In this document: positions 1 to 64,000 of the stretch, piece by piece | Position numbering within the stretch: the stretch's first letter is position 1 | Layout: every line of letters begins with the position of its first letter | Source of the DNA: a virus | Strand: one strand, 5' to 3' | DNA: 64,000 nt | IMG/VR virus record: IMGVR_UViG_3300009161_000028 | Location: 1 to 64,000 of that record | Translations under genes and position numbers: made by a program | Notes under the pieces: generated by a model | The model's input: only the letters and a program-made list of their open reading frames with translations | Told to the model about the DNA's origin: nothing | The model's database searches: none

Positions 1-1
1 C

Positions 2-1042
2 GTGCGTAAGATTCAGTTGAATAGTTTGTATGGTGCAATCCTTAATCCAGGCTGCAGGTTTGAAGACCGCAGACTGGGACAAAGCGTTACATTAAATGGA
101 CGCCAAGTGGTTAAACACATGGCGGGTACCATTAACGAGCTATTCCATGGCACGTATGACCACGTAGGTGATGCAATCATTTACGGTGACACTGACTCTT
201 GCTTCTTCTCTGCATATCCTGCACTAAAGAAGGATGTTGCCGAGGGTAAGATTCCCTGGACAAAGGACACTGTGGTACAGTTGTATGACCAAGTAGCCGA
301 AGAAATCAATGCTAGCTTTCCAGACTTTATGTATCGTACATTTCATGTGCCACACAGCAAGGGCGAGATTATACGTAACGGTCGTGAACTGGTTGCGGAA
401 ACTGGCTTGTTCATTACCAAGAAGCGTTATGCTGTACTAACTTATGACAAGGAAGGCAAGCGCAAGGATGTGAATGGTAGTCCAGGCGAAACTAAGGTTA
501 AGGGATTGGACCTTAGACGTGCAGACACTCCCGAGTTCATGCAGCAGTTCTTGCAACGTGTACTCATGATGGTGCTAACAGATAGCACTGAGAAGGATGT
601 TATTGGTGCAGTAGACAAGTTTCGTGCAGACTTCCGCAGTAAGAACGCATGGCAAATTGGCACACCAAAGCGTGTTAACAATCTAACCAAGTTCCGCAAG
701 CAGGAAGAAAGCAAAGGCAAGACCAACATGCCCGGACACGTTCGTGCTGCACTAAACTGGAATAGACTGAAGAAGATCAACAGCGATCGTTACAGTCTAG
801 ATATTACCGATGGACAGAAAGTTATTGTATGCAAGCTCAAAGATAACTTGTTGGGCATGACATCGGTTGCATATCCTATTGACCAATCCAGTTTACCAGA
901 CTGGTTCAAAGAATTGCCATTTGATACTACTGCAATGGAAGAGGCTATTATTGATGCCAAACTAGAAAACCTATTGGGTGTACTAGGGTGGAACGTTCGC
1001 AGTCGCGAACAAGAAGATTTGTTTAGTTCGTTCTTTGCCTAA
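2..1042 (+). CDS. 43: DNA polymerase, family B, C-terminal part (T4 gp43-like), 5' truncated by window edge
   Basis: Replicative DNA polymerase. The 346 visible residues cover the palm and thumb: the motif B helix appears as KIQLNSLYGA at the very start and motif C as YGDTDS near residue 62, the metal-binding aspartates. T4 gp43 has about 900 residues, so roughly the first 550 (exonuclease and N-terminal domains) lie upstream of base 1. The first codon in frame is a GTG inside motif B and is not the real start. The gp45-like clamp follows 55 bp downstream, as expected for a replisome cluster. Whether the gene is intact or split, as in some phages, cannot be judged here. The family is certain. 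Confidence 0.95.
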   Translation: MRKIQLNSLYGAILNPGCRFEDRRLGQSVTLNGRQVVKHMAGTINELFHGTYDHVGDAIIYGDTDSCFFSAYPALKKDVAEGKIPWTKDTVVQLYDQVAEEINASFPDFMYRTFHVPHSKGEIIRNGRELVAETGLFITKKRYAVLTYDKEGKRKDVNGSPGETKVKGLDLRRADTPEFMQQFLQRVLMMVLTDSTEKDVIGAVDKFRADFRSKNAWQIGTPKRVNNLTKFRKQEESKGKTNMPGHVRAALNWNRLKKINSDRYSLDITDGQKVIVCKLKDNLLGMTSVAYPIDQSSLPDWFKELPFDTTAMEEAIIDAKLENLLGVLGWNVRSREQEDLFSSFFA

Positions 1043-1048
1043 ATAATT

Positions 1049-1068
1049 GATGCTGACCAGCATCAACA
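1049..1068 (+). promoter_or_regulatory. RNA hairpin between polymerase and clamp genes
   Basis: TTGATGCT pairs with AGCATCAA across a GACC loop, a perfect 8-bp stem in the 55-bp gap between the polymerase stop and the clamp start. No U-tract follows, so it is not an ordinary terminator. It could be an mRNA stability or translational control element; T4 controls gp43 through a hairpin operator in its own mRNA, but no homology is claimed. Confidence 0.5.
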
Positions 1069-1097
1069 TCTAATTACTATACACAACGAGGTTATAT

Positions 1098-1829
1098 ATG
1101 ATTCAGGATATTTTTCGAGATGTTATCAAGTACGTACATGGCGTGGGTGTATTCCCCGCTGTTAGAGTAGACCAAGATGCAACCGGTATTACACTAAGTA
1201 GCACCAATCCAGAAAAGACTGTGGTGCTAACAGCAACAAGTAAGCTAAAGTTTAATAACGAAGAGACCACATTTGGTCTTGGGCAGTTAGATCTGCTACA
1301 GCGATTGCTTGACTGTCCAGAGTATGAAGAAAACGTATCTATTGGCCTAGGCCACGAAGGCAACAAGCTAGATCGAGTTGAATTTGCTAATGCGTCAGGG
1401 GACTTTACCAATAACTATCGACTAATGAGCAAAGCACTAATTGAAACATTAGTACCACCAACTAAGTTTGTTGGTGCCAAGTGGAGTGTGGATTTTGCTC
1501 CGCCGCTTGCCAGCGTACAGAGATTTAATCTACAAGCAGCAATGAATCCAGGCGAAACTAATTTTGTTATCAAGACTGTGAAAACTAATCTTGAAGTAAG
1601 CTTTGGTACACCTGCAACACACAGTGGACGCTTTGTATTTGCAAATAATATTACTGGTAAAACTGTAGGCGACCTTCCATTCTCTGTACCAGTGTTTCAA
1701 AAGGTACTAAATCTCAGTTCACATGCACAAAGCGCAAGCCTCAAGATAGCCGAGCGTGGACTAATGTGCATGACACTAGACAGTGGACTAGTCGAGTACA
1801 ACTACTATATCATGGGACTATCCAAGTAA
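1098..1829 (+). CDS. 45: Sliding clamp (T4 gp45-like)
   Basis: Probable DNA polymerase processivity clamp, 243 residues (T4 gp45 has 228). In T4 the trimeric ring also activates late transcription with gp55 and gp33. The N-terminal half shows the clamp pattern of a hydrophobic strand then FGLGQLDLLQRLL, similar to the T4 segment around LNGFLGILSLV. The call rests on this similarity, the size and the position directly after the polymerase. Start is ATG after an ACGAGG ribosome site. It likely also serves the gp55-like sigma factor found at 55.0-55.8 kb. Confidence 0.8.
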   Translation: MIQDIFRDVIKYVHGVGVFPAVRVDQDATGITLSSTNPEKTVVLTATSKLKFNNEETTFGLGQLDLLQRLLDCPEYEENVSIGLGHEGNKLDRVEFANASGDFTNNYRLMSKALIETLVPPTKFVGAKWSVDFAPPLASVQRFNLQAAMNPGETNFVIKTVKTNLEVSFGTPATHSGRFVFANNITGKTVGDLPFSVPVFQKVLNLSSHAQSASLKIAERGLMCMTLDSGLVEYNYYIMGLSK

Positions 1830-1832
1830 TCT

Positions 1833-3290
1833 ATGGAAATCGTTGACCTAACTAGCAAGCAGAACGATTACGCAATCTTTTTGCCTGCTATCTCAAATGC
1901 CTTTACCGGTACAATTGGAAAGACACGTAGCGATCCAAACTACTATCCACCGTCTCGCGTCCCACAAGGATTTGAATACGGTATAGATGGGTTGGATTGG
2001 CTTAAACCCAAAGATTGTTATTTCAACTATAAGTGGAATCTATATTCTGCAGGTCATGCTAATCTAGATGTCAACAAAATTGACATGGGCGAAAGCATGG
2101 TACGGGATCGAGATCGTGCTAGTACTTGGTTAATAGGCGACTCGGGTGGATTCCAAATTGGTAAAGGTGTTTGGGAAGGCGACTGGGCTAATCCTGCTTG
2201 TCCAAAAGCTCAAAAGAAACGCGAGCAAGTGCTCAAGTGGATGGACACTTATATGGACTATGGGATGAGCCTAGACGTTCCAGTATGGGTAGGTAGAAAT
2301 GCCATAGCAAAAGAAAAAACTGGTATCAAAGACTATCAAGATGCTGTTGATGCCACCAATATTAATAACAATTACTTCTTGCAAAATCGTACAGGTGAGT
2401 GTAAATTCTTAAATGTACTGCAGGGTGAAACACACAGGCAAGCCGACAAGTGGTATGAGACCATGAAGCACTACTGTGATCCTGCTATACACGAAAATCA
2501 CTTTAACGGATGGGCAATGGGTGGACAGAACATGTGCGATATCCATTTGGCTCTTCGACGTATTGTTATTATCATGCACGACGGGTTATTGGAAAAAGGC
2601 AAGCAAGATTGGATGCACTTTCTCGGAACCAGTAAATTAGAATGGGCTACTTTGCTAACGGACGTCCAACGTGCAGTTAGAAAGTATCACAATTCTAATT
2701 TTACTATTAGCTTTGACTGTGCTAGTCCCTTCCTTGCTGCTGCTAACGGACAGGTGTACAGAGAAATTGTTATCGAAGACAAAAAGAAATGGACATATCG
2801 AATGGAAGGTGGACTTGATAATAAAAAGTATTCGAGTGATACTCGCCCATTAAAGCAAGCAGTCGATGCCGATAGGATTTATGCACACTTCGAAGACAGT
2901 CCGGTAACTGCACGTTGCATGATCAAGGATATTTGTACATATGCACCTGGCGATTTGAATAAGATTGGCAAGGAAGGCAAGACATCGTGGGATACGTTAA
3001 CATACAACATCCTTATGGCGCATAATACATACATGCACATCGAATCAGTACAACGCGCCAATCGAATGTACGATCAGGGTATTGTGCCCGACATGTTAGT
3101 TAATCATGATTTTGATCTAGTATCGTTTAGACAGCTAGTAGATGACATCTTTTCATTAGGTTCACGCGACAAAAGTCTGCAACTAATCGATGATCATACT
3201 CGCTACTGGATGGACATTATTGGAACAAGAGGTATGACCGGTACAAAGGCACAAAACGGTCAAACTATGTTTGAAGACTTTTTTAATTAA
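1833..3290 (+). CDS. dpdA: DpdA-like tRNA-guanine transglycosylase homologue (DNA 7-deazaguanine insertion)
   Basis: Predicted base-exchange enzyme that swaps guanine in DNA for a 7-deazaguanine such as preQ0 or CDG. It is related to tRNA-guanine transglycosylase (TGT). TGT landmarks are visible in order: DSGGFQ at 103-108 (general acid Asp103), VLQG at 195-198, GWAMGG at 226-231 and SFDCASPF with the candidate nucleophile Asp295. The length, 485 residues, fits phage DpdA proteins better than the roughly 375-residue bacterial Tgt. The gene starts 3 bp after the clamp stop. FolE (5.8 kb), QueE (10.8 kb) and QueD-like proteins (3.6 and 19.1 kb) in the window supply the precursor pathway, which supports a DNA rather than tRNA role. 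A tRNA role cannot be excluded from sequence alone. Confidence 0.85.
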   Translation: MEIVDLTSKQNDYAIFLPAISNAFTGTIGKTRSDPNYYPPSRVPQGFEYGIDGLDWLKPKDCYFNYKWNLYSAGHANLDVNKIDMGESMVRDRDRASTWLIGDSGGFQIGKGVWEGDWANPACPKAQKKREQVLKWMDTYMDYGMSLDVPVWVGRNAIAKEKTGIKDYQDAVDATNINNNYFLQNRTGECKFLNVLQGETHRQADKWYETMKHYCDPAIHENHFNGWAMGGQNMCDIHLALRRIVIIMHDGLLEKGKQDWMHFLGTSKLEWATLLTDVQRAVRKYHNSNFTISFDCASPFLAAANGQVYREIVIEDKKKWTYRMEGGLDNKKYSSDTRPLKQAVDADRIYAHFEDSPVTARCMIKDICTYAPGDLNKIGKEGKTSWDTLTYNILMAHNTYMHIESVQRANRMYDQGIVPDMLVNHDFDLVSFRQLVDDIFSLGSRDKSLQLIDDHTRYWMDIIGTRGMTGTKAQNGQTMFEDFFN

Positions 3291-3298
3291 GGTGATGC

Positions 3299-3634
3299 AT
3301 GAACAAGTTTAGAAATTGGCTAGCGTATCAATTAGCTACTGTAGCCAAGCGTTTGAAGGTATACGACGATGATAGTATGGATTGTCTTGGCGATGATATG
3401 ACTATCGGCCAGTCTGGCCATCACGGTGTAGATTTTGATAGTTGTAGTAGACTGCATCTAACTATACATTATCTACACGGAGGACAAGTTGTAGAAGTTA
3501 GTTCACGCAAGCCTGATGTTAAAAACAAGCGCAATTCAGAAGATCATACCAGTGTTCATCTAATTGGCGAAGGCACGGATTTGTCCGAACGTGTTCGAGA
3601 GATTGTGTTTAACGAAACCTTGAGGATTAGTTAA
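3299..3634 (+). CDS. Hypothetical protein, 111 aa
   Basis: No family recognised. The protein is hydrophilic with a basic amphipathic N-terminus (residues 1-22) and an acidic patch DDDSMDCLGDDM near 23-34; His and Cys residues cluster around 41-55. It starts at ATG 8 bp after the dpdA stop with an AAGGTG ribosome site, and its stop overlaps the next start (TAATG). The setting between dpdA and a T-fold protein suggests co-expression with the 7-deazaguanine genes, but no role can be assigned. Confidence 0.75.
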   Translation: MNKFRNWLAYQLATVAKRLKVYDDDSMDCLGDDMTIGQSGHHGVDFDSCSRLHLTIHYLHGGQVVEVSSRKPDVKNKRNSEDHTSVHLIGEGTDLSERVREIVFNETLRIS

Positions 3635-3984
3635 TGAATTACATTTGGGTTAGTTTTCAAAAGGAAGGCATTCACTGTTATCCGGCAGCAGCAACAGATC
3701 CAAAGCTACTTGACGTAAGCTTTTTGGCAAATCCACATCGCCATATCTTTCACTTTAAGGTATGGATTGAAGTGTTTCATAACGACAGGGATATCGAGTT
3801 TATTCAGTTTAAGCGTTGGTTAGAAGACCTATATGGTAATGGCACACTTACACTCAGTTATCTGAGTTGCGAGATGTTAGCAGACACGCTATACTTGACT
3901 ATTAATCAACGTTATCCCAAGCGAGCAGTGCGTATCTCTGTATCCGAAGATAACGAAAACGGCTGCGAAAAGGAATGGAAGTGA
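3634..3984 (+). CDS. Divergent T-fold protein, 6-carboxytetrahydropterin synthase (QueD)-like
   Basis: 116 residues that align by eye over their whole length with QueD/PTPS enzymes. HRHIFHFKVWIEVF (35-48) matches the QueD HGHSF strand. DIEFIQFKRWLE (53-64) matches the IDFAELK strand and helix. SCEMLAD (78-84) matches the PTSEVLA helix, and SVSEDNENGC (102-111) matches the KETCTAGC end with its catalytic Glu. The Asp-His pair of the canonical active site (LDHHYL) has no counterpart and no Cys precedes the His pair, so activity may be changed or lost. It lies two genes after dpdA. A fuller QueD-like protein is encoded at 19073-19597, so this one may have diverged in function. The fold assignment is inference from pattern. 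Confidence 0.6.
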   Translation: MNYIWVSFQKEGIHCYPAAATDPKLLDVSFLANPHRHIFHFKVWIEVFHNDRDIEFIQFKRWLEDLYGNGTLTLSYLSCEMLADTLYLTINQRYPKRAVRISVSEDNENGCEKEWK

Positions 3985-4493
3985 AACATACTAGTCAATC
4001 AGAATTCTTCACTGGGGTTGAAATTGAACATACCCCACTTTTTGGTAAAGAGCTATTGTTTGTAGTTGGTATACACCCAGTAGATACCATTATTAAACTA
4101 GCAGATCAAAATTGGATTAAGGGTGTGTATCTAGGTGCAGACTGTTCGTTTAATCCCGCATCACTAGAAAGCTGGAAGAAGTGGGATCAAATGGTTACCG
4201 GTCTCATCGATGCAAACTTTTGGGTTACACTTGACTTCACAGTAGAAAAGGCACAGTTTGTGCAAGACAAGATTACATATGCTACACATAGAAAGTTTAT
4301 TCCTATGATCAGTGTTAAGCTTGCACATGTTGAAAAATTCAACTATAATACAACTGTAAAGATTGATGACATAGGATTTGATTCAACCAACCCAGGCGTC
4401 TGGTGTTGGCCACTACGCGATCTCATGGATCGAGATCGTTTTACTAACTGGGACGACTATGCAAATGACCAAATCATTAAGGATGGAGAATAA
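3975..4493 (+). CDS. Hypothetical protein, 172 aa, in the 7-deazaguanine gene block
   Basis: Not assigned to a family. The protein alternates hydrophobic strands and helices (ELLFVVGIHP, IKGVYLGADCSF, ANFWVTLDFTVE, KFIPMISVKLAHV) in a way that suggests a small alpha/beta or partial barrel fold. It ends with a Trp-rich segment NPGVWCWPLRDLMDRDRFTNW. Its ATG lies inside the end of the T-fold gene (10 bp overlap) behind an AAAAGGA site, so the two are translationally coupled. I have an impression of related proteins beside QueD-like genes in other marine T4-like phages, but cannot confirm it here. Confidence 0.75.
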   Translation: MEVKHTSQSEFFTGVEIEHTPLFGKELLFVVGIHPVDTIIKLADQNWIKGVYLGADCSFNPASLESWKKWDQMVTGLIDANFWVTLDFTVEKAQFVQDKITYATHRKFIPMISVKLAHVEKFNYNTTVKIDDIGFDSTNPGVWCWPLRDLMDRDRFTNWDDYANDQIIKDGE

Positions 4494-4726
4494 TGAAGAA
4501 GCGTAAGACAGATTACGAAACCGGCTTTACCCCTATTGTTATACAGATCTTTGAAGATCTAGAAGACTATAAGAATTGGTGCAGATTTGAGGGCAAGCCA
4601 TTTAACGAAGCAGACTTGTATAAGCCACAGACCACATGGGGCAAGTATGAAGCATTCCTACGTCGTAGAGATCGTTCATATCGGCGCCGTAACAACAATG
4701 AGCAACAGCCAAACAATGAAGCCTAA
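4493..4726 (+). CDS. Hypothetical basic protein, 77 aa
   Basis: Small hydrophilic protein with a very basic C-terminal third (LRRRDRSYRRRNNNEQQ), which suggests nucleic acid contact. Its ATG overlaps the stop of the preceding gene (TAATG), and its end overlaps the predicted start of the glycosyltransferase gene. No family recognised. Confidence 0.7.
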   Translation: MKKRKTDYETGFTPIVIQIFEDLEDYKNWCRFEGKPFNEADLYKPQTTWGKYEAFLRRRDRSYRRRNNNEQQPNNEA

Positions 4727-5792
4727 GATTTGGATCTTCTCGCTTGAGCCAATTGATACCAGGTATACTGGAGAATGGTTCACGCACGTTCCAAATATCC
4801 TAGAAGAAAAGCTAGGTGATCGATTTGATGTATGTCAAGTAAATGGCATACAGGTAAACAGCGAGCTTACTCCGGGTGCTTTTCTAAACTTTAGTGATAC
4901 AAACTATTGGAAGAGTTCACAACTGTGCCAGTTTTTGTCACAGTTGAATGAGGGTAATGTTGGATCAAACGATCACATACTGCTAACTGATGCTTGGAAT
5001 CCTGTAGTAGTGCAGCTCAAGTATATGAAGGAACTGCTAGGTTATAATTGGACCTTACACGGACTTTGGCATGCGGGCAGTTATGATCCACAAGACTTTC
5101 TAGGTAGACTAATTGGTAACAAGCCTTGGGTACGTAATGCAGAGCGTAGTATGTATGATTGTTATGATCATAACTACTTTGCTACGCATTTTCATGCCGT
5201 TATCTTCTGTGAACAATTGCTGCGATTCACTCCAGCAGTTACACGATATGATAGCAAGATTGTAACTACAGGGTGGCCAATGGAATACCTGCGTGAAAAG
5301 CTAGCACCACTAGCAAGCACACCCAAGAAGAACCGTGTGATATTCCCGCATCGTATTGCACCCGAGAAGCAGGTGGAAATCTTCCGTGACCTTGCTACTC
5401 AATTGCCACAGTACGAGTTTGTAGTATGTCAGGATACCAAACTAACCAAAGCAGAGTATCATCAGCTACTTGCAGAGTCAAAGGTAGTGTTCTCTGCTAA
5501 CTTGCAGGAAACACTGGGTATAGGTGTGTATGAAGGTGCGCTGGTGGGTGCAATACCAATGGTACCAGACCGACTAAGTTATACAGAAATGTATGAGCTA
5601 AACTTTAAGTATCCAAGCGAGTGGACTGAGTCATGGGATAGCTATCAACTGAATCGTAAGAGTTTGGTTGATAAAATTGATTACGCTATCAAATTTTATG
5701 ACTACCATACCCCAAGCCTAAATAAATTAGTAGACAAGTTACACAACGACTTCTTTAGTTGTGATTCATTAATCAATCAAATAGGAAAATAA
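4716..5792 (+). CDS. Glycosyltransferase, GT-B fold
   Basis: About 358 residues with the layout of a GT-B glycosyltransferase. The Rossmann-like N-terminal half begins KPKIWIFSLEP. The C-terminal nucleotide-sugar half contains NRVIFPHRIAPEKQVEIF and ANLQETLGIGVYEGALVGAIPMVP, the E-x7-E type region of GT4-like enzymes. The open frame extends upstream to 4587 but that would overlap the previous gene by 140 bp. ATG 4716 gives an 11-bp overlap and starts just before the first conserved strand; ATG 4698 is the alternative. The acceptor is unknown. Its place between dpdA and folE leaves open base glycosylation as well as surface sugar transfer with the rml products. Confidence 0.75.
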   Translation: MKPKIWIFSLEPIDTRYTGEWFTHVPNILEEKLGDRFDVCQVNGIQVNSELTPGAFLNFSDTNYWKSSQLCQFLSQLNEGNVGSNDHILLTDAWNPVVVQLKYMKELLGYNWTLHGLWHAGSYDPQDFLGRLIGNKPWVRNAERSMYDCYDHNYFATHFHAVIFCEQLLRFTPAVTRYDSKIVTTGWPMEYLREKLAPLASTPKKNRVIFPHRIAPEKQVEIFRDLATQLPQYEFVVCQDTKLTKAEYHQLLAESKVVFSANLQETLGIGVYEGALVGAIPMVPDRLSYTEMYELNFKYPSEWTESWDSYQLNRKSLVDKIDYAIKFYDYHTPSLNKLVDKLHNDFFSCDSLINQIGK

Positions 5793-5793
5793 A

Positions 5794-6471
5794 ATGTCAG
5801 ATCTAATTAGCCAGCGCATTCGTCAGCGTTTAGTGACAAGCGGCGATCGTTTCTTTGCAAACGATAACATTAGTCAACATATTGAAGAGGGCGAGCTAGA
5901 CTTGCTTATAGACGAAGTTACCACGCAAATGACCGGAGTACTTAACTCTCTGGTTATTGATATCGAACACGATCACAACACTCAGGATACTGCACGTCGT
6001 GTTGCTAAGATGTTCCTCAAGGAAACATTTGGTGGACGTTATGCTCCGGCTCCACGTATTACCAGCTTCCCAAACATGGGATACAAGAGCTTGTACTCTA
6101 GTGGCCCAATCAGTATTCGAAGCACTTGCGCACATCACTTTCAAAACATTGTAGGTCGTGCATGGGTTGGTATTGTACCCGAAGGGGAAGTTATTGGTCT
6201 AAGCAAGTTCAATCGTATTGTGCATCATATTGCGGAACGTCCACAGATTCAGGAAGAGATGACTACACAGATTGCTAATGCACTTAGCGAGTATGCAAAG
6301 ACTCCAAACGTTGCAGTAGTAGTCAAAGCAGAACATCACTGCATGACACATCGTGGTGTTCGTGAACACGAAAACGACATGGTAACTGCAATCATGCTAG
6401 GCGCGTTTAATACTGATGCAGCACTTAAGAAGGAATTTTATGACATCCTCAAACTCAATTCCAACCGTTGA
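5794..6471 (+). CDS. folE: GTP cyclohydrolase I (FolE)
   Basis: Converts GTP to dihydroneopterin triphosphate, the first step of both folate and 7-deazaguanine synthesis. The family signature is complete: the zinc-binding segment STCAHHF (Cys112, His115), VIGLSKFNRIVHHIAERPQ (134-152) and AEHHCMTHRG with the second zinc Cys183. At 225 residues it matches the usual length. It starts 1 bp after the glycosyltransferase stop with GGAAAATAAAATG. With DpdA, QueE and QueD-like proteins nearby, a role in DNA modification is much more likely than in folate supply. Confidence 0.95.
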   Translation: MSDLISQRIRQRLVTSGDRFFANDNISQHIEEGELDLLIDEVTTQMTGVLNSLVIDIEHDHNTQDTARRVAKMFLKETFGGRYAPAPRITSFPNMGYKSLYSSGPISIRSTCAHHFQNIVGRAWVGIVPEGEVIGLSKFNRIVHHIAERPQIQEEMTTQIANALSEYAKTPNVAVVVKAEHHCMTHRGVREHENDMVTAIMLGAFNTDAALKKEFYDILKLNSNR

Positions 6472-6814
6472 TTCTGTATGGTCAGGTGGGACCATTGGCG
6501 CCACTCCAAATGGTGGATATTATATTACTAATGCAGGTACTACTGGTGTTGCTAGCGCCAGTAGCTACTTTACAAAAACGGGGGAATTGTGTAGCACCAT
6601 CGGTACTGACAAATACACCATTGATCTAAATGAAGTGTACGAGCACATCCAGCTACTCAAACATTTCATGAAAGAACAGCAGAGTCCGGTACCTATCCCA
6701 AATTGGGAAGCAATGGAAAAATATGAAATTCTTCGCAAGCAATGGGAAGATGTAGTAGAAGCGTGTAATGTATATCGTATTACCGAAGCACTATTAACCG
6801 GACAATCCAAGTGA
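6440..6814 (+). CDS. Hypothetical protein, 124 aa
   Basis: Unrecognised. The N-terminal 45 residues are rich in Gly, Ser and Thr (SGGTIGATPNGGYYITNAGT). The rest is helical, with EVYEHIQLLKHFMKEQQ and EAMEKYEILRKQWEDVVEACNVY. ATG 6440 follows an AAGGAA ribosome site at 6430-6435 inside the end of folE, so the genes overlap by 32 bp. An upstream ATG at 6416 lacks such a site. The stop overlaps the GTG start of the phosphoribosyltransferase. Confidence 0.7.
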   Translation: MTSSNSIPTVDSVWSGGTIGATPNGGYYITNAGTTGVASASSYFTKTGELCSTIGTDKYTIDLNEVYEHIQLLKHFMKEQQSPVPIPNWEAMEKYEILRKQWEDVVEACNVYRITEALLTGQSK

Positions 6815-7374
6815 AACATCAACAAGTTACCTGGCAGGACGTTAGTAATCTAACAAGCGAGATCATCCGAAAGATGACGCTGAACAATTGGAAGCCAGAC
6901 TATGTGGTTGGCATTACTCGTGGTGGTTTGATTCCTGCTGTAATGATCAGTCAGTATTATCAAGTACCATGTCACACATTGCGAGTAAGTCTGCGAGACG
7001 CTAGTGAAGTTGAAGTTCATAAGTGGATGATTGATGATGCACTAGGCGACTCCAACGAAGAAATTGATTTCTTCAATGACGATCCTACTGAGCTATTAGC
7101 TAATGCTATTCCTAAAAATATTCTCATCGTAGATGATATCAACGATACCGGTGCAACCATCAATGCTATTATGAACAGCTGGATGACCGCTGGCATTTCA
7201 ATGGACGAACATTGGAAGAACGTATGGAACAACAATGTTTGCTTTGCTGTACTACTAGATAATTTGGCCAGTCAGAGCAAGATTAAAGTAGACTTTATTG
7301 GACAAGAAATCAACAAGGCAGAAGAAGATGTGTGGGTAGATTACCCATGGGAGAATTGGTGGATCAGCAATTAA
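6811..7374 (+). CDS. Phosphoribosyltransferase (PRTase fold)
   Basis: Type I phosphoribosyltransferase, 187 residues. The PRPP-binding signature NILIVDDINDTGAT lies near 105-118, preceded by the substrate-loop strand PDYVVGITRGGLIPAV (about 29-44) typical of xanthine and hypoxanthine-guanine PRTases. It probably salvages a purine base or acts on a modified base intermediate; which base cannot be read from sequence. The start is GTG, giving a GTGA overlap with the preceding stop. Residues 75-95 form an acidic insertion (DDALGDSNEEIDFFNDDP). Confidence 0.85.
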   Translation: MKHQQVTWQDVSNLTSEIIRKMTLNNWKPDYVVGITRGGLIPAVMISQYYQVPCHTLRVSLRDASEVEVHKWMIDDALGDSNEEIDFFNDDPTELLANAIPKNILIVDDINDTGATINAIMNSWMTAGISMDEHWKNVWNNNVCFAVLLDNLASQSKIKVDFIGQEINKAEEDVWVDYPWENWWISN

Positions 7375-7547
7375 CATGCGGTCAATGCGGTTTACTGTTG
7401 TCAGCATGGAATGAACATTATGTTGATAGCGGTTACCCAAAGTACTGGATTGCAGGTCCTACTCCCAAAGATATTGTAACTATAGTGTTCTGTAGTCCCA
7501 ACTGCAGTTTAAATTGGCACACTGCTCGTAAGTCAAATAAATCCTAG
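7347..7547 (+). CDS. Small zinc-ribbon-like protein
   Basis: About 66 residues with two Cys-x2-3-Cys pairs, TCGQCG near the N-terminus and FCSPNCSLNWH near the C-terminus, arranged like a treble-clef or zinc-ribbon knuckle. Partner unknown. The frame is open from a GTG at 7332; ATG 7347 is preferred, with a 28-bp overlap of the phosphoribosyltransferase. No good ribosome site is seen for either, so translational coupling is likely. It ends 1 bp before rmlB. Confidence 0.6.
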   Translation: MGELVDQQLTCGQCGLLLSAWNEHYVDSGYPKYWIAGPTPKDIVTIVFCSPNCSLNWHTARKSNKS

Positions 7548-7548
7548 T

Positions 7549-8523
7549 ATGAAAACAATTTTTATCACAGGCGGTTGCGGCTTTATTGGCAGCAACTTCC
7601 TACTGCATTGGGCGCAGAATTATCCAGACTGGCGTTTGGTCAATTTGGACATAATGAGCTATGCTGCTAATATAGATAATGTTGCAGAGCTCGAACATCA
7701 TCCCAATTATATATTCCTCAAAGACGATATCAATCATGTAACTATGAACAAGAAGGTTCTATGCTACTTTGAACCAGATTATATCGTACATTTTGCTGCT
7801 GAAAGTCACGTAGACCGATCCATTGAAAGTAGTGGACCATTTGTTAAACATAATGTAATGGGCACTGTTAACTTTCTAGATAGTGTACGTTTTTACATGA
7901 GAAAGGTAAGCAAAGAATTTCGATTCCTGCATGTAAGTACAGACGAAGTTTTTGGGTCTTTACGTGAACATGATGAACCATTTAATGAACTAAGTCAGTA
8001 TGCTCCTAATAGTCCATACAGTGCTAGCAAAGCAGCTAGTGATCACTTTGTGCGTTCGTACTATCAAACACACAATGTTCCTGCAATGATTAGTAACTGT
8101 AGTAATAACTATGGACCAAGACAGAACAAGGAAAAGTTTATTCCTACTGTTATACGCCATGCGCTAGCAGACAAACCAATTCCTGTATACGGCAATGGTA
8201 TGAACATACGCGACTGGCTATGGGTAGATGATCATTGCACTGCACTAGAAACACTACTACTGCATGGTAATCTAGGCGAACAATACTGCATTGGCGGCGA
8301 TAATGAAGTTAATAATATTGACCTTGCCACGCGCATACTTGAGATCATGGGCAAGTCCAAAAGCCTAATCAGTTATGTTACTGATCGAGCAGGGCACGAC
8401 TTTAGGTATGCGATAGATAGTAGCAAGCTACAATCATTAGGTTGGCAAGCTAACATGAGTTTTACACAGGGACTCGAGCGTACCGTTGATTGGTACTTAC
8501 AACGACCAGAAAGGTTTCAATAA
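7549..8523 (+). CDS. rmlB: dTDP-glucose 4,6-dehydratase (RmlB)
   Basis: Second enzyme of dTDP-L-rhamnose synthesis, an NAD-dependent extended SDR. Visible features are the Rossmann motif TGGCGFIG (7-14), the substrate motif VSTDEVFG with the Thr-Asp-Glu catalytic set (131-133), the Tyr-x3-Lys pair YSASK (157-161), and GNGMNIRDWLWVDDH, typical of RmlB. At 324 residues it is slightly shorter than bacterial RmlB (about 350). It heads an unbroken rmlB-A-C-D run with overlapping junctions, so the pathway is expected to be expressed as a unit. Confidence 0.95.
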   Translation: MKTIFITGGCGFIGSNFLLHWAQNYPDWRLVNLDIMSYAANIDNVAELEHHPNYIFLKDDINHVTMNKKVLCYFEPDYIVHFAAESHVDRSIESSGPFVKHNVMGTVNFLDSVRFYMRKVSKEFRFLHVSTDEVFGSLREHDEPFNELSQYAPNSPYSASKAASDHFVRSYYQTHNVPAMISNCSNNYGPRQNKEKFIPTVIRHALADKPIPVYGNGMNIRDWLWVDDHCTALETLLLHGNLGEQYCIGGDNEVNNIDLATRILEIMGKSKSLISYVTDRAGHDFRYAIDSSKLQSLGWQANMSFTQGLERTVDWYLQRPERFQ

Positions 8524-9410
8524 TGGATAGAAAAACACTGGGCATTATTCTTGCCGCGGGCAAGAGTTCACGTCTTTTCCCTGCAACACTAGCATGTACT
8601 AAACAGGTAGTACCTGTATACGACAAGCCACTGATCTACTATGCACTAACTACACTAATTACTGCAGGTATTAGGGACGTTGTACTAATCACAAACCCAG
8701 ACGAGCAAACAGTATTTAAAAAATTGTTCGAGGGTGCAGGGCAACAGTTTGGCATTAACTTGCATTTTGCAGTACAGCCAAAGCCACGTGGTATTGCACA
8801 AGCATTTACTATTGTAGCAGACCAAATCGATGGATATGATCAATTTGAACGTATTGCATTGATACTTGGAGACAATCTATTCCATGGGTCAAAGTTTGAT
8901 ATAGCATTGCAGTTAGCACGAGCTGCAAAGAATGCAGTATGCTTCGCCATGCATGTACAGGATCCAGAACGATTTGGCGTAGTAGAATTAGATGATCATG
9001 GTCGTGTGCTTTCTTTGGAAGAAAAGCCAAAGGAACCAAAGAGCGACCTCGCAGTAACTGGATTGTATTTCTATCCAACGTCCATATTTGAAATTGCTGC
9101 TAACTTAAAACCATCCGATCGAGGCGAGTTTGAAATTACCGATGTTAACAAAGAGTATGCCAATCGCGAAGAACTGTTTGTAACAATTCTAGACGAAGGT
9201 ACTGTTTGGTTTGACACGGGTAATGCACCATCGCTCTTGCAAGCTGCTGAATATGTACATATAATGCAGACTACGCAGAATGTACTAATAGGCTCTCCAC
9301 ATTTGGCTGCATTCAAAAATGAATGGATATTACACGAAGACCTAGCAGTTACTGCTAAACTATGCGACAAGACCCCTTACGGACAATACCTATGGAAACT
9401 AATTCGATGA
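8523..9410 (+). CDS. rmlA: Glucose-1-phosphate thymidylyltransferase (RmlA)
   Basis: First enzyme of dTDP-L-rhamnose synthesis: dTTP plus glucose-1-phosphate gives dTDP-glucose. The nucleotidyltransferase signature is GIILAAGKSSRLFPAT with KQVVPVYDKPLIYYAL. The metal Asp region is LILGDNLFHG and the sugar-binding segment is FGVVELDDHGRVLSLEEKPKEP. ATG 8523 forms a TAATG overlap with rmlB and gives 295 residues, the usual RmlA length. The frame stays open upstream to 8490 but that start would intrude on rmlB. Confidence 0.95.
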   Translation: MDRKTLGIILAAGKSSRLFPATLACTKQVVPVYDKPLIYYALTTLITAGIRDVVLITNPDEQTVFKKLFEGAGQQFGINLHFAVQPKPRGIAQAFTIVADQIDGYDQFERIALILGDNLFHGSKFDIALQLARAAKNAVCFAMHVQDPERFGVVELDDHGRVLSLEEKPKEPKSDLAVTGLYFYPTSIFEIAANLKPSDRGEFEITDVNKEYANREELFVTILDEGTVWFDTGNAPSLLQAAEYVHIMQTTQNVLIGSPHLAAFKNEWILHEDLAVTAKLCDKTPYGQYLWKLIR

Positions 9411-9967
9411 ATGAAAAAACTTACGAAATGTTTGAAAATCTCAACGACCTACGCCTGTATCAGTTTAAGAACTTTGCAGACAATCGTGGATCATTTCAAG
9501 AAACATATAATCATTCGTGGTTTGGTTGGGAAAAAGAGTTTGAAGTACTGCAGCAAAACACTTCATATAACAAGAAGTATGTGCTACGTGGATTGCATTA
9601 CCAGCTAAAGAATCCACAGGGTAAGCTAGTAAGTGTGATTCAAGGTAGTGCAGTTGACTTTGTTATTGACCTGCGTAAGGATTCACCAACCTATCTAAAC
9701 ACTGGTATCTTTGAACTTAGTACGGAGAATCTCAATTATCTCTATGTGCCGCCCGGATACGCGCATGGCTTCCTTGCGCTAGAAGACAACACTATTTTTA
9801 ACTATGGTGTCACTAAGAGCTTATGGCAGAAGGACGACGAGTATTGCATCAACTTTTGGAGTGTTGACGAGTTTACAAGTTATCTACTTCCAATGCGTAA
9901 TCAGATAATTCAAGCTGATAAGGACCGCACGGGCATTGATGTTACGCAGGCAGTACATTATGGGTGA
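9407..9967 (+). CDS. rmlC: dTDP-4-dehydrorhamnose 3,5-epimerase (RmlC)
   Basis: Third step of the rhamnose pathway, a cupin epimerase. Conserved parts are FADNRGSFQETYNH, QQNTSYNKKYVLRGLHYQ (with the catalytic His of RGLHYQ) and YVPPGYAHGFLAL. ATG 9407 gives an ATGA overlap with rmlA and 186 residues, a normal RmlC size. In-frame starts at 9362 and 9392 are further inside rmlA and less likely. Confidence 0.93.
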   Translation: MNEKTYEMFENLNDLRLYQFKNFADNRGSFQETYNHSWFGWEKEFEVLQQNTSYNKKYVLRGLHYQLKNPQGKLVSVIQGSAVDFVIDLRKDSPTYLNTGIFELSTENLNYLYVPPGYAHGFLALEDNTIFNYGVTKSLWQKDDEYCINFWSVDEFTSYLLPMRNQIIQADKDRTGIDVTQAVHYG

Positions 9968-10811
9968 CCGTGTACTAATCTTTGGTGCAACTGGTCAAGT
10001 AGGCACTAGTCTACAAAAGTTTGCACCTAGTGATTATGAAATCATTGCGCATGATAGATCCAAATTTGATCTTGTGGACTCGCCTGCAGTTGAACGTTTT
10101 GTTCGTGCAGTTGCCCCTAAATACGTAATCAATGCTGCTGCATATACTGACGTAGACGGCTCCGAAGATGTGATGAATAGGCATCTTTGCTGGCATGCTA
10201 ATGTTCAATTTCCTGCACAGCTTGCACGGCTCAGTAATAACATGGGCTTTCATCTAGTACATTATTCTACTGATTATGTGTTTGACGGTTTTACTGATTT
10301 AACCGGAAAGTATGTTGAACAGTCGGATAAGAATCCCGTAAACTTTTATGGGAGCAGCAAGTCTGATGGCGAAGAAGAAGTGATGTCATATACCACCTCC
10401 TATACCATCTATCGAGTATCTGCAGTATATTCTACAAGTAATAAGAACTTTCATACTGCAATACTATGTGCGGCTGCAACTAAGGATAGAATAGAAGTAG
10501 TTAATGATCAATTCACCGTTCCAACTAGTAGTGATTGGATTGCAAGGAAGACATGGGAACGTTTGAAGTTGGACCGCGGGCTCAATCATCTTGTACCGCG
10601 AGCAAATTACGGCGATAGCTTTTATGAATTTGCAAAGTGCATTAAACTAGCGTATAATCTGTCTACAGAAATTGTACCTAGCAAACTAGCTAACCTAAAT
10701 AAACCAGCAAAGCGTCCACTCAATACACAAATGACCAGTACCAATATATTGCAATCCGAGTCCTGGCAGGAAGTATATGAAAAATTCCTAATAGAGAACA
10801 ACTTACCATGA
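9960..10811 (+). CDS. rmlD: dTDP-4-dehydrorhamnose reductase (RmlD)
   Basis: Final step to dTDP-L-rhamnose, an NAD(P)H-dependent SDR. The cofactor motif is LIFGATGQVG. INAAAYTDVDGSED and VHYSTDYVFDGF (with the catalytic Ser/Thr region) follow, and YGSSKSDGE contains the Tyr-x3-Lys pair. The start is ATG 9960 inside the rmlC stop region (8-bp overlap); upstream Met codons at 9936 and 9939 are in frame but unnecessary. 283 residues, as expected. Its stop overlaps the queE start (ATGA). Confidence 0.93.
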   Translation: MGDRVLIFGATGQVGTSLQKFAPSDYEIIAHDRSKFDLVDSPAVERFVRAVAPKYVINAAAYTDVDGSEDVMNRHLCWHANVQFPAQLARLSNNMGFHLVHYSTDYVFDGFTDLTGKYVEQSDKNPVNFYGSSKSDGEEEVMSYTTSYTIYRVSAVYSTSNKNFHTAILCAAATKDRIEVVNDQFTVPTSSDWIARKTWERLKLDRGLNHLVPRANYGDSFYEFAKCIKLAYNLSTEIVPSKLANLNKPAKRPLNTQMTSTNILQSESWQEVYEKFLIENNLP

Positions 10812-11674
10812 GCAAGATTAAAACAGCAGAAATCTTTTACAGCATACAAGGTGAAGGACGTTGGGCAGGTGTGCCCAGTGTGTTCTTCCGTACATTTGGA
10901 TGTAACTTCCAGTGTAGAGGATTTGGCTTACCGCTTGGTGAACGCAGCGATGAGCCCGAACGTATTGCTAATCAACTTAGCAAGTACGATAGTTATGATT
11001 CTTTGCCGCTTGCACCAACTGGATGTGATAGTTATGCAAGTTGGCATCCTAAATTTAAGAAGTTTAGCCCCACACTAACTATTGACGAAATTGCAAAACG
11101 TTTTGTGGACATTATTCCTAATGGCAAGTGGACACAGGATAACGGACGAGACATTCATTTGGTTATCACTGGCGGAGAACCACTGCTAGGATGGCAAAAG
11201 AGCTATATACAATTATTGCAACACCCATTGCTTGCAGACCTAAAGAATGTCACGTTTGAAACAAACACTACGCAAAAGATCACCAAGGAGTTGGCTACGT
11301 TTTTTGAGACGCAAAGTAACATCCACGTTACGTGGAGTTGCAGTCCCAAACTATCAATCAGTGGTGAAGCTTGGGAAGAGGCTATACAACCTGACATTGC
11401 TAGAAGTTATTATAATATGGTGTCTGGCGGTGGGAGCAGTTTTTATCTCAAGTTTGTGGTTAGTAATATGCATGATCTTGATGATGTTCGTCGTGCTGTT
11501 AGCCTTTATCAAGCTGCTGGTGTACATTGTCCGGTCTATCTAATGCCGGTTGGTGGCACTGTGGATTCATACTTCCTTAATGCACGTCAGGTAGCAGAAC
11601 TTGCCATGCAGGAAGGTTGGTGGTATAGCCCACGACTACAATGTGACTTGTTTAAGAATGCATGGGGTACTTGA
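10808..11674 (+). CDS. queE: 7-carboxy-7-deazaguanine synthase (QueE), radical SAM
   Basis: Converts 6-carboxytetrahydropterin to 7-carboxy-7-deazaguanine (CDG). The N-terminal YSIQGEGRWAGVPSVFFR is the QueE substrate-binding signature. The cluster cysteines appear as Cys32 and Cys36 (FGCNFQC), with the third probably Cys73 in TGCDSYASWHP after an insertion of 36 residues. The usual motif is much more compact. The radical SAM GGEP motif is in VITGGEPLLGW. At 288 residues it is longer than many bacterial QueE proteins (about 220). It is coupled to rmlD by an ATGA overlap. No queC is found in the window, so the pathway either ends at CDG or continues with a gene elsewhere. Confidence 0.9.
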   Translation: MSKIKTAEIFYSIQGEGRWAGVPSVFFRTFGCNFQCRGFGLPLGERSDEPERIANQLSKYDSYDSLPLAPTGCDSYASWHPKFKKFSPTLTIDEIAKRFVDIIPNGKWTQDNGRDIHLVITGGEPLLGWQKSYIQLLQHPLLADLKNVTFETNTTQKITKELATFFETQSNIHVTWSCSPKLSISGEAWEEAIQPDIARSYYNMVSGGGSSFYLKFVVSNMHDLDDVRRAVSLYQAAGVHCPVYLMPVGGTVDSYFLNARQVAELAMQEGWWYSPRLQCDLFKNAWGT

Positions 11675-11925
11675 TGACGCATACGGTAATAGCGTTATTT
11701 CAAATTGATGATATTTCATACGATAGTATGGACCCAGGCAGTTATGTAGATCATTGTTGTAAGCAAGAACCACAGAGGAGTAAAATTGAATATGTTAGAT
11801 CGCTTGACATCCCGGTGGAAATCTCTGTGGCAGCAGAACACGACACCCAAACCTACCAAGTTAGAATCTGGGCACAGTTGGATGATGAAGCAACGCTTTG
11901 GTACAGAATTAGATACGGTGAGTGA
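11674..11925 (+). CDS. Hypothetical protein, 83 aa
   Basis: Unrecognised. ATG 11674 gives a TGATG overlap with queE. The C-terminal half has beta-strand character (PVEISVAAEHDTQTYQVRIWAQL). Its last 134 bp overlap another plausible small gene in a second frame (11792-11983) that has a strong GAGGAG ribosome site, so one or both may be real. Confidence 0.55.
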   Translation: MTHTVIALFQIDDISYDSMDPGSYVDHCCKQEPQRSKIEYVRSLDIPVEISVAAEHDTQTYQVRIWAQLDDEATLWYRIRYGE

Positions 11926-11983
11926 AGAGTCGTTCGCTAAATATCTCAAGAGGATAAAAGAAAATGGCACGAAAGAAGACTAG
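11792..11983 (+). CDS. Hypothetical protein, 63 aa, overlapping frame
   Basis: ATG 11792 lies 11 bp after GAGGAG (11775-11780); a TTG at 11786 is the alternative start. The product is basic and Trp-rich at the N-terminus (LDRLTSRWKSLWQQ) with a charged helical end (EESFAKYLKRIKENGTKED). It overlaps the preceding frame by 134 bp and the following gene by 20 bp. Composition and ribosome site favour a real gene, but there is no homology support. Confidence 0.5.
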   Translation: MLDRLTSRWKSLWQQNTTPKPTKLESGHSWMMKQRFGTELDTVSEESFAKYLKRIKENGTKED

Positions 11984-12326
11984 TGTAGCGCAAGGGGAAG
12001 AGAACACTCCCGCACCAAAAAAGAAGCGTGTACTATCACCTAAGGATCAAGCCACAAAGAAAGGCGAGCCCTGGGTTGATGTTAAGATGCATGTTGATCC
12101 AGATCAGCCACACAACGGTTACTTTGAACTAGATTGGAATGCTGCTTTCATTGACAAACTAAAAGTAGAAGGATATACCGGTGAAACAGACGGTGATATC
12201 ATGGACCAATATGTTAAAGCATTATGTACGTTTGTTGCAGGCGAAAACGACGAATACGTTGATGCACTAGCTAAACCTAAGATTAACAAGCGAGCAAACG
12301 ACGACGGAACAGCAGAATACTTTTAA
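11964..12326 (+). CDS. Hypothetical protein, 120 aa
   Basis: The N-terminal 35 residues are basic and disordered (ARKKTSVAQGEENTPAPKKK); the rest is acidic and compact (GYFELDWNAAFIDKLKVEGY, TDGDIMDQYVKALCTFVAGE). The ribosome site AAGAGG lies upstream of ATG 11964. Similar small proteins seem common in marine T4-like phages, but I know no function. Its stop overlaps by 4 bp the stop of the leftward bilin reductase gene, so two convergent transcripts meet here without a visible terminator hairpin. Confidence 0.75.
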   Translation: MARKKTSVAQGEENTPAPKKKRVLSPKDQATKKGEPWVDVKMHVDPDQPHNGYFELDWNAAFIDKLKVEGYTGETDGDIMDQYVKALCTFVAGENDEYVDALAKPKINKRANDDGTAEYF

Positions 12327-12994
12327 AGTTCCGGAAACATTAGGTGTTCGAAAAACTCTGTGACTTGGTCCGGCGTAAGACCCAATATATTCATAGTCCG
12401 TGGAGTATGTGGATTCCGCTTTTGGTTTATACAGTAATTATTTTGTTCGTGATAACTGTCCTTGTGATCGTTTCTCTGACGGCCTACATGCTCTAAATAG
12501 TACTCCAAACATTCAACACCAAGTCCTGTTAACTGATCAACTTCCTGTTCGTCAGTTATTGCACCTGCGGCTACCATTGCAGGACTAAAGATAGCAGCAG
12601 CCCAGTCTGGCAGTTGACGCTCTTTCTTCCAATTTAAGTTTGTCACACGTTGGTCAAACCATTTCATCATTGAATGGTCATTAACGCCTGCAAAAGAGAA
12701 GTCTAGAAATGCTCCACTAATGCGACTAGGACCGCTAATAATGTCAAAACCAAAAATAGGACTATTATCATTTACGTGGGGAAATATGCAACAGTGCATG
12801 ATCCATAATTTGTGTGTCTCTCTTGCATCGATGATGTCAACGTGGGCACGGCGTACACGGTCAGACGAGTGTATATAACTGTGCCAACCAAAAGTAGTAG
12901 GAGGATTACTAGGATGATCAACTGCTGGGCCAATGCCCTGCAATAATTGCACGACTCTATCGCCACAAGCTTCAGCCTTTTGCCATATGTCCAC
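12323..12994 (-). CDS. Ferredoxin-dependent bilin reductase, PcyX/PebS-like
   Basis: Reduces biliverdin, made by the heme oxygenase upstream, to an open-chain phycobilin using electrons from ferredoxin. 223 residues with the phage FDBR pattern: HSYIHSSDRVRRAHVDIIDA (38-57), LWIMHCCIFPH (63-73), SPIFGFDIISG (78-88, with the central Asp84) and RISGAFLDFSF. It ends with the Gln-rich helix and NPHTPRTM (194-201) and a LFPxx-type terminus (MFPEL). This arrangement resembles PebS of cyanophages and PcyX from uncultured ocean phages more than cyanobacterial PcyA or PebA. Product specificity cannot be settled by eye. The start is GTG, 23 bp inside the end of the heme oxygenase gene, so the two are coupled. 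No ferredoxin gene lies in the window. Confidence 0.88.
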   Translation of the reverse strand: MDIWQKAEACGDRVVQLLQGIGPAVDHPSNPPTTFGWHSYIHSSDRVRRAHVDIIDARETHKLWIMHCCIFPHVNDNSPIFGFDIISGPSRISGAFLDFSFAGVNDHSMMKWFDQRVTNLNWKKERQLPDWAAAIFSPAMVAAGAITDEQEVDQLTGLGVECLEYYLEHVGRQRNDHKDSYHEQNNYCINQKRNPHTPRTMNILGLTPDQVTEFFEHLMFPEL

Positions 12995-13526
12995 TAGTCA
13001 ATGCCTCATTGTACTCGTTCATAATACGTATTGCCCAATCAAATGCGCAGTTAGCTTCATTGGCCATGCCATCATGCAACTTAACTCGGATGTTTGCTTT
13101 GAGCAAGTCAGGATTATCAAAATCTAAATTACGATGCGACACATGATCCATAATCTGCTTAATCATCTGCCCGCCATATAAGTCGCCCATGTGCCATACA
13201 TACAAGTGGGCCATGATGGCATCAACATCAACTAAATCCATAATGTATGTGTAGTAGCGCATGGTGCTAACAGTGTAGAAGTGATTGGGAACTTTACACA
13301 TAGCTCTGTAATCCTGATACAGTAGATATGTACGTTCGAGCCCCGGAAGGTCTTCCAATAGACCTGCAGCTCTTGCTCGCATTTCGATAGCATTGTACCA
13401 ATGCATCTTGTTTAGGGTATAGTCTGCCCAAATTTCAACGGGCATTGTGCGTTTGAACACTGACTGCATAAATGGCGTATGTTCCGCAGCAGTATGTTTG
13501 TCTTTGGTAAGTTCTTTTAGGCTCAT
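12972..13526 (-). CDS. ho1: Heme oxygenase (biliverdin-forming)
   Basis: Opens heme to biliverdin IX alpha, releasing Fe and CO. 184 residues, about 50 shorter than cyanobacterial HO1 but similar to my recollection of phage versions. The N-terminal KDKHTAAEH carries the proximal heme ligand His11 in the HTxAE context. The distal helix reads HLYVWHMGDLYGGQMIKQ, with Gly114, Asp115 and GGQ 118-120 matching the GDLSGGQ signature. It is the first gene of a leftward two-gene unit with the bilin reductase and faces the DUF454 gene across a 38-bp gap. The strand is opposite to all neighbours, which suggests acquisition as a cassette with its own control. Confidence 0.92.
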   Translation of the reverse strand: MSLKELTKDKHTAAEHTPFMQSVFKRTMPVEIWADYTLNKMHWYNAIEMRARAAGLLEDLPGLERTYLLYQDYRAMCKVPNHFYTVSTMRYYTYIMDLVDVDAIMAHLYVWHMGDLYGGQMIKQIMDHVSHRNLDFDNPDLLKANIRVKLHDGMANEANCAFDWAIRIMNEYNEALTSGHMAKG

Positions 13527-13564
13527 AGTAGTACTTATGTAAATACTGCCTAGAGGATTAAATT

Positions 13565-13984
13565 ATGGACAAGATCAAGAAGGCATTGTTTTTCGTTGCA
13601 GGCATGATATGCTTGGGTATTGCGTATATTGGTATGGTTACTCCCGGTATTCCCTGGAGTACACCAACAATCATAGCAGCATATTGCTTTGCTAAGAGCA
13701 GCGATAAATGGCACAATTGGATGATGAATCACAAGCTGTTTGGCCCGTTTCTTACAAACTGGAAAGACAAAAAAGTTTATCCAAGCAAGGCCAAATGGAT
13801 CATGTTCATTTGCATGGATGCAAGTTTGGTTATACTTTGGCTTACTACCCACAACTGGAAATTGGTTATGGGCGTAAGTGCATTCATGGCGTTCTGGATG
13901 ATTTGGGCAATACGCTATCCAGGCAGTCTCGCAGAATGGCAACGTCGTGTCGCTGCTGGTGAGAAGATTGGATGGTTTAAGTAA
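13565..13984 (+). CDS. DUF454 (YbaN-like) membrane protein
   Basis: 139 residues with three or four hydrophobic segments (about 8-30, 32-45, 77-93 and 98-115). The family pattern is clear: GMVTPGIPWSTPTIIAAYCFAKSS, then a His-Trp segment (WHNWMMNHKLFGPFLTNW). YbaN proteins are small inner-membrane proteins of unknown function. My recollection, not checkable here, is that they often sit beside heme uptake or heme oxygenase genes in bacteria, and here the gene is divergent from a heme oxygenase with a 38-bp spacer. The ribosome site AGAGGA precedes ATG 13565. A role in heme or iron handling at the membrane is inference. Confidence 0.85.
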   Translation: MDKIKKALFFVAGMICLGIAYIGMVTPGIPWSTPTIIAAYCFAKSSDKWHNWMMNHKLFGPFLTNWKDKKVYPSKAKWIMFICMDASLVILWLTTHNWKLVMGVSAFMAFWMIWAIRYPGSLAEWQRRVAAGEKIGWFK

Positions 13985-13998
13985 CGTCCAAAATAAGT

Positions 13999-14027
13999 TT
14001 GACTTTGCGATAGTACTAGTTTAATAT
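13999..14027 (+). promoter_or_regulatory. Sigma70-like promoter before the exonuclease gene
   Basis: TTGACT at 13999-14004 and TAATAT at 14022-14027 separated by 17 bp, ideal spacing for host sigma70. The only sizeable rightward gap here (13985-14055) holds it, upstream of the exonuclease start. It would give early expression of the downstream run from 14.06 to 16.33 kb. Confidence 0.65.
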
Positions 14028-14055
14028 GTCTATACACTAATTATGTTTGGACATT

Positions 14056-15012
14056 ATGAAATATCTACTAGTCGATACCGCTAATACTTTTAGTCGTGCT
14101 CGGTTCGTAGCTCAAGGTGATGATCTTGAGATGCGTACCAGCATGGCACTACATATCTTACTCAGTTCCGTAAAGCGAGCGCAGGAACTATTCTCAGCAG
14201 ATCGTGTGGTATACTGCCTCGAGGGGCGCAGTTGGCGCAAGGATGTATACGCCAAGTACAAGAAGAATCGCACAGACGCACGAGGCGCACAAACTCCTCG
14301 CGAACAAGAAGAGGACAAGGCTTTCTGGGACAAGCTAGATGAATTCAGTAAGTTCCTACAAGAGCGTAGTGGTGCACTAGTACTACGTCATTCGCAGTGT
14401 GAAGCTGACGATTTTATTGCGAGATGGACGCAACTGCATCCCGAAGACGAACACATTATTTGTAGCAGCGACCGCGACTTCTATCAGTTAGTTACGGATA
14501 ATGTAAAGATTTTCAACGGCATTAGTAAAGAAATTATCTCAAAGGACGGTATCACAGATGACAAGTTTAAGCCAGTCATTGACAAGAAAACTAGCGAGCC
14601 TAAAGTGTTGGGTGATCCTGAATGGCTACTTTTTGAGAAGTGTATGCGAGGGGATTCTAGCGATAATGTGTTTAGTGCTTTTCCTCGCGTTCGCAAGACT
14701 CAACTTCTAGAAGCTTTTACTGACCGTAAGGATCGTGGCTTCAAGTGGAACAATCTTATGCTACAGCGTTGGGTTGATCACGAGGAAGTTGAGCATCGTG
14801 TGATTGAAGATTACGAGCGTAATCGGCACCTAATTGATCTTACTGCACAACCAGACTGGATCAAAACAGAACTAGATAATACAATCACAGTTGCAAAAGC
14901 TGCTATAATGCCACGAGCACAAGCAGGCGCATACTTTATGAAGTTTTGTGGATTGCACGGGCTCGATAATATTAGTCAAAGCGCACACGCATATATGGAG
15001 ATTTTCAAATGA
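14056..15012 (+). CDS. rnh: RNase H / 5'-3' exonuclease (T4 rnh-like, FEN family)
   Basis: Probable flap endonuclease-type nuclease that removes RNA primers from lagging-strand fragments. 318 residues (T4 RNase H has 305). The family aspartates are visible: LLVDTANTFSRARF near the start, YKKNRTDARG with the helical-arch basic residues, CEADDFIARW, CSSDRDFYQLV and RGDSSDNVFSAFPRV, the last matching the GDxxDN metal site and helix-hairpin-helix entry. ATG 14056 is chosen over TTG 14047. Its stop is coupled to the next gene by an ATGA overlap. Confidence 0.9.
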   Translation: MKYLLVDTANTFSRARFVAQGDDLEMRTSMALHILLSSVKRAQELFSADRVVYCLEGRSWRKDVYAKYKKNRTDARGAQTPREQEEDKAFWDKLDEFSKFLQERSGALVLRHSQCEADDFIARWTQLHPEDEHIICSSDRDFYQLVTDNVKIFNGISKEIISKDGITDDKFKPVIDKKTSEPKVLGDPEWLLFEKCMRGDSSDNVFSAFPRVRKTQLLEAFTDRKDRGFKWNNLMLQRWVDHEEVEHRVIEDYERNRHLIDLTAQPDWIKTELDNTITVAKAAIMPRAQAGAYFMKFCGLHGLDNISQSAHAYMEIFK

Positions 15013-15467
15013 ATGTAACAATTAAAACTACTGCACCTGGACGCAGTTGGCTGGTCTATGATGAAGACATTAAAGTTGCGTCTGTTCATAAGACGGACGA
15101 AGGATTCATTGTTGCATGTAAGGGCAGTGTAATTCCTGCTAAGACTGTAAAAGCAGTACGCAAGCAGTTGGGTGTAGAAGAGTGGGAGCCTGAATCCAAT
15201 GAGATTGACTCGCAAAGTGTAAATGATCTTGCGGGTTATGCAACAGACTGCGATACATATTACGATCCCATGATCGAAGCCAAGCGACGTTTGCCTTTGT
15301 TTACTAAGGTACCAAACAGCAAGTGTTTCTTTGCAGCAGGTTGGTATCGTATTCAATATGGTAACAAGTTTAAGCAGGAGTTTTGTCCCAAGTTGCTAAC
15401 ACTTAACCGTAATCGCTTTTGGGGACCTTTCTACACCGAAGAAGAAGCAGAGTCGCTTAATAACTGA
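15009..15467 (+). CDS. Hypothetical protein, 152 aa
   Basis: Unrecognised. It looks like a small beta-rich N-terminal domain (NVTIKTTAPGRSWLVYDEDIKVASV), an acidic linker (EEWEPESNEIDSQSVND), then a Cys/Tyr/Trp-containing C-terminal part (CFFAAGWYRIQYGNKF, FCPKLLTLNRNRFWGPFYTEEEA). The end resembles a nucleic acid or peptide-binding mini-domain but no family name can be supported. It is coupled to the exonuclease gene by ATGA. Confidence 0.75.
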   Translation: MNVTIKTTAPGRSWLVYDEDIKVASVHKTDEGFIVACKGSVIPAKTVKAVRKQLGVEEWEPESNEIDSQSVNDLAGYATDCDTYYDPMIEAKRRLPLFTKVPNSKCFFAAGWYRIQYGNKFKQEFCPKLLTLNRNRFWGPFYTEEEAESLNN

Positions 15468-15479
15468 CTAAGTATACTA

Positions 15480-15710
15480 ATGTTTAATCCTGCTAATTTA
15501 CGAGAATTTGTAGCCACTGTAAGTGCCGCGGAACGAAGTAATAAAAAAGAAGTTCGGTTTAGCACCGATGTTGCCCGTCGCATGGCAGACGATCTTACAT
15601 ATCTTATGCTTCAGCTAACGCAGAGTCAAGAGCAGAATATTAAACTGCAAGAACAAGTGACCACTAGCTTGGTCACTGAAGTAGAATTACAAGGTGGAAA
15701 ATTTACATGA
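15480..15710 (+). CDS. Small coiled-coil protein, 76 aa
   Basis: Helical and Gln/Glu-rich; LTYLMLQLTQSQEQNIKLQEQV (two stretches around residues 39-60) has heptad spacing suggestive of a coiled coil. No family recognised. It starts at ATG 15480, 12 bp after the previous stop, and ends in an ATGA overlap with the glutaredoxin gene, so it may be co-translated with it. Confidence 0.7.
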   Translation: MFNPANLREFVATVSAAERSNKKEVRFSTDVARRMADDLTYLMLQLTQSQEQNIKLQEQVTTSLVTEVELQGGKFT

Positions 15711-15955
15711 ACATTAAGGTATATTCAAAGACCAATTGCCCATATTGCGTTAGTGCTAAGAACTGGCTCAAGCAAAGGGGTTATGCATACGAAGAAATCG
15801 TAATAGATAACGACAGCGAACGTCAGAAGTTTTACGAAAGCGTAGGTAATGGTGTGCGCACCGTTCCGCAGATCTATGTAGATGGTGAACGTATTGGTGG
15901 ATTCCAAGACCTAATCAAAAGCCATCTGGCGACCAACTTGAATGCAGATTTTTGA
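15707..15955 (+). CDS. nrdC: Glutaredoxin
   Basis: 82-residue thioredoxin-fold redox protein with the active site NCPYCVSAK (Cys12, Cys15), the cis-Pro motif RTVPQIYVDG and the GGFQDL glutathione-site end, all typical of class I glutaredoxins. In T4-like phages such proteins feed electrons to the phage ribonucleotide reductase, though no nrd genes lie in this window. The symbol is by analogy with T4. Confidence 0.93.
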   Translation: MNIKVYSKTNCPYCVSAKNWLKQRGYAYEEIVIDNDSERQKFYESVGNGVRTVPQIYVDGERIGGFQDLIKSHLATNLNADF

Positions 15956-16331
15956 AGATTGGCGAACAACTAAGCAGCAACTTGAAGTTGAAATTGGGTT
16001 GCTGCTCAGTGAATCACCCGAGAGTGTAGCTGTACACTCTCAATCTACTCGCAATCGAAACATTTGGTATCACCGGGACAATCCTAATCTGAGATTAACC
16101 GAATATGGATTTAAATGTCTTCAATCTCTTTATACCCCTTACACCATTACAGTCAAAGAGATCATGACCGGTAGCAAGATGTTTCACTTGCTGACCTATA
16201 TCAAAGGCAAGCCCTGGTTCCTTACCCAGCGGCACAATAAGTTTGAAGTCTCCCATTGGGACGAGCAGATGCAGGTCAGTTGGATTATGAGTGGTGGAAA
16301 TTGGGATGTTTTTGTGTCCCTAAACGCATGA
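15942..16331 (+). CDS. Hypothetical protein, 129 aa
   Basis: Unrecognised. It contains several Trp and aromatic residues (NIWYHRDNPNLRLTEYGF, KPWFLTQRHNKFEVSHWDEQ, GNWDVFVSLNA). The order DNPNLRLTEYGFKCL followed by strands could be a compact DNA-binding or structural domain; this is only an impression. It overlaps the glutaredoxin end by 14 bp and is the last gene before the repeat and promoter region at 16332-16467. Confidence 0.7.
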   Translation: MQIFEDWRTTKQQLEVEIGLLLSESPESVAVHSQSTRNRNIWYHRDNPNLRLTEYGFKCLQSLYTPYTITVKEIMTGSKMFHLLTYIKGKPWFLTQRHNKFEVSHWDEQMQVSWIMSGGNWDVFVSLNA

Positions 16332-16333
16332 TT

Positions 16334-16356
16334 GCGTAAGTCATTGATTCTATTAG
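16334..16356 (+). repeat. 22-bp direct repeat, copy 1
   Basis: First of four copies of a motif with the invariant core CGTAAGTCATTGATT followed by CTATTAG or close variants. It starts 65 bp before copy 2. Confidence 0.9.
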
Positions 16357-16399
16357 ACTTTTAAATTCCCAACAAAATCAACAACTTACACGCAGATCA

Positions 16400-16421
16400 C
16401 GTAAGTCATTGATTCTATTAG
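16400..16421 (+). repeat. 22-bp direct repeat, copy 2, beside a promoter
   Basis: Identical to copy 1 over 22 bp. Its first base is exactly 56 bp before the -10 hexamer at 16456, the same distance as for copy 4 and its promoter. This phasing suggests a binding site for a transcription activator or repressor. Confidence 0.9.
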
Positions 16422-16432
16422 GATTATATTTC

Positions 16433-16461
16433 TTGTGGTTTCGCTTGCAGTTCGCTATTAT
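16433..16461 (+). promoter_or_regulatory. Sigma70-like promoter of the GIY-YIG gene
   Basis: TTGTGG (16433-16438), 17 bp, TATTAT (16456-16461), followed by ACGAACAT, which also follows the second repeat-linked promoter at 19.69 kb. The expected transcript start falls on or next to the ATG at 16468, so the mRNA would be leaderless or nearly so. Confidence 0.65.
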
Positions 16462-16467
16462 ACGAAC

Positions 16468-16785
16468 ATGGAAAGCAAGAAGCGTAAAAAGCGTACCGAT
16501 CGGACTCATGTAATTTACATGCTGAGTTTGGGCAAGAAGCAGTACATTGGTATTACTGCTAAGACTTGCTCTACGGTGCTTTCCAGTGTAAAGTCTCGTT
16601 TTATGAAACACGTTTATCGTGCTCGCAGTGAGCACCGCCCCTGGCCCCTCTACGAAGCGATGCGCGAGTATGGGCCAGAGGCTGTTGAACTCACCATCCT
16701 GGAAACGGGGCGTGGTAAGGCTTGGGCTCACCAACGTGAGCGCGAGCTGATTGCAAAACGCAAACCCAAATTGAATTTGGCTTGA
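16468..16785 (+). CDS. GIY-YIG family nuclease
   Basis: 105 residues. HVIYMLSLGKKQYIGIT is the GIY-YIG element, followed by the catalytic-helix Arg region VKSRFMKHVYRARSEH. A late acidic helix HQRERELIAKRKP could supply the metal-binding Glu. No extra DNA-binding domain is seen apart from a basic N-terminus (ESKKRKKRTDR). The frame is open from 16435, but ATG 16468 starts the conserved part and lies just after the promoter. The gene opens the GC-richer island. It could be a free-standing homing enzyme or a nuclease of the MoxR/VWA system next to it. Confidence 0.8.
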   Translation: MESKKRKKRTDRTHVIYMLSLGKKQYIGITAKTCSTVLSSVKSRFMKHVYRARSEHRPWPLYEAMREYGPEAVELTILETGRGKAWAHQRERELIAKRKPKLNLA

Positions 16786-16810
16786 CACGGAATTAAATTG
16801 GACTTATACT
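16782..16810 (+). promoter_or_regulatory. Strong sigma70 promoter of the MoxR gene
   Basis: TTGACA at 16782-16787, exactly 17 bp, then TATACT at 16805-16810: a near-consensus promoter, 30 bp before the ATG with an AAGGAG ribosome site between. It is the best host-type promoter in the window and implies strong early expression of the AAA+ ATPase. Confidence 0.85.
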
Positions 16811-16839
16811 AGTCCTACAGTTAGAACAAGGAGTTGAAT

Positions 16840-17943
16840 ATGTCCCACGAAATTCGCACTGTGACGTTGACCGAAGCCCGCAAGGCTGTTGACGTGGCCA
16901 TGCGCACGAAGCGTCCAGTTTTCATCTGGGGTCCGCCGGGCTTGGGCAAGAGCGACATGGCTGCGCAGATTGCTCGCGCAGGTGGCGGTCTGCTGATTGA
17001 CCTGCGTTTGGCGTTGCTGGACCCAACCGACCTCAAGGGTATGCCGTACTTCGACGGCACTAGCGGTCGTATGCGTTGGGCTCCCCCGGCTGAACTGCCC
17101 AGCAAGGAGCAGGCTGCGAAGTACCCCTACGTGGTGCTGTTCTTGGACGAGCTCAACTCTGCTGCTCCTGCGGTGCAGGCCAGCGCATACCAGCTGGTGC
17201 TGAATCGCCGCATTGGCGAGTACGAACTGCCCGACAACGTGGTGATCATTGCCGCAGGTAACCGCGAAGGTGACCGTGGCGTCACGTATCGCATGCCGGC
17301 TCCGTTGGCTAATCGCTTCGTTCACTTGGAGGTCCGTGCAGACTTTGATACGTGGATGTTGTGGGCTGTGGATAACAACATCCACCCGGACGTGGTTGGT
17401 TACCTTAACTACGCTAAGGGCGACCTCTACGACTTCAGCCCCAACAGCGCCAGTCGTGCGTTCGCTACGCCCCGTAGCTGGCATTTCGTTAGCGACATGC
17501 TGCAGGACAAGGCTGCTAGCGACAGCACGGTGATGGACTTGGTCAGTGGCGCAGTTGGTGAAGGCTTGGCTGTAAAGTTCATGGCGCACCGCAAGACCAA
17601 CGGTCAGTTGCCTAATCCTGGCGATGTGTTGTCGGGTAAGGTCAAGGACCTCAAGATCAAGGAGATCAGTGCGCAGTACAGTCTCATGACTTCGCTCTGC
17701 TACGAGCTGCGCGACTACTACACCAAGAACAAGGGTAAGCTTAACGACAAGGAGTGGCACGGCATGGTCGACTGCTTCTTCCGTTACATGATGGATAACT
17801 TCAACACCGAGATCTGCATCCTTGCTGTCAAGGTTGCGATGCAGCAGTACGGTTTGGTGTTCCAGGGTAGCAAGATGACGACCTACCCTGAGTTTGCTAA
17901 GAAGTACGGTGCGTACATCACTGCTGCGGTCAGCGCCAAGTAA
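16840..17943 (+). CDS. MoxR-type AAA+ ATPase
   Basis: 367 residues. Walker A is GPPGLGKS (31-38), Walker B VVLFLDE (98-104), sensor 1 AAGN (138-141) and the arginine-finger segment LANRFVH near 147-152. The pattern DLRLALLDPTDLKGMP, between the Walker motifs, is typical of MoxR proteins. These ATPases work with VWA-domain partners to remodel or insert cofactors into targets. The matching partner is encoded 1.8 kb downstream (19720-20952). ATG 16840 is set by AAGGAG 6 bp upstream; a TTG at 16834 is in frame but too close. Base composition differs sharply from neighbours (34 of 60 GC in 17101-17160 against 23 of 60 in 8041-8100), which suggests transfer. Confidence 0.9.
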   Translation: MSHEIRTVTLTEARKAVDVAMRTKRPVFIWGPPGLGKSDMAAQIARAGGGLLIDLRLALLDPTDLKGMPYFDGTSGRMRWAPPAELPSKEQAAKYPYVVLFLDELNSAAPAVQASAYQLVLNRRIGEYELPDNVVIIAAGNREGDRGVTYRMPAPLANRFVHLEVRADFDTWMLWAVDNNIHPDVVGYLNYAKGDLYDFSPNSASRAFATPRSWHFVSDMLQDKAASDSTVMDLVSGAVGEGLAVKFMAHRKTNGQLPNPGDVLSGKVKDLKIKEISAQYSLMTSLCYELRDYYTKNKGKLNDKEWHGMVDCFFRYMMDNFNTEICILAVKVAMQQYGLVFQGSKMTTYPEFAKKYGAYITAAVSAK

Positions 17944-17954
17944 GGAGTAAGGAC

Positions 17955-18338
17955 ATGGGACTTGACATGTGGATGTTTGGTAAGGAGCATCGCGTTTGGA
18001 CTACGGATCCGGACGCGACTGACTTGGTAGAATCGGGCGATGACCTCGAACTGGCCTACTGGCGTAAGCATCCTAACCTGCACGGTTACATCGTGCAGCA
18101 GTTTGCGGGAGGTGTAGACGAGTGCCAGAATATTCCGCTAACGGCTACGGACTTGCTGGACATTGTTGAAGCAGTAAAAGGTTTATCGTTACCGCATACC
18201 GAAGGAGCCTTCTTTGGCAAGAGCTACATGGACGAGGACGAAATTGCGCTCGACGTAGAGCAGTTGGGTAAGGTGCTTGATTGGCTCAAAGAAGACACTA
18301 AGTTGCTACGCACCATTCACTATCAGGCCAGTTGGTAA
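17955..18338 (+). CDS. Conserved phage protein of unknown function (MGLDM-start family)
   Basis: 127 residues beginning MGLDMWMFG with LELAYWRKHPNLHGYIVQ near 50-67, then EGAFFGKSYMDEDEIALDVEQL. I recognise this arrangement (MGLDMxL, ELAYWRKxxxIH, FFFG) from many phage and bacterial proteins without known function. It follows the MoxR gene by 11 bp with a GTAAGGA ribosome site, so it is in the same transcript. Confidence 0.75.
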   Translation: MGLDMWMFGKEHRVWTTDPDATDLVESGDDLELAYWRKHPNLHGYIVQQFAGGVDECQNIPLTATDLLDIVEAVKGLSLPHTEGAFFGKSYMDEDEIALDVEQLGKVLDWLKEDTKLLRTIHYQASW

Positions 18339-18348
18339 GGGGAAACAT

Positions 18349-18537
18349 ATGAGCTATCGTAACACTATTCTCAAGTGCCTTGAACAGAATCTAATTCTGG
18401 CAAGGTGGGACGGCGACACTCTTCTCATTGATGAAGAGCTAGGTGCAGACACGGTATTCAAGGTGCTGCGCAGCAATCAAAACATTGCCAGTATTCCTGC
18501 TGTACTGGAAGTGCCGGCTAGCGAGTTGATTCACTAA
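18349..18537 (+). CDS. Small hypothetical protein, 62 aa
   Basis: ATG 18349 is preceded by AAGGGGAAACAT, a good ribosome site; the frame is open upstream to 18277 but that would overlap the previous gene. The product is a small strand-helix protein (ILARWDGDTLLIDEELGADTVFKVLRS). No family recognised. Its stop overlaps the next start (TAATG). Confidence 0.65.
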   Translation: MSYRNTILKCLEQNLILARWDGDTLLIDEELGADTVFKVLRSNQNIASIPAVLEVPASELIH

Positions 18538-19034
18538 TGACCAAGCAGGCAAACAAGCGTAAGCTGACTAAGTTGTTGGAGACTCTCCAACCAAAGATTA
18601 TTCCAATTCAGGATGTCTTTACGGTACTGGTCAAGAAGCAGCACCTGTTTGCCCCTAACGTTCCTTTCATGTATATGAGTCGCATTCAATTTGATGAGAG
18701 ACTACAGTATAGTAGTCTCAACGAAGATGACGAGGATTCTACTCTTTTTTTTATGGAAGAGGGATATGTTACTGCTATAATGAGCGCATATGTTTATGGG
18801 TCTGCTGAAGATAGTTTAGTACACGAAATGGACTCTTTTGTGCAGGGCTTCTTTAACGCTATCCCTGGTGTAAAGATGGGTACTTGGCGGCGGGGGGCTG
18901 GCAAGTACTTTGGTAACACCAGTCCGTGGGAATCTACCATTCGTGAATATACAGTGTACGTTACTATCTACTCGTCGCAGTGGTCTGGCTTGCGAGATTA
19001 CTATGCTATGAAATTGTTAGGCTTTGCTGCCTGA
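18537..19034 (+). CDS. Hypothetical protein, 165 aa
   Basis: Unrecognised. A basic N-terminal helix (NKRKLTKLLETLQPK) is followed by a mixed domain with an acidic stretch (LNEDDEDSTLFF) and an aromatic C-terminal part (EYTVYVTIYSSQWSGLRDYYAMKLLGF). It is coupled to the preceding gene. Codon use is closer to the AT-richer phage background than to the MoxR gene. Confidence 0.7.
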   Translation: MTKQANKRKLTKLLETLQPKIIPIQDVFTVLVKKQHLFAPNVPFMYMSRIQFDERLQYSSLNEDDEDSTLFFMEEGYVTAIMSAYVYGSAEDSLVHEMDSFVQGFFNAIPGVKMGTWRRGAGKYFGNTSPWESTIREYTVYVTIYSSQWSGLRDYYAMKLLGFAA

Positions 19035-19072
19035 TGCTGTATAAGTACAATATCTAAACATCAGGAATTTTT

Positions 19073-19597
19073 ATGTATACTAGTACCAAGTTCTTTAAGG
19101 AGATTGGCCCATGTGCCTATCGCAATTGGAAGAGTGATACCGATTGCTACATGCTGCATGGTTACGACCGCAGCTTCAAGTTTGTATTTGGTTGCGACAA
19201 TCTAGACAAGCAGGGCTTTGTTGTGGATTTTGGTGGCCTTAAGGCTATCAAGCGTCAACTGGAAGATTGGTTTGACCATACGGTAATCCTCCAAGCAGAC
19301 GATCCACTGGTAACCACGTTCCGCGAGCTTACTGTTAAGGGTCATTGCAAGTTGCAGACCTTCCCCTTAATCAGTTGCGAAGGGCTTGCTCAGTATGTTG
19401 GCGAGTATGTAGACGACATGCTGCAGAAACAAAACGGTGGTCGTAATTGGGTTGTGAGCTGCGAGATGATCGAAGCTGAAAAGAATAGTGCTATTTACAG
19501 TCCGCGTTTGGACCCAAACAGGTTGACATTTGACGATTTGGTTGAGCTCAAACAGGAAATGGAATCAGCTAACACTATCCCGTACGCTGCACTCTAG
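19073..19597 (+). CDS. QueD-like 6-carboxytetrahydropterin synthase (T-fold)
   Basis: 174 residues of the PTPS/QueD T-fold. Cys25 in DCYMLHGYDRSF corresponds to the catalytic Cys before the HGH motif, here HGY (29-31). VVDFGGLKAIKRQLEDWFDHTVI (in two conserved stretches, 50-72) contains the strand-helix and the catalytic Asp68-His69. SCEGLAQYV (101-109) and CEMIEAEKNSAIY (130-142) hold the substrate Glu region. The missing second zinc His is, as I recall, a feature of this subfamily. The product would be 6-carboxytetrahydropterin between FolE and QueE. It lies far from folE, queE and dpdA, in the GC-richer island. The ribosome site is AGGA before ATG 19073. Confidence 0.75.
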   Translation: MYTSTKFFKEIGPCAYRNWKSDTDCYMLHGYDRSFKFVFGCDNLDKQGFVVDFGGLKAIKRQLEDWFDHTVILQADDPLVTTFRELTVKGHCKLQTFPLISCEGLAQYVGEYVDDMLQKQNGGRNWVVSCEMIEAEKNSAIYSPRLDPNRLTFDDLVELKQEMESANTIPYAAL

Positions 19598-19619
19598 CGT
19601 AAGTCATTGATTTTACTAG
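19597..19619 (+). repeat. 22-bp direct repeat, copy 3
   Basis: Core CGTAAGTCATTGATT followed by TTACTAG, two changes from copy 1. It starts right at the stop codon of the QueD-like gene and 35 bp before copy 4. Confidence 0.9.
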
Positions 19620-19631
19620 CTTTTCTAGGCT

Positions 19632-19654
19632 GCGTAAGTCATTGATTCTATTGA
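19632..19654 (+). repeat. 22-bp direct repeat, copy 4, beside a promoter
   Basis: The core is conserved; only the last two bases of the 22 differ from copy 1. Its CGTAAG begins at 19633, 56 bp before the -10 hexamer at 19689, exactly as for copy 2. Confidence 0.9.
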
Positions 19655-19665
19655 GAATTTAGTTG

Positions 19666-19694
19666 TTGCATTTCTTTGAGCGTTTTCGTATAAT
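19666..19694 (+). promoter_or_regulatory. Sigma70-like promoter of the VWA/metallopeptidase gene
   Basis: TTGCAT (19666-19671), 17 bp, TATAAT (19689-19694, perfect -10), then ACGAACAT as at the GIY-YIG promoter. The weak -35 with a phased upstream repeat is the usual signature of an activator-dependent promoter. The downstream leader contains AAGGTAAGGAG before ATG 19720. Confidence 0.75.
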
Positions 19695-19719
19695 ACGAAC
19701 ATAAGGTAAGGAGATTGCA

Positions 19720-20952
19720 ATGACAGTGAGCTACGCAGAAATTGAAAAGAAGATTATCACAGCCCGCGTTGGCTTGCTGATGAATCAACCCTTTTGGGGC
19801 AACCTTGCAACGCGACTCAAGATTTGCGATGTGACCGATGAGGGCTGGTGCCCCACTGCTGCCACCGACGGCAAGAGCTTGTTCATCAACCGTGACTTTG
19901 TGAACAAACTCAGCATCAAAGAAACACAGTTCTTGGTAGGTCACGAGATTGGCCACTGCGTTCTTGACCACTTTGGTCGTTTAGGCGACCGCGACAAAGT
20001 GTTGTGGAACGTGGCTGGCGACTACGTGATTAACCAAGAGTTGGTTGACGGTGGTGTTGGCGAACTGATCAAGGTGGTCACCCCCTTGTATGACCGCAAG
20101 TTCCGCGGCATGTTCACCGAAGAGGTCTATGACCTCGTCAAGAAGGACGAAGAGAAGTACAAGGGTAAGAGTACCTTGGACATCCATCTTGAGATTGGCG
20201 ACGGCGAAGGCGACGAGGAAGGCAAGGGCAAGAGCGACAGCGAATCCGGCGATGGTGGCGGCAACGGTAAGGCTCCTACTATTAGCAAGGAGTTGGCTAA
20301 GGAACTGCGTGACGAGTTCCGCGAGGCAGTGCTTGCTGCTGCTAAGAGTGCTGGTGCTGGTAACATTCCCGGCTTCGTTAAGAAGCTGATCAAGGACTTT
20401 ACGGAGCCGCAGATCTCCTGGCGTGAACTACTGCGTCAGCAGATCCAGAGCTTGATCCGTGCAGACTACACTTGGCAGCGTCCCAACCGTAAGACTTGGA
20501 GCAGCGGCATTTACTTGCCCGGCTCGCTTCCCGAAGAGACGGTAGACATCTGTGTTGCGATTGACGTCAGCGGTAGCATCTCGGAACAGATGGTGCGTGA
20601 CTTCCTCGGCGAAATCCAGGGCATCATGGATCAGTTCCGTGACTTCAAATTGAAGATATGGTGCTTTGATACTCAGGTGTACAATCCGCAGGAATATGAC
20701 GAGTGCAATCGTTACGATCTCAACTCGTATGAGATTCACGGCGGTGGTGGTACTGAGTTCATGGCTAACTGGAACTGGATGGAAGAGAATGACATCCGTC
20801 CTAAGAAGTTCATCATGTTCACTGACGGTTATCCGTGGGGTGCATGGGGCAAGCCGGACTACTGTGATACCGTGTTCATCATCCATGGCACCGAGAGCAT
20901 TGTTCCGCCCTTTGGTAACCATGCTTACTATCCCATTGAGAAGAAGCACTAA
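19720..20952 (+). CDS. VWA-like protein with N-terminal metallopeptidase domain (DUF2201 type), partner of MoxR
   Basis: 410 residues in two parts. The N-terminal domain (about 1-145) carries a zincin motif GHEIGHCVLDH (HExxH at 75-79) with a downstream Asp in WNVAGDYVINQE. A disordered Gly/Asp/Ser linker (160-185) follows. The C-terminal VWA-like domain has the MIDAS motif VAIDVSGSIS (Asp282, Ser284, Ser286) and FTDGYPWG later. This architecture matches the DUF2201_N plus VWA-like family that pairs with MoxR ATPases in bacteria, and the MoxR partner is 1.8 kb upstream. Both genes share the raised GC content. A role in remodelling or cleaving a host complex is inference. The ribosome site is AAGGAG. 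Confidence 0.9.
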   Translation: MTVSYAEIEKKIITARVGLLMNQPFWGNLATRLKICDVTDEGWCPTAATDGKSLFINRDFVNKLSIKETQFLVGHEIGHCVLDHFGRLGDRDKVLWNVAGDYVINQELVDGGVGELIKVVTPLYDRKFRGMFTEEVYDLVKKDEEKYKGKSTLDIHLEIGDGEGDEEGKGKSDSESGDGGGNGKAPTISKELAKELRDEFREAVLAAAKSAGAGNIPGFVKKLIKDFTEPQISWRELLRQQIQSLIRADYTWQRPNRKTWSSGIYLPGSLPEETVDICVAIDVSGSISEQMVRDFLGEIQGIMDQFRDFKLKIWCFDTQVYNPQEYDECNRYDLNSYEIHGGGGTEFMANWNWMEENDIRPKKFIMFTDGYPWGAWGKPDYCDTVFIIHGTESIVPPFGNHAYYPIEKKH

Positions 20953-20961
20953 GGAGTTCCT

Positions 20962-21357
20962 GTGACTAGCTGGGAAGAGCTCACTGTTAATCAAAAGAAT
21001 GAGTTAGTTGATAGCTCATTAAGCTTCATTGCTACCGTTACTGAAATCTACGGTAGCGAAGAGGGTATGGTTATTTGGGATAGCGTATCGGCTACACTGG
21101 GAGAAGATGTGCGGTCATCTATATTCTTCTCAATGATAACTGGTGCTAGCGAATTTAAACGTGTCTGTCATATCAAATACTATCCTGCTAATCACAAGGT
21201 AGCACTAATCAAATTGATTCGTGTCTGCACTAACATTGGGCTCAAGGAAGCCAAAGACCTTAGCGAGAGTAATAAGATTACCTTTAAGGTACCACACGCA
21301 ATGATTACGGAAACACGTCAACAGTTAGCTAATATGGGAGTAGATTACACACTATGA
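20962..21357 (+). CDS. Protein with ribosomal L7/L12 C-terminal-like domain
   Basis: 131 residues. The last 55 match the bL12 C-terminal domain: NHKVALIKLIRVCTNIGLKEAKDLSES, then FKVPHAMITETRQQLANMGVDYTL, equivalent to KVAVIKxVRxxTGLGLKEAKDLVE and the final helix-strand. In ribosomes this domain recruits elongation factors. The N-terminal 70 residues are not the L12 dimerisation domain. Phage L12 proteins have been reported from aquatic viruses, so the phage may use it to influence translation. The start is GTG, fixed by AAGGAG 5 bp upstream; the stop is coupled to the ligase gene by ATGA. Confidence 0.75.
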   Translation: MTSWEELTVNQKNELVDSSLSFIATVTEIYGSEEGMVIWDSVSATLGEDVRSSIFFSMITGASEFKRVCHIKYYPANHKVALIKLIRVCTNIGLKEAKDLSESNKITFKVPHAMITETRQQLANMGVDYTL

Positions 21358-22664
21358 AACCAGAACAGGTTGTATTGGATCTGCAGGCTACGTCAGGACG
21401 CAAGGACAAAATTGCTATTGTCTCTCGCGCACTGACAGAAGGTTGCGAAGAGTTTTTCCACGGCGTGCGTTTGACCTACGATGCACTGACTACCTTTGGT
21501 GTTAAGCAAGTGCCAGAGCGTAGCGGTGTTAATGGTCGGGGGCTTGCTTGGGAAGAATTCCGTGACCTCGCTTTCCAACTTAGTCAGCGCGAACTGACTG
21601 GTCATGCTGCTCGTGATGCTATCAAGGCAGCAATGGACTGTGCTACTAACAACGAATGGAACCATTGGTACCGTCGTATCCTTATTAAAGATTTGCGTTG
21701 TGGTACGTCTGAAAAGACTATCAACGACGTGCTGGCAGATGCCGGCAGGGGGGATCTTCGGGTACCGGTATTCACTTGCCAGTTGGCGCACGATGGGACT
21801 GACCATCCCAAGCGGATGACAGGCGAAAAGTTTATCGAAGTCAAGTTGGATGGGGTGCGTGTTCTCACTATTGTGTACCCCAATGGTCGAGTAGATCAGT
21901 ACAGCCGCAGCGGCAAGGAACTGGTAAACTTCGAACGGATCAAGCGTCAGCTTGCTAAGGTTGCAGGGCAGTTTACAGAGCCAATGGTACTAGATGGTGA
22001 GGTAATGAGCAATAGCTTCCAAGACCTCATGAAGCAGATACATCGTAAGACTGATGTTGCTGCTAGCGATGCAGTGCTATACTTGTTTGACATCATTCCA
22101 TTGAACGAGTTCGTTGAGGATGCTGGTATTCAAGTACAGAGCAATCGCAGCGAACAGTTGATGACTTGGTACAGTTTAGTATCATCTGCACTGCCAAACG
22201 TGCGGGTAGTGGAACAGGAGTTGGTTGATCTCAGTAGCAATGCAGGGCAGCAGCGTTTCCGTGAGATCAACGCAAGTGCCATTACAGGTGGTTATGAAGG
22301 CATTATGGTCAAGGACCCCGGCGCGCTCTATGAACTTAAGCGATCGCATGCATGGCTAAAGGTCAAACCTGTAATTACTGTGGATCTTGCAGTTACGGGA
22401 TTAGAAGAAGGAACGGGTAAGAATGAAGGACGTTTGGGTGCTTTGGTATGTGAAGGCGTGGATAACGGACGCACTATCCAGGTTAACGTAGGCAGTGGCT
22501 TTAGCGATGAACAGCGTGACGATTTTTGGCTTAATGCTAGTTCCGTTACTGGCGAACTGGTTGAAGTGATGGCCGATGCCGTAACACAGAATCAGGACGG
22601 CAGTTACAGTCTACGCTTCCCTCGCTTTGTGCGCTTCCGTAACCTACGAGGCGAAAAGATTTAA
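21354..22664 (+). CDS. 30: ATP-dependent DNA ligase (T4 gp30-like)
   Basis: Seals nicks in lagging-strand DNA. 436 residues (T4 ligase has 487). The nucleotidyltransferase motifs are all visible: motif I EVKLDGVR with the AMP-accepting Lys164, motif III YSRSGKEL, the LDGEVM segment, motif IV GYEGIMVKDPG, and motif V WLKVKP. A C-terminal OB-fold (TGLEEGTGKNEGRLGALVCEG) completes the enzyme. It is the last gene before a strong terminator. Confidence 0.95.
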   Translation: MKPEQVVLDLQATSGRKDKIAIVSRALTEGCEEFFHGVRLTYDALTTFGVKQVPERSGVNGRGLAWEEFRDLAFQLSQRELTGHAARDAIKAAMDCATNNEWNHWYRRILIKDLRCGTSEKTINDVLADAGRGDLRVPVFTCQLAHDGTDHPKRMTGEKFIEVKLDGVRVLTIVYPNGRVDQYSRSGKELVNFERIKRQLAKVAGQFTEPMVLDGEVMSNSFQDLMKQIHRKTDVAASDAVLYLFDIIPLNEFVEDAGIQVQSNRSEQLMTWYSLVSSALPNVRVVEQELVDLSSNAGQQRFREINASAITGGYEGIMVKDPGALYELKRSHAWLKVKPVITVDLAVTGLEEGTGKNEGRLGALVCEGVDNGRTIQVNVGSGFSDEQRDDFWLNASSVTGELVEVMADAVTQNQDGSYSLRFPRFVRFRNLRGEKI

Positions 22665-22675
22665 CGATTTACCTT

Positions 22676-22700
22676 AGCCCCGGCAACGGGGCTTTTTTTT
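22676..22700 (+). terminator. Intrinsic terminator after the ligase gene
   Basis: AGCCCCG and CGGGGCT form a 7-bp GC-rich stem with a GCAA tetraloop, followed by eight T. It lies 11 bp after the ligase stop. Confidence 0.95.
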
Positions 22701-22711
22701 GACTGGCCACT

Positions 22712-22740
22712 GTTGCATGCTTAAATATTCAGCATGCAAC
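22712..22740 (+). promoter_or_regulatory. Hairpin carrying a late-promoter-like loop
   Basis: GTTGCATGC and GCATGCAAC form a perfect 9-bp inverted repeat around TTAAATATTCA. The loop resembles the T4 late element TATAAATA. It lies just after the ligase terminator and before the AAGGAG of the next gene, so it may be a promoter region with an operator-like dyad, or an mRNA 5' hairpin. Confidence 0.5.
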
Positions 22741-22755
22741 TTTAAGGAGTTTATT

Positions 22756-22962
22756 ATGACAGAAAATGCAACAGCACCAGAGCCAACACTAAGTATCGCC
22801 GATATCAGGAATCTTCTTGCTATCGTTGACGTTGCCTCTAAAAGGGGAGCATTCCAAACTAAGGAATTTGTTGCCGTTGGCGAGATTTACGCAAAGGTAG
22901 AAGCATTCTTAGATTCAAAAGAACCTAAACCTGCTCCAACCGAAGAAACTAAGGGAGCCTAA
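22756..22962 (+). CDS. Small hypothetical protein, 68 aa
   Basis: ATG 22756 is set by AAGGAG 7 bp upstream. The product has a short disordered N-terminus, one amphipathic domain (LSIADIRNLLAIVDVASKRGAFQ, EFVAVGEIYAKVEAFL) and a Pro/Glu tail. I have the impression that similar small proteins occur in marine T4-like phages, but no function is known to me. Confidence 0.7.
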   Translation: MTENATAPEPTLSIADIRNLLAIVDVASKRGAFQTKEFVAVGEIYAKVEAFLDSKEPKPAPTEETKGA

Positions 22963-22964
22963 TT

Positions 22965-23579
22965 ATGGCTAATGTTAAACACGTAGGGAAGATGAATTCA
23001 GGACAGAAAGTAGTAGTACTGTTTAAGACTGTACCAAACGAGACACACAACTGTCTAGTTACTGAAACTGCAAACCTTCCGAGAGCATACCATGATCGAA
23101 TCATGGAACTAGTTGAAAGCGACGAAGGACAGCAATCGGCTGATCTAGCAGACCTATTAGGTCGTAGATTCTTTAGTGATGGTAATAACATCCTAAACGT
23201 ATTGCATTCTAAAGGATTCATTAAGAAAGTTAACACTAAAAATGTGTTGCTAACCCCTAATGTTTCTACATCTGTTCCACTAAACGAAGTTAATCAGATT
23301 CTTCTAAACAAGACTGATGTGAAAAAAGTGGACGCAGACATGCTATCAAAGCCTTTCTACGGAAATCTAGTTTCAGACGAACTAGCAGCAATAGTATCAA
23401 CACCAGTAGTACCAGCTGCTGCCAACGATAATGTATTGCTAATGCAAGCAGAGTTCCATGAAAGGGAAGCAGCTAGACTGCGTCAACTTGCAGCAAGTAC
23501 TGCAACTACAACTACTGTAACTGATGTCAAAGACCAAAAAAAGCGGGGCAGGCCGCCCAAGACTGCAACGGTGGGTTAA
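22965..23579 (+). CDS. Hypothetical protein with C-terminal AT-hook, 204 aa
   Basis: An N-terminal domain (GQKVVVLFKTVPNETHNCLV, HDRIMELVESDEGQQSADL, DGNNILNVLHSKGFIKKV) is followed by an Ala/Thr-rich tail. The tail ends in KKRGRPPK, a textbook AT-hook for minor-groove binding. This suggests a DNA-associated protein; the main domain is unassigned. It starts 2 bp after the previous stop, and its last 56 bp also encode the start of the next protein in another frame. Confidence 0.75.
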   Translation: MANVKHVGKMNSGQKVVVLFKTVPNETHNCLVTETANLPRAYHDRIMELVESDEGQQSADLADLLGRRFFSDGNNILNVLHSKGFIKKVNTKNVLLTPNVSTSVPLNEVNQILLNKTDVKKVDADMLSKPFYGNLVSDELAAIVSTPVVPAAANDNVLLMQAEFHEREAARLRQLAASTATTTTVTDVKDQKKRGRPPKTATVG

Positions 23580-23868
23580 GTTTGTAGGCTCAACAGCAGA
23601 GCAGTGGAAGCGAACACTCAGTCAAATTAGTATTGAAAAAGTTCCTTTAGAATATGTAAATGATATTCGCTTCCACGCTAAGAATGGTAAGATACATTTA
23701 TACGAACTTAAGAATCATAATGACGAACATGTTGAATCATTGATTGAGAGAGTTTGTGAAGAGATAGGTGATATATCTGCTGTTGAGTTTGTTATTGATC
23801 TAGACGAACTTCATTCCGACATATCCGAACACGTTAGAATTTTGCTTAAAGGATCAAAGGATGATTGA
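23524..23868 (+). CDS. Hypothetical protein, 114 aa
   Basis: It starts at ATG 23524 inside the AT-hook gene (56-bp overlap). Its own N-terminus is basic (SKTKKSGAGRPRLQRWVKF). The rest is a strand-helix domain with an acidic helix (DEHVESLIERVCEEIGD, VEFVIDLDELHSDISEHV). Function unknown. Its stop overlaps the thyX start. Confidence 0.7.
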   Translation: MSKTKKSGAGRPRLQRWVKFVGSTAEQWKRTLSQISIEKVPLEYVNDIRFHAKNGKIHLYELKNHNDEHVESLIERVCEEIGDISAVEFVIDLDELHSDISEHVRILLKGSKDD

Positions 23869-24691
23869 AGAGATTAAGGTTCACGAGCATGGGCGTGTTG
23901 TACTAATGGACTTTATGGGCAGTGATCACGATATTGCAGATGCTGCCCGTATTAGTTACGGCAAAGGTACTAAAAGTATTAGCGACGATCGAGGATTGAT
24001 TCGCTATCTAATGCGCCATTGGCATACCACCCCGTTTGAGATGGTTGAACTTAAATTTGCACTCAAGATGCCAATCTTCATAGCACGCCAGCACCTACGT
24101 CATCGTACCGCTAGCGTGAACGAGTACAGTGGCAGATACAGTGTAATGAGCGATGATTTTTACTTACCCCCGTTAGATAAAATCAAACCTCAAAGTTTAG
24201 TCAACAAGCAAGGGCGAGATGGCACTTATACTGTAGCTGAAGCGGAAAGTGTACAACACGCCATGTCCTCAACGTTTGAAAAGGCACACAGAGAATATCG
24301 ACACATGATTGATCCCAATGTAGACACTACACGGGAACTGGCACGTATTGTGTTACCTGTTGCTAACTATACCGAAATGTATTGGAAGATTGACCTACAC
24401 AATTTCTTTCACTACATTCGCTTGCGTATGGATAATCATGCGCAGGAAGAGATTTGCGACTATGCTACTGCTATGTACAATATGGTCAAGTCCCGCTTGC
24501 CGATTGCATGCGAAGCTTTTGAAGATTACAGATTTAATGCTGTAACACTCAGTGCAGGTGAAGTACGAGCTGTAGATGATCTGATCAGTGGTATATTCCG
24601 CAATGATGCAACATACTACAGTATGGGTGCAAGAGAATGGCGAGAGTTTAACGAAAAATGGGGTGCTGCGATAGCACGTAATAAGCGATAA
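23861..24691 (+). CDS. thyX: Flavin-dependent thymidylate synthase (ThyX)
   Basis: Makes dTMP from dUMP with methylene-tetrahydrofolate and FADH2. The ThyX motif RHRTASVNEYSGRYS begins at residue 80 (RHRxxSxNE). HDIADAARISYGKGTK and WHTTPFEMVELKF are also typical. 276 residues. The ribosome site AAAGG overlaps the previous gene end. It is the last gene of the rightward block and faces the leftward fibre genes. Confidence 0.95.
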   Translation: MIEEIKVHEHGRVVLMDFMGSDHDIADAARISYGKGTKSISDDRGLIRYLMRHWHTTPFEMVELKFALKMPIFIARQHLRHRTASVNEYSGRYSVMSDDFYLPPLDKIKPQSLVNKQGRDGTYTVAEAESVQHAMSSTFEKAHREYRHMIDPNVDTTRELARIVLPVANYTEMYWKIDLHNFFHYIRLRMDNHAQEEICDYATAMYNMVKSRLPIACEAFEDYRFNAVTLSAGEVRAVDDLISGIFRNDATYYSMGAREWREFNEKWGAAIARNKR

Positions 24692-24693
24692 AG

Positions 24694-24717
24694 TAAAGCC
24701 CCAATTAAGGGGCTTTA
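24694..24717. terminator. Bidirectional terminator between thyX and the tail-fibre gene
   Basis: TAAAGCCCC and GGGGCTTTA form a 9-bp stem with loop AATTAA, T-rich on one side and A-rich on the other, between convergent genes. It should stop transcripts from both strands. Confidence 0.9.
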
Positions 24718-24719
24718 TT

Positions 24720-26861
24720 TTATTTGCAGCTACAGTTGCAGCCTTTGTTTTCTATCTTAGCGTCAAGTTCCTTTATAGCTTCAATTAACAGTGCAATCAA
24801 CTTATCGTACACTACATGTAGTCTACCATCGTGCTCGTGTACCGCTTCTGGTAGTATCTTTTGCACTTCTTGTGCTAAAACACCAACTTGCAACTTCTTG
24901 TCAAGTATACCTTGATTCTTAGCTGCTTCGTTCCAGTAGTAGTTTACACCACTAATACTCTTAACACGATCTAGTGAACTACCTAGGTATCCAACTACAT
25001 CCTTAAGTCTTGCATCCGATGTAGAAGCAAAGTCTGTAGCATATAGTGTACCACTTTGAATGCTAAAGTTTGTAGTGTCTACACGAGCAAATGTATTTGA
25101 TCCACTAGTGCTTACTACTACAGGATAATATGTACTACCTGTAATTGTTGTATTAGTTGCATTTACGTGAGACAGAACATGTGAGCCTTGGTAACTATCT
25201 AATAAGTCTGCGTTTAGGCCCGAACCCGCACCATCGTTACCAGAATCCCATACAGTATCGTCGAGTAAACCGCCATTTCTCTTAACTACCCAGTCTGAAC
25301 TATTATATGCTAGATATGTTTGCTGGGTCTCGGTAAAATATATTCTACCATTATTAACGTTTGTACCAATGTACACTCTTAGGTCGCCTGAGAATTTGTT
25401 TTCTACTCTTGCAAGTAAAGCAAATTCTGAGCTGTCATACCCATCTAATAAATCAGCATTTGGATTTGTTGATCCAACACTACCAGCATAGCCAAGGCTA
25501 CCAGTGTAGCCCTGTGGACCTTGTGCTCCAACTACACCACTTCCACTGAATCCAATGCTCGCTGATCCGGTAAAGCCAGTTGGACCTTGTGGACCTTGTG
25601 CGCCAGTTGCGCCCCTAGAGCCGGTGTAGCCCTGTGGACCTTGTGGACCTTGTGCGCCAATGCTGCCAACATATCCTTGTGGACCTTGTGCGCCCGTGCT
25701 ACCTGTATAGCCTTGTGGACCTTGTGCACCATCAACACCTTGTGAGCCTGTATTACCAGCTGAGCCAACATAGCCCTGTGGTCCTTGTGCCCCAACTGAG
25801 CCGGTAAAGCCAATGCTGCCAGTGTATCCTTGCGGACCTTGTGCACCAACTGAACCAACAAAACCACGCGATCCTGTATAGCCAATTGGTCCTTGTGGAC
25901 CTTGTGGTCCTTGTGGTCCTTGTGGACCAACACTGCCAACAAAACCTTGTGAGCCATTGAATCCTTGCGGGCCCTGCGCCCCTGCGCCGCGTGAACCGGT
26001 GTAGCCTTGTGGACCTTGTACACCGATGCTGCCGGTATATCCAATACTACCAGTGTAGCCTTGTGGACCTGATACTGTACTTGCACTGCCCGTGTATCCT
26101 GAACCACCTGTGCCGCCCACCGATCCAGCAAAACCTTGTGGTCCTGTTGGACCAATTGATCCAGTAAAACCCAACGGACCTTGCGGGCCTTGCGCGCCTG
26201 CGCCTCTAGATCCAGTAAAACCAGTTCCCAAGCTTCCAACAAAACCAACTGGGCCTTGTGGGCCTGTTGAGCCAGTGTAACCAAGTGTAGTTGACTGCGA
26301 GCCAGTAAAGCCTGCACCAATCGAACCAGTAAAGCCTTGTGGGCCAATTGATCCAGTGAAACCTGATCCAGTACTACCAACAAATCCAACTGAACCAGTG
26401 AAGCCTTGTGGACCACGTGATCCAACAAATCCTATTGATCCAGTGTATCCTTCTACCGTAGAGCGAGATCCGGTGTATCCTATTGATCCAGTAAATCCTT
26501 CTACAGTAGAGCGAGATCCAGTGAATCCTACACCCTGTGGTCCAATACTACCAGTGAATCCTTGTGGACCTTTACTACCAGTGAATCCTTGTGGACCTTG
26601 TGGTCCACGTGATCCGGTAAACCCTATTGATCCAGTAAAGCCTTGTGGGCCCTGTGGGCCAACATCGCCTATCGCTGGAGTCCAAAATCTTGTTCCAGTT
26701 ATATCACTGGACAAAACATAACTTACGCCCGGAGGTACGCCTAAATTTGGTTCAGCTTCTCTTAGACTGATCCATGTTGGGTCCGCTGCTAGAGGATAGC
26801 CAGCAGTCGTTGCAGCTACCTTTTTAACTCTACCGCTAAGTGTTGTAAGTAATTTGGCCAT
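24720..26861 (-). CDS. Collagen-like tail fibre with C-terminal S74 chaperone domain
   Basis: 713 residues. After a short N-terminal attachment part come about 400 residues of Gly-x-y collagen-like repeats of the type [11 protein letters not shown] head or binding region follows (about 480-600). The last 110 residues are an intramolecular chaperone of the endosialidase S74 type: [28 protein letters not shown] and the terminal coiled coil [15 protein letters not shown]74 domains cut themselves off after trimer folding, usually before the Ser of the STSDxRLK segment. The tail GCNCSCK is Cys-rich. It is the last gene of the leftward fibre operon. Exact host ligand unknown. Confidence 0.9.
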
Positions 26862-26862
26862 A

Positions 26863-27210
26863 TTATTCGTTTGATGTTTCTAGTATGCTTAACACAACTT
26901 CTAGATAGTCGTTATCCTCTGCCGACATAGTGATACTTTGTCCTGATTCCAATACTAATTTACCAGTTAATACACTTACACTGTCGTTTGGTGGGACTCC
27001 AAATTCGCGTACCAAATATCTCATTGTGGAGCCATCATTGTGAGCAGCACTTACCCATTTATCAAGCGGGGTTCCTACGTTCATATTAGAGACTTGCGCC
27101 ATCAATATAATAGTAGTAATGCCTACAGGTGCAGTATAGATGTCTACGTCTGCCGTAGTTATTGCAGAAGCAACAGTTTTAAACGTATTTAAAGGTATAG
27201 TGGAAGCCAT
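26863..27210 (-). CDS. Putative virion accessory protein, 115 aa
   Basis: Beta-rich (VDIYTAPVGITTIILMAQVSN, VSVLTGKLVLESGQSITMS, DYLEVVLSILETS), sandwiched between two fibre genes with 1- and 3-bp gaps and on the same transcript. It looks like a small beta-sandwich found in tail-fibre clusters. No specific function. Confidence 0.7.
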   Translation of the reverse strand: MASTIPLNTFKTVASAITTADVDIYTAPVGITTIILMAQVSNMNVGTPLDKWVSAAHNDGSTMRYLVREFGVPPNDSVSVLTGKLVLESGQSITMSAEDNDYLEVVLSILETSNE

Positions 27211-27213
27211 GTA

Positions 27214-30200
27214 TTATCCCTCGAGTGCCAATATGTATGGCGTTAGTACTGCGAACAAACTCTTGTTAAATGTTCTACCAGAGATTGTACCAGTATCGCG
27301 ATTAATTACCAGTTCAGTACCGATTTTAAAGTCGCCTTGTTCGTTAGTTCCAGTAAAGTATGCTTTACCTCCACGCAGCTCAACTACTTCGTTGGCTGCA
27401 ATTGGATAAGCACCCGCTTCTGGTGTTGCTGTACTTAGTATATTTCCCGAACCAATGTACTCAAATGTATGGCCCGAGGACGATACAATACTACGTTGGC
27501 GGAACTCAACTGCAGATTCATCTACAATTGGACGCTTAACAGCAATTTCTAGTCCAATCTGACTTTGACGTAATCCTTCGTATGTGCCTGCAGTTGCAAC
27601 TGGTCCTTCTGTTGCTGTTACTACGGTATAGTAGTCGTGTAGTGTAGCGGTGCCACCACCATCATATGATGCAGTATACAGTGATGTATCAACTCCCAGT
27701 GCTAGAGCAGAGTCTATGTGTAGATCTGCTTTGTACGCATTGTTAGTTAATTTGATAAAATACGTATTACCGTTTAGCAACGATTGATTATTACTACCCG
27801 TAAACCCACTAGCTACAATCTGCTCGTCGCCCCTAAAGTAGTGCGGATCGTCAAAAGTCAAGCGTACCGAATAAATTACGTCTAGCAGTGCATCTACGCC
27901 AATACCAGTAGATGTTATAGTAACAGATGGGTTTGATGGAGTTTCTATTAGTTCGCCATAAAATGGTGCTGCAACTCCGACCGATTCAATTCCGTACACC
28001 AGATCCACTGTTATTACAGCAGCCGATGACGAGATATCGGGACTAATATTTGTTAGAGCTGTTACTCCCGTGTTCTTAACGCCAGCTTCGATAATAGTAA
28101 ATGTAACCGATGGCGTAACTGTTGCTACTTCAAGCACAGCAGATGTACTATATCCCTTAGAGAACGTAAATCTATCACCTATTGCAAGTGACCCCGATAC
28201 TAAGGTATTAACGGATGCGCTAACAATCTTAACTGTTGATACGCGGAACTTTGGCGAAGTGCCTACTATGCCGTCGAGTTCCATCAAATCGCCCGGCTTA
28301 TAACCTGTGCCAGGATCGTTAATAGTTGCACTAGCTGCTACGATATATGCGTCTGCGACAATTAATTCACTAGTGACGTCCATCGCATCGCCATAGTTTG
28401 GACGGTGCGTTAGCCCCTTAAGGTTGATAGCCTTGCCTGTTTGCAAGTCGCCGTCTGTTACACCCGAATACAATACTTCACTTAATCCATCCGCAACTAG
28501 TGCGTATGTACCAAAGCTGCTGTCACTGTTAGCAACGGAACAGAAGCCGCCGCCCTTACACAAAATACCAATGTCAGTACAAATGGTGTAAATGGATACG
28601 AGCTGTGCGTAACCGCGGTTGATGATTTCAATCCCGTTACCACCTTCGTTAATTTGGGTAAACGAGTCGAGGACCATAGACTTCAATCCAGTACTCAAGT
28701 TACCGTCAACACGCATACCTGTGCCAGTTGTAGTGATACTGGAGCAGTTGTGTACGTATGGGCTTACTGGTAATGCGCCAGTTCCAGCAATACCACCGGT
28801 AATATACGAACCCCAGTTAGTTGCATCAACTGGTTGTGTTAGCGCACGATCAAGATACAGATCAATGCTGTCGCCATCTATCTTTCGTACATAATAGAAG
28901 CTGTCTGTTTCTGCCTGGCCGCCGCTGGTGTATGAACCAAACAGTGTTCCATCAACAGGATCTGTTAGTTTAACGTCATTGAACAGTTCAACTTCTGTAG
29001 TATTAAAGAAACGTGCATAGTAACGATTGCCATTAACTTCGTTCATTCCGCCTACAGCAGATAGTCTCATCGAAGTAGTATCTCCAAAGGCATGACCCTT
29101 ATTAAATGTTAGTCTAACTGGGTTGGTGTTGGTTGCATTGGTGATCTGATGTATATAACCGTTATTGACTTCTGTCATACCAACAACCTGACGAATAGAA
29201 ATAGTATCTCCGCTCGAGTATGGGTGCTGTATTGCGTAGTTTTCGTCCGTAAATCCAATTAGCTCTGATACAATGAACGCACGGTTAGCGTTTAGTAGAT
29301 ATGCAGCGTTAGCTGTTGTTTGATACTTCTGCTGTAGTACATAGTCAATATACGCAATGATTTCTGCACGTAAGAAACTACGATTTGCTACCAACTTGTT
29401 ATAGGCATTCAGTATAGTTGCGTTTGTTTCTGCTACTAGTCCAATTGGTGTTCTTGTACCTGGAGTAATATAAGCGTTTGGTCCGTTGATAATGATATCC
29501 AATATCAAATCAACATTTGCCTGTACGGATGCTGCTGCACCTGCACCACTGCTACCTGAGATTACCTGTGCAACTTCTGTTTGATATAGTGTTGCAACCG
29601 GTGTACCTGTAACAATAGATGGGATAATTGACTTCAAGTATTCATACGCAGCAGTTACCTGCGGTACTTCGTTTGGAATTGCAGTCACTGTACTTGAGAA
29701 GTTTAGATAGTAGATACCGCTTTGTATTGCCTGACGATTACCGCCATACAGTACGTCATATGAAATACTGTCTAATATGTAACCAACGTCGCGCTCGCAC
29801 AATCCTGTATCAAATACTAGACCCGAGTACGCAGGTAGTCCTTGTATGTATGCAACTGTAGCAGCAGGTAGTGTTGCTTTTGCTGTTTGAATTGCAGCAT
29901 ATGCATCAGTTACTGCAGTAACAACACTTGCTGTTGTTCCGTTTGGTACAATCAGATCAGTTACGCTAGCCGGAGGTGTTGTACCATCTAGTATATCGAT
30001 GATAGTGTCAAATAGTGCATTTGTAGTTGAATCAATTGTTACACCAGCCAATCCTGCAACCTGCGACTTGAGATATGCTAGTGCATCAAGTGTAGCGGCC
30101 TTCTCGCTAGGAGATCCATCAGGAACACTATAACCATCTGCTTGAGTCCAGTACTGCAAGCCAGCAAACATGCTTTGGCTGTTGCCGTCTAGTCCTGGGA

Positions 30201-33200
30201 ACTTCAAGTCTTGTGCTAGTGCGTCAACGATCAACCCAAGGTCGCGTGAGCACTTGAGATGATCGTACGTTACAACTGTAGTATCAATGTAAGCAATTAC
30301 TTCTGCACGGATAAAGTCTCTATTAGCTTGCAACCGTGTATAAGTGTTATTAGCATTACCGCCAGCGGCAACTAGACCAATTGGAGTACGTGTGCCAGCG
30401 TCAAGGTATGTACCAGGACCATTATTAATAATGTCTAGTATGATATCTACTGCGTCGGCTGCAAGTGTAGACTGTGTTGGTGTACCGCTGCTACCCGATG
30501 TAACTTGTGCTACGTCTGTTTGATATGTTGTAGCCAATGGTGTCCCTTCAATGATAGAAGGCAGTATGCTCTTTAGATAGGTGTAAGCGGCAGTTACCTG
30601 TGGTATTTCACCTGCCACTGCACTATCAGTTGACGAGAAGCCTAGATAGTAGATACCGCTTTGAATTGCCTGACGGTTGCCGTTATACAACAAGTCATAG
30701 CATACGCTGTCAATTATAAAACCAACGTCTCGACTACAAGTTGTAGAGTTATATACTAATGCTGGATAGTTAGTGTTAACCCAAGTAACTATGTTGGCGC
30801 GAATTGTTGTCTTGGCCGATTGTATTGCTGCGTAGGCTGTAGCTATTGCTCCGGTGTTAGCGATCGCATCGTTTGGTATAATCAAATCGGTAACATCAGC
30901 TGGATCGATAATTCTATTGATAATGTTTATGATAAGATCAATTAGTTCATCTGTTGTAGCAGATGTAGCTGCAGCAACTGCAGTGATTTGCGCTTTCAAC
31001 TGCACTAGTGCACCAACTGTTGCTGCAACTTCTGCACTTGGTGCAATGTTTGAAATACTATACCCGTCGTTCTGTGTCCAGTATTGCAGGCCAGCAAACA
31101 CTGTTTGACTGTCGCCGCTGGTGCCTGGGAATTTAATGTCCTGTGCAATGGCGTCTACGATCAGTCCTAAGTCACGTGAGCACTTGGTGCGGTTGTAATT
31201 AAATGAACCGATACGTGCTAGGCTAATTGGTTCTGGATTTGGTGCAACACTTGGGCCTGCATTGATAATGTTAATCATCAGGTCAAGCTTGTCAGTAATC
31301 TTGTTAACGTCTTGTGTTGTACCAATTGCCATTGGCCCCTCTGGCATCACTTGTGGCACTGTACCGTATACTGTTGGAACCTCGCGTCCTTCAACAATGT
31401 ACGACGACAATGTCTTGATGTAATCGTATGCTGCTGTTACAATTGGTTTTTCGCCAGGTACTATGCTTACAGTAGTTGAGTGATTCCAATAGTAAACGCC
31501 TGATTGTACTGCTTGTCTGTTAGACTGAACAGTGTTAGTTGGGTCAGCGTTATACAACAAATCAAAGCTAACACTGTCAATCATGTAGCCCAAATCTCTG
31601 CGGCATTTCGCTGCAGTCTGTGTATCTGCATAACCGCCTGTCTCGTACGCTGTAAATCCTGTACCGTCTAGAGCAGTTAGCAATGTAGCATCTAAGTATA
31701 GCTCTACGGTATTTGCGCCAGTGTTCTTAGTGTAGTAACGATTGCCGTTTAGCTCAACCATGCCTTCAATGTTGTTGATTCTAATGGAGTCACCATCTGC
31801 AAAGGCGTGACCTGTAATAGTTAGTACAACAGGACTTGCTGCAGTTGCGCCCGTAATTGGTTGATCAAATGACGGGAACGTACCTGCAATGTCTGCAATC
31901 GTATCGTCAATGATTGTTGCTTTGGCTGCTTGTAGCGCATCATACGCAGCTTGCGCATCGCGATCAGGTTCAATACTGTTAGGAACTATGCCGCTGGTGA
32001 TTGTTGCTACGTTAACAGTTTCATCCAATAGATTTCTTATTAAGTCAAAACCATTTTCAATATTAGTCTTGTCTGCTGTTCTAATAGACAATGCATTAGT
32101 CTGAGTGATAACAAAGTCAATTGCCGCTACTGTTGCTGCAATCTCTCCTGCTGGGATTGAACGTTCTGCTGTCTGACTCCAGTACTGGATTGCTGCAAAT
32201 GTTGATTGGCTATCGCCATCAAACAATAAGTCTTGTACCAGCGCATCCACAATGAGTCCGGTGTCACGTGAACATGTTGTACGGTTATACGTGTATCCTT
32301 CTAGGTACGCAACAACTTCTGCCTTAATGAATTCTTTGTTGGCTAGTAATTGCTCGCCCGCACGACGATACGTTGTACTAAATTCTGAGATGCCGGCGTA
32401 TCCAGGTGCATCTGCTGTTGTTTTATCATTGATGATGCCCAACATATAATCTACTAGGTTCTGTGCCACTGTGACTTGCGTCAATGTACCAACACCGGAA
32501 GCAGTTACAAAGTCTTGTAATTCTCCAGTTTGATATACATAAGGCATTGGTAGCCCACGTATAATGTAGCTAGCTAATATCTTGATATACTTGTAAGCTT
32601 TTTCAATTTGCTGTATTTCTGTTGGTACTGTACTAGCTGCTAGATAGCTATAATAGTATACTGCTGCTTGCACAGTCTGGCGATTGCCACCAAATAGATT
32701 GTCTCTGCTTATGCAACTAGTAACATATTGTACGTCTCGCTCGCAAGTAGCGGTATTGTATACTAACAACGGGAATTGGTTAGCAATTCTTAATGTTACT
32801 TGTTCCTTAAAGAAATCTGTGTTAGCATTTAAGAGTAATGCCGCATGATATTGCTGCGTTGTATTGCCTGCAATAATCAAACCACTTGAAATAATACGCT
32901 CTGTTACGTTATTGGTATTGCCATCGGTCAATATATCAAGTAACAGATCAAAATTGTCACTAATAGCAGAAATAACTGTAGGGTCGGTTACTGCAGATGT
33001 AGGTATAGATGCTGCTGTCACTCGAGGATACGACACCGGTGTATATAGAACATGTGTTGATATGTCTTGAATAATATCTAGTGCAATTGCTTTAAGATAT
33101 GTATATGCGTTAATTGTAGCTGCAATCTCACCCGGATTTATTTCGCTAGACGATGCTAGTGCAGCCTGACTCCAATACTGGATACCTGCAAAAGTTGTTT

Positions 33201-35031
33201 GTGTTCTATCGGTGAATGTCACGTCAGTTGCAATAGAATCCACAATGAGTCCAAGGTCACGATAGCACTTGGCACGATCAAACGAAATTGTCTCCTGATC
33301 AATGTAAGCAATTACTTCTGCACGTAGGAAATCTCTATTAGCTATTAACTTGTTATATGCATTGGTAGCATTGCCGCTTGCTGCAACTAGACCAATTGGT
33401 GTACGTGTTCCAGCAGTTACGTATGCAGCTGGTCCGGTATTAATAATATCTAATATCATGTCAATATTGCTAGTTGCTAGATTAGACTGTGTTACGGTGC
33501 CATTACTACCTGTTGTAACTTGTACAACCTTAGTCTGACGAGGTGATGCAATTGCTGTTCCTTCAATGACCAAAGGAACAATACTCTTTAGATAGTTATA
33601 TGCAGCAGTTACCTGAGGAATCTCACCTGGAATTGCTGTGTCCGTTTCCGAGAACCCCAAGTAGTAGATACCATTTTGAATTACTTGACGGTTGCCGCCG
33701 TACAACAAGTCGTAGCACACACTGTCAATGATATAACCAAGGTCTCTGCGACAAAGGGCTTCGTCGTAAGTTATGCCCGGAGCACCAACAGTGTTAATCC
33801 AGTTAATAATATTATCTATAATTGTAGTCTTTGCTGCTTGTATGTCAGCGTATGCGTTAACAACGTCCGTTGCTGTAATTGCTGTTGTACCGTTTGGTAC
33901 TATCAGATCCGTGACTGTAGCAGGATTTGTTGTACCATTTAATATGTTAATAATTACGTCAACTAGTGAGTCCGTAGTTATAGTCATCACCGGTCCAAGC
34001 AACGCAGCAATTTCTAGTTTAAGTTGAGCAAGTGCGCCCAGTGTTGCTGTTACTTCTGATGTTGGGTACACATTTGGAATACTGTATCCACTTTGTGTCC
34101 AGTACTGCAAGCCAGCAAACATGCTTTGGCTTGTGCCATCTAGACCAGGAAATTTAATGTCTTGTGCAAGAGCATCTACAATAAGTCCAACGTCACGTGA
34201 ACATTTAACTCTGTCATATATGAATACTCCCGAGAACGTTACACGGGCAGGATTGGTATTTTCAATGCCAGTAATGTCAACTGAGGGGAATGCGATAATT
34301 GCAGCCGGAGCCTTATGATCTCTGAAAGTCATTTCAGTAAAGTAGCTCTTGTTATTAACCCAAAACAAGTCCAGCGTTGTGTTTTGCGGACGAATTGTCA
34401 CCGAACGCAAACTGTCGCCAACAATGCTTACTCCGGCTGGGATGTAAATTGGATTATCTTCTGTATAGTCGCCGCTCTTGACAAATATGGTTGAGCCTGC
34501 ACCAGTGCGTCCTGCGCCAGCCGGTGTTATGTATACATCGGCGTAAGTGTAGTCAATACCTCTATCTAGTATTGTAAAACCTATAACTGATCCGCTACTG
34601 ATAATAGGTACTGCTCTTGCTCCGGTACCGTCGCCAAAGATTGTGACGGTTGGGATTAAGGGTAATTCATACCCGGCGCCTGGATTTGTTACATATAATG
34701 CAGTAATTGACCCATTGGCTACGGTCGCAGTTGCAGTTGCAACTAATGCGCGAGTTGCTGCTACAGCAGACTTAATTGTAAGTTTGGACTTATCTAGGCT
34801 CTTTCCGTCGTTTGCATCATTACCACTTTTACTTACATAAAATACATTTTGAACTGCAGTGGCGCCTCTGACGCCAACTTCAACGATACTAGGCGTACCG
34901 TCGTCCTTTTTGATAAAAACCTTACCATCGTAAGTGTTTATACCAAATTCTCCCAGCGATAAGTCCTGTGTTGTGGGGACTTTTCCCGGAGTTGCACTGC
35001 GCTTCATCTGAATTAAGTTAAAAGTAGCCAT
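27214..35031 (-). CDS. Giant tail-fibre or virion structural protein with alternating repeats, 2605 aa
   Basis: The N-terminus is a virion-attachment region (LIQMKRSATPGKVPTTQDLSLGEFGINT) leading to FYVSKSGNDANDGKSLDKSKLTI, typical of right-handed beta-helix proteins. The middle, about residues 270-1930, alternates two repeat types. Type A has SRDxGLIVDALAQD..FPG and FAGLQYWTQ. Type B has RRDLGYIIDSVCYDLLYGG, then NRQAIQSGIYYL and GTRTPIGLVA. I count five A and five B units. The C-terminal 600 residues contain further beta-helix and knob segments and end TISGRTFNKSLFAVLTPYIL. It is the first gene of the leftward fibre operon, divergent from a glycosyltransferase gene. A receptor-binding or side-fibre role is inferred. 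Confidence 0.85.
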   Translation of the reverse strand: MATFNLIQMKRSATPGKVPTTQDLSLGEFGINTYDGKVFIKKDDGTPSIVEVGVRGATAVQNVFYVSKSGNDANDGKSLDKSKLTIKSAVAATRALVATATATVANGSITALYVTNPGAGYELPLIPTVTIFGDGTGARAVPIISSGSVIGFTILDRGIDYTYADVYITPAGAGRTGAGSTIFVKSGDYTEDNPIYIPAGVSIVGDSLRSVTIRPQNTTLDLFWVNNKSYFTEMTFRDHKAPAAIIAFPSVDITGIENTNPARVTFSGVFIYDRVKCSRDVGLIVDALAQDIKFPGLDGTSQSMFAGLQYWTQSGYSIPNVYPTSEVTATLGALAQLKLEIAALLGPVMTITTDSLVDVIINILNGTTNPATVTDLIVPNGTTAITATDVVNAYADIQAAKTTIIDNIINWINTVGAPGITYDEALCRRDLGYIIDSVCYDLLYGGNRQVIQNGIYYLGFSETDTAIPGEIPQVTAAYNYLKSIVPLVIEGTAIASPRQTKVVQVTTGSNGTVTQSNLATSNIDMILDIINTGPAAYVTAGTRTPIGLVAASGNATNAYNKLIANRDFLRAEVIAYIDQETISFDRAKCYRDLGLIVDSIATDVTFTDRTQTTFAGIQYWSQAALASSSEINPGEIAATINAYTYLKAIALDIIQDISTHVLYTPVSYPRVTAASIPTSAVTDPTVISAISDNFDLLLDILTDGNTNNVTERIISSGLIIAGNTTQQYHAALLLNANTDFFKEQVTLRIANQFPLLVYNTATCERDVQYVTSCISRDNLFGGNRQTVQAAVYYYSYLAASTVPTEIQQIEKAYKYIKILASYIIRGLPMPYVYQTGELQDFVTASGVGTLTQVTVAQNLVDYMLGIINDKTTADAPGYAGISEFSTTYRRAGEQLLANKEFIKAEVVAYLEGYTYNRTTCSRDTGLIVDALVQDLLFDGDSQSTFAAIQYWSQTAERSIPAGEIAATVAAIDFVITQTNALSIRTADKTNIENGFDLIRNLLDETVNVATITSGIVPNSIEPDRDAQAAYDALQAAKATIIDDTIADIAGTFPSFDQPITGATAASPVVLTITGHAFADGDSIRINNIEGMVELNGNRYYTKNTGANTVELYLDATLLTALDGTGFTAYETGGYADTQTAAKCRRDLGYMIDSVSFDLLYNADPTNTVQSNRQAVQSGVYYWNHSTTVSIVPGEKPIVTAAYDYIKTLSSYIVEGREVPTVYGTVPQVMPEGPMAIGTTQDVNKITDKLDLMINIINAGPSVAPNPEPISLARIGSFNYNRTKCSRDLGLIVDAIAQDIKFPGTSGDSQTVFAGLQYWTQNDGYSISNIAPSAEVAATVGALVQLKAQITAVAAATSATTDELIDLIINIINRIIDPADVTDLIIPNDAIANTGAIATAYAAIQSAKTTIRANIVTWVNTNYPALVYNSTTCSRDVGFIIDSVCYDLLYNGNRQAIQSGIYYLGFSSTDSAVAGEIPQVTAAYTYLKSILPSIIEGTPLATTYQTDVAQVTSGSSGTPTQSTLAADAVDIILDIINNGPGTYLDAGTRTPIGLVAAGGNANNTYTRLQANRDFIRAEVIAYIDTTVVTYDHLKCSRDLGLIVDALAQDLKFPGLDGNSQSMFAGLQYWTQADGYSVPDGSPSEKAATLDALAYLKSQVAGLAGVTIDSTTNALFDTIIDILDGTTPPASVTDLIVPNGTTASVVTAVTDAYAAIQTAKATLPAATVAYIQGLPAYSGLVFDTGLCERDVGYILDSISYDVLYGGNRQAIQSGIYYLNFSSTVTAIPNEVPQVTAAYEYLKSIIPSIVTGTPVATLYQTEVAQVISGSSGAGAAASVQANVDLILDIIINGPNAYITPGTRTPIGLVAETNATILNAYNKLVANRSFLRAEIIAYIDYVLQQKYQTTANAAYLLNANRAFIVSELIGFTDENYAIQHPYSSGDTISIRQVVGMTEVNNGYIHQITNATNTNPVRLTFNKGHAFGDTTSMRLSAVGGMNEVNGNRYYARFFNTTEVELFNDVKLTDPVDGTLFGSYTSGGQAETDSFYYVRKIDGDSIDLYLDRALTQPVDATNWGSYITGGIAGTGALPVSPYVHNCSSITTTGTGMRVDGNLSTGLKSMVLDSFTQINEGGNGIEIINRGYAQLVSIYTICTDIGILCKGGGFCSVANSDSSFGTYALVADGLSEVLYSGVTDGDLQTGKAINLKGLTHRPNYGDAMDVTSELIVADAYIVAASATINDPGTGYKPGDLMELDGIVGTSPKFRVSTVKIVSASVNTLVSGSLAIGDRFTFSKGYSTSAVLEVATVTPSVTFTIIEAGVKNTGVTALTNISPDISSSAAVITVDLVYGIESVGVAAPFYGELIETPSNPSVTITSTGIGVDALLDVIYSVRLTFDDPHYFRGDEQIVASGFTGSNNQSLLNGNTYFIKLTNNAYKADLHIDSALALGVDTSLYTASYDGGGTATLHDYYTVVTATEGPVATAGTYEGLRQSQIGLEIAVKRPIVDESAVEFRQRSIVSSSGHTFEYIGSGNILSTATPEAGAYPIAANEVVELRGGKAYFTGTNEQGDFKIGTELVINRDTGTISGRTFNKSLFAVLTPYILALEG

Positions 35032-35116
35032 AGCGTTCCCTACGAAATTTTTCTCTGTACGGAGATGAAAAATAAGTATTAGTATCGTATTTAGCTCTAA
35101 ATTTTAAAAGGACTAT

Positions 35117-38032
35117 ATGTTATCTGTAGCAATAATTGACGTGCTTGGACTTACCTATGATGGTAATACGTTAAGCAAACGCGGGTTAGGCGGTAGTGAA
35201 AGTGCTGTAATTTTGATATCCAAAGAGCTTGCAAAGCTAGGATTTAAAGTCACGGTATTCAACAACTGCATAGATTCTCATGCGCAGGAAGGTGTGTTTG
35301 ACGGTGTGACATATGTAGATCATACTCGACTTGATGTACCAAATGATTATACTGCGGACATTGTGATTGGGTCGCGTACTGTTGTTCCTTTCTCATTAGA
35401 ACATCATTGGGCACACTGGGCGCAGTTTGGATATCATTGCAAAAGATATCAGCAGCTGGTTAAAAATGCCAAACATAAAGTGTTGTGGATGCACGACACG
35501 TTCTGCGGCGGGGACGAGATACTAGAAGATCTGCTGTTGAATAGGCAAATCGATGAGATCTTTACTCTGAGCGACTTCCACACAGCGTATGTCACTAACT
35601 GCCACCACGGCGGTAAGCGTCGTAACTTTGAAGTACTCAAGAACAAGGTATTTGTTACACGTAATGGTATGACAAAATATATTGATCAAGTAGATGTTGC
35701 TGCCAAAGACCGCAATCTTTTTGTGTACAATGCTAGCGTAACCAAGGGACTTGTCCCATTACTAGATCGTATTTGGCCACAAGTTAAAGCTAACATTCCC
35801 GATGCACAGCTCAAAGTAGTAGGGGGATACTATCGTTTCAGAGATAATGCAGAACCCGATGCACAGGAAAAGAAGCTACGCGAGTATGCAGCTAATCCAT
35901 TGTATGCGCAGTTAGCGGTAGAGTTTACTGGTATTATCAAGCAAAGCGAAATTGCAGAGTTGCTCAGTCGTGCAAGCTTTATGATCATGCCTGGTGCGTT
36001 TCCCGAAACGTTTGGCATTTCCACTTTAGAATCCTTATACTACAATACTCCAGTACTTTGCAGTCGTTTTGGTGCACTGGAAGAAACTGCTGTTAACCTA
36101 GCTTGCTATCAGCTAGACTATGCCGTAGAGCCAAACGGACTATTCCCCGAGATCAATCCGGAAACACAGTCTCAGAAGTTTGCGGAAATGACTATAAATG
36201 CATACCGCAACACATACCTACATCAGCAAAAGATGTATGCATGTAATCAGATACGCGATATCTGTACATGGGATACTGTTGCAGTACAGTGGAAGCAGCA
36301 TTTTTATAAGAAGCTAAATCAATTCTTACCAGTAACAGACTACCGCAGAGCTGCAGATATTAATGCTAAAGTACATCAAGTGTTTGGACGTAGATTTAGT
36401 AACAACGAAGAGTGGGGCACTCCAACACGTGGCGTACAACAACGCATTGCAGTTATTAGCACATTTTATAATGCAGCAAATTATCTGCGCAAGTGTATTG
36501 AAAGTGTTGCCCAGCAGAACTACGATAACTATCATCTGTACTTGATCAATGATGCATCAACCGACAATAGTGTCGATGTTATCATGGATGTAATGAAGGA
36601 CTTACCAGACGAATTAGACGGTAGGTTTACTCTAATAGAAAGTGAAACAAATGTTGGTGCTGTATGCAATCAGGTATCAGCTATTAGAGAACATCTTGGA
36701 GATGACGATATAGTTATGATCCTAGATGGCGACGACTGGTTAGTTAACGATCCCGACATATTCCACTACTATAATAATATCTATCACGAAGGCACAGAAT
36801 TTAGTTATGGGTCGTGCTGGAGTATAGTTGATAACATTCCGTTGATATCGCAACCATATCCAAAACATGTGCGTGATACCAAAAACTATCGCAATCATCA
36901 TTTCAATTGGATCATGCCCTACACCCATTTACGTACTTTCAGAAAGCGTCTACTCAATGCTGTGGACGACAAGATGTTTAAAGATGCAGATGGTAATTGG
37001 TTTAAGGCTGGCGGTGACGGCTCTATTTTCTACTCTGTACTAGAACAAGCCGATCCAGACAAAATTACGGTTGTGTCTAGAGTTGTTTATAATTATAATG
37101 ATGCTAGTCCACTTAACGACTACAAGATCAACGGCGACGAGCAAACAAGAAATGCAAGGAACATTATTAAAATGAAAGACGGACCAATGTTTACGATACC
37201 AGAATTGCCGCCGGCAAACCCGCCGCCACGAACTGAGGCGAGGAAACCAGCATTAGAAATTCTCAGAGAACTAGGTGTATCGCTCACTAACCCAACCGCA
37301 ACACCTTCTCTTGCTATTACGCCTCCAGTAGTTCCTACTACTACTATAACTATGCCAACGGCTAGCAATACTGTATTACCTACTTCAAAAAAGAAGAAGA
37401 TTCTGATTGCTATTCCAACAGCACGTAATATTGAAGTAGATACGTTCAAGAGCATTTACGATCTTGAAATACCAGATGGATATGAAACAGAATTTAGATA
37501 TACGTTTGGATACCGTGTGGATCAGGTAAGAAATCTAATCGCAAGTTGGGCCGCAAACTACGACTATCTGTTCTCAGTTGATAGCGATATCGTATTCCCG
37601 CCCGACACACTAAAGAAAATGCTATCCCACAATGTGGATATAGTAAGCGGGTTGTATATACAGCGTATTCCGGGCACACATGCATTGGAAATCTACCTAC
37701 CTAATCAATGGGGCGGTATGAATCGTGCAGAACTACAAAATTTACCCGATAATGCGCTTGTTGAAATTGGTGGATGTGGATTTGGTTGTGTGTTGGCAAA
37801 GGGAGAGATATTTAGTGCTGTAGGATATCCGCAATTTGAATATCATGTTGCACTAGATCACAAGGATACAATAAGCGAAGATACCGACTTCTGTGCTAAA
37901 GCACGTAACAAGGGATTCAGGATATACGTAGACACTAGTATTAAGTGCGACCATCTAGGAGCATTTACGTTTAAGGTTGGGCTAATGACCGGTTACGCTC
38001 CTGTGGATACTAAAAAAAAGAGTATGACTTGA
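35117..38032 (+). CDS. Three-domain glycosyltransferase (GT-B plus two GT-A domains)
   Basis: 971 residues. Domain 1 (about 1-410) is GT4-like: LSVAIIDVLGLTYDGNTLSKR, GLGGSESAVILISKELAKLGF, and the nucleotide-sugar region MPGAFPETFGISTLESLYYNTPVLCSRFGA. Domain 2 (about 440-690) is GT2: ISTFYNAANYLRKCIESVAQ, LINDASTDNS and the metal-binding ILDGDDWL. A Pro/Thr-rich linker follows (about 700-755). Domain 3 (about 755-960) is another GT-A with FSVDSDIVFPPDTLKKML and VSGLYIQRIPG. One polypeptide could build a branched or alternating glycan. Position among virion genes, next to FkbM, suggests virion glycosylation. The ribosome site is AAAAGGA. Confidence 0.88.
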   Translation: MLSVAIIDVLGLTYDGNTLSKRGLGGSESAVILISKELAKLGFKVTVFNNCIDSHAQEGVFDGVTYVDHTRLDVPNDYTADIVIGSRTVVPFSLEHHWAHWAQFGYHCKRYQQLVKNAKHKVLWMHDTFCGGDEILEDLLLNRQIDEIFTLSDFHTAYVTNCHHGGKRRNFEVLKNKVFVTRNGMTKYIDQVDVAAKDRNLFVYNASVTKGLVPLLDRIWPQVKANIPDAQLKVVGGYYRFRDNAEPDAQEKKLREYAANPLYAQLAVEFTGIIKQSEIAELLSRASFMIMPGAFPETFGISTLESLYYNTPVLCSRFGALEETAVNLACYQLDYAVEPNGLFPEINPETQSQKFAEMTINAYRNTYLHQQKMYACNQIRDICTWDTVAVQWKQHFYKKLNQFLPVTDYRRAADINAKVHQVFGRRFSNNEEWGTPTRGVQQRIAVISTFYNAANYLRKCIESVAQQNYDNYHLYLINDASTDNSVDVIMDVMKDLPDELDGRFTLIESETNVGAVCNQVSAIREHLGDDDIVMILDGDDWLVNDPDIFHYYNNIYHEGTEFSYGSCWSIVDNIPLISQPYPKHVRDTKNYRNHHFNWIMPYTHLRTFRKRLLNAVDDKMFKDADGNWFKAGGDGSIFYSVLEQADPDKITVVSRVVYNYNDASPLNDYKINGDEQTRNARNIIKMKDGPMFTIPELPPANPPPRTEARKPALEILRELGVSLTNPTATPSLAITPPVVPTTTITMPTASNTVLPTSKKKKILIAIPTARNIEVDTFKSIYDLEIPDGYETEFRYTFGYRVDQVRNLIASWAANYDYLFSVDSDIVFPPDTLKKMLSHNVDIVSGLYIQRIPGTHALEIYLPNQWGGMNRAELQNLPDNALVEIGGCGFGCVLAKGEIFSAVGYPQFEYHVALDHKDTISEDTDFCAKARNKGFRIYVDTSIKCDHLGAFTFKVGLMTGYAPVDTKKKSMT

Positions 38033-38706
38033 AAGATCATCTAAGACAATTGGGACAACGATTAGAACTTTTTCCAAAATCACATGTTGATTACTTGAAA
38101 AAGTTACGTGATGATCTAAATTTTGAACCAAAAGTAATATACGACATTGGTGCGTGTGTTATGCATTGGACTAACTCAATGAAGCCTGTCTGGCCTAATG
38201 CAGAATATATCTTGTTTGACGGTATGGAAGCTGCAGAATTTTTATATCAAGAAAGTGGATACAAATATAACATTGGTGTGTTATCCGATCAAGACAACAA
38301 GGAAGTTAAGTTCTACGAAAATGTAGAACAGCCAGGTGGCAATTCATACTATCAAGAAAATGTAGCACATACATTTGGCAACTGTGTATTCCCCGATAGC
38401 ACTGCTGTTGCAAAGATAGCAATGACTCTAGATACTATAGTTGCTAACAAAGGATATCCCTTGCCTGATCTTATTAAGATGGATGTGCAAGGTGCAGAAC
38501 TAGATATTATCAAAGGTGCAACTAAGATGTTAGAACACTGCAAACATCTAGTTTTAGAATTACAACATGTAGATTTTAATATTGGTGCACCTAGTGTAAA
38601 CGAAGTACGGGAATATTTAAAAACTATTGGATTTACTGACGTATCGGGTATGTTCTCGTCCGGTGGTCTAGGTGTTGACGGCGACTATCACTTTGTAAGA
38701 TTTTAA
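38029..38706 (+). CDS. FkbM-family methyltransferase
   Basis: 225 residues of a SAM-dependent methyltransferase. The cofactor loop is VIYDIGACVMHWT, and the FkbM signature is DLIKMDVQGAELDIIKGA (about 145-162) followed by LVLELQHVDFN. FkbM enzymes usually O-methylate sugars. With the glycosyltransferase immediately upstream (TTGA overlap), the likely job is capping the glycan. The start appears to be TTG 38029; no better codon lies before the conserved part. Confidence 0.85.
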   Translation: MKDHLRQLGQRLELFPKSHVDYLKKLRDDLNFEPKVIYDIGACVMHWTNSMKPVWPNAEYILFDGMEAAEFLYQESGYKYNIGVLSDQDNKEVKFYENVEQPGGNSYYQENVAHTFGNCVFPDSTAVAKIAMTLDTIVANKGYPLPDLIKMDVQGAELDIIKGATKMLEHCKHLVLELQHVDFNIGAPSVNEVREYLKTIGFTDVSGMFSSGGLGVDGDYHFVRF

Positions 38707-39113
38707 TACGTTCCGCCGTCCACTGCAACTCCCTGTCCCAATGCGGTAGCACTTAGCACAGTTACACCTTCAATTTGATAAGTGCTGCCGTTAGTTGTTA
38801 AGTCAAAGTTAACATTACTAGACCATGCATCGGTAGTGTCGTACCAAAGTAATTCTTTATCTGTATCGCCTCTTAATACCAATCCACCAATGGTATCTGT
38901 TGGTGTATCTACGTCATTTATGTAAAGTATAGGACTATCAAAGTTAGGTAACGGATCAACAGTAGCATTTAATGTGCCTAATACTGTTAAATCGCCGGTT
39001 ACAATGACCTCTCCGCCAACTAGATTGATTGTACCATTTGCATTACCAGCATTAGTACCCGTGCCTAATGCAATCTGCGTAATATTACCTTGTGTTTTAT
39101 TTGTTAGCGACAT
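38703..39113 (-). CDS. Putative virion protein, 136 aa
   Basis: Gly/Thr/Asn-rich beta protein (GNITQIALGTGTNAGNANGT, GGEVIVTGDLTVLGTLNAT) resembling the repeat stalks of phage fibres. It has its own likely late promoter (AATAAATA at 39132-39139) between it and the terminator of the capsid operon, with a GAGGG ribosome site. Its stop overlaps the FkbM stop on the other strand by 4 bp. Confidence 0.7.
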   Translation of the reverse strand: MSLTNKTQGNITQIALGTGTNAGNANGTINLVGGEVIVTGDLTVLGTLNATVDPLPNFDSPILYINDVDTPTDTIGGLVLRGDTDKELLWYDTTDAWSSNVNFDLTTNGSTYQIEGVTVLSATALGQGVAVDGGTY

Positions 39114-39131
39114 TGTTTAACCCTCTATCAT

Positions 39132-39139
39132 TATTTATT
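39132..39139 (-). promoter_or_regulatory. T4-type late promoter (AATAAATA)
   Basis: Read leftward, AATAAATA matches the T4 late consensus TATAAATA in 7 of 8 positions. It lies between the terminator of the capsid operon and the next leftward gene, exactly where a new promoter is needed. Confidence 0.55.
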
Positions 39140-39149
39140 ACTTAGACAT

Positions 39150-39178
39150 AAAAAGACAGGGGCATTTCTGCCCCTGTC
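39150..39178 (-). terminator. Intrinsic terminator after the major capsid gene
   Basis: GACAGGGGCA and TGCCCCTGTC form a 10-bp stem with a 4-base loop; read leftward it is followed by five U. It lies 25 bp after the gp23 stop. Confidence 0.9.
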
Positions 39179-39203
39179 ATATCAACTAACGTTGAACTTC
39201 TTA

Positions 39204-40394
39204 TTACTGGAAGCTTACGTTCTGAACTACAACTTCACCGAGGTAGTCTGCTGCATTGCCAAGTGACGATGCTGTGTTGGTTAGTTCAACATAGCCGTAA
39301 CGTGTCATGAAGCCAACTGTTGGCTCGAATGTTGCTGGGTCTAGGATTACACCTGAGCTCATTAGAGGGATGTATGGGCAGTAGAATGCTGCTGCATCTG
39401 TCTCTGTTGAACCCTTATAACCAACTAGTACTGACTGTGTGTCAGCTGCATATGCGTCAACATATACACGCATGCTGCTGTTCAATGTACCGACAAACTT
39501 GGTGTTTGTTGGTGCTTCGAATGTACCTTCTGTGGTACGTGCAAATGCGCTTGTTGTTGCTGACTGTAGGATAGTCAATGCATATGGGCTTACAACTGCC
39601 CAGTTACCTGCACCGCGACGTGTGCGTGAAGCAATCTTGTTAGCGGTTCTGTTGATTAGAATAGCTAGAGCAGCATGCTCGTCGCCAACGAATGTTGCAG
39701 TACCACTTACTGTTGACTGGTCGAAGGTTTCTTCTGTTGGTGCCAGTGAACGGAGGCTTGCTAGGATTTCCTGGTCAATTTCAGCAGTAATTTCTTGAGC
39801 TAGTGCAGCCATAATTTCTGCTTCTAGATCCAGACCGTGCTGTGATTGTGCATCCTGTGCAGCTTCAAAGGTCCAGCGAGCTGACAATTTACGTGTACGT
39901 GCCTCTACTGGTTGCTTCAAAATCTGTACCGATACCTTATTACCACCGGTACCTTCTAGGCCTGCTGTTGCACCTGCTCTTTGATCACTTGCTGTTGCTG
40001 ACGGTGCTGTACCGGAGTAGCTTAGGCTGATCTTGAATGGGCTTAGTGCTTCTTCGCCTGCTGTAGTATTGTCGCCGGCAACTGAACCAGTGTGTGTCTG
40101 GGCATAACGCACACGCAATGTGTGGATCTGTCCGACAGGACCTGTCATTGGCTGTACGCCAACTAGTTCGTTTGCAATGACTGTTGGCATTACGCGACGA
40201 ATTACTGGTAGAATTACGCGGTTGAGGCTTGCGATGTTACCGGCTGATGTAGCACCTGACGATGCCGATTCTGCGATGTACTTGCGGGTGTTTTCCAGCA
40301 TTACACTCATAGAATTTCTCTTTGAGCCAGTGAGACCTTCCAGCAACGCCTCCTTGGTCTCGTTCCAACGATGTTCAAGAAGTGTGTTAGACAT
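39204..40394 (-). CDS. 23: Major capsid protein (T4 gp23-like)
   Basis: Main shell subunit, 396 residues, shorter than T4 gp23 (521). The conserved block VILPVIRRVMPTVIANELVGVQPMTGP (two stretches, about 62-88) and KLSARWTFEAAQDAQSQHGL identify the family. A likely gp21 cleavage site is KYIAE followed by Ser (Ile40-Ala41-Glu42), which removes an N-terminal scaffold-binding peptide and leaves about 354 residues. The gene ends the order 20, core, 21, 22, 23 known from T4, here on the leftward strand. The ribosome site is AAGAGGAAA. Confidence 0.95.
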   Translation of the reverse strand: MSNTLLEHRWNETKEALLEGLTGSKRNSMSVMLENTRKYIAESASSGATSAGNIASLNRVILPVIRRVMPTVIANELVGVQPMTGPVGQIHTLRVRYAQTHTGSVAGDNTTAGEEALSPFKISLSYSGTAPSATASDQRAGATAGLEGTGGNKVSVQILKQPVEARTRKLSARWTFEAAQDAQSQHGLDLEAEIMAALAQEITAEIDQEILASLRSLAPTEETFDQSTVSGTATFVGDEHAALAILINRTANKIASRTRRGAGNWAVVSPYALTILQSATTSAFARTTEGTFEAPTNTKFVGTLNSSMRVYVDAYAADTQSVLVGYKGSTETDAAAFYCPYIPLMSSGVILDPATFEPTVGFMTRYGYVELTNTASSLGNAADYLGEVVVQNVSFQ

Positions 40395-40417
40395 TTTAAA
40401 TTTCCTCTTTTAATGTG

Positions 40418-41509
40418 TTACTTCAAGCCAGCTAGCTTACGGAGATCAAAGATTTCCGCTGCTGGTCTGTCAATTTGCACTGGCTTGTCACCAGTAACTT
40501 CCTTTCTCGATTCAACCAATTGCTTCTTTACTGGGGCACTTTGTGTACCGTCGTTTAAAACACTCGGCAAATACTTGTCAAAAGACTCTCTGAGTTTTGC
40601 AGTTGGTACTGTTCTCAGTAAATCTTCCATTATAGCGCGTGGCTTTTTGCCTAGTGGCGTAAACAACTCGCTCATAACTTCCAAACGCACAGAACTGTCG
40701 CGCATTTCGTTGATCGTTTTTTGTTTTGATTCAACTAGATGTGCTGCAGCATCTGACTGCTTCTTAAGATTTTCCATCACACGTACAGCTTGCGTCAGCT
40801 TACCACGCAATGCGCGGATTTCTGTTGTTTCGCTGTAATGGCTGCTTGCAAATTCTTTTGAGAACGCTTCAAACAAGCGTTGTCCAAAGTTATTCTTGCG
40901 AGCAACTTCGATATCTTCCTTAAGTTGCACTAATTCTTTCTTCAAACCTTCAGTGACTGCTGTTTCTACAGCAGCGGCAGCGCGTGAAACGAACTGCTTC
41001 TTAACGGCGTTCAGCTGATTCTTAGCTTCTGCAACAAGACGTACCTTGGCGTTAACCAATTCCTTCTTGTCTTCTGAGAATTCCATGATTTCCTTTGATA
41101 GGTTCTTAACCACAAAACTCTCTAGCTTGGCTACATCCTTTCTGAATGCATCACGTTCGGCCTTAAATTCCTTTAATTCTTTTGCCAAATTTTCCAACAC
41201 GAACTGTTGGAGCTTGGCAGCATGCTCCTTAGTCTGCTTCTTGTACTGGATGCGCTCGCTGATAAGAGCCTTACGGTCTTCAGCAAATTCACCTAGTTCT
41301 TTCTGCAGATTTTCAGATACCATACGATCGAGTCCTTCAATAATCTGACTCTTATCGTGCTCATAACGTTGAGCAAATTCGCCACGTAGTTCTGTTTCAA
41401 CTGATTCACGAATTTCGCGAACTTTGCTTTCCCAGGCTTCATTGATGGCTAGTTTGGTATCTTCGGAAAGCATGCCATTGTCGACGATATTTTTCAAGGC
41501 GTCTAGCAT
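40418..41509 (-). CDS. 22: Prohead core scaffold (T4 gp22-like)
   Basis: 363 residues, almost entirely charged alpha helix with long coiled-coil stretches (LQKELGEFAEDRKALISERI, ENLAKELKEFKAERDAF, KNLSKEIMEFSEDKKELV). The three segments look like internal repeats of about 45 residues. The C-terminal part (SELFTPLGKKPRAIMEDLL) is typical of gp22 homologues. It forms the internal core around which gp23 assembles and is degraded by gp21. It lies between gp21 and gp23 as in T4. Confidence 0.9.
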   Translation of the reverse strand: MLDALKNIVDNGMLSEDTKLAINEAWESKVREIRESVETELRGEFAQRYEHDKSQIIEGLDRMVSENLQKELGEFAEDRKALISERIQYKKQTKEHAAKLQQFVLENLAKELKEFKAERDAFRKDVAKLESFVVKNLSKEIMEFSEDKKELVNAKVRLVAEAKNQLNAVKKQFVSRAAAAVETAVTEGLKKELVQLKEDIEVARKNNFGQRLFEAFSKEFASSHYSETTEIRALRGKLTQAVRVMENLKKQSDAAAHLVESKQKTINEMRDSSVRLEVMSELFTPLGKKPRAIMEDLLRTVPTAKLRESFDKYLPSVLNDGTQSAPVKKQLVESRKEVTGDKPVQIDRPAAEIFDLRKLAGLK

Positions 41510-41520
41510 TGCATGTTCCT

Positions 41521-42153
41521 CTATAGTTTCAGATCACGAATCAAATTCGTGATCTCTTTCTCAAGGTATTTCTGTACCTTGGGGTTATACGTGGCTTCCG
41601 CCGCCATCTCTAATGTTATCTTTCCCCGCTTAGAGTTCATTAGTCCCTCATATATAGGAGTAGGATAAGCATTTGGAGCTGATGGCTGAGCCACAATATC
41701 TACGGTCAAGATCTCAAAATTTGAAACCTTGCCATTTGAATCGTTTACGTCGCCCGAACCACGAGAACTTACACCCAGTTTAACGCCGCTTTGCAGCATT
41801 GATTCTGCAATCTTGCCCATCGGTGTTGGAAGTATTTTCAACTTGCCAATACCGTTATTTCCGTCCATCCAAATATCTGTGATCATGTGACTTACACGAT
41901 CAAGATTAATCTTTAAATCATCTGGGTGGTCAATTTCACCAAGAATGCTGTATCCGTTTTTCAGTTGTTCCTGCATGGATTCAACTGCTCGCTTGATTTC
42001 GTGAGACGGATACACTCTTTGGTTGGCATTCTTTACTTCACCCTCGATGAAGGTTCCCTTAAGATACAAGCTCTTAAGATTGCCTTCACCGGAGGTTTCC
42101 AGTATTGCCTGGGCACGCTCGTAGCTGAGATGTTCTCGCAGTAGAGCTGACAT
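41521..42153 (-). CDS. 21: Prohead protease (T4 gp21-like)
   Basis: 210 residues. The serine protease core shows GEIDHPDDL with the catalytic His76 and KLGVSSRGSG with Ser129 or Ser130. NANQRVYPSHEIKRAVESM is a typical N-terminal block. It matures the head by cutting after Ile/Leu-x-Glu. Candidate substrates in this window are gp23 (IAE), the 76-residue prohead protein (LME) and the two EFITE-tagged proteins at 50.0-51.1 kb. Confidence 0.95.
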   Translation of the reverse strand: MSALLREHLSYERAQAILETSGEGNLKSLYLKGTFIEGEVKNANQRVYPSHEIKRAVESMQEQLKNGYSILGEIDHPDDLKINLDRVSHMITDIWMDGNNGIGKLKILPTPMGKIAESMLQSGVKLGVSSRGSGDVNDSNGKVSNFEILTVDIVAQPSAPNAYPTPIYEGLMNSKRGKITLEMAAEATYNPKVQKYLEKEITNLIRDLKL

Positions 42154-42156
42154 ATC

Positions 42157-42906
42157 TTAGACCTTCTTCATGTCCTGGACTTTCTTCATCTTGGTGCCTT
42201 CGCCCCTGGTATCGTAGCTTGTTAGCTTACCTGGACTCTTAACACCATGATTTCCCTGACTGCCATCCTTAATAGATACTGGCTTGCCAGCACCTGTTGG
42301 GCTCTTAGCATTCTTTGCCAGAGGGCTCGTTGCATGAGTACCGGCTGGTTCCGACAGAACTGGCTTTGGAGCATGCTCCTTGTATTCGAAGATTGAAGCT
42401 TCGTCCATCTCTTCGTCGCCCATATCTGCGCTTGCAGCTTCGTCGCCCATGTCTTCATGGTCTGTTTCTTCGTGATCTTCGTCACTTCCTTCGCCTGCCA
42501 TTAGGTCGTCAAATTCTGACTTCAGCTGGCTTAGTGCATCTTCTAGGTCAACGAGACGGTCTTCCATATCTTCCATACCACCCTCGTCGCCCATGTCGTG
42601 TTCTGAGCTATCTAGTTCGTCGCCCATATCGTCACCCATGTCGCCTTCGTCGTCGAGTGGCTCTTCGTCGCCCATCTCTTCGTCAGCTTCTGACATATCG
42701 TACTCTTCGGCTTCGATCTCATTTACTAGACCTTCAACTTCGTCACCGCCAAACTCTTCTTCGTCGAGTTCTGCTGTTTCGTCTGCGATTAGATTTTCGT
42801 AAATTTCACGGCTCTTTGCAACAACGATTTCGTGGAAAATGGCCTGAGCCTTTTCTGTTTCGTCATTGACAACATATTCAAGCAATTGCTCAAATTTCTT
42901 TGACAT
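42157..42906 (-). CDS. Acidic prohead core protein (gp67/gp68 position)
   Basis: 249 residues. The helical N-terminus (FEQLLEYVVNDETEKAQAIF) is followed by an extremely acidic, Met/Gly-containing stretch (about 45-165, with repeats of the DMGDE type) and a basic Gly/Lys-rich tail. In T4 the small core proteins gp67 and gp68 lie between gp20 and gp21, and this gene occupies that place. The sequence itself does not prove homology. The ribosome site is AAGGAG. Confidence 0.75.
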   Translation of the reverse strand: MSKKFEQLLEYVVNDETEKAQAIFHEIVVAKSREIYENLIADETAELDEEEFGGDEVEGLVNEIEAEEYDMSEADEEMGDEEPLDDEGDMGDDMGDELDSSEHDMGDEGGMEDMEDRLVDLEDALSQLKSEFDDLMAGEGSDEDHEETDHEDMGDEAASADMGDEEMDEASIFEYKEHAPKPVLSEPAGTHATSPLAKNAKSPTGAGKPVSIKDGSQGNHGVKSPGKLTSYDTRGEGTKMKKVQDMKKV

Positions 42907-42954
42907 GTTTAAAATCTCCTTAGCTAAGTGTGTAATTAGTTATCAAAAGAATAG

Positions 42955-42982
42955 AAAAACCGGCTCAAACGGCCGGTTTTTT
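42955..42982 (-). terminator. Hairpin terminator between the small prohead gene and the core operon
   Basis: AAAAACCGGC and GCCGGTTTTT pair over 10 bp with a 7-base loop; A and T runs on both sides make it usable in either direction. It ends the transcript of the portal and small prohead genes and separates it from gp67/21/22/23. Confidence 0.85.
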
Positions 42983-42991
42983 GGTATTTTT

Positions 42992-43222
42992 TTAACCCGC
43001 AGGTGCTGCAGGTGGTGCGCCGTAAATGGTCTTAAAGAAATCTTCTTGTTTTTTCTGTTCCATTTTACGAACTTCTTGCATTCGACGTAACTTGTTTATT
43101 TGTTCCAGTGTGAGACGTATCTTGCGTGTATCGTCTGGACGCTGTACACTTTCGTCATCCTTAGCATCATACCTCTGATCGGGTACTTTCTCGGTATTTT
43201 CCATTAAGTCACGTAAATGCAT
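42992..43222 (-). CDS. Small prohead protein, 76 aa
   Basis: Charged helical protein (KIRLTLEQINKLRRMQEVRKMEQ) with an Ala/Pro-rich end. It starts MHLRDLMEN, where LME fits the Leu-x-Glu rule for gp21 cleavage after residue 8. It lies directly after the portal gene, where T4 has gp67. A core or internal head protein is likely. The ribosome site is GAGGAAA. Confidence 0.7.
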   Translation of the reverse strand: MHLRDLMENTEKVPDQRYDAKDDESVQRPDDTRKIRLTLEQINKLRRMQEVRKMEQKKQEDFFKTIYGAPPAAPAG

Positions 43223-43255
43223 ACAATTTCCTCACGCTGTATTTAATCAATTTGA

Positions 43256-44986
43256 TTAAATTCCAGGTTCTCCTCCCGGGGGCATTTCGCCTCCTGGTGC
43301 AGTTGGTGCACCTTCTGGGGGGGCTTCGCCGCCCGGTGGGCCTGCCATAGCCTGATCCACTGCACCCATATCTGCTTCCATGCCACCTGGGGTAACACCT
43401 ACGTTACGTAGATCTGAACCGCTAGTTTCTGCTTCAGCCTGCGCGTTTTCTTTCTTCCATTGTGTTTCGTTATCCACAATTTCTTGTTCGCTTAAGCCCA
43501 AGTACCGTCCCATTGCCCAACGTTTAGCAATAAAGGGCAACTGTGCCATCTGATTAAAGTTATTGATACGGTTGCTATCCACATCCACAGTCTTAAACTG
43601 ACTAAAGTTCTGTGGCTCGGTAAACTTCAATTCAAACATACTGGTATCAATATTAATACCACGCTTCTTAAGGTAAATCTTAAAGTCTAGGTCCAGCTGC
43701 GGCACAATTAAGCTTTGCAAACGCATGCAATACTTGTTAAAACGCAGTTCTTGAATTAGTGATGTACCCACACGTCCGTCATTGTAAGTTGCAGCACTAT
43801 CGTCTGGTCCCGTAGGCATGTAGCTGCTAGGAATACGCAATGCGCGGAACAGCTTGTTAGTAAAGAACTTGAGGTCATCAATTTGACCTAGATTCTCGCC
43901 GCCCGGCAATGTAGTAACGTCACTTCCCTTGCCATCACTATTAACAGCAAAGAAGAAGTCTTCATTCATGCTAATTGGGTTATAGGTAGCGTCACTTATG
44001 TTGCTACCGCCACCTGTCTGACTAGGAATACGACGCTGATAAATTTCGTTCTTAACACGCTCTAGGAACTGCATGGCTAAGTGGCTGGGCAGATTGCCTG
44101 TGTCAATCTTGAACACACGACGTTCTGGCGCACGTTGTACGCGATAGATAATGATAGCATCTTCGATTAGTTCTTTCTGTTTGAACGTCTTGAATACATT
44201 CTCTAGAATACTATAACCAAATGGCCATGCTGCGTCGAGACCTTCGTTTAAGCTCAGATGTACAACGTGCTCTGCGGCAACAGCCATCTGACTTTGTGTA
44301 TTGCTGAATCTACCACCATTACTACCACCTGCGCTGAAATTATAGTTGTTGCCTCTTGGGGAGGTTGCGCCTAGTATTGCAGGTGTTTGTGTATAACTTG
44401 TATTGCTGGTGTTGTTGGGTAATAGTTGTGTTGTGGTCAATGACTGCAAGTTTAGGTTAATGTCACGAACAACATACTGCTCGGGCTTCTTACCTTCTGC
44501 TTCGTTGACAATTACCTTGTCAACATTACGTGCATCGCAGTGATACAGCTTGTTGTTCTCGGGGTCACGGATAAAGAACGCATCGCCGTACTTGATCACG
44601 TTTCTGAACAAGCGGAATATTCTGCGATCCAGTTCATTGAGTCTGTACCAACTTACCAGTGCTTGCTTGAGAATCTTAACTTCAACGTCTGTTGGCTGTT
44701 CTAGAAAGTGAAAGTTGAACTGTGTGCCGTTGTCTGGGTTTACTTCTGTGCAAAACTCTGCAATGATATCCAGTGCGCTGTTAACTTCAGGATCTTGGTC
44801 CATGATCTCGTATTGATAGTACCGATCAACACGATTACTTTGTCCACTGTATACTTCAGGTAGGAACGTGTTAAAGTTCTTGCGACTCATTACACTGGGA
44901 GTAGTGGTCTTTTTGCCCGAGATAGGACTGTTATTGCCCTTGTTTGGGTCTTGATATACGTTAAAATGTTTACGCCAACTACTCAT
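43256..44986 (-). CDS. 20: Portal vertex protein (T4 gp20-like)
   Basis: 576 residues (T4 gp20 has 524). The dodecameric portal initiates head assembly and is the DNA channel. Conserved parts are RVDRYYQYEIMDQDPEVNSALDII (in two stretches, about 49-72), YGDAFFIRDPENNKLYH, RAPERRVFKIDTGNLP and LPGGENLGQIDDLKFFTNKLF. The C-terminal 50 residues are Pro/Gly-rich and disordered, and longer than in T4. The start overlaps TATATAAATG, which resembles a late promoter but cannot serve this gene. Confidence 0.93.
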   Translation of the reverse strand: MSSWRKHFNVYQDPNKGNNSPISGKKTTTPSVMSRKNFNTFLPEVYSGQSNRVDRYYQYEIMDQDPEVNSALDIIAEFCTEVNPDNGTQFNFHFLEQPTDVEVKILKQALVSWYRLNELDRRIFRLFRNVIKYGDAFFIRDPENNKLYHCDARNVDKVIVNEAEGKKPEQYVVRDINLNLQSLTTTQLLPNNTSNTSYTQTPAILGATSPRGNNYNFSAGGSNGGRFSNTQSQMAVAAEHVVHLSLNEGLDAAWPFGYSILENVFKTFKQKELIEDAIIIYRVQRAPERRVFKIDTGNLPSHLAMQFLERVKNEIYQRRIPSQTGGGSNISDATYNPISMNEDFFFAVNSDGKGSDVTTLPGGENLGQIDDLKFFTNKLFRALRIPSSYMPTGPDDSAATYNDGRVGTSLIQELRFNKYCMRLQSLIVPQLDLDFKIYLKKRGINIDTSMFELKFTEPQNFSQFKTVDVDSNRINNFNQMAQLPFIAKRWAMGRYLGLSEQEIVDNETQWKKENAQAEAETSGSDLRNVGVTPGGMEADMGAVDQAMAGPPGGEAPPEGAPTAPGGEMPPGGEPGI

Positions 44987-44997
44987 TTATATACCCT

Positions 44998-47850
44998 TTA
45001 AGGAAGTCCGAGAGCCGCAGCTTTCTTTGTCAGCGAGGAAAATGCACCAGATACCATACCTGGTTTCTCCTCGCCTTGTTTTTCTATCGCCATTAACACC
45101 TGAGTCATCATATCAATTTGAGCAGATATCTTTTTTACTAAGTCATCTGTATTTACTACTTTCCCTACGCCAGCTGCTGGTTTCGCTAACGCTGTAGCGG
45201 CTGCAGGTGCGCCTGTTGCTGCAGGAGTTGTTGGTGCAGCTGGCAAAGGTTTGAGCATCGCCATTGGATTTTTTTGTACTTCTAGTATTCGGTTCTGAAT
45301 AGGTGTGCGCTGCCCTTCAGGTATTGTATTAATTTCTGCCGGAATAGTAGATTTAGAAAGATCTTTTGGTGGCGGTGCTGCTGCTGCGCCCTTTTTATCT
45401 TTCTTAAACCAATTGAGAGGATTTAACTTGTCCTTGATGTAATTGCCAATACTGCTAAACAGTCCCTTGATCGCATCAGTAATGGAGTTCAACATATCCA
45501 TGAATGAGAATTCTTTCCACCATTTGGCGATGCCGGCAAATACATTCTTGATAGAATCTGTTACCTTAGTCAATATTACCCCAATATCAAACCCGCCAAA
45601 TACATTTTTAACAAAGTCGCCAACAGTGTTGAATATTCGTACCCAATGATTGTATATTGAAACAAACGGACTCATTAACATTTTGCCCCAATCTTTCAAT
45701 CCGTTTATCAGATAATTTCCAATACTTGTCCATACAGCCATAAATTTGTCAAAGACTTCCGAGAACGATGCATCGCCCATAAAGAAATCAATGAGCGTTG
45801 TCCAGTAGTCTGCAAGACTTCCGAATATATCAATTACTCCAACAAGGGCGTTCACAATAGTTCCAATGATTGGTCCAAGTATGTCCATAATGGGTTGTAA
45901 TACCCAATCATACAGAAGTTTAAATACTTTGACTACTACTTTAATGACCTTACCCAGTGCATTGACAATCTTACCAAGAGCTTCGCCCAATTTGGCAAGA
46001 GTTCCGCCCATACCGCCTTCTTGTTTTGAGAATATATCTTTAACTCTTCCCCATAAATTCTGAAGAACATCAGATACTGTTCCAAATACCTGTGTAAATA
46101 TGTCTCCAATCATCTTAAAGTCAATAGCATTAACTACAGTGTTAGCGAACGTTAATATCTGATCAAAAATTTCACCAAGTATGCTTAATGCACTAGTGAT
46201 ATCAATTTTTCCTAAAATTTCAGATACTTTGCCAAATACGTCCGAGAAGAATTTTATCATCTTGTTTACAATAGGCATTACTACTGTATCAAACTTTGCA
46301 ATATAAGGATCCACTTTCTTTATTGCGGAATAGATAAAATCTGCGAGAGTTTGAAATCCTGTTGTAATTTTATCAAACAACGTCAGAAAGACCTTGCTGC
46401 CAAATATCTTTAGTATCAAACTTTCAAACATGCCGCCAAACTTAGTCTTGATATCTTGTAATTGCTTTTGTGACTCTAGCTCTGCACTGCGCTGATCGTT
46501 CATTGCTTTTTCTGCTTCGGCAAATGTTTTATTTCTGCCCGCTGCTGTCTTCATAAACTCTATAACTTCGCCTTCTCTTGCAGCCTTGTTTGCTTTGGCC
46601 GCATTTGCTGCCATGAGTAAATCTTTTTGTGCCTGAGTACGTTGTGCTTGTGGAATAGCACCAAGTGTCTTAGATATTTGCTCGGCGTTGTCTCCCATAG
46701 CATTTGCCATTTCGTCGCGAGCTTGTTCTTCTGTTATTGCACCAGATTTCAATTTATCTGCAATTCCAGTGAATGTGTTTTGAAGTTGCGGACCTACTGT
46801 TGCAAATGCTGCAGCAGTATCGCCTGTCATAGTACCAAACTGTAATAAATCACCAAAAGCACTTACTAATGTTTCGCCTCCTGGTAAACCTTGTAACATT
46901 GTGGCAAATTTCATTACACTATTTTTTTCTTCGCCTGCTAAACCAAGCATATCAAGGGTAGCAGTAAAATCTGGATTCTTTGCAAAATCTGCCATCATCT
47001 TATTCATTTCTTCTCTGGTCTTACCTGTGGATCTTGCAAGGGAGTCTAAGTCCGAAACATAATCGGCAGTACTTGCTGTTACTCTCTTTTGAACATCTGC
47101 TGCAGTTTCTCCGGCACGTGCTCGAGTAATATCTTGGTGTGTTAAGTTCTGTTGGATATCAGCATAGTCGGCAAGATATTGCGCTGCTTCGCTAACTCCA
47201 ATGCCCAATCCTGCTAACTTAGCTTTGCCAAATACCAATTCTCGACTAAATGCTGTTAATCTTTTAGCTCCTTCATTCATATTGCCGCCGCCAAAACGAG
47301 CAACCGCAGCATGATTCTGCGTCATTAATCGTCCAAGTTCTTCTACACTTAAACCTGCAGATCCTGCAGCGGCTGCTAGTTCGGCAAATCCACCTTGAAA
47401 TCTGATACCAGACGCATTCATCTCTTTAACAGTATCTGCCATCTTGTCAACTGCACCAAATGCTGCACTAACGATAGCAACGCCAATCATGAATGCGCCT
47501 TGGACTAGCTTAAACGCGCCGCCTAATGCCTTAGCTGCACCGCCTAATATATTAAATCCCTTAGCAGTTCCGCCCTGTAATCGTATAATCTCATTATTTT
47601 GAGTATTCATTCGAATCACAGATCCGCTCATATCATCTAGGTTACCTGCAACTTCATCGAGTCCTTGATTTAGTGCGGCGCCGGCATCTGCAGCTCCGCC
47701 ACCGGCATTGCTACTACCTCCCCCGCTGCGGGCACTTGCACTAGCCAGACGATTCATTGCAGCAACTAAACTTCGTAGGGTTGCCTCAGTAGCGAGGTCG
47801 TCGCCTTCTATCCTGTATTCTGTGCCGTTAATGTTTATTGAGTTAGCCAT
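44998..47850 (-). CDS. Putative tail tape-measure-like protein, 950 aa
   Basis: Long protein with N-terminal Gly/Ala/Ser-rich segment, a helical region with a hydrophobic patch (LVQGAFMIGVAIVSAAFGAV, about 115-134), a soluble helical part to 480, then many hydrophobic helices (for example VVMPIVNKMIKFFSDVFGKV, IMDILGPIIGTIVNALVGVI) to about 860 and an Ala/Pro tail. This layout is typical of tape measures that fill the tail tube and reach the membrane during infection. The place between portal and gp26 differs from T4, where gp29 sits in the baseplate cluster, so the call is tentative. A TATAAATA late promoter precedes it. Confidence 0.65.
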   Translation of the reverse strand: MANSININGTEYRIEGDDLATEATLRSLVAAMNRLASASARSGGGSSNAGGGAADAGAALNQGLDEVAGNLDDMSGSVIRMNTQNNEIIRLQGGTAKGFNILGGAAKALGGAFKLVQGAFMIGVAIVSAAFGAVDKMADTVKEMNASGIRFQGGFAELAAAAGSAGLSVEELGRLMTQNHAAVARFGGGNMNEGAKRLTAFSRELVFGKAKLAGLGIGVSEAAQYLADYADIQQNLTHQDITRARAGETAADVQKRVTASTADYVSDLDSLARSTGKTREEMNKMMADFAKNPDFTATLDMLGLAGEEKNSVMKFATMLQGLPGGETLVSAFGDLLQFGTMTGDTAAAFATVGPQLQNTFTGIADKLKSGAITEEQARDEMANAMGDNAEQISKTLGAIPQAQRTQAQKDLLMAANAAKANKAAREGEVIEFMKTAAGRNKTFAEAEKAMNDQRSAELESQKQLQDIKTKFGGMFESLILKIFGSKVFLTLFDKITTGFQTLADFIYSAIKKVDPYIAKFDTVVMPIVNKMIKFFSDVFGKVSEILGKIDITSALSILGEIFDQILTFANTVVNAIDFKMIGDIFTQVFGTVSDVLQNLWGRVKDIFSKQEGGMGGTLAKLGEALGKIVNALGKVIKVVVKVFKLLYDWVLQPIMDILGPIIGTIVNALVGVIDIFGSLADYWTTLIDFFMGDASFSEVFDKFMAVWTSIGNYLINGLKDWGKMLMSPFVSIYNHWVRIFNTVGDFVKNVFGGFDIGVILTKVTDSIKNVFAGIAKWWKEFSFMDMLNSITDAIKGLFSSIGNYIKDKLNPLNWFKKDKKGAAAAPPPKDLSKSTIPAEINTIPEGQRTPIQNRILEVQKNPMAMLKPLPAAPTTPAATGAPAAATALAKPAAGVGKVVNTDDLVKKISAQIDMMTQVLMAIEKQGEEKPGMVSGAFSSLTKKAAALGLP

Positions 47851-47873
47851 AGTGTGGTAGATATATAGTTGTG

Positions 47874-47881
47874 TATTTATA
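47874..47881 (-). promoter_or_regulatory. T4-type late promoter (TATAAATA)
   Basis: A perfect TATAAATA read leftward, 24 bp before the ATG of the tape-measure-like gene, which would give a leader of about 18 bases. It likely drives the tape-measure, portal and small prohead genes. Confidence 0.75.
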
Positions 47882-47882
47882 A

Positions 47883-47903
47883 CGGTTATGAAACCGGTTT
47901 TTT
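47883..47903 (+). terminator. Hairpin with U-tract just before the gp26-like gene
   Basis: CGGTT, ATGA loop, AACCG, then GTTTTTT. It has terminator form on the rightward strand although it lies only 17 bp before gp26. No obvious rightward promoter lies after it. It may limit antisense transcription, attenuate gp26, or be a chance structure. Confidence 0.4.
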
Positions 47904-47919
47904 AAACGGAAGCAATTCA

Positions 47920-48774
47920 ATGTCAGAAATTAAAAATAACCCGCTGAGTTCATATTTTAGACAGGCTAAGTACTATACTCCCTTGCCTAGTGGAGGCAGA
48001 TGGTACGAACCCGGCAGCATTGATTGGCCCGCAACGGGCGAAGTTGGCATCATGCCCATGACAGCAAAAGATGAGATTTCGCTTAAAACGCCAGACGCAC
48101 TGCTAAACGGACAGGGCACTGTGGATATTATCCAAAGCTGTGTTCCTGCCATCAAAAATGCATGGAATATTCCCAGTGTAGACCTCGACACCTTGTTAAT
48201 TGCCATACGAATTGCAACATACGGTAGCATGATGGACGTTAGCCCTGATTGCCCGCAGTGTAAAGCTGTTAACAATTATCAGCTGGACCTTAAGGAAGCA
48301 CAAGCACAAACGCTGCACAGAGTGTGGAACGATTACATTCACGCAAACGAGCTAACCATTGTGCTCAAACCCATGACATACCGTCAGCTGAATAACAAAC
48401 AGTACAGAACATTTGAAGAACAGCGTCTACTACAGGAAATTCAGCAAAGTAGTCTAGACGAAGCAACCAAAATTAAAAAGTTTAGCGAAGGATTTAAGAA
48501 GCTAACTTCACTAACGTTGGAAATTGTACTGGACAGCATTGCATGTATCCAAACACCCGATGGTACACAAGTTACCGATCGATCAATGATTGAAGACTTC
48601 ATACAAAATACCAGCAGCGATGTGTTTGACAGCATTAACAAGTGTATCACAAACAACAAGGAAAGCTTTAGTCTGGCTCCAATCCAAGTTGAATGTCAGG
48701 AATGCCAACACAAGTGGAAGCAGGAACTGGAGTTCGACGCTACCAATTTTTTCGCTCGAGGCTCCAGCAACTAA
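47920..48774 (+). CDS. 26: Baseplate hub assembly protein (gp26-like)
   Basis: 284 residues. The conserved run GIMPMTAKDEISLKTPDALLNG (48-69, two stretches) and IQSCVPAIKNAWNIPSVDLDTLLIAIRIATYG mark the family annotated as gp26 in T4-like cyanophages. Two CxxC pairs (CPQC near 110 and CQEC near 265) could bind zinc. ATG 47920 begins the conserved part; the frame is open from 47869. Near its end the gene contains TTTTTTC at 48747, from which a -1 shift would fuse it to the following conserved domain, giving about 354 residues. It is unclear how closely this is related to T4 gp26 itself. Confidence 0.8.
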   Translation: MSEIKNNPLSSYFRQAKYYTPLPSGGRWYEPGSIDWPATGEVGIMPMTAKDEISLKTPDALLNGQGTVDIIQSCVPAIKNAWNIPSVDLDTLLIAIRIATYGSMMDVSPDCPQCKAVNNYQLDLKEAQAQTLHRVWNDYIHANELTIVLKPMTYRQLNNKQYRTFEEQRLLQEIQQSSLDEATKIKKFSEGFKKLTSLTLEIVLDSIACIQTPDGTQVTDRSMIEDFIQNTSSDVFDSINKCITNNKESFSLAPIQVECQECQHKWKQELEFDATNFFARGSSN

Positions 48775-48983
48775 CAGTTGAGGAAATTGAGGAGCTTTGC
48801 GATGCATATCAAAAAGACTGTCTCAAGATTAGGGAAGATTGTTATAAGTTAGCTTGGAGCATGCGCGGCGCGATCTCACTAGATCAAGCACTAATGCTAA
48901 GTTACGACGATCGTAATATTATTGCGGAGATTTACAAAGAAAACTTGGAAACTACCAAGAAGTCCGGACTACCGTTCTTCTAA
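48693..48983 (+). CDS. gp51-position domain in the -1 frame (probable frameshift product of gp26)
   Basis: The conserved-looking part runs from LQQLTVEEIEELCDAYQKDC to the end ENLETTKKSGLPFF. In T4, gene 51 follows gene 26. The only Met codons in this frame (48693, 48702) lie 82 bp inside gp26 without a ribosome site, and the residues they would add (PTQVEAGTGVRRYQ) look like read-through of another frame. The -1 slippery site T TTT TTC at 48747-48753 sits exactly where the domain begins. I therefore read it as the C-terminal part of a gp26 frameshift fusion rather than an independent protein. Confidence 0.65.
   Translation: MSGMPTQVEAGTGVRRYQFFRSRLQQLTVEEIEELCDAYQKDCLKIREDCYKLAWSMRGAISLDQALMLSYDDRNIIAEIYKENLETTKKSGLPFF
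48747..48753 (+). other. Candidate -1 ribosomal frameshift heptamer
   Basis: T TTT TTC in the gp26 reading frame is a perfect X XXY YYZ heptamer. A -1 slip joins gp26 codon 278 to 76 further codons ending at 48983. Tail assembly chaperones of many phages (lambda G/GT) use the same device. Confidence 0.65.
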
Positions 48984-49402
48984 GATTTACGTATGTGTTT
49001 CTTATGCACACGTACTTGTATATGCCCGTTATAGAACTGATCACTTTCTAACACACGTCGCTGGATCTGTTCGCGGGCTTCTACATAAGAGCATTCAGCT
49101 TTACTGTGGCAATAGAACAGTATCTCACGGGCAAACTTGTCCTTGCCCAGTGCTTCAACATCGCGAGTTAGTTCATTACTGGACCCGTAGTAGTCACGCC
49201 AATCGCTTTCTACTTTGCCCCGTATCTTCTTGCGTTTCTTCTTTCCGTTCTTAAGTTTAACTGTTTTGTAGGTAGTTTTAGCAAACTTAGCTAGCTTTTT
49301 GCCAATGTACATTCGCTCGTTAGCTAGGTTAGTAATACAGTATACAAACCCCACAATATCGTCGGGAAGATCCGTTACTTCCTGTCCTTGAAATGTCCAC
49401 AT
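48980..49402 (-). CDS. GIY-YIG endonuclease, SegE-like
   Basis: 140 residues. GFVYCITNLANERMYIGKK is the GIY-YIG element near 18-36. A basic insertion follows (KTVKLKNGKKKRKKIRGKV), then DWRDYYGSSNELTRDVEALG, KFAREILFYCHSKAEC and the Glu-bearing helix SYVEAREQIQ. The arrangement matches the SegE-type free-standing homing nucleases of T4-like phages. ATG 49402 is preferred over TTG 49405. It sits leftward, converging on the gp26 region by a 4-bp overlap, next to a gene-free structured segment. Confidence 0.85.
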   Translation of the reverse strand: MWTFQGQEVTDLPDDIVGFVYCITNLANERMYIGKKLAKFAKTTYKTVKLKNGKKKRKKIRGKVESDWRDYYGSSNELTRDVEALGKDKFAREILFYCHSKAECSYVEAREQIQRRVLESDQFYNGHIQVRVHKKHIRKS

Positions 49403-49457
49403 CAAGTATATAGCTGAAACGAGTATACCGTAAAATTTAACGTTAAACGCAAGGTCT

Positions 49458-49465
49458 TATAAGTA
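49458..49465 (+). promoter_or_regulatory. Possible late promoter for the structured region (TATAAGTA)
   Basis: TATAAGTA matches the late consensus TATAAATA at 7 of 8 positions and lies at the left edge of the gene-free segment. Transcription would start near 49471. Confidence 0.4.
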
Positions 49466-49469
49466 TTAC

Positions 49470-50012
49470 TGTATTTTATAGCCCCAGTTGCGGAACGATC
49501 CGTATCCCGAGGTGATCCTGCTCGCGTGGTGGCCGCAGGTGGAACGCATCTAGCAAATGCACGGGATGGCATGACGAGTTGAGCTTTGAATGATGCGGCT
49601 CTGATTGAACGAGATATTCACCCGCAGCTTGTGTGTATAATTCTGTGTCTCAGTACATACAAGTCCCGTTGCGCTAATCGCCGAAGTATGGAAGAACGAG
49701 GTATCGGGCAACCGCCTCTGTCCTATAGGACTGTTCCTGAACACAGTGACGTACGAACTCAGGAAAAATTCGTTTAGTCATACCTTGTCCCGACCAGGGC
49801 GAAGTATGACTGAATCTAGGAAAAGTATCCCAGTAACAAAGTTTTTACTCTTACACAGTAACATTATCCTAGACGTACAAATTGCTCAAGTGAGCTTAAG
49901 TGAGCGAATGCGAACTTAAAGCGAATGCAGAGCTGATTGGCGCAAGCCAATCATGGTAACTGAGATAAGTAATGCATGCGGATCAACTAGCAGTTGGCCA
50001 AGCCCTGAGATA
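49470..50012 (+). ncRNA. Putative structured non-coding RNA, unassigned
   Basis: About 615 bp (49406-50020) contain no credible gene but many stems. These are GAGG/CCTC with inner CGG-GCAA-CCG (49698-49718); GTCC-TATA-GGAC (49720-49731); AGTCATAC (49776-49783) with GTATGACT (49804-49811), extending by TTT/GAA; TCTAGGA (49815) with TCCTAGA (49867); GCTTAAGT (49894) with ACTTAA-A-GC (49914); and TGATTGGC-GCAA-GCCAATCA (49934-49953). Two loops are GCAA tetraloops. No tRNA T-loop, tmRNA, RNase P or group I core motif was recognised. The strand is a guess from the upstream promoter-like site. Boundaries are approximate. Confidence 0.6.
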
Positions 50013-50020
50013 ATATTCAA

Positions 50021-50428
50021 ATGAGATCTAGAGAATTTATAACTGAATCATCTGACATACGTAGCAAGCTTGATAGTTTTGTGGAGTATGCGTGTAAGTG
50101 TATTGGATTAGATCATCCTCCTGAGATTGTGCTAATTGATAGTAAGAAGCATGCAGTGGCTCAGGGTAGCTTTGGCGGATACAGCCTAGATGATAAAAAT
50201 ATTCGCGTAAACATTGCTGGCCGTCATGCTGCTGATATCATGCGTACACTTGCACACGAATTAGTGCATGCACGTCAGGATCGCACAGTTGATGGTGGAC
50301 TACAGCCCAACGATGGAGTCACTGGTAGTCAATACGAAAATGAAGCTAATAGTCTAGCAGGACAGATCATGCGCGACTATGCTAAGAAGAATCCTGCTAT
50401 ATTTGAGTCACGCCGTGCGAGTCGTTGA
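50021..50428 (+). CDS. Small zinc metallopeptidase with head-targeting-like N-terminus
   Basis: 135 residues. The zincin motif is TLAHELVHARQD (HExxH near 88-92), with the third ligand Glu in YENEANSLAGQ about 20 residues later, a minimal gluzincin layout. The protein starts MRSREFITES, strikingly like the T4 internal-protein targeting peptide MKTYQEFIAE, and I-T-E fits the gp21 cleavage rule. It may therefore be packaged in the head and injected. The family is common in phages, with unknown substrate. Confidence 0.8.
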   Translation: MRSREFITESSDIRSKLDSFVEYACKCIGLDHPPEIVLIDSKKHAVAQGSFGGYSLDDKNIRVNIAGRHAADIMRTLAHELVHARQDRTVDGGLQPNDGVTGSQYENEANSLAGQIMRDYAKKNPAIFESRRASR

Positions 50429-51068
50429 ATTCATCACTGAAGCACCGTTTAACGATGATACTATAGACGAAATAGATGCATGGGCTGCGTTAAAAGGATT
50501 TCGTTTTCTCAACAGCGGCTCTGACGCAAGAGTCTACATTAATGCCGAACAGACTATGGTATTAAAAGTATTTGTAAACGAATACGGTCAGTCACCAACA
50601 AATGCCGCATTGGGTTTTCTAACCTTTTATAAGTTTTGCCAACGTAATCCCAGCAATCCGCATTTACCTAAATTTCTAAGTTCACCTCGGCGTGTGAAAA
50701 TTAATGGCGAAAGCATCATCTACATAGAGATGGAATTACTCAAGCATCTTAACAAGCGTATGGAACGAATTGCTGACGATTTAGTTGATCATTTAGATTT
50801 GCCGTGGTTAGAGTTGGGCACAATACAACCAGGTCATCAATTCCTTGTAAGTGGCGAAACAAAGACCATGTTGCAAGGTCCGGAAGAAGTCAAGCGTATG
50901 TGGTATAACTTTTATCAAACTTTGATAGAGTTATTTAAATATTACGGTAAACGTAGTCCTGAAGGGGAAAAGAAAAAATCAACAGCAGTTATGTGGGACA
51001 TAGGCGGCAGTAACATAATGTCCCGCAACTTAGTGCCTGTGATAACCGATCCCTTTATAGCCTATTAA
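50415..51068 (+). CDS. Kinase-like protein with head-targeting-like N-terminus
   Basis: About 217 residues. A nucleotide-site-like start (FRFLNSGSDARVYINAEQTMVLKVFVN) and a hinge IIYIEMELL are seen. The end VMWDIGGSNIMSRNLVPVITDPF resembles the catalytic and metal-binding segment (HxDxxxxN ... DP) of aminoglycoside/protein-kinase-like enzymes, with Trp-Asp in place of His-x-Asp. GTG 50415 gives MRVVEFITEA, matching the tag of the preceding gene; ATG 50379 gives an unrelated N-terminus. The two genes overlap by 14 bp and look like a pair. Kinase activity is unproven. Confidence 0.7.
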   Translation: MRVVEFITEAPFNDDTIDEIDAWAALKGFRFLNSGSDARVYINAEQTMVLKVFVNEYGQSPTNAALGFLTFYKFCQRNPSNPHLPKFLSSPRRVKINGESIIYIEMELLKHLNKRMERIADDLVDHLDLPWLELGTIQPGHQFLVSGETKTMLQGPEEVKRMWYNFYQTLIELFKYYGKRSPEGEKKKSTAVMWDIGGSNIMSRNLVPVITDPFIAY

Positions 51069-51310
51069 TAGTAGCGAACTAATCCACTTACATACAAACT
51101 GCAAATTACGATGCTGACCACCATTAGGCTCCATCGATGCCATCGAGCACCTATATAGATCCATGCAGCGTTAGCAATCAAGCCCAACCACAAGTTCCAT
51201 GGTGTAACGTCCCAGCTAGTCAATGCTACACCTACTACTAGTAAGACTGTACTGATCCATTCAATCCAAAAGTCCGTAGTCTTGATTGCGCGGCGTAGAT
51301 ATTGATTCAT
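51065..51310 (-). CDS. Small membrane protein, 81 aa
   Basis: Three hydrophobic stretches (WIEWISTVLLVVGVAL, WNLWLGLIANAAWIYIGA, WSLMVVSIVICSLYVSGLV) suggest an inner-membrane protein. ATG 51310 overlaps the stop of the upstream gene (ATGA), within the repeated junction GAGGTGGTCATGA found between the small genes here. Its stop overlaps that of the kinase-like gene on the other strand by 4 bp. Function unknown. Confidence 0.7.
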   Translation of the reverse strand: MNQYLRRAIKTTDFWIEWISTVLLVVGVALTSWDVTPWNLWLGLIANAAWIYIGARWHRWSLMVVSIVICSLYVSGLVRYY

Positions 51311-51501
51311 GACCACCTCAATGTAAATATTAAGTAATTGTTTTCATCGGGAATAAGCCACAGGTCTAGATATCCATTAGAATCATGAAACTTTTTGCAT
51401 CCTTGATACAGTATGTCTATACTAAACTCCAAATCCATTTCGCAAGCCCACCGAGCCATTTCTGTACGTTTGGCGGGAGATAAGCGGGCTATGTTAGTCA
51501 T
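51307..51501 (-). CDS. Small protein ending LRWS, paralogue 1
   Basis: 64 residues beginning MTNIARLSPAKRTEMARW and ending LWLIPDENNYLIFTLRWS. The ending is shared with the two genes upstream (IPDDERMVLFALRWS; ITDEMDNIAFRLRWT), so the three are duplicated copies that diverged in the middle. ATG 51501 overlaps the upstream stop (ATGA); an ATG at 51507 is also in frame. No function known. Confidence 0.7.
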   Translation of the reverse strand: MTNIARLSPAKRTEMARWACEMDLEFSIDILYQGCKKFHDSNGYLDLWLIPDENNYLIFTLRWS

Positions 51502-51731
51502 GACCATCTCAGTGCAAATAGTACCATGCGTTCGTCATCAGGTATATTAACAGTCATACCCTGCTTAGTGCAGTCGTGCGCTTGTAACCAGTCTTGTAGT
51601 TCATCAATGTTCTTGACCCAAAACTTTAAGTGAGACAGTAATACAGTATATTTGCAATCGCTTTCACTTAGATAGCTATCGTCGTACACGATGAACTTAC
51701 TATTATTTTTCCTTTCAATTATATTGGTCAT
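51498..51731 (-). CDS. Small protein ending LRWS, paralogue 2
   Basis: 77 residues beginning MTNIIERKNNSKFIVYDDSY, with a central aromatic part (LSHLKFWVKNIDELQDWLQ) and the shared ending NIPDDERMVLFALRWS. It starts at ATG 51731 in an ATGA overlap; a GTG at 51737 is possible. Part of the tandem family with paralogues 1 and 3. Confidence 0.7.
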   Translation of the reverse strand: MTNIIERKNNSKFIVYDDSYLSESDCKYTVLLSHLKFWVKNIDELQDWLQAHDCTKQGMTVNIPDDERMVLFALRWS

Positions 51732-51946
51732 GTCCACCTCAGTCGAAAAGCAATGTTGTCCATCTCGTCTGTTATTTGCCAGATGGACACGGATACTGGT
51801 TTAAATGTTTCAGGTGTATCTCTGATATCAAATCCTAAGAAATCAAACTGAATGTTCATCGACTCACACCAATTCCAAATAGTTAGTACTGGGTTAGAGT
51901 CCTCTGTGCTATTAAATTTAACGTATATCTTAGGATTAAATGCCAT
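51728..51946 (-). CDS. Small protein ending LRWT, paralogue 3
   Basis: 72 residues. The middle (VLTIWNWCESMNIQFDFLGF) recalls the MARWACEMDLEFSIDIL of paralogue 1, and the ending QITDEMDNIAFRLRWT is the family signature. First gene of the small leftward cluster; no clear ribosome site before ATG 51946. Confidence 0.7.
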   Translation of the reverse strand: MAFNPKIYVKFNSTEDSNPVLTIWNWCESMNIQFDFLGFDIRDTPETFKPVSVSIWQITDEMDNIAFRLRWT

Positions 51947-51983
51947 AGCATATGTTACATGAACATGTACAGAACGTCAAGTC

Positions 51984-52010
51984 AAAAAAAGAGCACTGTT
52001 GCCAGTGCCC
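51984..52010 (-). terminator. Terminator after the H1-like gene
   Basis: Read leftward: GCACTG, GCAA loop, CAGTGC, flanked by one or two further pairs, then CTCTTTTTTT. It ends the gp55/47/46/H1-like transcript. Confidence 0.88.
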
Positions 52011-52017
52011 TAAAGTG

Positions 52018-52221
52018 TTAAGGTGTTTTAGCGGCGTTCTTTTCGTTTTGTATTTCTGTACGCCGGGCCTTACAGAGTTTAGCTAGATCGGCTAATGCTT
52101 TTCTTGCTCTGGTACCAGCAGCCTTTACGCCCTTAACGGAATACTTGTCATTCTCTACTAGATAAGCTTCGAATGCAGCCTTCAGTGCATCATTTGTGTT
52201 TTGTTGTGTAGGTTCAGTCAT
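52018..52221 (-). CDS. Histone H1-like small basic protein
   Basis: 67 residues, with DALKAAFEAYLVENDKYSVK followed by KAAGTRARKALADLAKLCKARRTE. The Ala/Lys/Arg-rich helix resembles bacterial and phage H1-like (Hc1-type) DNA-binding proteins. ATG 52221 is chosen because GGAGA lies 9 bp upstream; the upstream ATG at 52236 has no ribosome site. It follows gp46 in the same transcript. A role in DNA packaging or host chromosome binding is inference. Confidence 0.7.
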   Translation of the reverse strand: MTEPTQQNTNDALKAAFEAYLVENDKYSVKGVKAAGTRARKALADLAKLCKARRTEIQNEKNAAKTP

Positions 52222-52237
52222 TGTGTTGTTCTCCATA

Positions 52238-54013
52238 TTAATTTAGTCCACTGTACTCTGTGTAGCCGTTTAATTTAATTACCTTAAGCACACTGTTGAC
52301 TCTACTTATTAGGTCATCGCGGTGTGAGATTAAGAACACGCTCTTGTGCCTGTCTCGTGTCATCTTCTTGAGTACACCTAGTGCGCTATCTACACCACTA
52401 GCATCCAATCCGTTGTCAATCAACTCGTCAACAAATAGAATGTTGATGCTTTGGTACAAGCTTTCCCATACATCACGGAATGCCCAACTCATACCTAAAA
52501 TCAAGCGATTACGTTCTCCCCTCGAAAGATTGTCAAAATCTAAGTCACGTCCGAGTTCTGTAATCTCTACACTGAGATCGTTTAGGAACTTGACACTGTG
52601 TGGCAAGCCCAACTGCGCAAGGTAAAAGCCTAGTCGCTGATTAAGATAGTTTAGATTTTGGTCAATGATGCTCTTGCGAATGAAACTGTCCTTGCTGGTT
52701 AGTAACTTGAGCAGGAACTCCTGATGGTCACGCAACTTGGCTAGCTGCTGCAAGTAATCATAATCTACTTCCTGCAATGCTGTAGTCTTGAGTTGTTCAA
52801 TTTGCTCAATATAAGGATTCTCGTTGTTGGTAGTAGTTTCAATTTGTTCTTGAATACTACGCATACTGCTTTGATGTTGATATGCTTCTGCAGAAGTATC
52901 ATAAAAAGTTTCATCAGGTTGTTGTAGCACACCAATAGCATCAGTTTCCTTTTGATACTTGTCTACCTCAGCTTGTGCTCTTGCTTGTTCCTTTTCCTGT
53001 TTGGCGAGATCCTTACGCAGTTGATCTACCAGATGCTCGTGTTTATCTGCATCCACAGTTTGGCTACAAGTTGGACAAGTTTGTGCAGCAGCTTTAGAAA
53101 TTTGAGCAGTAACTTGTTTAACTCGTTGCTTGGCTTGGCTAAGTGCAGAGTCTGAGACAGACTTAAGCTTTACCAGCTGCGAGCGTTGATTAGCATAAGC
53201 ACGATAGAATTCCCATGCAGTATGCAGCGCAATCTCTCGATTGATGTCCAGTGTTTCAAGTTGAGTTAGTACTTCGTTAAGATCCGCTAGGTCGGAACGT
53301 TTCTTACTTTCCCATGCAGAGCTTTTGATTTCAAAGCTGCGAATAGTTTCGCCAATACGTGTGTTGCTATCTTTCACAGTCTTGATGCGAATCTCTTCGC
53401 CCTGTATCTGATCCTTAACTAGCTTACTCTGTTCCTTAAGCTGATCAGCTTTCATGCCTAACTGAGTAATACCCAGCAGTTCCTCAATTAGCTGCCGCTG
53501 CTCTGCACTCTTCATAGTAAGGAATGGTTCAGTATAAGTGTTCAGTGCCACTATATGCTTGAACATGGTATGACTTACACCAAACGCAGACTCGATTGCC
53601 TTTTGCGTTTCTCTGCTGTCACCTTGCGACTCATCCTGTACTTCAGTATCAGAACCCTTATACTCATTACTGTTAATATAGAAGCGTAGCACGTTTGGCT
53701 TACGTCCACGTTCCACACGATACAGCACACTATTGCTTTCCCATTCAACACTGGTAATCATGTTCTTTTGATTACTCTTGTTGATTAGATTGTCCTTCTT
53801 GATATTGCTGAGTGCTTGTCCGTATACAGCATAACTTAGTGCGTTGGCAATTGTAGTCTTGCCTACACCGTTACGTGAGCCAGCATCGTCGCCGCCTAGG
53901 TCCATGTTCTCGCCTAGCACTAGGATCAGTTGATCATGATCCAACTTGAGTGCCTGGGTAACATTACCTACACTTAGAAAGTTCTTAACAGTTAGATTGG
54001 TTATCTTAATCAT
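52238..54013 (-). CDS. 46: Recombination endonuclease subunit, Rad50-like (T4 gp46)
   Basis: 591 residues of an SMC/Rad50 ATPase: Walker A SRNGVGKTT (46-54), a long coiled coil interrupted by the zinc hook CPTC (313-316), the ABC signature LSRGERNRL near 495, and Walker B INILFVDELIDNG followed by FLISHRDDL. With gp47 it processes DNA ends for recombination-dependent replication. It overlaps gp47 by 4 bp. Length and layout match T4 gp46 (560). Confidence 0.95.
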   Translation of the reverse strand: MIKITNLTVKNFLSVGNVTQALKLDHDQLILVLGENMDLGGDDAGSRNGVGKTTIANALSYAVYGQALSNIKKDNLINKSNQKNMITSVEWESNSVLYRVERGRKPNVLRFYINSNEYKGSDTEVQDESQGDSRETQKAIESAFGVSHTMFKHIVALNTYTEPFLTMKSAEQRQLIEELLGITQLGMKADQLKEQSKLVKDQIQGEEIRIKTVKDSNTRIGETIRSFEIKSSAWESKKRSDLADLNEVLTQLETLDINREIALHTAWEFYRAYANQRSQLVKLKSVSDSALSQAKQRVKQVTAQISKAAAQTCPTCSQTVDADKHEHLVDQLRKDLAKQEKEQARAQAEVDKYQKETDAIGVLQQPDETFYDTSAEAYQHQSSMRSIQEQIETTTNNENPYIEQIEQLKTTALQEVDYDYLQQLAKLRDHQEFLLKLLTSKDSFIRKSIIDQNLNYLNQRLGFYLAQLGLPHSVKFLNDLSVEITELGRDLDFDNLSRGERNRLILGMSWAFRDVWESLYQSINILFVDELIDNGLDASGVDSALGVLKKMTRDRHKSVFLISHRDDLISRVNSVLKVIKLNGYTEYSGLN

Positions 54014-55026
54014 AGGTTTCTGTAAATGTCCAATAGTAAAGCAGAGTCATATGCTTCACTTTGAATACGCAGCAGTTGCTCGCTTACAATTTGATCCACA
54101 CTTTCGAACTTGATTTCTGCGCCTGCATCCACTTGTACCTGTTGAGTCTTGTCCTCAATAAGTCCAATCTCTCTACAGCCATATTGTGCATGGAATGTTT
54201 CTTTCACAAAGTTGGCCTCTTCGTAGCTGACATCTTTGTCTAGTGTAACACGCATATAAGTTCTTGCATCAAGATATTTGGCAGGGTTTTCTAATAGCTG
54301 ACTCAGTGGCATGGTACGATACTTTGGTGCATCGGGCCATGCAATGAACTCAGGCTCTTGACCCCAATCTAATATCATCATACCACGCTCGTCGTCCCAC
54401 GCATCACCGTAGTTGTGGGGGAAGGCGTTGCCGGTGTAAATCACATTGGCGCGCTTTTGGCGAATATGAAAGTGTCCGCTGAACACAGTTTCGATATGCT
54501 GCATGTCCTCTATACGCACATCACCGTGGTCGGGCATGGCTACCTTAGCGTTCATCATAAAGCTAGGAAGTTCAAAGTGACCAAACATGTATTTGGCTTT
54601 AATCTTCTTTAGTTTTTCATGGTCGCCGGGGATGAGCCAAGGTGCAATAGCAACATCGCCTTCCTGATAAAAATCTTCGTTAATAATATGAATGTTAGGC
54701 ATGTGCCGAGCCCACGCAACTGATGTTACGTCACGACGGTCACGATAGTAAATGTCATGATTACCCGGAATGAAAAACACTCGATCAAAGTTCTTGCTGA
54801 GATGTTCAATCGCATCAAGACTGTAATTGAGTGTGGTAATACTAATGGATGCACGATGGTTGTGCCAATCGCCCATCATGATGGCTACATTACAACCACG
54901 CTTGTTAGCAGTAGCAGTAGCCCAACGGATGAACGCAGCACAGTCCTCATTATGGACTGTGCTGTTGCTCTTGGCTCCAAAGTGTATATCCGTGAAAACG
55001 GCTGCACGTTTGAATAAATTTGTCAT
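54010..55026 (-). CDS. 47: Recombination endonuclease subunit, Mre11-like (T4 gp47)
   Basis: 338 residues (T4 gp47 has 339). Calcineurin-like phosphoesterase motifs are in order: FTDIHFGAKS (Asp13, His15), MMGDWHNHR (Asp53, His55), IPGNHDIYYRD (Asn89, His90), GHFELP and VFSGHFHIRQ. It forms the nuclease complex with gp46, whose gene overlaps its end by 4 bp. Confidence 0.95.
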   Translation of the reverse strand: MTNLFKRAAVFTDIHFGAKSNSTVHNEDCAAFIRWATATANKRGCNVAIMMGDWHNHRASISITTLNYSLDAIEHLSKNFDRVFFIPGNHDIYYRDRRDVTSVAWARHMPNIHIINEDFYQEGDVAIAPWLIPGDHEKLKKIKAKYMFGHFELPSFMMNAKVAMPDHGDVRIEDMQHIETVFSGHFHIRQKRANVIYTGNAFPHNYGDAWDDERGMMILDWGQEPEFIAWPDAPKYRTMPLSQLLENPAKYLDARTYMRVTLDKDVSYEEANFVKETFHAQYGCREIGLIEDKTQQVQVDAGAEIKFESVDQIVSEQLLRIQSEAYDSALLLDIYRNL

Positions 55027-55047
55027 AGTAATAGTTAGCTGATGCTA

Positions 55048-55833
55048 TTACTCATCACCATGATCTCTGGCTTTACGCATGGCTTCTTCATTGTTAAGCT
55101 GGCGCGTATAGCTGGGGTTAAGATTATTCATTTCAAGAATGTCATCTCGAATGTTTTGATTACGCTTTTCGGTATTGAGAATACGTGTGAAGCTGTTGGT
55201 AATAGCAGCAGTGTAGTAAGCAAAAGGATTTGAGCTCTTGCTTTCGTCAAACTGTAGTCCAATCATGCTCAACTGTAGTAGTGCTTGCCCACGCATTTCA
55301 TCTACGTAAGTGTATCCACGCCAGTTGCTGCGACTACTATAACGCTCGCAAAGCTTGAGGAACATGCGAGCTAGATTGTCTGTCATTTTGCCCTTGTCCC
55401 TGCAATAGTGACCACTTTCGATGTCACCACGCCAATGGCTCTTACCCACACAAAATGGTGCCTTTTCATCTGTGAGCTTGTAGTGTTGGAAGGGAGGGAA
55501 GTTTACCTTTACGTGGTGGTCACTAGTAATCTTTGGGGTCTTCTTACGTCCAGGACTTAGCGGGATATGATCCCAAGTCATGATACGGAACACAATATCC
55601 GTAACTGCAATATCTTTTGGATCTACTTCGATCGGTGTGCCTGTTGCCTTAGCTTCAACTTCCATACGAGTTGCGCGGGCTTTACGCGCTTGGCTAATGG
55701 TTAGCCTATTAATGCGCTCAACACTGGGCAGGATTAGGTCGTAAGTTGAGTCGGTCTTAGCAACGTAGGAACAGTAGCTGTTCTTACTCAAATGAATTTC
55801 GCGTAGCAGATCTTTGTTTGTTAGATACTTCAT
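55048..55833 (-). CDS. 55: Late-transcription sigma factor (T4 gp55-like)
   Basis: 261 residues (T4 gp55 has 185). The sigma region 2 core is YVDEMRGQALLQLSMIGLQF (about 190-210) and FAYYTAAITNSFTRILNTEKR, which binds the TATAAATA element. The order 55-47-46 is as in T4. ATG 55833 is supported by AAGGAA just upstream; the frame extends to 55860. Its presence explains the late promoters found at 39.1, 47.9 and 55.9 kb. Confidence 0.88.
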   Translation of the reverse strand: MKYLTNKDLLREIHLSKNSYCSYVAKTDSTYDLILPSVERINRLTISQARKARATRMEVEAKATGTPIEVDPKDIAVTDIVFRIMTWDHIPLSPGRKKTPKITSDHHVKVNFPPFQHYKLTDEKAPFCVGKSHWRGDIESGHYCRDKGKMTDNLARMFLKLCERYSSRSNWRGYTYVDEMRGQALLQLSMIGLQFDESKSSNPFAYYTAAITNSFTRILNTEKRNQNIRDDILEMNNLNPSYTRQLNNEEAMRKARDHGDE

Positions 55834-55890
55834 GTGGTTCCTTAGTTGTAAAAACGCCAATTATAGTAATTATCTGACTATTTTAGCGAC

Positions 55891-55898
55891 TATAAATA
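55891..55898 (+). promoter_or_regulatory. T4-type late promoter (TATAAATA) of the baseplate operon
   Basis: A perfect TATAAATA. Transcription would begin near 55904, leaving AAGGAG at 55907-55912 and start codon 55917, so the ATG at 55902 cannot be the start. It drives gp48, gp53, the hub, spike and gp25 genes. Confidence 0.85.
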
Positions 55899-55916
55899 TA
55901 GATGTCAAGGAGTATT

Positions 55917-56756
55917 ATGGTGGCGTCCCTAATTAACAATGTTGTTAAACAAACAGGTAAATCTCTGGGCAAAGAGATAGGCAAAAGCCTGATCAACAAG
56001 TTGCCCGGAAAAGTAAGAGAATTAGCTAGTGGGTTCCTTAAAGACCAACTGGAAGGACAAACACTGACTGGTCGAAAGAAGATTCGTCCTATACGAGCTA
56101 GTGCATCAGTTAGCCAAGATTGGCGTTGTCGCTTACGTTGGCCCGACGCCGAGACCATGTACTCCGACGGTGTGTTCCAATACTTGCCCGGAAGAAACAC
56201 AATAATTTGGCCCTACACTCCGCAGTTTACAGTTAACTATCAAGCTAGTTACGAGATGATCAAAACTCTGCAGACTAACTTTAGTACACCAGCATATTCT
56301 AGCAGTGAAATGTCCACTATAACTATTAGCGGATTGTTTACGGCAACAAATATTGCCGAAGCAAATTATCTGTACGCTGTACTGCACTTCTTAAAGAGTT
56401 CCACAAAAGGACATAACTTTGAGGGAGATGCTACCCGTGTTGGACGCCCACCGCCCATTCTTAAATTAACATATTTGGGTGAAGGTGGAGTTAAAGAACT
56501 ACCCGTAGTGGTTCAACAGTTGAACCTAGACTATCCAACAGAAGTAGACTATGTTCGCACAGACATGACGTCGGACAGTGCAGGACTACAGAATAGAGAC
56601 ACAGCGGGATTTGCTATACCACCAAGTATGGTTCCCACAGAGATGACCATTGGCGTGACGCTAGTTCCAGCATATGCAAGATCAGATTTGATCAGTGCAG
56701 ATTATTCTACCACTAAATTTATTAATGGCGAACTGATAGGTAAAGGATTCTTCTAA
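55917..56756 (+). CDS. 48: Baseplate tail-tube cap (T4 gp48-like)
   Basis: About 279 residues. Conserved segments are WRCRLRWPDAETMYSDGV, IWPYTPQFTVNYQASYEMI, STITISGLFTATNIAEANYLYA, and RVGRPPPILKLTYLGEGG with LPVVVQQLNLDYPTEVDYV. They match the family annotated gp48 in T4-like marine phages; T4 gp54 is a related fold and cannot be fully excluded. The start is set by AAGGAG and the late promoter; GTG 55920 is an alternative. It overlaps gp53 by one base. Confidence 0.8.
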   Translation: MVASLINNVVKQTGKSLGKEIGKSLINKLPGKVRELASGFLKDQLEGQTLTGRKKIRPIRASASVSQDWRCRLRWPDAETMYSDGVFQYLPGRNTIIWPYTPQFTVNYQASYEMIKTLQTNFSTPAYSSSEMSTITISGLFTATNIAEANYLYAVLHFLKSSTKGHNFEGDATRVGRPPPILKLTYLGEGGVKELPVVVQQLNLDYPTEVDYVRTDMTSDSAGLQNRDTAGFAIPPSMVPTEMTIGVTLVPAYARSDLISADYSTTKFINGELIGKGFF

Positions 56757-57055
56757 TGGCCAAGTATAGTAAGACCAGTCCTTGGTATAGCACTCAGCAA
56801 GTTCAGGGAACACTAGATCTAATAACACCTAGACCCATACCAGCATCTGTAGAAGATGTTCCGTATGAAATTGATCCGGTGTATAACTTTCGTCCAGACC
56901 TACTGAGTAACGACTTATACGAAACACCAAAACTATGGTGGGTATTTGCTATGCGTAATCCTAACGACCTACGTGATCCTATATCAGATTTTGTTAACGG
57001 TACAGTTATTATGGTACCGTCGCATGCTAATCTCAAAAGATATCTAGGAATCTAA
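56756..57055 (+). CDS. 53: Baseplate wedge protein (gp53-like)
   Basis: 99 residues. YEIDPVYNFRPDLLSNDLYE, then KLWWVFAMRNPNDLRDPISD and VPSHANLKRYL, have the LysM-like pattern (RPDxLxxxxYxxPxLWW) of gp53 wedge proteins, though only about half the length of T4 gp53. It starts in a TAATG overlap with gp48 and lies 1 bp before the hub gene. Confidence 0.75.
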   Translation: MAKYSKTSPWYSTQQVQGTLDLITPRPIPASVEDVPYEIDPVYNFRPDLLSNDLYETPKLWWVFAMRNPNDLRDPISDFVNGTVIMVPSHANLKRYLGI

Positions 57056-57056
57056 A

Positions 57057-60000
57057 ATGGATTATCTTCCTATACCGCGATTAGATGCTCGCCCTTATCG
57101 AAACATCTTACATGAGTTTGATAGCTACAACTACACGATAGTTTTGCGTGTGTTCAAACTTGAGGACCTTAAAAAGTTTACAGTAGAAGGCGGTCGCCCA
57201 AACAACTGGGATGTATTTGATAATACAACTGTGGTAATAGCAGCAACAGGCGGTACTGCTAGCTTTCCAAATCGCTGGGGTTCCAACGAACAGCATAGCG
57301 ATACGTTTATTGAAAATACAACTATAACAATCCCATTGGGCGCACGTGGTATTGGTGGCGGTAATACCGGAGGCAACATTCAAATTAATATCAAAGAACC
57401 AAATGGTGTTAATTTCTTGCCAACGCTATTAACAGCGTTTAACGTACTAAATGATTACACGCAAGATCAGGTACTGTCGTCAACAGAAGAAGTACCAATC
57501 TTACTTTCTATATTTTTCAATGCCCCAAATAATGCAAATGCAGCGTCGTCTCCTACCGATATATATCAACAACTATCATCAACAGTGCGACACATACCAA
57601 TCAGACTAATTAAAGTTGGTTTTAACATTTCTTCGTCGGGTACTGCGTATAACATCGAAGGATGTTCATATTCTACGTATGCACAATTTGCATCGGCGCA
57701 ACGTGCTTTGTACGAAAAAATAACAGAGCTAAAAGGATACAAAATCAAAGATTACCTTGAAGATCTTGCGATACAAATGAATAGCACGCAAGAAGAGATG
57801 ACCAAGGATCAAACCACCGGCACACCTAGAACAATCTATTCCTATTCCATTGTCCCTGTTGGTAAGAGAGCAGAGATATTTTTTGATAGAACATTAAGTT
57901 CTACCCTGACAGATGGCGGGTCTATAGCAGATAGCCCAATGAAAAGTCCGCAAGATATTGTTCAATTGTATGAAGCACCAACCGAAACGTCAGACGCACA
58001 AGTAGCAGGCGCACTAGTGAATGAAATTCAGGCGCCTGTACCAAAACCACTTAAACTAACGGACGCTGACAAAATACGTAGACGTCTTAAGTTTCTTGCG
58101 GCAATGGACAAGTACGGTATTGTGGATCCTGCTGAACGTGCGCAATTTTATGCACAGTGCTTGCACGAATCGGGTACCTTCAAATTTCTAGCAGAAACTG
58201 CTAATGGTCGCAATTATGATATTACAGTTAATCCAAAAAAAGCTGCAGCTTTGGGTAACACAGTAGCAGGCGACGGACCACGATACAAAGGTAGAGGTTA
58301 TATACAGGTAACAGGCAAGAGTAACTATGCAAAGTGTGGCAAGTTTCTTGGTAAAGATCTAGTTGTCGAACCAGCACTGTTAGAACAAGAAGATCTTGCA
58401 GCAGAATCTGCATGTTGGTTTTGGGTTAGCACTGTTAGAACACAACTAACAAAGCGTCCAAATTCTAAATCATACATAAAATCAGGCAGACCCAGAACAC
58501 CAGTTGACTTTACTAATACCTATCTGGTAACACATATTGTTAACGGCGGTTTCAATGGCCTTGAAGATCGCTTAACAAAATTTGGACAAGCTAAACTAGA
58601 TAAAGATGTTACAAAAGGTAAGGAAGTTGTAAGTACAGGAAGAATTTCTGCACTACAAGCTGGCGCCGGAGCAAACGGTAATACCAATCCAACTGCGGGC
58701 GCACAACAGCAGTCATCCGGCGATCCTAGCAGCACAAGTCAAGAGCCAGAAGCTATTGACAAAGATGCAATTGAAGCAGCAAAAAAACGTAAAGAAACAC
58801 AATTGGCAGTACTGCGAGCAGCAAACAGCGACGGTGTAACATCATCTGTGCGTTCAGTAAAACTTGGTCAGGAAATGACTGTCACGTCTGTGGTTGAACT
58901 GTTAGCACTAAACAGTACCTATTGCCTAGAAGCAATCAAGAATATTGAAACTGAAGGCATGCCTGCCTTCATTCCTTATATTAAGGTTTATCCTACTTAC
59001 GAATTTCTAGGATACGATCCGCAATTTAACGTACTAAAGAAGAGAGTAACATTTAATGTTGTTGGTATCGAATGGGCATCACCTGCAGCAGGACCAGTGC
59101 CTGATCCTGAAAAACTCGCAGACGAAATAAAAAATAGCACTATTCGCGGATACAACTATTTGTTTACCGGCAAGAATATTGATATTCTAAGTTTAGACTT
59201 AAACTTTAATACAACATTTTATACAGCGAATGCACGTTATATAGAAGGTTCTTCTACTAACGCCGCAGCATCTAGCAGTTCGGTAGAATCTGGACAACCA
59301 ACTACCCCTGTTGCATCGGGCGAGACTGGTACTACCGGAACTAGTGCATCAGGTTCTATGTCATCTACTGCAAACGTATTGCCCGATAGGGATACAGCAT
59401 CTAAGGGCATGCCCAAAGATTTTAACGAAACTGAAATGAGATTTAAAAGTCTGTTGCCGAGCGTATTTGCTAACAGTCCAGACTTAATTACGTTGGATAT
59501 GGAAATAGTAGGCGATCCGGCGCTCATAGCCAAAAGCGAAATGGCCCTTACAGCCGAAGAATTTAAATATCAATATCTAGATTGGGAAGCTAATAGAGAA
59601 AAACCTGTACTAGATCGAAGTGCTGATCCTACGGGATTCTCTACTTCTTTCTTCCTCTTTACTTTGGGTAATCCGGATCCTACCTTGCGATCAAATGCAA
59701 TGGTAGCGGGATATTATCAGTATATGACTGTAACTGCAAACTTTAAAGAAAGCGGAGCATTTACTATGAACGTAAACGCAGTTAAAGACTCGCGTCTTAC
59801 TGTGTCTACGCCCGAAGCAAAAGCAGCTGGTGCAAAAGCAGACCAAACAGTTAAAGAAAATGCCGAAGCAACTAAGGAGTTTAGCACTACATCTAAAGAA
59901 CTTACTGCCGCACTCAAGACTGCAATTGATGTACCTGGTGGATCAAATCTGACTAGCACATTGAAATCACTTGTGCAAGTTGGTTTAACTAATTTTGAAC

Positions 60001-61451
60001 AAACATTGTCTACCGGATTATCAACTGCTGCTGGAAGTTTTGCAAACAATCTTCTAAGTAGCTATTCTCCTAAGGTAACATTGCCAACGGCAGATATTAG
60101 TGCGGTGATTAAGGATGCAGGATCTATTCCAGGTATGCCGAGCGACTTTGAACTGGAAGAAACATTGCCTGCTAGTGTTAATCAAAACGTAACTAAAGAT
60201 TTGGTAATGTTTGTTAACTTGGATCCAAACCCAACTAAGGATGTGACAAAACCAATAGTCAATTCATTGTTTGACCAATTTGCAACGCAGGATAAGGCAG
60301 CAGCAGCGTTAGAGAACTTTGTTGGGTCGCTAGTATCAGGTCCGGACATACAGAATCAATTACAGAACATGCTGTCAGGTTCAGTTAATGCAATAACAGA
60401 CGCACTTGCAGGAGGACTCACAAGTGCAGCATCGGGCGTAGCATCGTCGTTCCTAGCTAAGACTCCCGCACTATTGTCGGGTAATGGTAAAGCGTTAGCG
60501 GCCACAGGAAATTTGTCTACTACATCTAATGCAGTTGGTGCGTTAATGGGGCAAGCAATACAGACTGCCGCAGCAGCAACACCTTCGGTAGCAAACAAAC
60601 TGTCTGCACTACTACCAGGATTTAAAGTACCAGGTGCGCCGGGACTAACTACGGAAAACTCTGCAGCATTGCAACCCAGTTTAGCATCTGCTTTTGAAGA
60701 ACTAGCAAGTAAGAGTCCTGATTTGAACTTGCCCGCAACCTCTTTCTCTGCACCAAATGCTACTACAGTTGCAGGTGATTCAATTGATGCAATACAAAGT
60801 CAATTGAACAGCGCATTGTCGCCAGATCAACTTAAACTAGAAGCTCGCGCATCGTTTAATCGAATTACTGATATCTCGAAAGGTATTAAAGTTGCGAGCC
60901 CGTCGCTATCTACTGCAGCAAATGCTACAGCTAAATCTTTGGTAAATGCAGTAGGCGGTCAGTCAGCTATGCCAGGTAGCGCATCTTCTCTAACTGCTGT
61001 GGCTAAATCTGCAGGCAGCGCAGCGGGCGCAACCGTAGCCAAAGCCGCAGAAAGCATAATTAACAAGGCTAGTAATAACCCTCTAATGTCAGCTGCTAGT
61101 TCTAAGAAGTTGCAAACATCGTTTACACAAGATGCAGTTGCTAATCTAGCAGGGTTAACTGTTGACACAGTTGCGGCCCTTGCTGCTGCACAACCGCAAA
61201 CAGCTAATCTGATAAAGAACTTGCCACTTGATGTTAGCACTATGAGTGCATTGTCCTCCTCACAAATTGCATCTATTAAAGAAAAGTTTGCAGTAGCGAG
61301 TCTGGCAGGTAGTGGTGCTATCAAGAACTTATCTGCCGGTAGCATATCAACGGACATAAATGCTATAGCAGTGAGCGCAAAAGGACTAGCGCAAAAATCA
61401 CTATCAGGTGTTAAGCAATCCGTAAGCGTATCTATTAAGGGAGTTATCTAG
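57057..61451 (+). CDS. Baseplate hub protein with inserted GH19 lysozyme/chitinase-like domain, 1464 aa
   Basis: Residues 1-330 are a beta-rich hub domain. Residues about 335-530 form a GH19-type glycoside hydrolase: FYAQCLHESGTFKFLAE with candidate catalytic Glu371, GDGPRYKGRGYIQVTGKSNY (406-424) and ESACWFW, a layout used for peptidoglycan cleavage. After a Ser/Thr/Gln linker, hub-like sequence resumes (SVVELLALNSTYCLEAIKNI to GYNYLFTGKNIDILSLDLNF, about 620-735). The remaining 700 residues are Ala/Ser-rich helical repeats of low complexity. In T4 the lysozyme is inside gp5; here the enzyme seems inserted in a different hub protein. Confidence 0.85.
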   Translation: MDYLPIPRLDARPYRNILHEFDSYNYTIVLRVFKLEDLKKFTVEGGRPNNWDVFDNTTVVIAATGGTASFPNRWGSNEQHSDTFIENTTITIPLGARGIGGGNTGGNIQINIKEPNGVNFLPTLLTAFNVLNDYTQDQVLSSTEEVPILLSIFFNAPNNANAASSPTDIYQQLSSTVRHIPIRLIKVGFNISSSGTAYNIEGCSYSTYAQFASAQRALYEKITELKGYKIKDYLEDLAIQMNSTQEEMTKDQTTGTPRTIYSYSIVPVGKRAEIFFDRTLSSTLTDGGSIADSPMKSPQDIVQLYEAPTETSDAQVAGALVNEIQAPVPKPLKLTDADKIRRRLKFLAAMDKYGIVDPAERAQFYAQCLHESGTFKFLAETANGRNYDITVNPKKAAALGNTVAGDGPRYKGRGYIQVTGKSNYAKCGKFLGKDLVVEPALLEQEDLAAESACWFWVSTVRTQLTKRPNSKSYIKSGRPRTPVDFTNTYLVTHIVNGGFNGLEDRLTKFGQAKLDKDVTKGKEVVSTGRISALQAGAGANGNTNPTAGAQQQSSGDPSSTSQEPEAIDKDAIEAAKKRKETQLAVLRAANSDGVTSSVRSVKLGQEMTVTSVVELLALNSTYCLEAIKNIETEGMPAFIPYIKVYPTYEFLGYDPQFNVLKKRVTFNVVGIEWASPAAGPVPDPEKLADEIKNSTIRGYNYLFTGKNIDILSLDLNFNTTFYTANARYIEGSSTNAAASSSSVESGQPTTPVASGETGTTGTSASGSMSSTANVLPDRDTASKGMPKDFNETEMRFKSLLPSVFANSPDLITLDMEIVGDPALIAKSEMALTAEEFKYQYLDWEANREKPVLDRSADPTGFSTSFFLFTLGNPDPTLRSNAMVAGYYQYMTVTANFKESGAFTMNVNAVKDSRLTVSTPEAKAAGAKADQTVKENAEATKEFSTTSKELTAALKTAIDVPGGSNLTSTLKSLVQVGLTNFEQTLSTGLSTAAGSFANNLLSSYSPKVTLPTADISAVIKDAGSIPGMPSDFELEETLPASVNQNVTKDLVMFVNLDPNPTKDVTKPIVNSLFDQFATQDKAAAALENFVGSLVSGPDIQNQLQNMLSGSVNAITDALAGGLTSAASGVASSFLAKTPALLSGNGKALAATGNLSTTSNAVGALMGQAIQTAAAATPSVANKLSALLPGFKVPGAPGLTTENSAALQPSLASAFEELASKSPDLNLPATSFSAPNATTVAGDSIDAIQSQLNSALSPDQLKLEARASFNRITDISKGIKVASPSLSTAANATAKSLVNAVGGQSAMPGSASSLTAVAKSAGSAAGATVAKAAESIINKASNNPLMSAASSKKLQTSFTQDAVANLAGLTVDTVAALAAAQPQTANLIKNLPLDVSTMSALSSSQIASIKEKFAVASLAGSGAIKNLSAGSISTDINAIAVSAKGLAQKSLSGVKQSVSVSIKGVI

Positions 61452-63895
61452 TGGCACAGGCTGGACCATTTTTAGTTAATAATACTAATAAATCTAATTC
61501 ATTAACTAATTCGGGGCCGTATGTTGCCACCATAATGAATAACCTTGACCCTACGTGTATGGGTCGTATCCAAGTATGGATTCCAGAACTTAGCAGTGTC
61601 CCCGCAACAGACCAGTCTGGCTGGCTAACAGTCAGTTATGCTACGCCATTCTATGGTGTAACCAATTTAAAATCTAGTTCCAATGCTGATATAACGGGCA
61701 CAAGTCAATCATATGGCATGTGGTTTGTACCTCCGGACATTGGCGTACAAGTATTGGTTATGTTTGCCAACTTGGACTTAGCTAGAGGCTTTTGGTTTGC
61801 ATGTGTTCCTAACCAATTAATGAATCATATGATTCCGGGTATTGCACAACGCGGTGCAACTAACACAACATCACCGGACCGTGACCCTATTACAGAATAT
61901 AACAAAGTTACTGTTGGTTCTTTTACCACACAGTCTGAAGTATATTCAGATCCGACAAAAGCACCACCGCACTTGGTGCAAGCTGCTATTCTTGAACAAC
62001 AAGGACTAGCACAAGACGAAGCACGTGGACCTACTACCAGTACTGTGCGTAGAGAAGCACCATCTAGCGTGTTTGGTATCAGTACACCGGGTAAGATTAT
62101 TTCTCGTGCAGGCCCATCACCAACATCGGGCTCACAAGAGTTCTTAACAGTTACAGGCCGAACTGGTGGACATCAATTTGTAATGGACGACGGTGATGCA
62201 CTTGGGCAAAATCAAGTGGTTAGAATTCGCAGCTCTAGTGGCGGCATGGTATTAATCAATGATACTATTGGTTCAGTATATGTTATCAATCAAAACGGTA
62301 GTGCGTGGGTTGAACTAACAGCTAACGGTCGTATCGATGTGTATGGCAAGGGCAGTGTTAGTGTACATGCTGAGAAGGATCTAAACCTAACAGCTAACAA
62401 TGACATCAACGTGCTAGCAACAAATAACTTTAATGTGGTCGCAAGTAATATTAATACCGAAGCAGTTGAGCAACGACATCTTGGTAAAGCTAAGTTCTAC
62501 CAACGTAGCCCAGACATGATTCAAGAAAGCGATAGTCTAACACTTATTGCAAAGCCAGGTGCAGGTGGGGGCAACTCTGCTAGCTCATACGGTAGTGGGT
62601 TAACCATTCAGGCACAAAACGGAACCATGCAGTTTGTAAATGAGTACAAAACAACTGCAGGCAAAGAAATTACTTTTGAAACTGGTACTAGTTTCCAAGT
62701 CAATGCCTCAGGATTAATTACCCTGAAGTCAGGCGGAAAACTAGAACTAGATGCCGCAGGTGGGATATGGGAATCAGTTAAGGCAGGTTCAGGTACAATT
62801 GCTAGCTTTAGCCAAAAAGTTGATCTTGACTTTACCAATGGCGACAACGATGGCGATGTACATCCTGTTACAGGATGGACTAGTAGCAAGAACTGGTACG
62901 AAGGTGCTAGTACAACTATTACTGCCCTACAAAAGGATTCAAGAACTTCTGCAGTTATTGACATACCCAAGCCTTTCAACAGCGGCGTGCAACAAAGTCA
63001 TGTGCCAATTACCCCGCAGCATGAACCTTGGACTGCGCATGAGATTAATGTAAACACTAGCGCAACAGATGCACCTACAGGAAAAGCCACAGGCGATAGT
63101 GTATTCTCCAATGGTTCGGGCGTTGCGTTCCCCGCTGATACTTCTAAATTAGTATCGGGCAGCAAATCATTTGCACTAACAGAAACACTGGCTAATTTCG
63201 TAAGCGAGATGGCCATTAACTTTGATACATTCCGTGAAGATATTGCTGCTGCAGCAAGTCGCGGACGTTATGATACGTTGCCGAACGGCGACCCAATGAT
63301 AAATCCAAACGGATTCATTGGCAGATATCAGTTGGGAATGTCATTACTTAAGGGTTTGGGCATAACAACAGTGGACACGCAATCTAAAGCTGCTGCACTC
63401 AGCGAAGCAAGCTGGACTCCTGCAACACAGGAAATACTATGCCCACGATTTAACAATGCCGCAATCTTTAGCCCGCCAAACACACCTCAGTTAGGCACCG
63501 GTGGACCCAACGGATTCTTGTTAGACTACGCGCTACAGGACAAATGCATCATTGCTTCTACCTATTCAAACTACTTAAGCTTGAAGTCAATAGGGATTAT
63601 TACTGGTGCCCGTGAAGAAAGCGGTGCAGATCGTGCAGGTTGGTTGAAATTAGTGATGTTCATGGGTCTAGGCAACAAGCAAGGGTTCTCTAAGTTTGCA
63701 CCAAGCATGCAATTAACAGCAGAAGATGTGCGCAAGTTAACAACAGACGCAAATAACTTGGGTAACGGTGCAATTGGCCTGTATGTTCACTGGAAGATAT
63801 TGAAGAAATCACCCGCAGCATATCCTTATAAGGATGCCAGCGGCACAACATCTTATGGCTACTTTACACAGGGTAGCAAAACTCAGGTAGATTAA
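61451..63895 (+). CDS. 5: Central spike / baseplate hub protein (gp5-like, VgrG-type)
   Basis: 814 residues. The N-terminal OB-fold region is GPYVATIMNNLDPTCMGRIQVWIPEL with FVPPDIGVQVLVMFANLD. A spike region follows: GGHQFVMDDGDALGQNQVVRIR and beta-helix repeats (GRIDVYGKGSVSVHAEKDLN, LTANNDINVLATNNFNVVAS). The C-terminal part (about 580-800, NGFIGRYQLGMSLLKGLGIT) recalls a lysozyme-like or transglycosylase domain but lacks a clear catalytic Glu by eye. The start is GTG in a TAGTG overlap with the hub gene. Confidence 0.85.
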   Translation: MAQAGPFLVNNTNKSNSLTNSGPYVATIMNNLDPTCMGRIQVWIPELSSVPATDQSGWLTVSYATPFYGVTNLKSSSNADITGTSQSYGMWFVPPDIGVQVLVMFANLDLARGFWFACVPNQLMNHMIPGIAQRGATNTTSPDRDPITEYNKVTVGSFTTQSEVYSDPTKAPPHLVQAAILEQQGLAQDEARGPTTSTVRREAPSSVFGISTPGKIISRAGPSPTSGSQEFLTVTGRTGGHQFVMDDGDALGQNQVVRIRSSSGGMVLINDTIGSVYVINQNGSAWVELTANGRIDVYGKGSVSVHAEKDLNLTANNDINVLATNNFNVVASNINTEAVEQRHLGKAKFYQRSPDMIQESDSLTLIAKPGAGGGNSASSYGSGLTIQAQNGTMQFVNEYKTTAGKEITFETGTSFQVNASGLITLKSGGKLELDAAGGIWESVKAGSGTIASFSQKVDLDFTNGDNDGDVHPVTGWTSSKNWYEGASTTITALQKDSRTSAVIDIPKPFNSGVQQSHVPITPQHEPWTAHEINVNTSATDAPTGKATGDSVFSNGSGVAFPADTSKLVSGSKSFALTETLANFVSEMAINFDTFREDIAAAASRGRYDTLPNGDPMINPNGFIGRYQLGMSLLKGLGITTVDTQSKAAALSEASWTPATQEILCPRFNNAAIFSPPNTPQLGTGGPNGFLLDYALQDKCIIASTYSNYLSLKSIGIITGAREESGADRAGWLKLVMFMGLGNKQGFSKFAPSMQLTAEDVRKLTTDANNLGNGAIGLYVHWKILKKSPAAYPYKDASGTTSYGYFTQGSKTQVD

Positions 63896-63910
63896 GGATA
63901 ACTATAGCAA

Positions 63911-64000
63911 ATGGCATTTCTCAAAACATTTTCAGGTTATAGTTCTACATTAACTAACAAGCCCGATACAACTATCACGGATATAGACCTAATTAAGCGG
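63911..64000 (+). CDS. 25: Baseplate wedge protein (gp25-like), N-terminus, cut by window end
   Basis: The 30 codons from ATG 63911 to the window edge stay open. They read from AFLKTFSGYSSTLTNKP to TTITDIDLIKR. The DIDLIKR strand is the usual entry to gp25 (followed in the family by DLLNHF and GER motifs), and gp25 follows the spike in many T4-like genomes. An AAGGA lies upstream near 63894. The identity rests on a short segment only. Confidence 0.65.
   Translation, partial: MAFLKTFSGYSSTLTNKPDTTITDIDLIKR

Follow-up and report, generated by a model that had tools for sequence, protein, structure and literature searches.

What use could a phage of a probably non-photosynthetic host make of genes for degrading heme and reducing the resulting bilin? 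The question is raised by two overlapping leftward genes in the 64,000-nt stretch of DNA analysed here (positions 1 to 64,000 of the IMG/VR record IMGVR_UViG_3300009161_000028; hereafter the window). The pairing of heme oxygenase with PcyX is already known in marine and freshwater phages (PMC11480375; phage Mosig), and what hemO and bilin reductase genes do for phages that infect heterotrophs has been described as "still enigmatic" (PMC11480375). An earlier note on this DNA had read the pair as coupled genes leading from heme to a reduced bilin, and had suggested a bilin use outside light harvesting.

The heme oxygenase and bilin reductase genes

The pair consists of the following genes.

12972-13526, minus strand: heme oxygenase (HO), 184 aa, Pfam Heme_oxygenase (PF01126), upstream gene of the leftward pair
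12323-12994, minus strand: bilin reductase (FDBR), 223 aa, GTG start within the end of HO, Pfam Fe_bilin_red (PF05996), PcyX clade

The end of HO overlaps the start of FDBR by 23 bp. Both open reading frames are present in the span 12323-13526 named by the earlier note, Pfam and PDB matches confirmed their families, and the signatures that it had reported as intact were all recovered. In the profile search, HO scored 48 bits against the Heme_oxygenase cut-off of 23 (E 1.5e-12), and among PDB sequences it matched HmuO (1iw0, E 1.9e-8). It carries HTAAE (proximal His11, Glu15) and GDLYGGQ (Gly114-Gln120), with the proximal His11 and the distal Gly-Asp-(x2)-Gly-Gly of PF01126 (Gly114, Asp115, Gly118, Gly119) in place. 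Position 117 is Tyr whereas its HmuO equivalent is Ser, and this column varies freely across 116 relatives.

FDBR scored 62 bits against the Fe_bilin_red cut-off of 31 (E 6.9e-17), and its top match among PDB sequences was PcyX_EBK42635 (5owg, E 3.9e-45). The AlphaFold model of FDBR, built from an alignment of 13 sequences, has a pLDDT of 89, and the top PDB folds found with Foldseek are PcyA (2g18, E 1.7e-12) and PcyX (5owg, E 2.3e-12). The central catalytic Asp of the family, equivalent to Asp105 of PcyA, is Asp84 within FGFDII, and the protein ends with NPHTPR. Across 123 FDBR relatives, His67, Asp84 and Asp56 never vary. Asp53 and Asp84 align with Asp55 and Asp86 of PcyX (the 5owg chain is offset by about 8 residues, judging from its numbering), and His67 aligns with His88 of PcyA. 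Taken together, HO and FDBR constitute a complete phage cassette for heme degradation and bilin reduction, of the HO-PcyX kind and with predicted activity.

The earlier note had left the reductase as PcyX/PebS-type, and had proposed that it be placed in a phylogeny. In the tree, FDBR falls within the bilin reductases, in one clade with PcyX_5owg and the reductase of phage Mosig (support 100/99), apart from PcyA, PebS, PebA and PebB; the references for these four were of cyanophage and cyanobacterial origin, and a search of 385 genomes for alphaproteobacterial PcyA gave no PcyA-like match that could serve as a further reference. The residues point in the same direction. The column of PcyA Glu76 holds Asp in FDBR, and that of PcyA His88 holds His67, which is, however, common to PcyX. 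FDBR does not group with cyanophage PebS, the rows of which carry Asn instead of His at column 67. The sequence evidence thus supports a PcyX-type reductase, and the PebS part of the earlier assignment falls away. Since the enzyme of the freshwater phage CB_2, which lacks the Asp55 of PcyX, makes PCB (PMC11480375), and the window enzyme has Asp53, phycoerythrobilin (PEB), formed by four-electron reduction of biliverdin, is predicted as the most likely product.

Position 53 varies in a graded manner across a tree of 131 rows. The deepest group (eight rows, the long row L085 being set aside) has Glu at this column; L085, which stands outside the operon linkage described below, also has Glu. In the group of the window (SH-aLRT 88) the residue is Asp, Ser, Cys or Asn, and in nearly all remaining rows it is Asp. 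Natural homologues include L024 (Glu), L023 (Ser), L030 (Cys) and L225 (Asn). This natural residue series provides ready-made enzymes for studying what determines whether PCB or PEB is made.

Gene neighbourhood in the window and in related phages

The 109-kb record of the window is contained, at 99.99% identity, in the IMG/VR contig G001 (265,892 bases), a T4-like myovirus by its gp23, gp20 and terminase. Megablast of the first 25 kb of the window against isolate phages gave no match. The pair is surrounded by the following features.

11964-12326, plus strand: virion-protein-like ORF (PHROG 13349), left border of the block; homologue at 146480-146968 of the related contig G003
13527-13564: divergent intergenic gap of 38 bp between HO and the DUF454 gene
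13565-13984, plus strand: DUF454 (ybaN family) membrane protein by profile match, facing HO directly
14047-15012, plus strand: 5'-3' exonuclease, right border of the block; homologue at G003 147634-148620

HO and FDBR are the only leftward genes within 1-24.7 kb of the window, and many structural genes beyond 24.7 kb are leftward as well; the earlier observation that the pair stands opposite to all neighbours is therefore correct for the first part of the window but not for the rest. Nor is the orientation an oddity, because FDBR is divergent from DUF454 in 26 of 28 related loci among the matches listed. Sigma-70 and T4-late promoter motifs for the leftward pair did not exceed chance in the 38-bp gap, and a promoter of its own for HO-FDBR was rejected on this ground.

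In G003, a 230-kb relative having about 100 ORFs in common with G001, the homologues of the two border ORFs are adjacent but for one unrelated methyltransferase-like gene, and 5 kb separate DUF454 from HO-FDBR, which is on the opposite strand. Hsp20 and ClpS of G001, identified by Pfam (L010:18541-19284, minus strand; rc 186609-187352), are separated from HO-FDBR by about 164 kb and stand alone behind a gene that looks ClpX-like by eye (together rc 185032-187352). The simplest reading is that FDBR, HO and DUF454 moved as one block, which would represent a relocated remnant. Elsewhere in the window are found a GTP cyclohydrolase gene (5794-6471, PHROG 2197), a run of genes resembling dTDP-sugar genes (7549-10811), and an ORF that appears QueE-like (radical SAM) by eye and has no Pfam match (10808-11674).

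The cassette is not rare in IMG/VR, where one scan gave at least 456 related loci and a second at least 592. Among the matches listed for the scan nearest the window (79 loci), HO is present in 78, ClpS in 71, Hsp20 in 70 and DnaK in 60. The usual gene order is DnaK-Hsp20-ClpS-HO-FDBR on a single strand, and Pfam confirmed Hsp20, ClpS and DnaK in examples. When near copies were removed at 90% identity, at least 2.6 kb of upstream sequence was required and loci fetched by ClpS were left out, HO was found in 91 and ClpS upstream in 55 of the 93 FDBR loci among the matches listed. The HO and FDBR reading frames overlap at 99 of 119 loci, and the overlap of ClpS with HO is exactly 4 bp at 49 of 74 dereplicated loci (both among the matches listed); the recurrence of these overlaps argues for translational coupling. 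Among phage DUF454 loci of more than 12 kb, half (27 of 54 among the matches listed) have Hsp20, ClpS and HO/FDBR within 9 kb. All these neighbourhood counts are samples of relatives and not a census. In the window, HO does not directly follow ClpS, and the divergent DUF454 neighbour is present.

The linkage of phage ClpS, HO and FDBR, usually with Hsp20, often with DnaK and in many phages with a divergent DUF454, is new. No paper joining ClpS, Hsp20, phage and heme oxygenase was found in a search of the text of open-access papers, and the text of PMC11480375 does not mention ClpS, Hsp20 or DnaK.

Mapped on the 131-row tree, ClpS linkage is found throughout the deepest group (eight rows) and in the whole group of the window except for the window itself. 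Many relatives lack it too, among them Mosig and the characterised PcyX, which means that HO-FDBR can function without an adjoining ClpS. As judged from the tree, the linkage probably dates from early on and has been lost repeatedly, one of the losses being in the lineage that contains Mosig and the characterised PcyX.

The linkage might have arisen with no joint function, if auxiliary metabolic genes gather at a T4-like Hsp20-ClpS locus where HO-FDBR merely rides. Phages lacking FDBR carry, after ClpS, an exonuclease, a metallophosphatase, or FTR1 or SbmA together with Nfu and an FeS-assembly protein; pmoC adjoins HSP20 in six phages (PMC7674155); and HO-FDBR of the window's phage has moved away without ClpS. 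However, the exact 4-bp ClpS/HO overlap speaks against such a hot spot, as does the presence of the ClpS linkage in the two deepest branches of appreciable size in the PcyX tree. In addition, HO-FDBR is by far the commonest cargo of the spot, being present at 47 of 80 phage ClpS loci among the matches listed. We therefore regard a passive hot spot as possible but rather unlikely. Our AmoC search for a pmoC/methanotroph link gave no match, but its controls likewise gave none, so that the result does not speak against such a link.

Several variants were seen among the relatives. ClpS-bearing IMG/VR contigs without FDBR (L143, L155, L177, L181 and L189) again carry iron genes, with an FTR1 iron permease or SbmA/BacA directly behind ClpS, followed by Nfu/NifU and an FeS-assembly protein. 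In some operons HO and FDBR are separated by an additional gene, encoding isocitrate lyase (L060), a carbon-nitrogen hydrolase (L104, L105) or a protein with no recognised family (L086); AlaS was considered for this gene and rejected in all four. A small FDBR group (L067-L070) has no detectable HO beside the reductase, and an AlaS gene is found elsewhere on the contigs behind L068 and L069. Six MAG contigs of GTDB matched FDBR, and the phage-type operon is present in several of them. The phage-type order Hsp20-ClpS-HO-FDBR occurs in L101-L105, which are labelled Neomarinimicrobiota, Pirellulales, Halobacteroidaceae and Rickettsiales, and the GTDB contigs probably represent phage DNA mis-binned as bacterial.

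Host and possible role of the cassette

The earlier note had found no photosystem or ferredoxin gene in the window and had asked for psbA or petF elsewhere in the genome. The whole 266-kb G001 contig, which is possibly incomplete, contains no psbA (PF00124), no photosystem genes and no Fer2 ferredoxin, and psbA is missing in all 34 phage records searched (G001 and 33 further FDBR- or ClpS-bearing ones). G001 encodes more than 20 tRNAs, a freshwater-2 RNA and a permuted tmRNA, for which beta_tmRNA is the best Rfam model within its clan (124.5 bits against a cut-off of 84). The relevant features outside the window are as follows.

G001, L010:10642-11015, minus strand: permuted tmRNA, tag ANDSNYDMALAA
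G003, L127:4515-4845: permuted tmRNA, tag ASNDSIFALAA
G001, L007:1550-3769, minus strand: ClpA-like ATPase by Pfam

Because the tmRNA of G001 is of betaproteobacterial type, a cyanobacterial host is unlikely. From this one tmRNA model and the missing photosynthesis genes, the host is likely a non-photosynthetic freshwater betaproteobacterium. The non-cyanobacterial host suggested by the earlier note thus gains support, also from a cultured relative infecting Pelagibacter, and a bilin use outside light harvesting is therefore likely. G001 also encodes a 255-aa protein with a signal-like start, seven CXXCH motifs and a Pfam Cytochrome_C7 match (L008:9559-10326, minus strand, outside the window), a phage-encoded multiheme c-type cytochrome.

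Among the uses named earlier, iron release from heme fits best with the neighbourhood of DUF454 and ClpS/Hsp20. The DUF454 gene ybaN of E. coli is a direct Fur target (PMC7157518; PMC10164565), and a DUF454 gene of Avibacterium is upregulated under iron restriction (PMC7970244). A point against the iron reading is that iron release alone needs no FDBR. In our view the chances are about even that, in the virocell of a non-photosynthetic host, the cassette disposes of heme and releases its iron in connection with proteostasis. HO would cleave heme, yielding biliverdin IXalpha, CO and iron(II); FDBR, with a host ferredoxin as donor, would carry out a four-electron reduction of biliverdin, the likeliest phycobilin product being phycoerythrobilin. 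Hsp20/DnaK and ClpS would deal with unfolding host proteins, including heme proteins and perhaps the Clp substrate GluTR, while HO would free iron during host takeover and FDBR would drain biliverdin. The Clp substrates of Salmonella and of chloroplasts include GluTR, which is bound by ClpS1 (PMC7966870). In keeping with this reading, G001 encodes, besides Hsp20 and ClpS, its own ClpA-like ATPase, a ferritin-domain protein and a peroxiredoxin. In the window's phage, FDBR-HO-DUF454 might work as a compact divergent unit away from Hsp20-ClpS.

Somewhat more tentatively, phage HO-PcyX may at its root be a heme/iron-turnover and proteostasis module (DUF454 / DnaK-Hsp20-ClpS-HO-FDBR) of large phages of non-photosynthetic hosts, not a light-harvesting one. 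Given the graded change at FDBR position 53, the window's group could record a shift from PCB-type to PEB-type chemistry.

A redox or antioxidant role, in which pro-oxidant heme is turned into reduced bilins that scavenge oxidants and use up excess ferredoxin electrons during infection, seems improbable. G001 encodes a peroxiredoxin, a ferritin-domain protein and a glutaredoxin (window 15707-15955), and the cassette neighbours in relatives are stress proteins; however, the redox genes of the window's phage are not beside the cassette, the glutaredoxin lying 2.2 kb off in a separate operon.

The supply of a chromophore to a host phytochrome or another host bilin protein appears very improbable, although the phage PcyA of CB_2 makes PCB that assembles with the phytochrome Cph1, and hemO-pcyA is paired with bphP on a Bradyrhizobium island (PMC11480375). 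Against it, 19 phage records including G001 contain no PHY domain and no convincing phycobiliprotein, and Asp53 predicts PEB over PCB. The sole PF00502 phycobiliprotein match above threshold is 65 columns long, lies within a structural ORF of 2477 aa in G003, and was taken as chance. Phytochromes carrying PEB are not known to be photoactive. The phytochrome signalling proposed earlier thus finds no support in the phage genome, and a host phytochrome is possible. Finally, cyanophages do carry PcyA and PebS, but an ordinary cyanophage light-harvesting gene is scarcely credible here and was rejected, given the missing psbA, the tree position in a different clade from cyanophage PcyA/PebS, and the beta-type tmRNA.

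For the preferred reading, heme and iron turnover linked to proteostasis, the conserved and apparently translationally coupled ClpS/small heat-shock arrangement, together with a divergent gene of a Fur-regulated family, provides a concrete genetic clue and a hypothesis that can be tested.

Comparison with known systems

PcyX_EBK42635 (5owg), a PEB synthase from a marine metagenomic phage, resembles the window FDBR in its clade, the Asp pair and His67, and is likewise paired with HO in phages; however, the two are about 40% identical, and PcyX_EBK42635 belongs to another, derived part of the PcyX clade. Pelagibacter phage Mosig EXVC030M (MT647606) has HO followed by an overlapping FDBR, lacks psbA and infects a heterotroph, as is likely for the window's phage. 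The two Mosig proteins share 40% and 30% identity with those of the window, the neighbours of its hemO-FDBR are ferrochelatase, 2OG-Fe(II) oxygenases and neck genes, and Mosig encodes a Fer2 ferredoxin whereas G001 does not.

The vHemO/vPcyA pair of CB_2 (PMC11480375) is likewise an HO and FDBR pair of a freshwater phage. Besides the difference at position 53 described above, CB_2 has valaS, whereas G001 gave no AlaS (TIGR01821) match, and the valaS of the three-gene cassette hemO-pcyA/X-valaS is thus missing. Cyanophage PebS and PcyA belong to the same phage-borne FDBR family but to other clades, with Asn at the position of His67 in PebS and Glu at position 53 in PcyA. A further likeness is to the Hsp20-ClpS-HO-FDBR operons (L022, L023, L030, L103 and others), whose HO, FDBR, Hsp20, ClpS and DUF454 all have homologues in G001; unlike in those phages, Hsp20-ClpS of the window's phage stands about 164 kb from HO-FDBR.

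Follow-up and report, generated by a model that had tools for sequence, protein, structure and literature searches.

Putative IHF-binding sites at a fixed distance upstream of weak sigma-70 promoters in an uncultured jumbo phage

Here we describe a short repeat that lies at a nearly constant distance upstream of a class of sigma-70 promoters in a jumbo phage whose relatives include PA5oct and Paride. Judged from the sequence, the repeats are probably binding sites for integration host factor (IHF), and the IHF of the host probably activates the promoters. The window, which is the whole stretch of DNA that was analysed, comprises 64,000 nucleotides.

Results

Repeat copies and promoters in the window

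The features of the window that bear on this proposal are as follows.

16335-16391, arms on opposite strands: 57-bp inverted pair, CGTAAGTCATTGATT at 16335-16349 (+) and TGTAAGTTGTTGATT at 16376-16390 (-), with two IHF-consensus cores that face each other
16400-16428, plus strand: promoter-proximal IHF-type site of the GIY-YIG promoter, core TAAGTCATTGATT and AT-rich tract, predicted to span about -68 to -40
16433-16438, plus strand: weak -35 box TTGTGG, 17-bp spacer
16456-16461, plus strand: -10 box TATTAT, 56 bp from the site start
16468-16785, plus strand: GIY-YIG-type endonuclease gene, its ATG at the predicted +1 (16468)
16782-16810, plus strand: strong sigma-70 promoter (TTGACA-17-TATACT) that precedes the MoxR-type gene and has no IHF-type site (contrast case)
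16840-17943, plus strand: MoxR-type AAA ATPase gene (phrog_1297)
19598-19619, plus strand: distal IHF-type site, immediately 3' of the stop codon of a QueD-like gene, with the proximal copy 35 bp on
19633-19661, plus strand: promoter-proximal IHF-type site of the VWA-gene promoter
19666-19671, plus strand: weak -35 box TTGCAT, 17-bp spacer
19689-19694, plus strand: -10 box TATAAT, 56 bp from the site start, predicted +1 at 19701
19720-20952, plus strand: gene for a DUF2201 metallopeptidase with a VWA-like domain (phrog_1314), with a Shine-Dalgarno leader

A sequence-only reading of this DNA had reported four copies of a 22-bp repeat. The exact 15-mer CGTAAGTCATTGATT was found at all four positions (16335, 16400, 19598 and 19633), each time on the plus strand, and no further copies with fewer than three mismatches were present in the window. 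The full 22 bp are shared by copies 1 and 2 only, and copies 3 and 4 differ at two of the seven final bases. The inverted partner of copy 1, TGTAAGTTGTTGATT, had been overlooked. The proximal copies begin exactly 56 bp before their -10 hexamers, as claimed, both from 16400 to TATTAT at 16456 and from 19633 to TATAAT at 19689. The -35 hexamers start at +33 from the site start and are weak, as that reading had noted, yet correctly positioned, and each promoter has the spacing of a sigma-70 promoter (16-18 bp): TTGTGG-17-TATTAT and TTGCAT-17-TATAAT. Because these -35 boxes are weak, both promoters are absent from a stricter consensus scan. The tail ACGAACAT, also noted earlier, follows both -10 boxes. 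Searches for RNA families and tRNAs in the window found none.

The ATG of the GIY-YIG gene coincides with the predicted transcription start, which suggests that the message is probably leaderless. A homologue with 43% identity in another phage (L188:11106) has the same promoter and the same ATG position. The MoxR-type ATPase gene lies between the GIY-YIG and VWA genes and is preceded by its own TTGACA promoter, which carries no site. Three of the genes between 16840 and 20952, which encode the MoxR-type AAA ATPase, a QueD-like synthase and the DUF2201 metallopeptidase-VWA protein, are clustered together. The DUF2201 family is labelled 'HNH endonuclease' in PHROGs, a label that Pfam does not support. 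Adjoining a DNA ligase gene, 20962-21357 encodes a protein of 131 aa in which a C-terminal domain of ribosomal L7/L12 was recognised (PF00542, E 8.5e-8).

Sites across the parent phage genome

The window comes from a 109,410-bp virus record, which holds a fifth exact copy at its position 92856 and matches part of the 265,892-bp record IMGVR_UViG_3300027770_000026 over its full length at 99.992% identity. Coordinates in this 266-kb record are those of the reversed record (window position + 9134), and its genes were called as simple ORFs. The record contains nine exact copies as well as variants with 1-2 mismatches, and the elements occupy short intergenic gaps, mostly straight 3' of the upstream stop codon. 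Single sites lie 55-56 bp before -10 boxes at 25534, 28767, 101990, 189728, 210846 and 240552. Inverted pairs like that of the window, three of them additional, lie at 25469, 140668, 208236 and 243149, with downstream -10 boxes at 121, 131, 100 and 109 bp; these four distances fall close to multiples of 10.5 bp (post hoc P about 0.015). In all four 57-bp pairs one arm has the spacer GTTG and the other GTCA, and both orientations occur.

Since the pair at 25469 uses the promoter of 25534, about nine promoters of the phage have a site. The site is therefore not specific to GIY-YIG and VWA genes: the earlier impression that the core is absent beside other genes is true inside the window but fails in the parent records, and of the proposed regulon for these two genes it is the geometry of promoter control, with a 56-bp spacing conserved far beyond chance, that survives. 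The core YAANNNNTTGATW occurs 36 times in the 266-kb phage against 16.6 expected by chance, a number of chance matches per genome of this size that reflects how short the IHF consensus is on its own, and a core with a -10 box (at most one mismatch) at 55-57 bp was seen seven times (one of them intragenic) against 0.2 expected. Most of the site-bearing promoters have a weak -35 box (TTGCGT, TTGCAT, TTGTAT or TTGTGG; the exception is TTGACG), and the TTGACA promoters of this phage have no site.

The repeat matches the IHF consensus

Read on the opposite strand, TAAGTCATTGATT gives the IHF consensus WATCAANNNNTTR; a T-tract follows TAAGTCATTGATT. This 13-bp core is matched exactly in all four window copies and in the inverted partner. 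Published IHF sites span 30-35 bp and consist of the 13-bp core WATCAANNNNTTR and an AT-rich side (PMC7581858), a layout that agrees with the one found here and thus supports the assignment to IHF. An AT-rich tract on the 5' side gives the element a length of about 30-35 bp; the window copies are AT-rich but less regular, and some copies of this phage have a weaker T-tract than those of other phages.

We scanned a viral collection of 2.9 million contigs with queries in which parts of the core were left open, so that IHF was not assumed. For the query CG[NNN]GTYRTTGATTYTATTRG, the open bases were YAA in 141 of the 144 matches listed (135 TAA, 6 CAA), and with the TTGAT positions open, TTGAT was recovered in 90 of the 93 matches listed. 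The 4-base spacer is the most variable part among the matches listed, with a preference for GTYR. A T-tract is enriched at +25 to +29 among the matches listed, although the queries did not contain one; in the consensus across phages it occupies +24 to +28.

Searches of the 266-kb phage detected no HU/IHF homologue (PF00216) and no match to an integrase (PF00589), which together point to a host protein as the binder. A phage-encoded HU/IHF protein was rejected on the first of these results and an attachment site of an integrating element on the second, and the lack of an integrase suggests that the phage is probably virulent. With a core that equals the IHF consensus, the likely binder is a generic DNA-bending protein of the host, not a dedicated activator or repressor.

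The same layout in other uncultured phages

Among uncultured phages, the site recurs at the 55-57-bp offset in at least about 42 sequence contexts that are unrelated to one another. Of the 183 sites listed from other viral contigs, 45 have a TATAAT-like hexamer at 56 bp, 13 have one at 55 bp and 12 at 57 bp, compared with 2.2 per other offset. When each context was counted once (84 contexts among the matches listed), offsets 55-57 accounted for 24, against a mean of 3.2 and a maximum of 11 in 200 shuffles. A wider set of 89 promoter-type sites listed gave the 42 contexts, which are crude clusters. Several contigs of 88-197 kb contain many sites, versus 0-1 for the reversed pattern.

A sigma-70 promoter is expected to start transcription about 7 nt past its -10 box. 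In 39 of the 89 promoters listed, the ATG of the downstream gene falls exactly on this expected +1, 12 nt from the start of the -10 box, and no promoter has it at the adjacent positions that were tested, which implies leaderless messages. In 36 of these 89 promoters of other phages, the TAA within CGTAA is the stop codon of the upstream frame. Such promoters also precede genes for a peptidase (phrog_459) and for an ATPase of the CobS type (phrog_249), whose functions are close to those of the MoxR and DUF2201-VWA genes of this phage.

No significant match to the layout was obtained in cultured phages, and known phages found by DNA similarity had matches at chance level only, with at most one good site each in Lacusarx, VAC_51 and PaMx28. 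We found no paper describing the motif in the literature and none describing an IHF-based class of promoters in lytic phages. A rigid layout common to dozens of unrelated uncultured phages appears to be an undescribed promoter design that these phages share.

Copies beside tRNA genes in bacteria

The 22-mer has 33 matches in bacterial genomes, almost all in Proteobacteria by record title. It is too rare for its frequency to be compared between phyla. In 19 of the 33 it lies immediately at the 3' CCA end of a tRNA gene, and in about three more it is beside tRNA-like 3' fragments. The tRNA genes at these loci (L280-L312) are of many different kinds, and the 22-mer adjoins their CCA ends in a constant register, in which the TGG of the motif is the CCA; at some tRNA-Leu loci it also lies within a terminator-like hairpin. 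One copy adjacent to a tRNA-Pro gene, on a contig of a Burkholderiaceae MAG, is near a gene of the thiol-activated cytolysin family (L284:2722-4212). The 3' ends of tRNA genes are a plausible place for IHF sites of integrating elements. However, of the 10 proteins examined beside the tRNA-adjacent copies only one (L289) was an integrase, so attachment sites explain these copies only in part. For a single host factor that acts both at tRNA-adjacent sites and at promoters, IHF fits best.

Discussion

Activation by host IHF

From the consensus match, the fixed spacing and the company of weak -35 boxes, we infer that IHF binds, that it activates rather than represses and that the second sites contribute. 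If transcription starts at 16468 or 19701, the core lies at about -66 to -54 and the T-tract at about -44 to -40. Host IHF would bind from about -66 (core YAANNNNTTGATW) to -38 (T-tract), just 5' of the weak -35 box, and would bend the DNA sharply, so that upstream DNA and the alpha domains of RNA polymerase may be wrapped towards the polymerase. Such a bend could help the polymerase to hold upstream DNA and thereby compensate for a poor -35 box. A second site upstream might add a second bend, be it a direct copy or a 57-bp inverted pair that stands nearly a whole number of helical turns from the -10 box. That sites go with weak and not with strong -35 boxes is expected under activation.

The main rival to activation, which we regard as unlikely, is that IHF binds but represses or delays the promoters, either by blocking alpha contacts or through a loop between distal and proximal sites that lasts until a phage protein relieves it. 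The T-tract occupies the position of a proximal UP element (-44 to -40), where bound IHF could mask it, and the distal second sites and inverted pairs would suit a loop. In the pathogenicity island PAI I of E. coli 536, IHF lowers the firing of an integrase promoter (PMC7286903). Repression is disfavoured by the association with weak -35 boxes and by a spacing that stays at 55-57 bp in many phages, a rigidity more typical of the position of an activator.

We consider it slightly less likely still that the site is the operator of another sequence-specific regulator, encoded by phage or host. The conservation does extend beyond the IHF consensus: most spacers read GTYR, and CG and YTATTRG are found repeatedly as flanks (these flanks were fixed in the queries). 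Yet the element varies where IHF tolerates change, namely between TAA and CAA and in the spacer, and its presence on tRNA 3' ends in bacteria and in many unrelated phages makes a phage-specific regulator unlikely.

A role without any protein other than RNA polymerase, as intrinsically curved DNA or as an UP element for the alpha domains, is improbable. The consensus of UP elements is AAAWWTWTTTT in the distal and AAA in the proximal part. The T-tract that precedes weak -35 boxes at -44 to -40 is in keeping with such a role, but the cross-phage consensus at those positions is TTGATTTTATTAGGGTTTTTAC; it shows TTTTT in place of the UP sequence, and its core TAAGTYRTTGATT is far upstream. A site for alpha domains would not require TAA-N4-TTGAT.

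That the elements are selfish palindromes or RNA terminators, near promoters only because intergenic gaps are there, is very improbable: the 57-bp pairs start straight after upstream stop codons in both orientations and two fold strongly as RNA (-24 and -27 kcal/mol), but the other pairs are weak (-8 and -14), single copies cannot fold on themselves, a U-tract is absent and unrelated phages keep the same offset to the -10 box. A terminator or hairpin was rejected on the uneven folding and the missing U-tract.

Activation by host IHF would have consequences for phage biology. We tentatively propose that the promoter class (an IHF site at 56 bp, a weak -35 box, a -10 box and often a leaderless ATG at +1) ties a gene set of many uncultured Proteobacteria phages to host IHF and hence to growth phase, which might offer a route into slow or dormant cells. 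If true, the genes tied in this way would include those for MoxR/CobS-type ATPases, their VWA or peptidase partners and GIY-YIG proteins. If IHF drives the layout, host IHF would be a general factor in the gene expression of these phages, and the layout would provide a simple rule by which promoters, start sites and many leaderless genes could be recognised from sequence.

Comparison with known systems

The closest cultured relatives of the phage are the Pseudomonas jumbo phages PA5oct, MIJ3 and Paride (Wroclawvirus), with identities of 55% for TerL and 45% for the DUF2201 protein. Such sites are missing from PA5oct, also in front of its DUF2201 gene, and it shows no excess of IHF cores; it was therefore rejected as a relative with the same promoters, and the layout was gained or lost after its split from this phage.

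In T4-type middle promoters, a MotA box replaces the -35 box and a phage activator is needed. Those promoters, too, belong to the sigma-70 kind; their -35 box is poor or missing and their upstream box is fixed, whereas here a -35 box is present and the upstream box lies about 20 bp further upstream.

IHF sites are also known in lambda attP (the H sites) and in the early promoters lambda pL and Mu Pe. Phage attachment and early-promoter IHF sites resemble those described here in their 13-bp core, AT-rich side, length of about 30-35 bp (PMC7581858) and use of a host bending protein. They differ from the present sites, which form a rigid module at many promoters of a phage without an integrase, with a 55-57-bp spacing common to unrelated phages. 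The insertion element IS5 activates glpFK through its IB element, which likewise combines an IHF site with A-tracts 5' of a sigma-70 promoter, acts in a helical-phase-dependent manner and compensates for a missing activator (PMC2753651). IS5 is a precedent for the principle, though at another distance: its site lies near -215 in one insertion element (PMC2753651), whereas the sites proposed here lie at -66 to -38 in a class of phage promoters.
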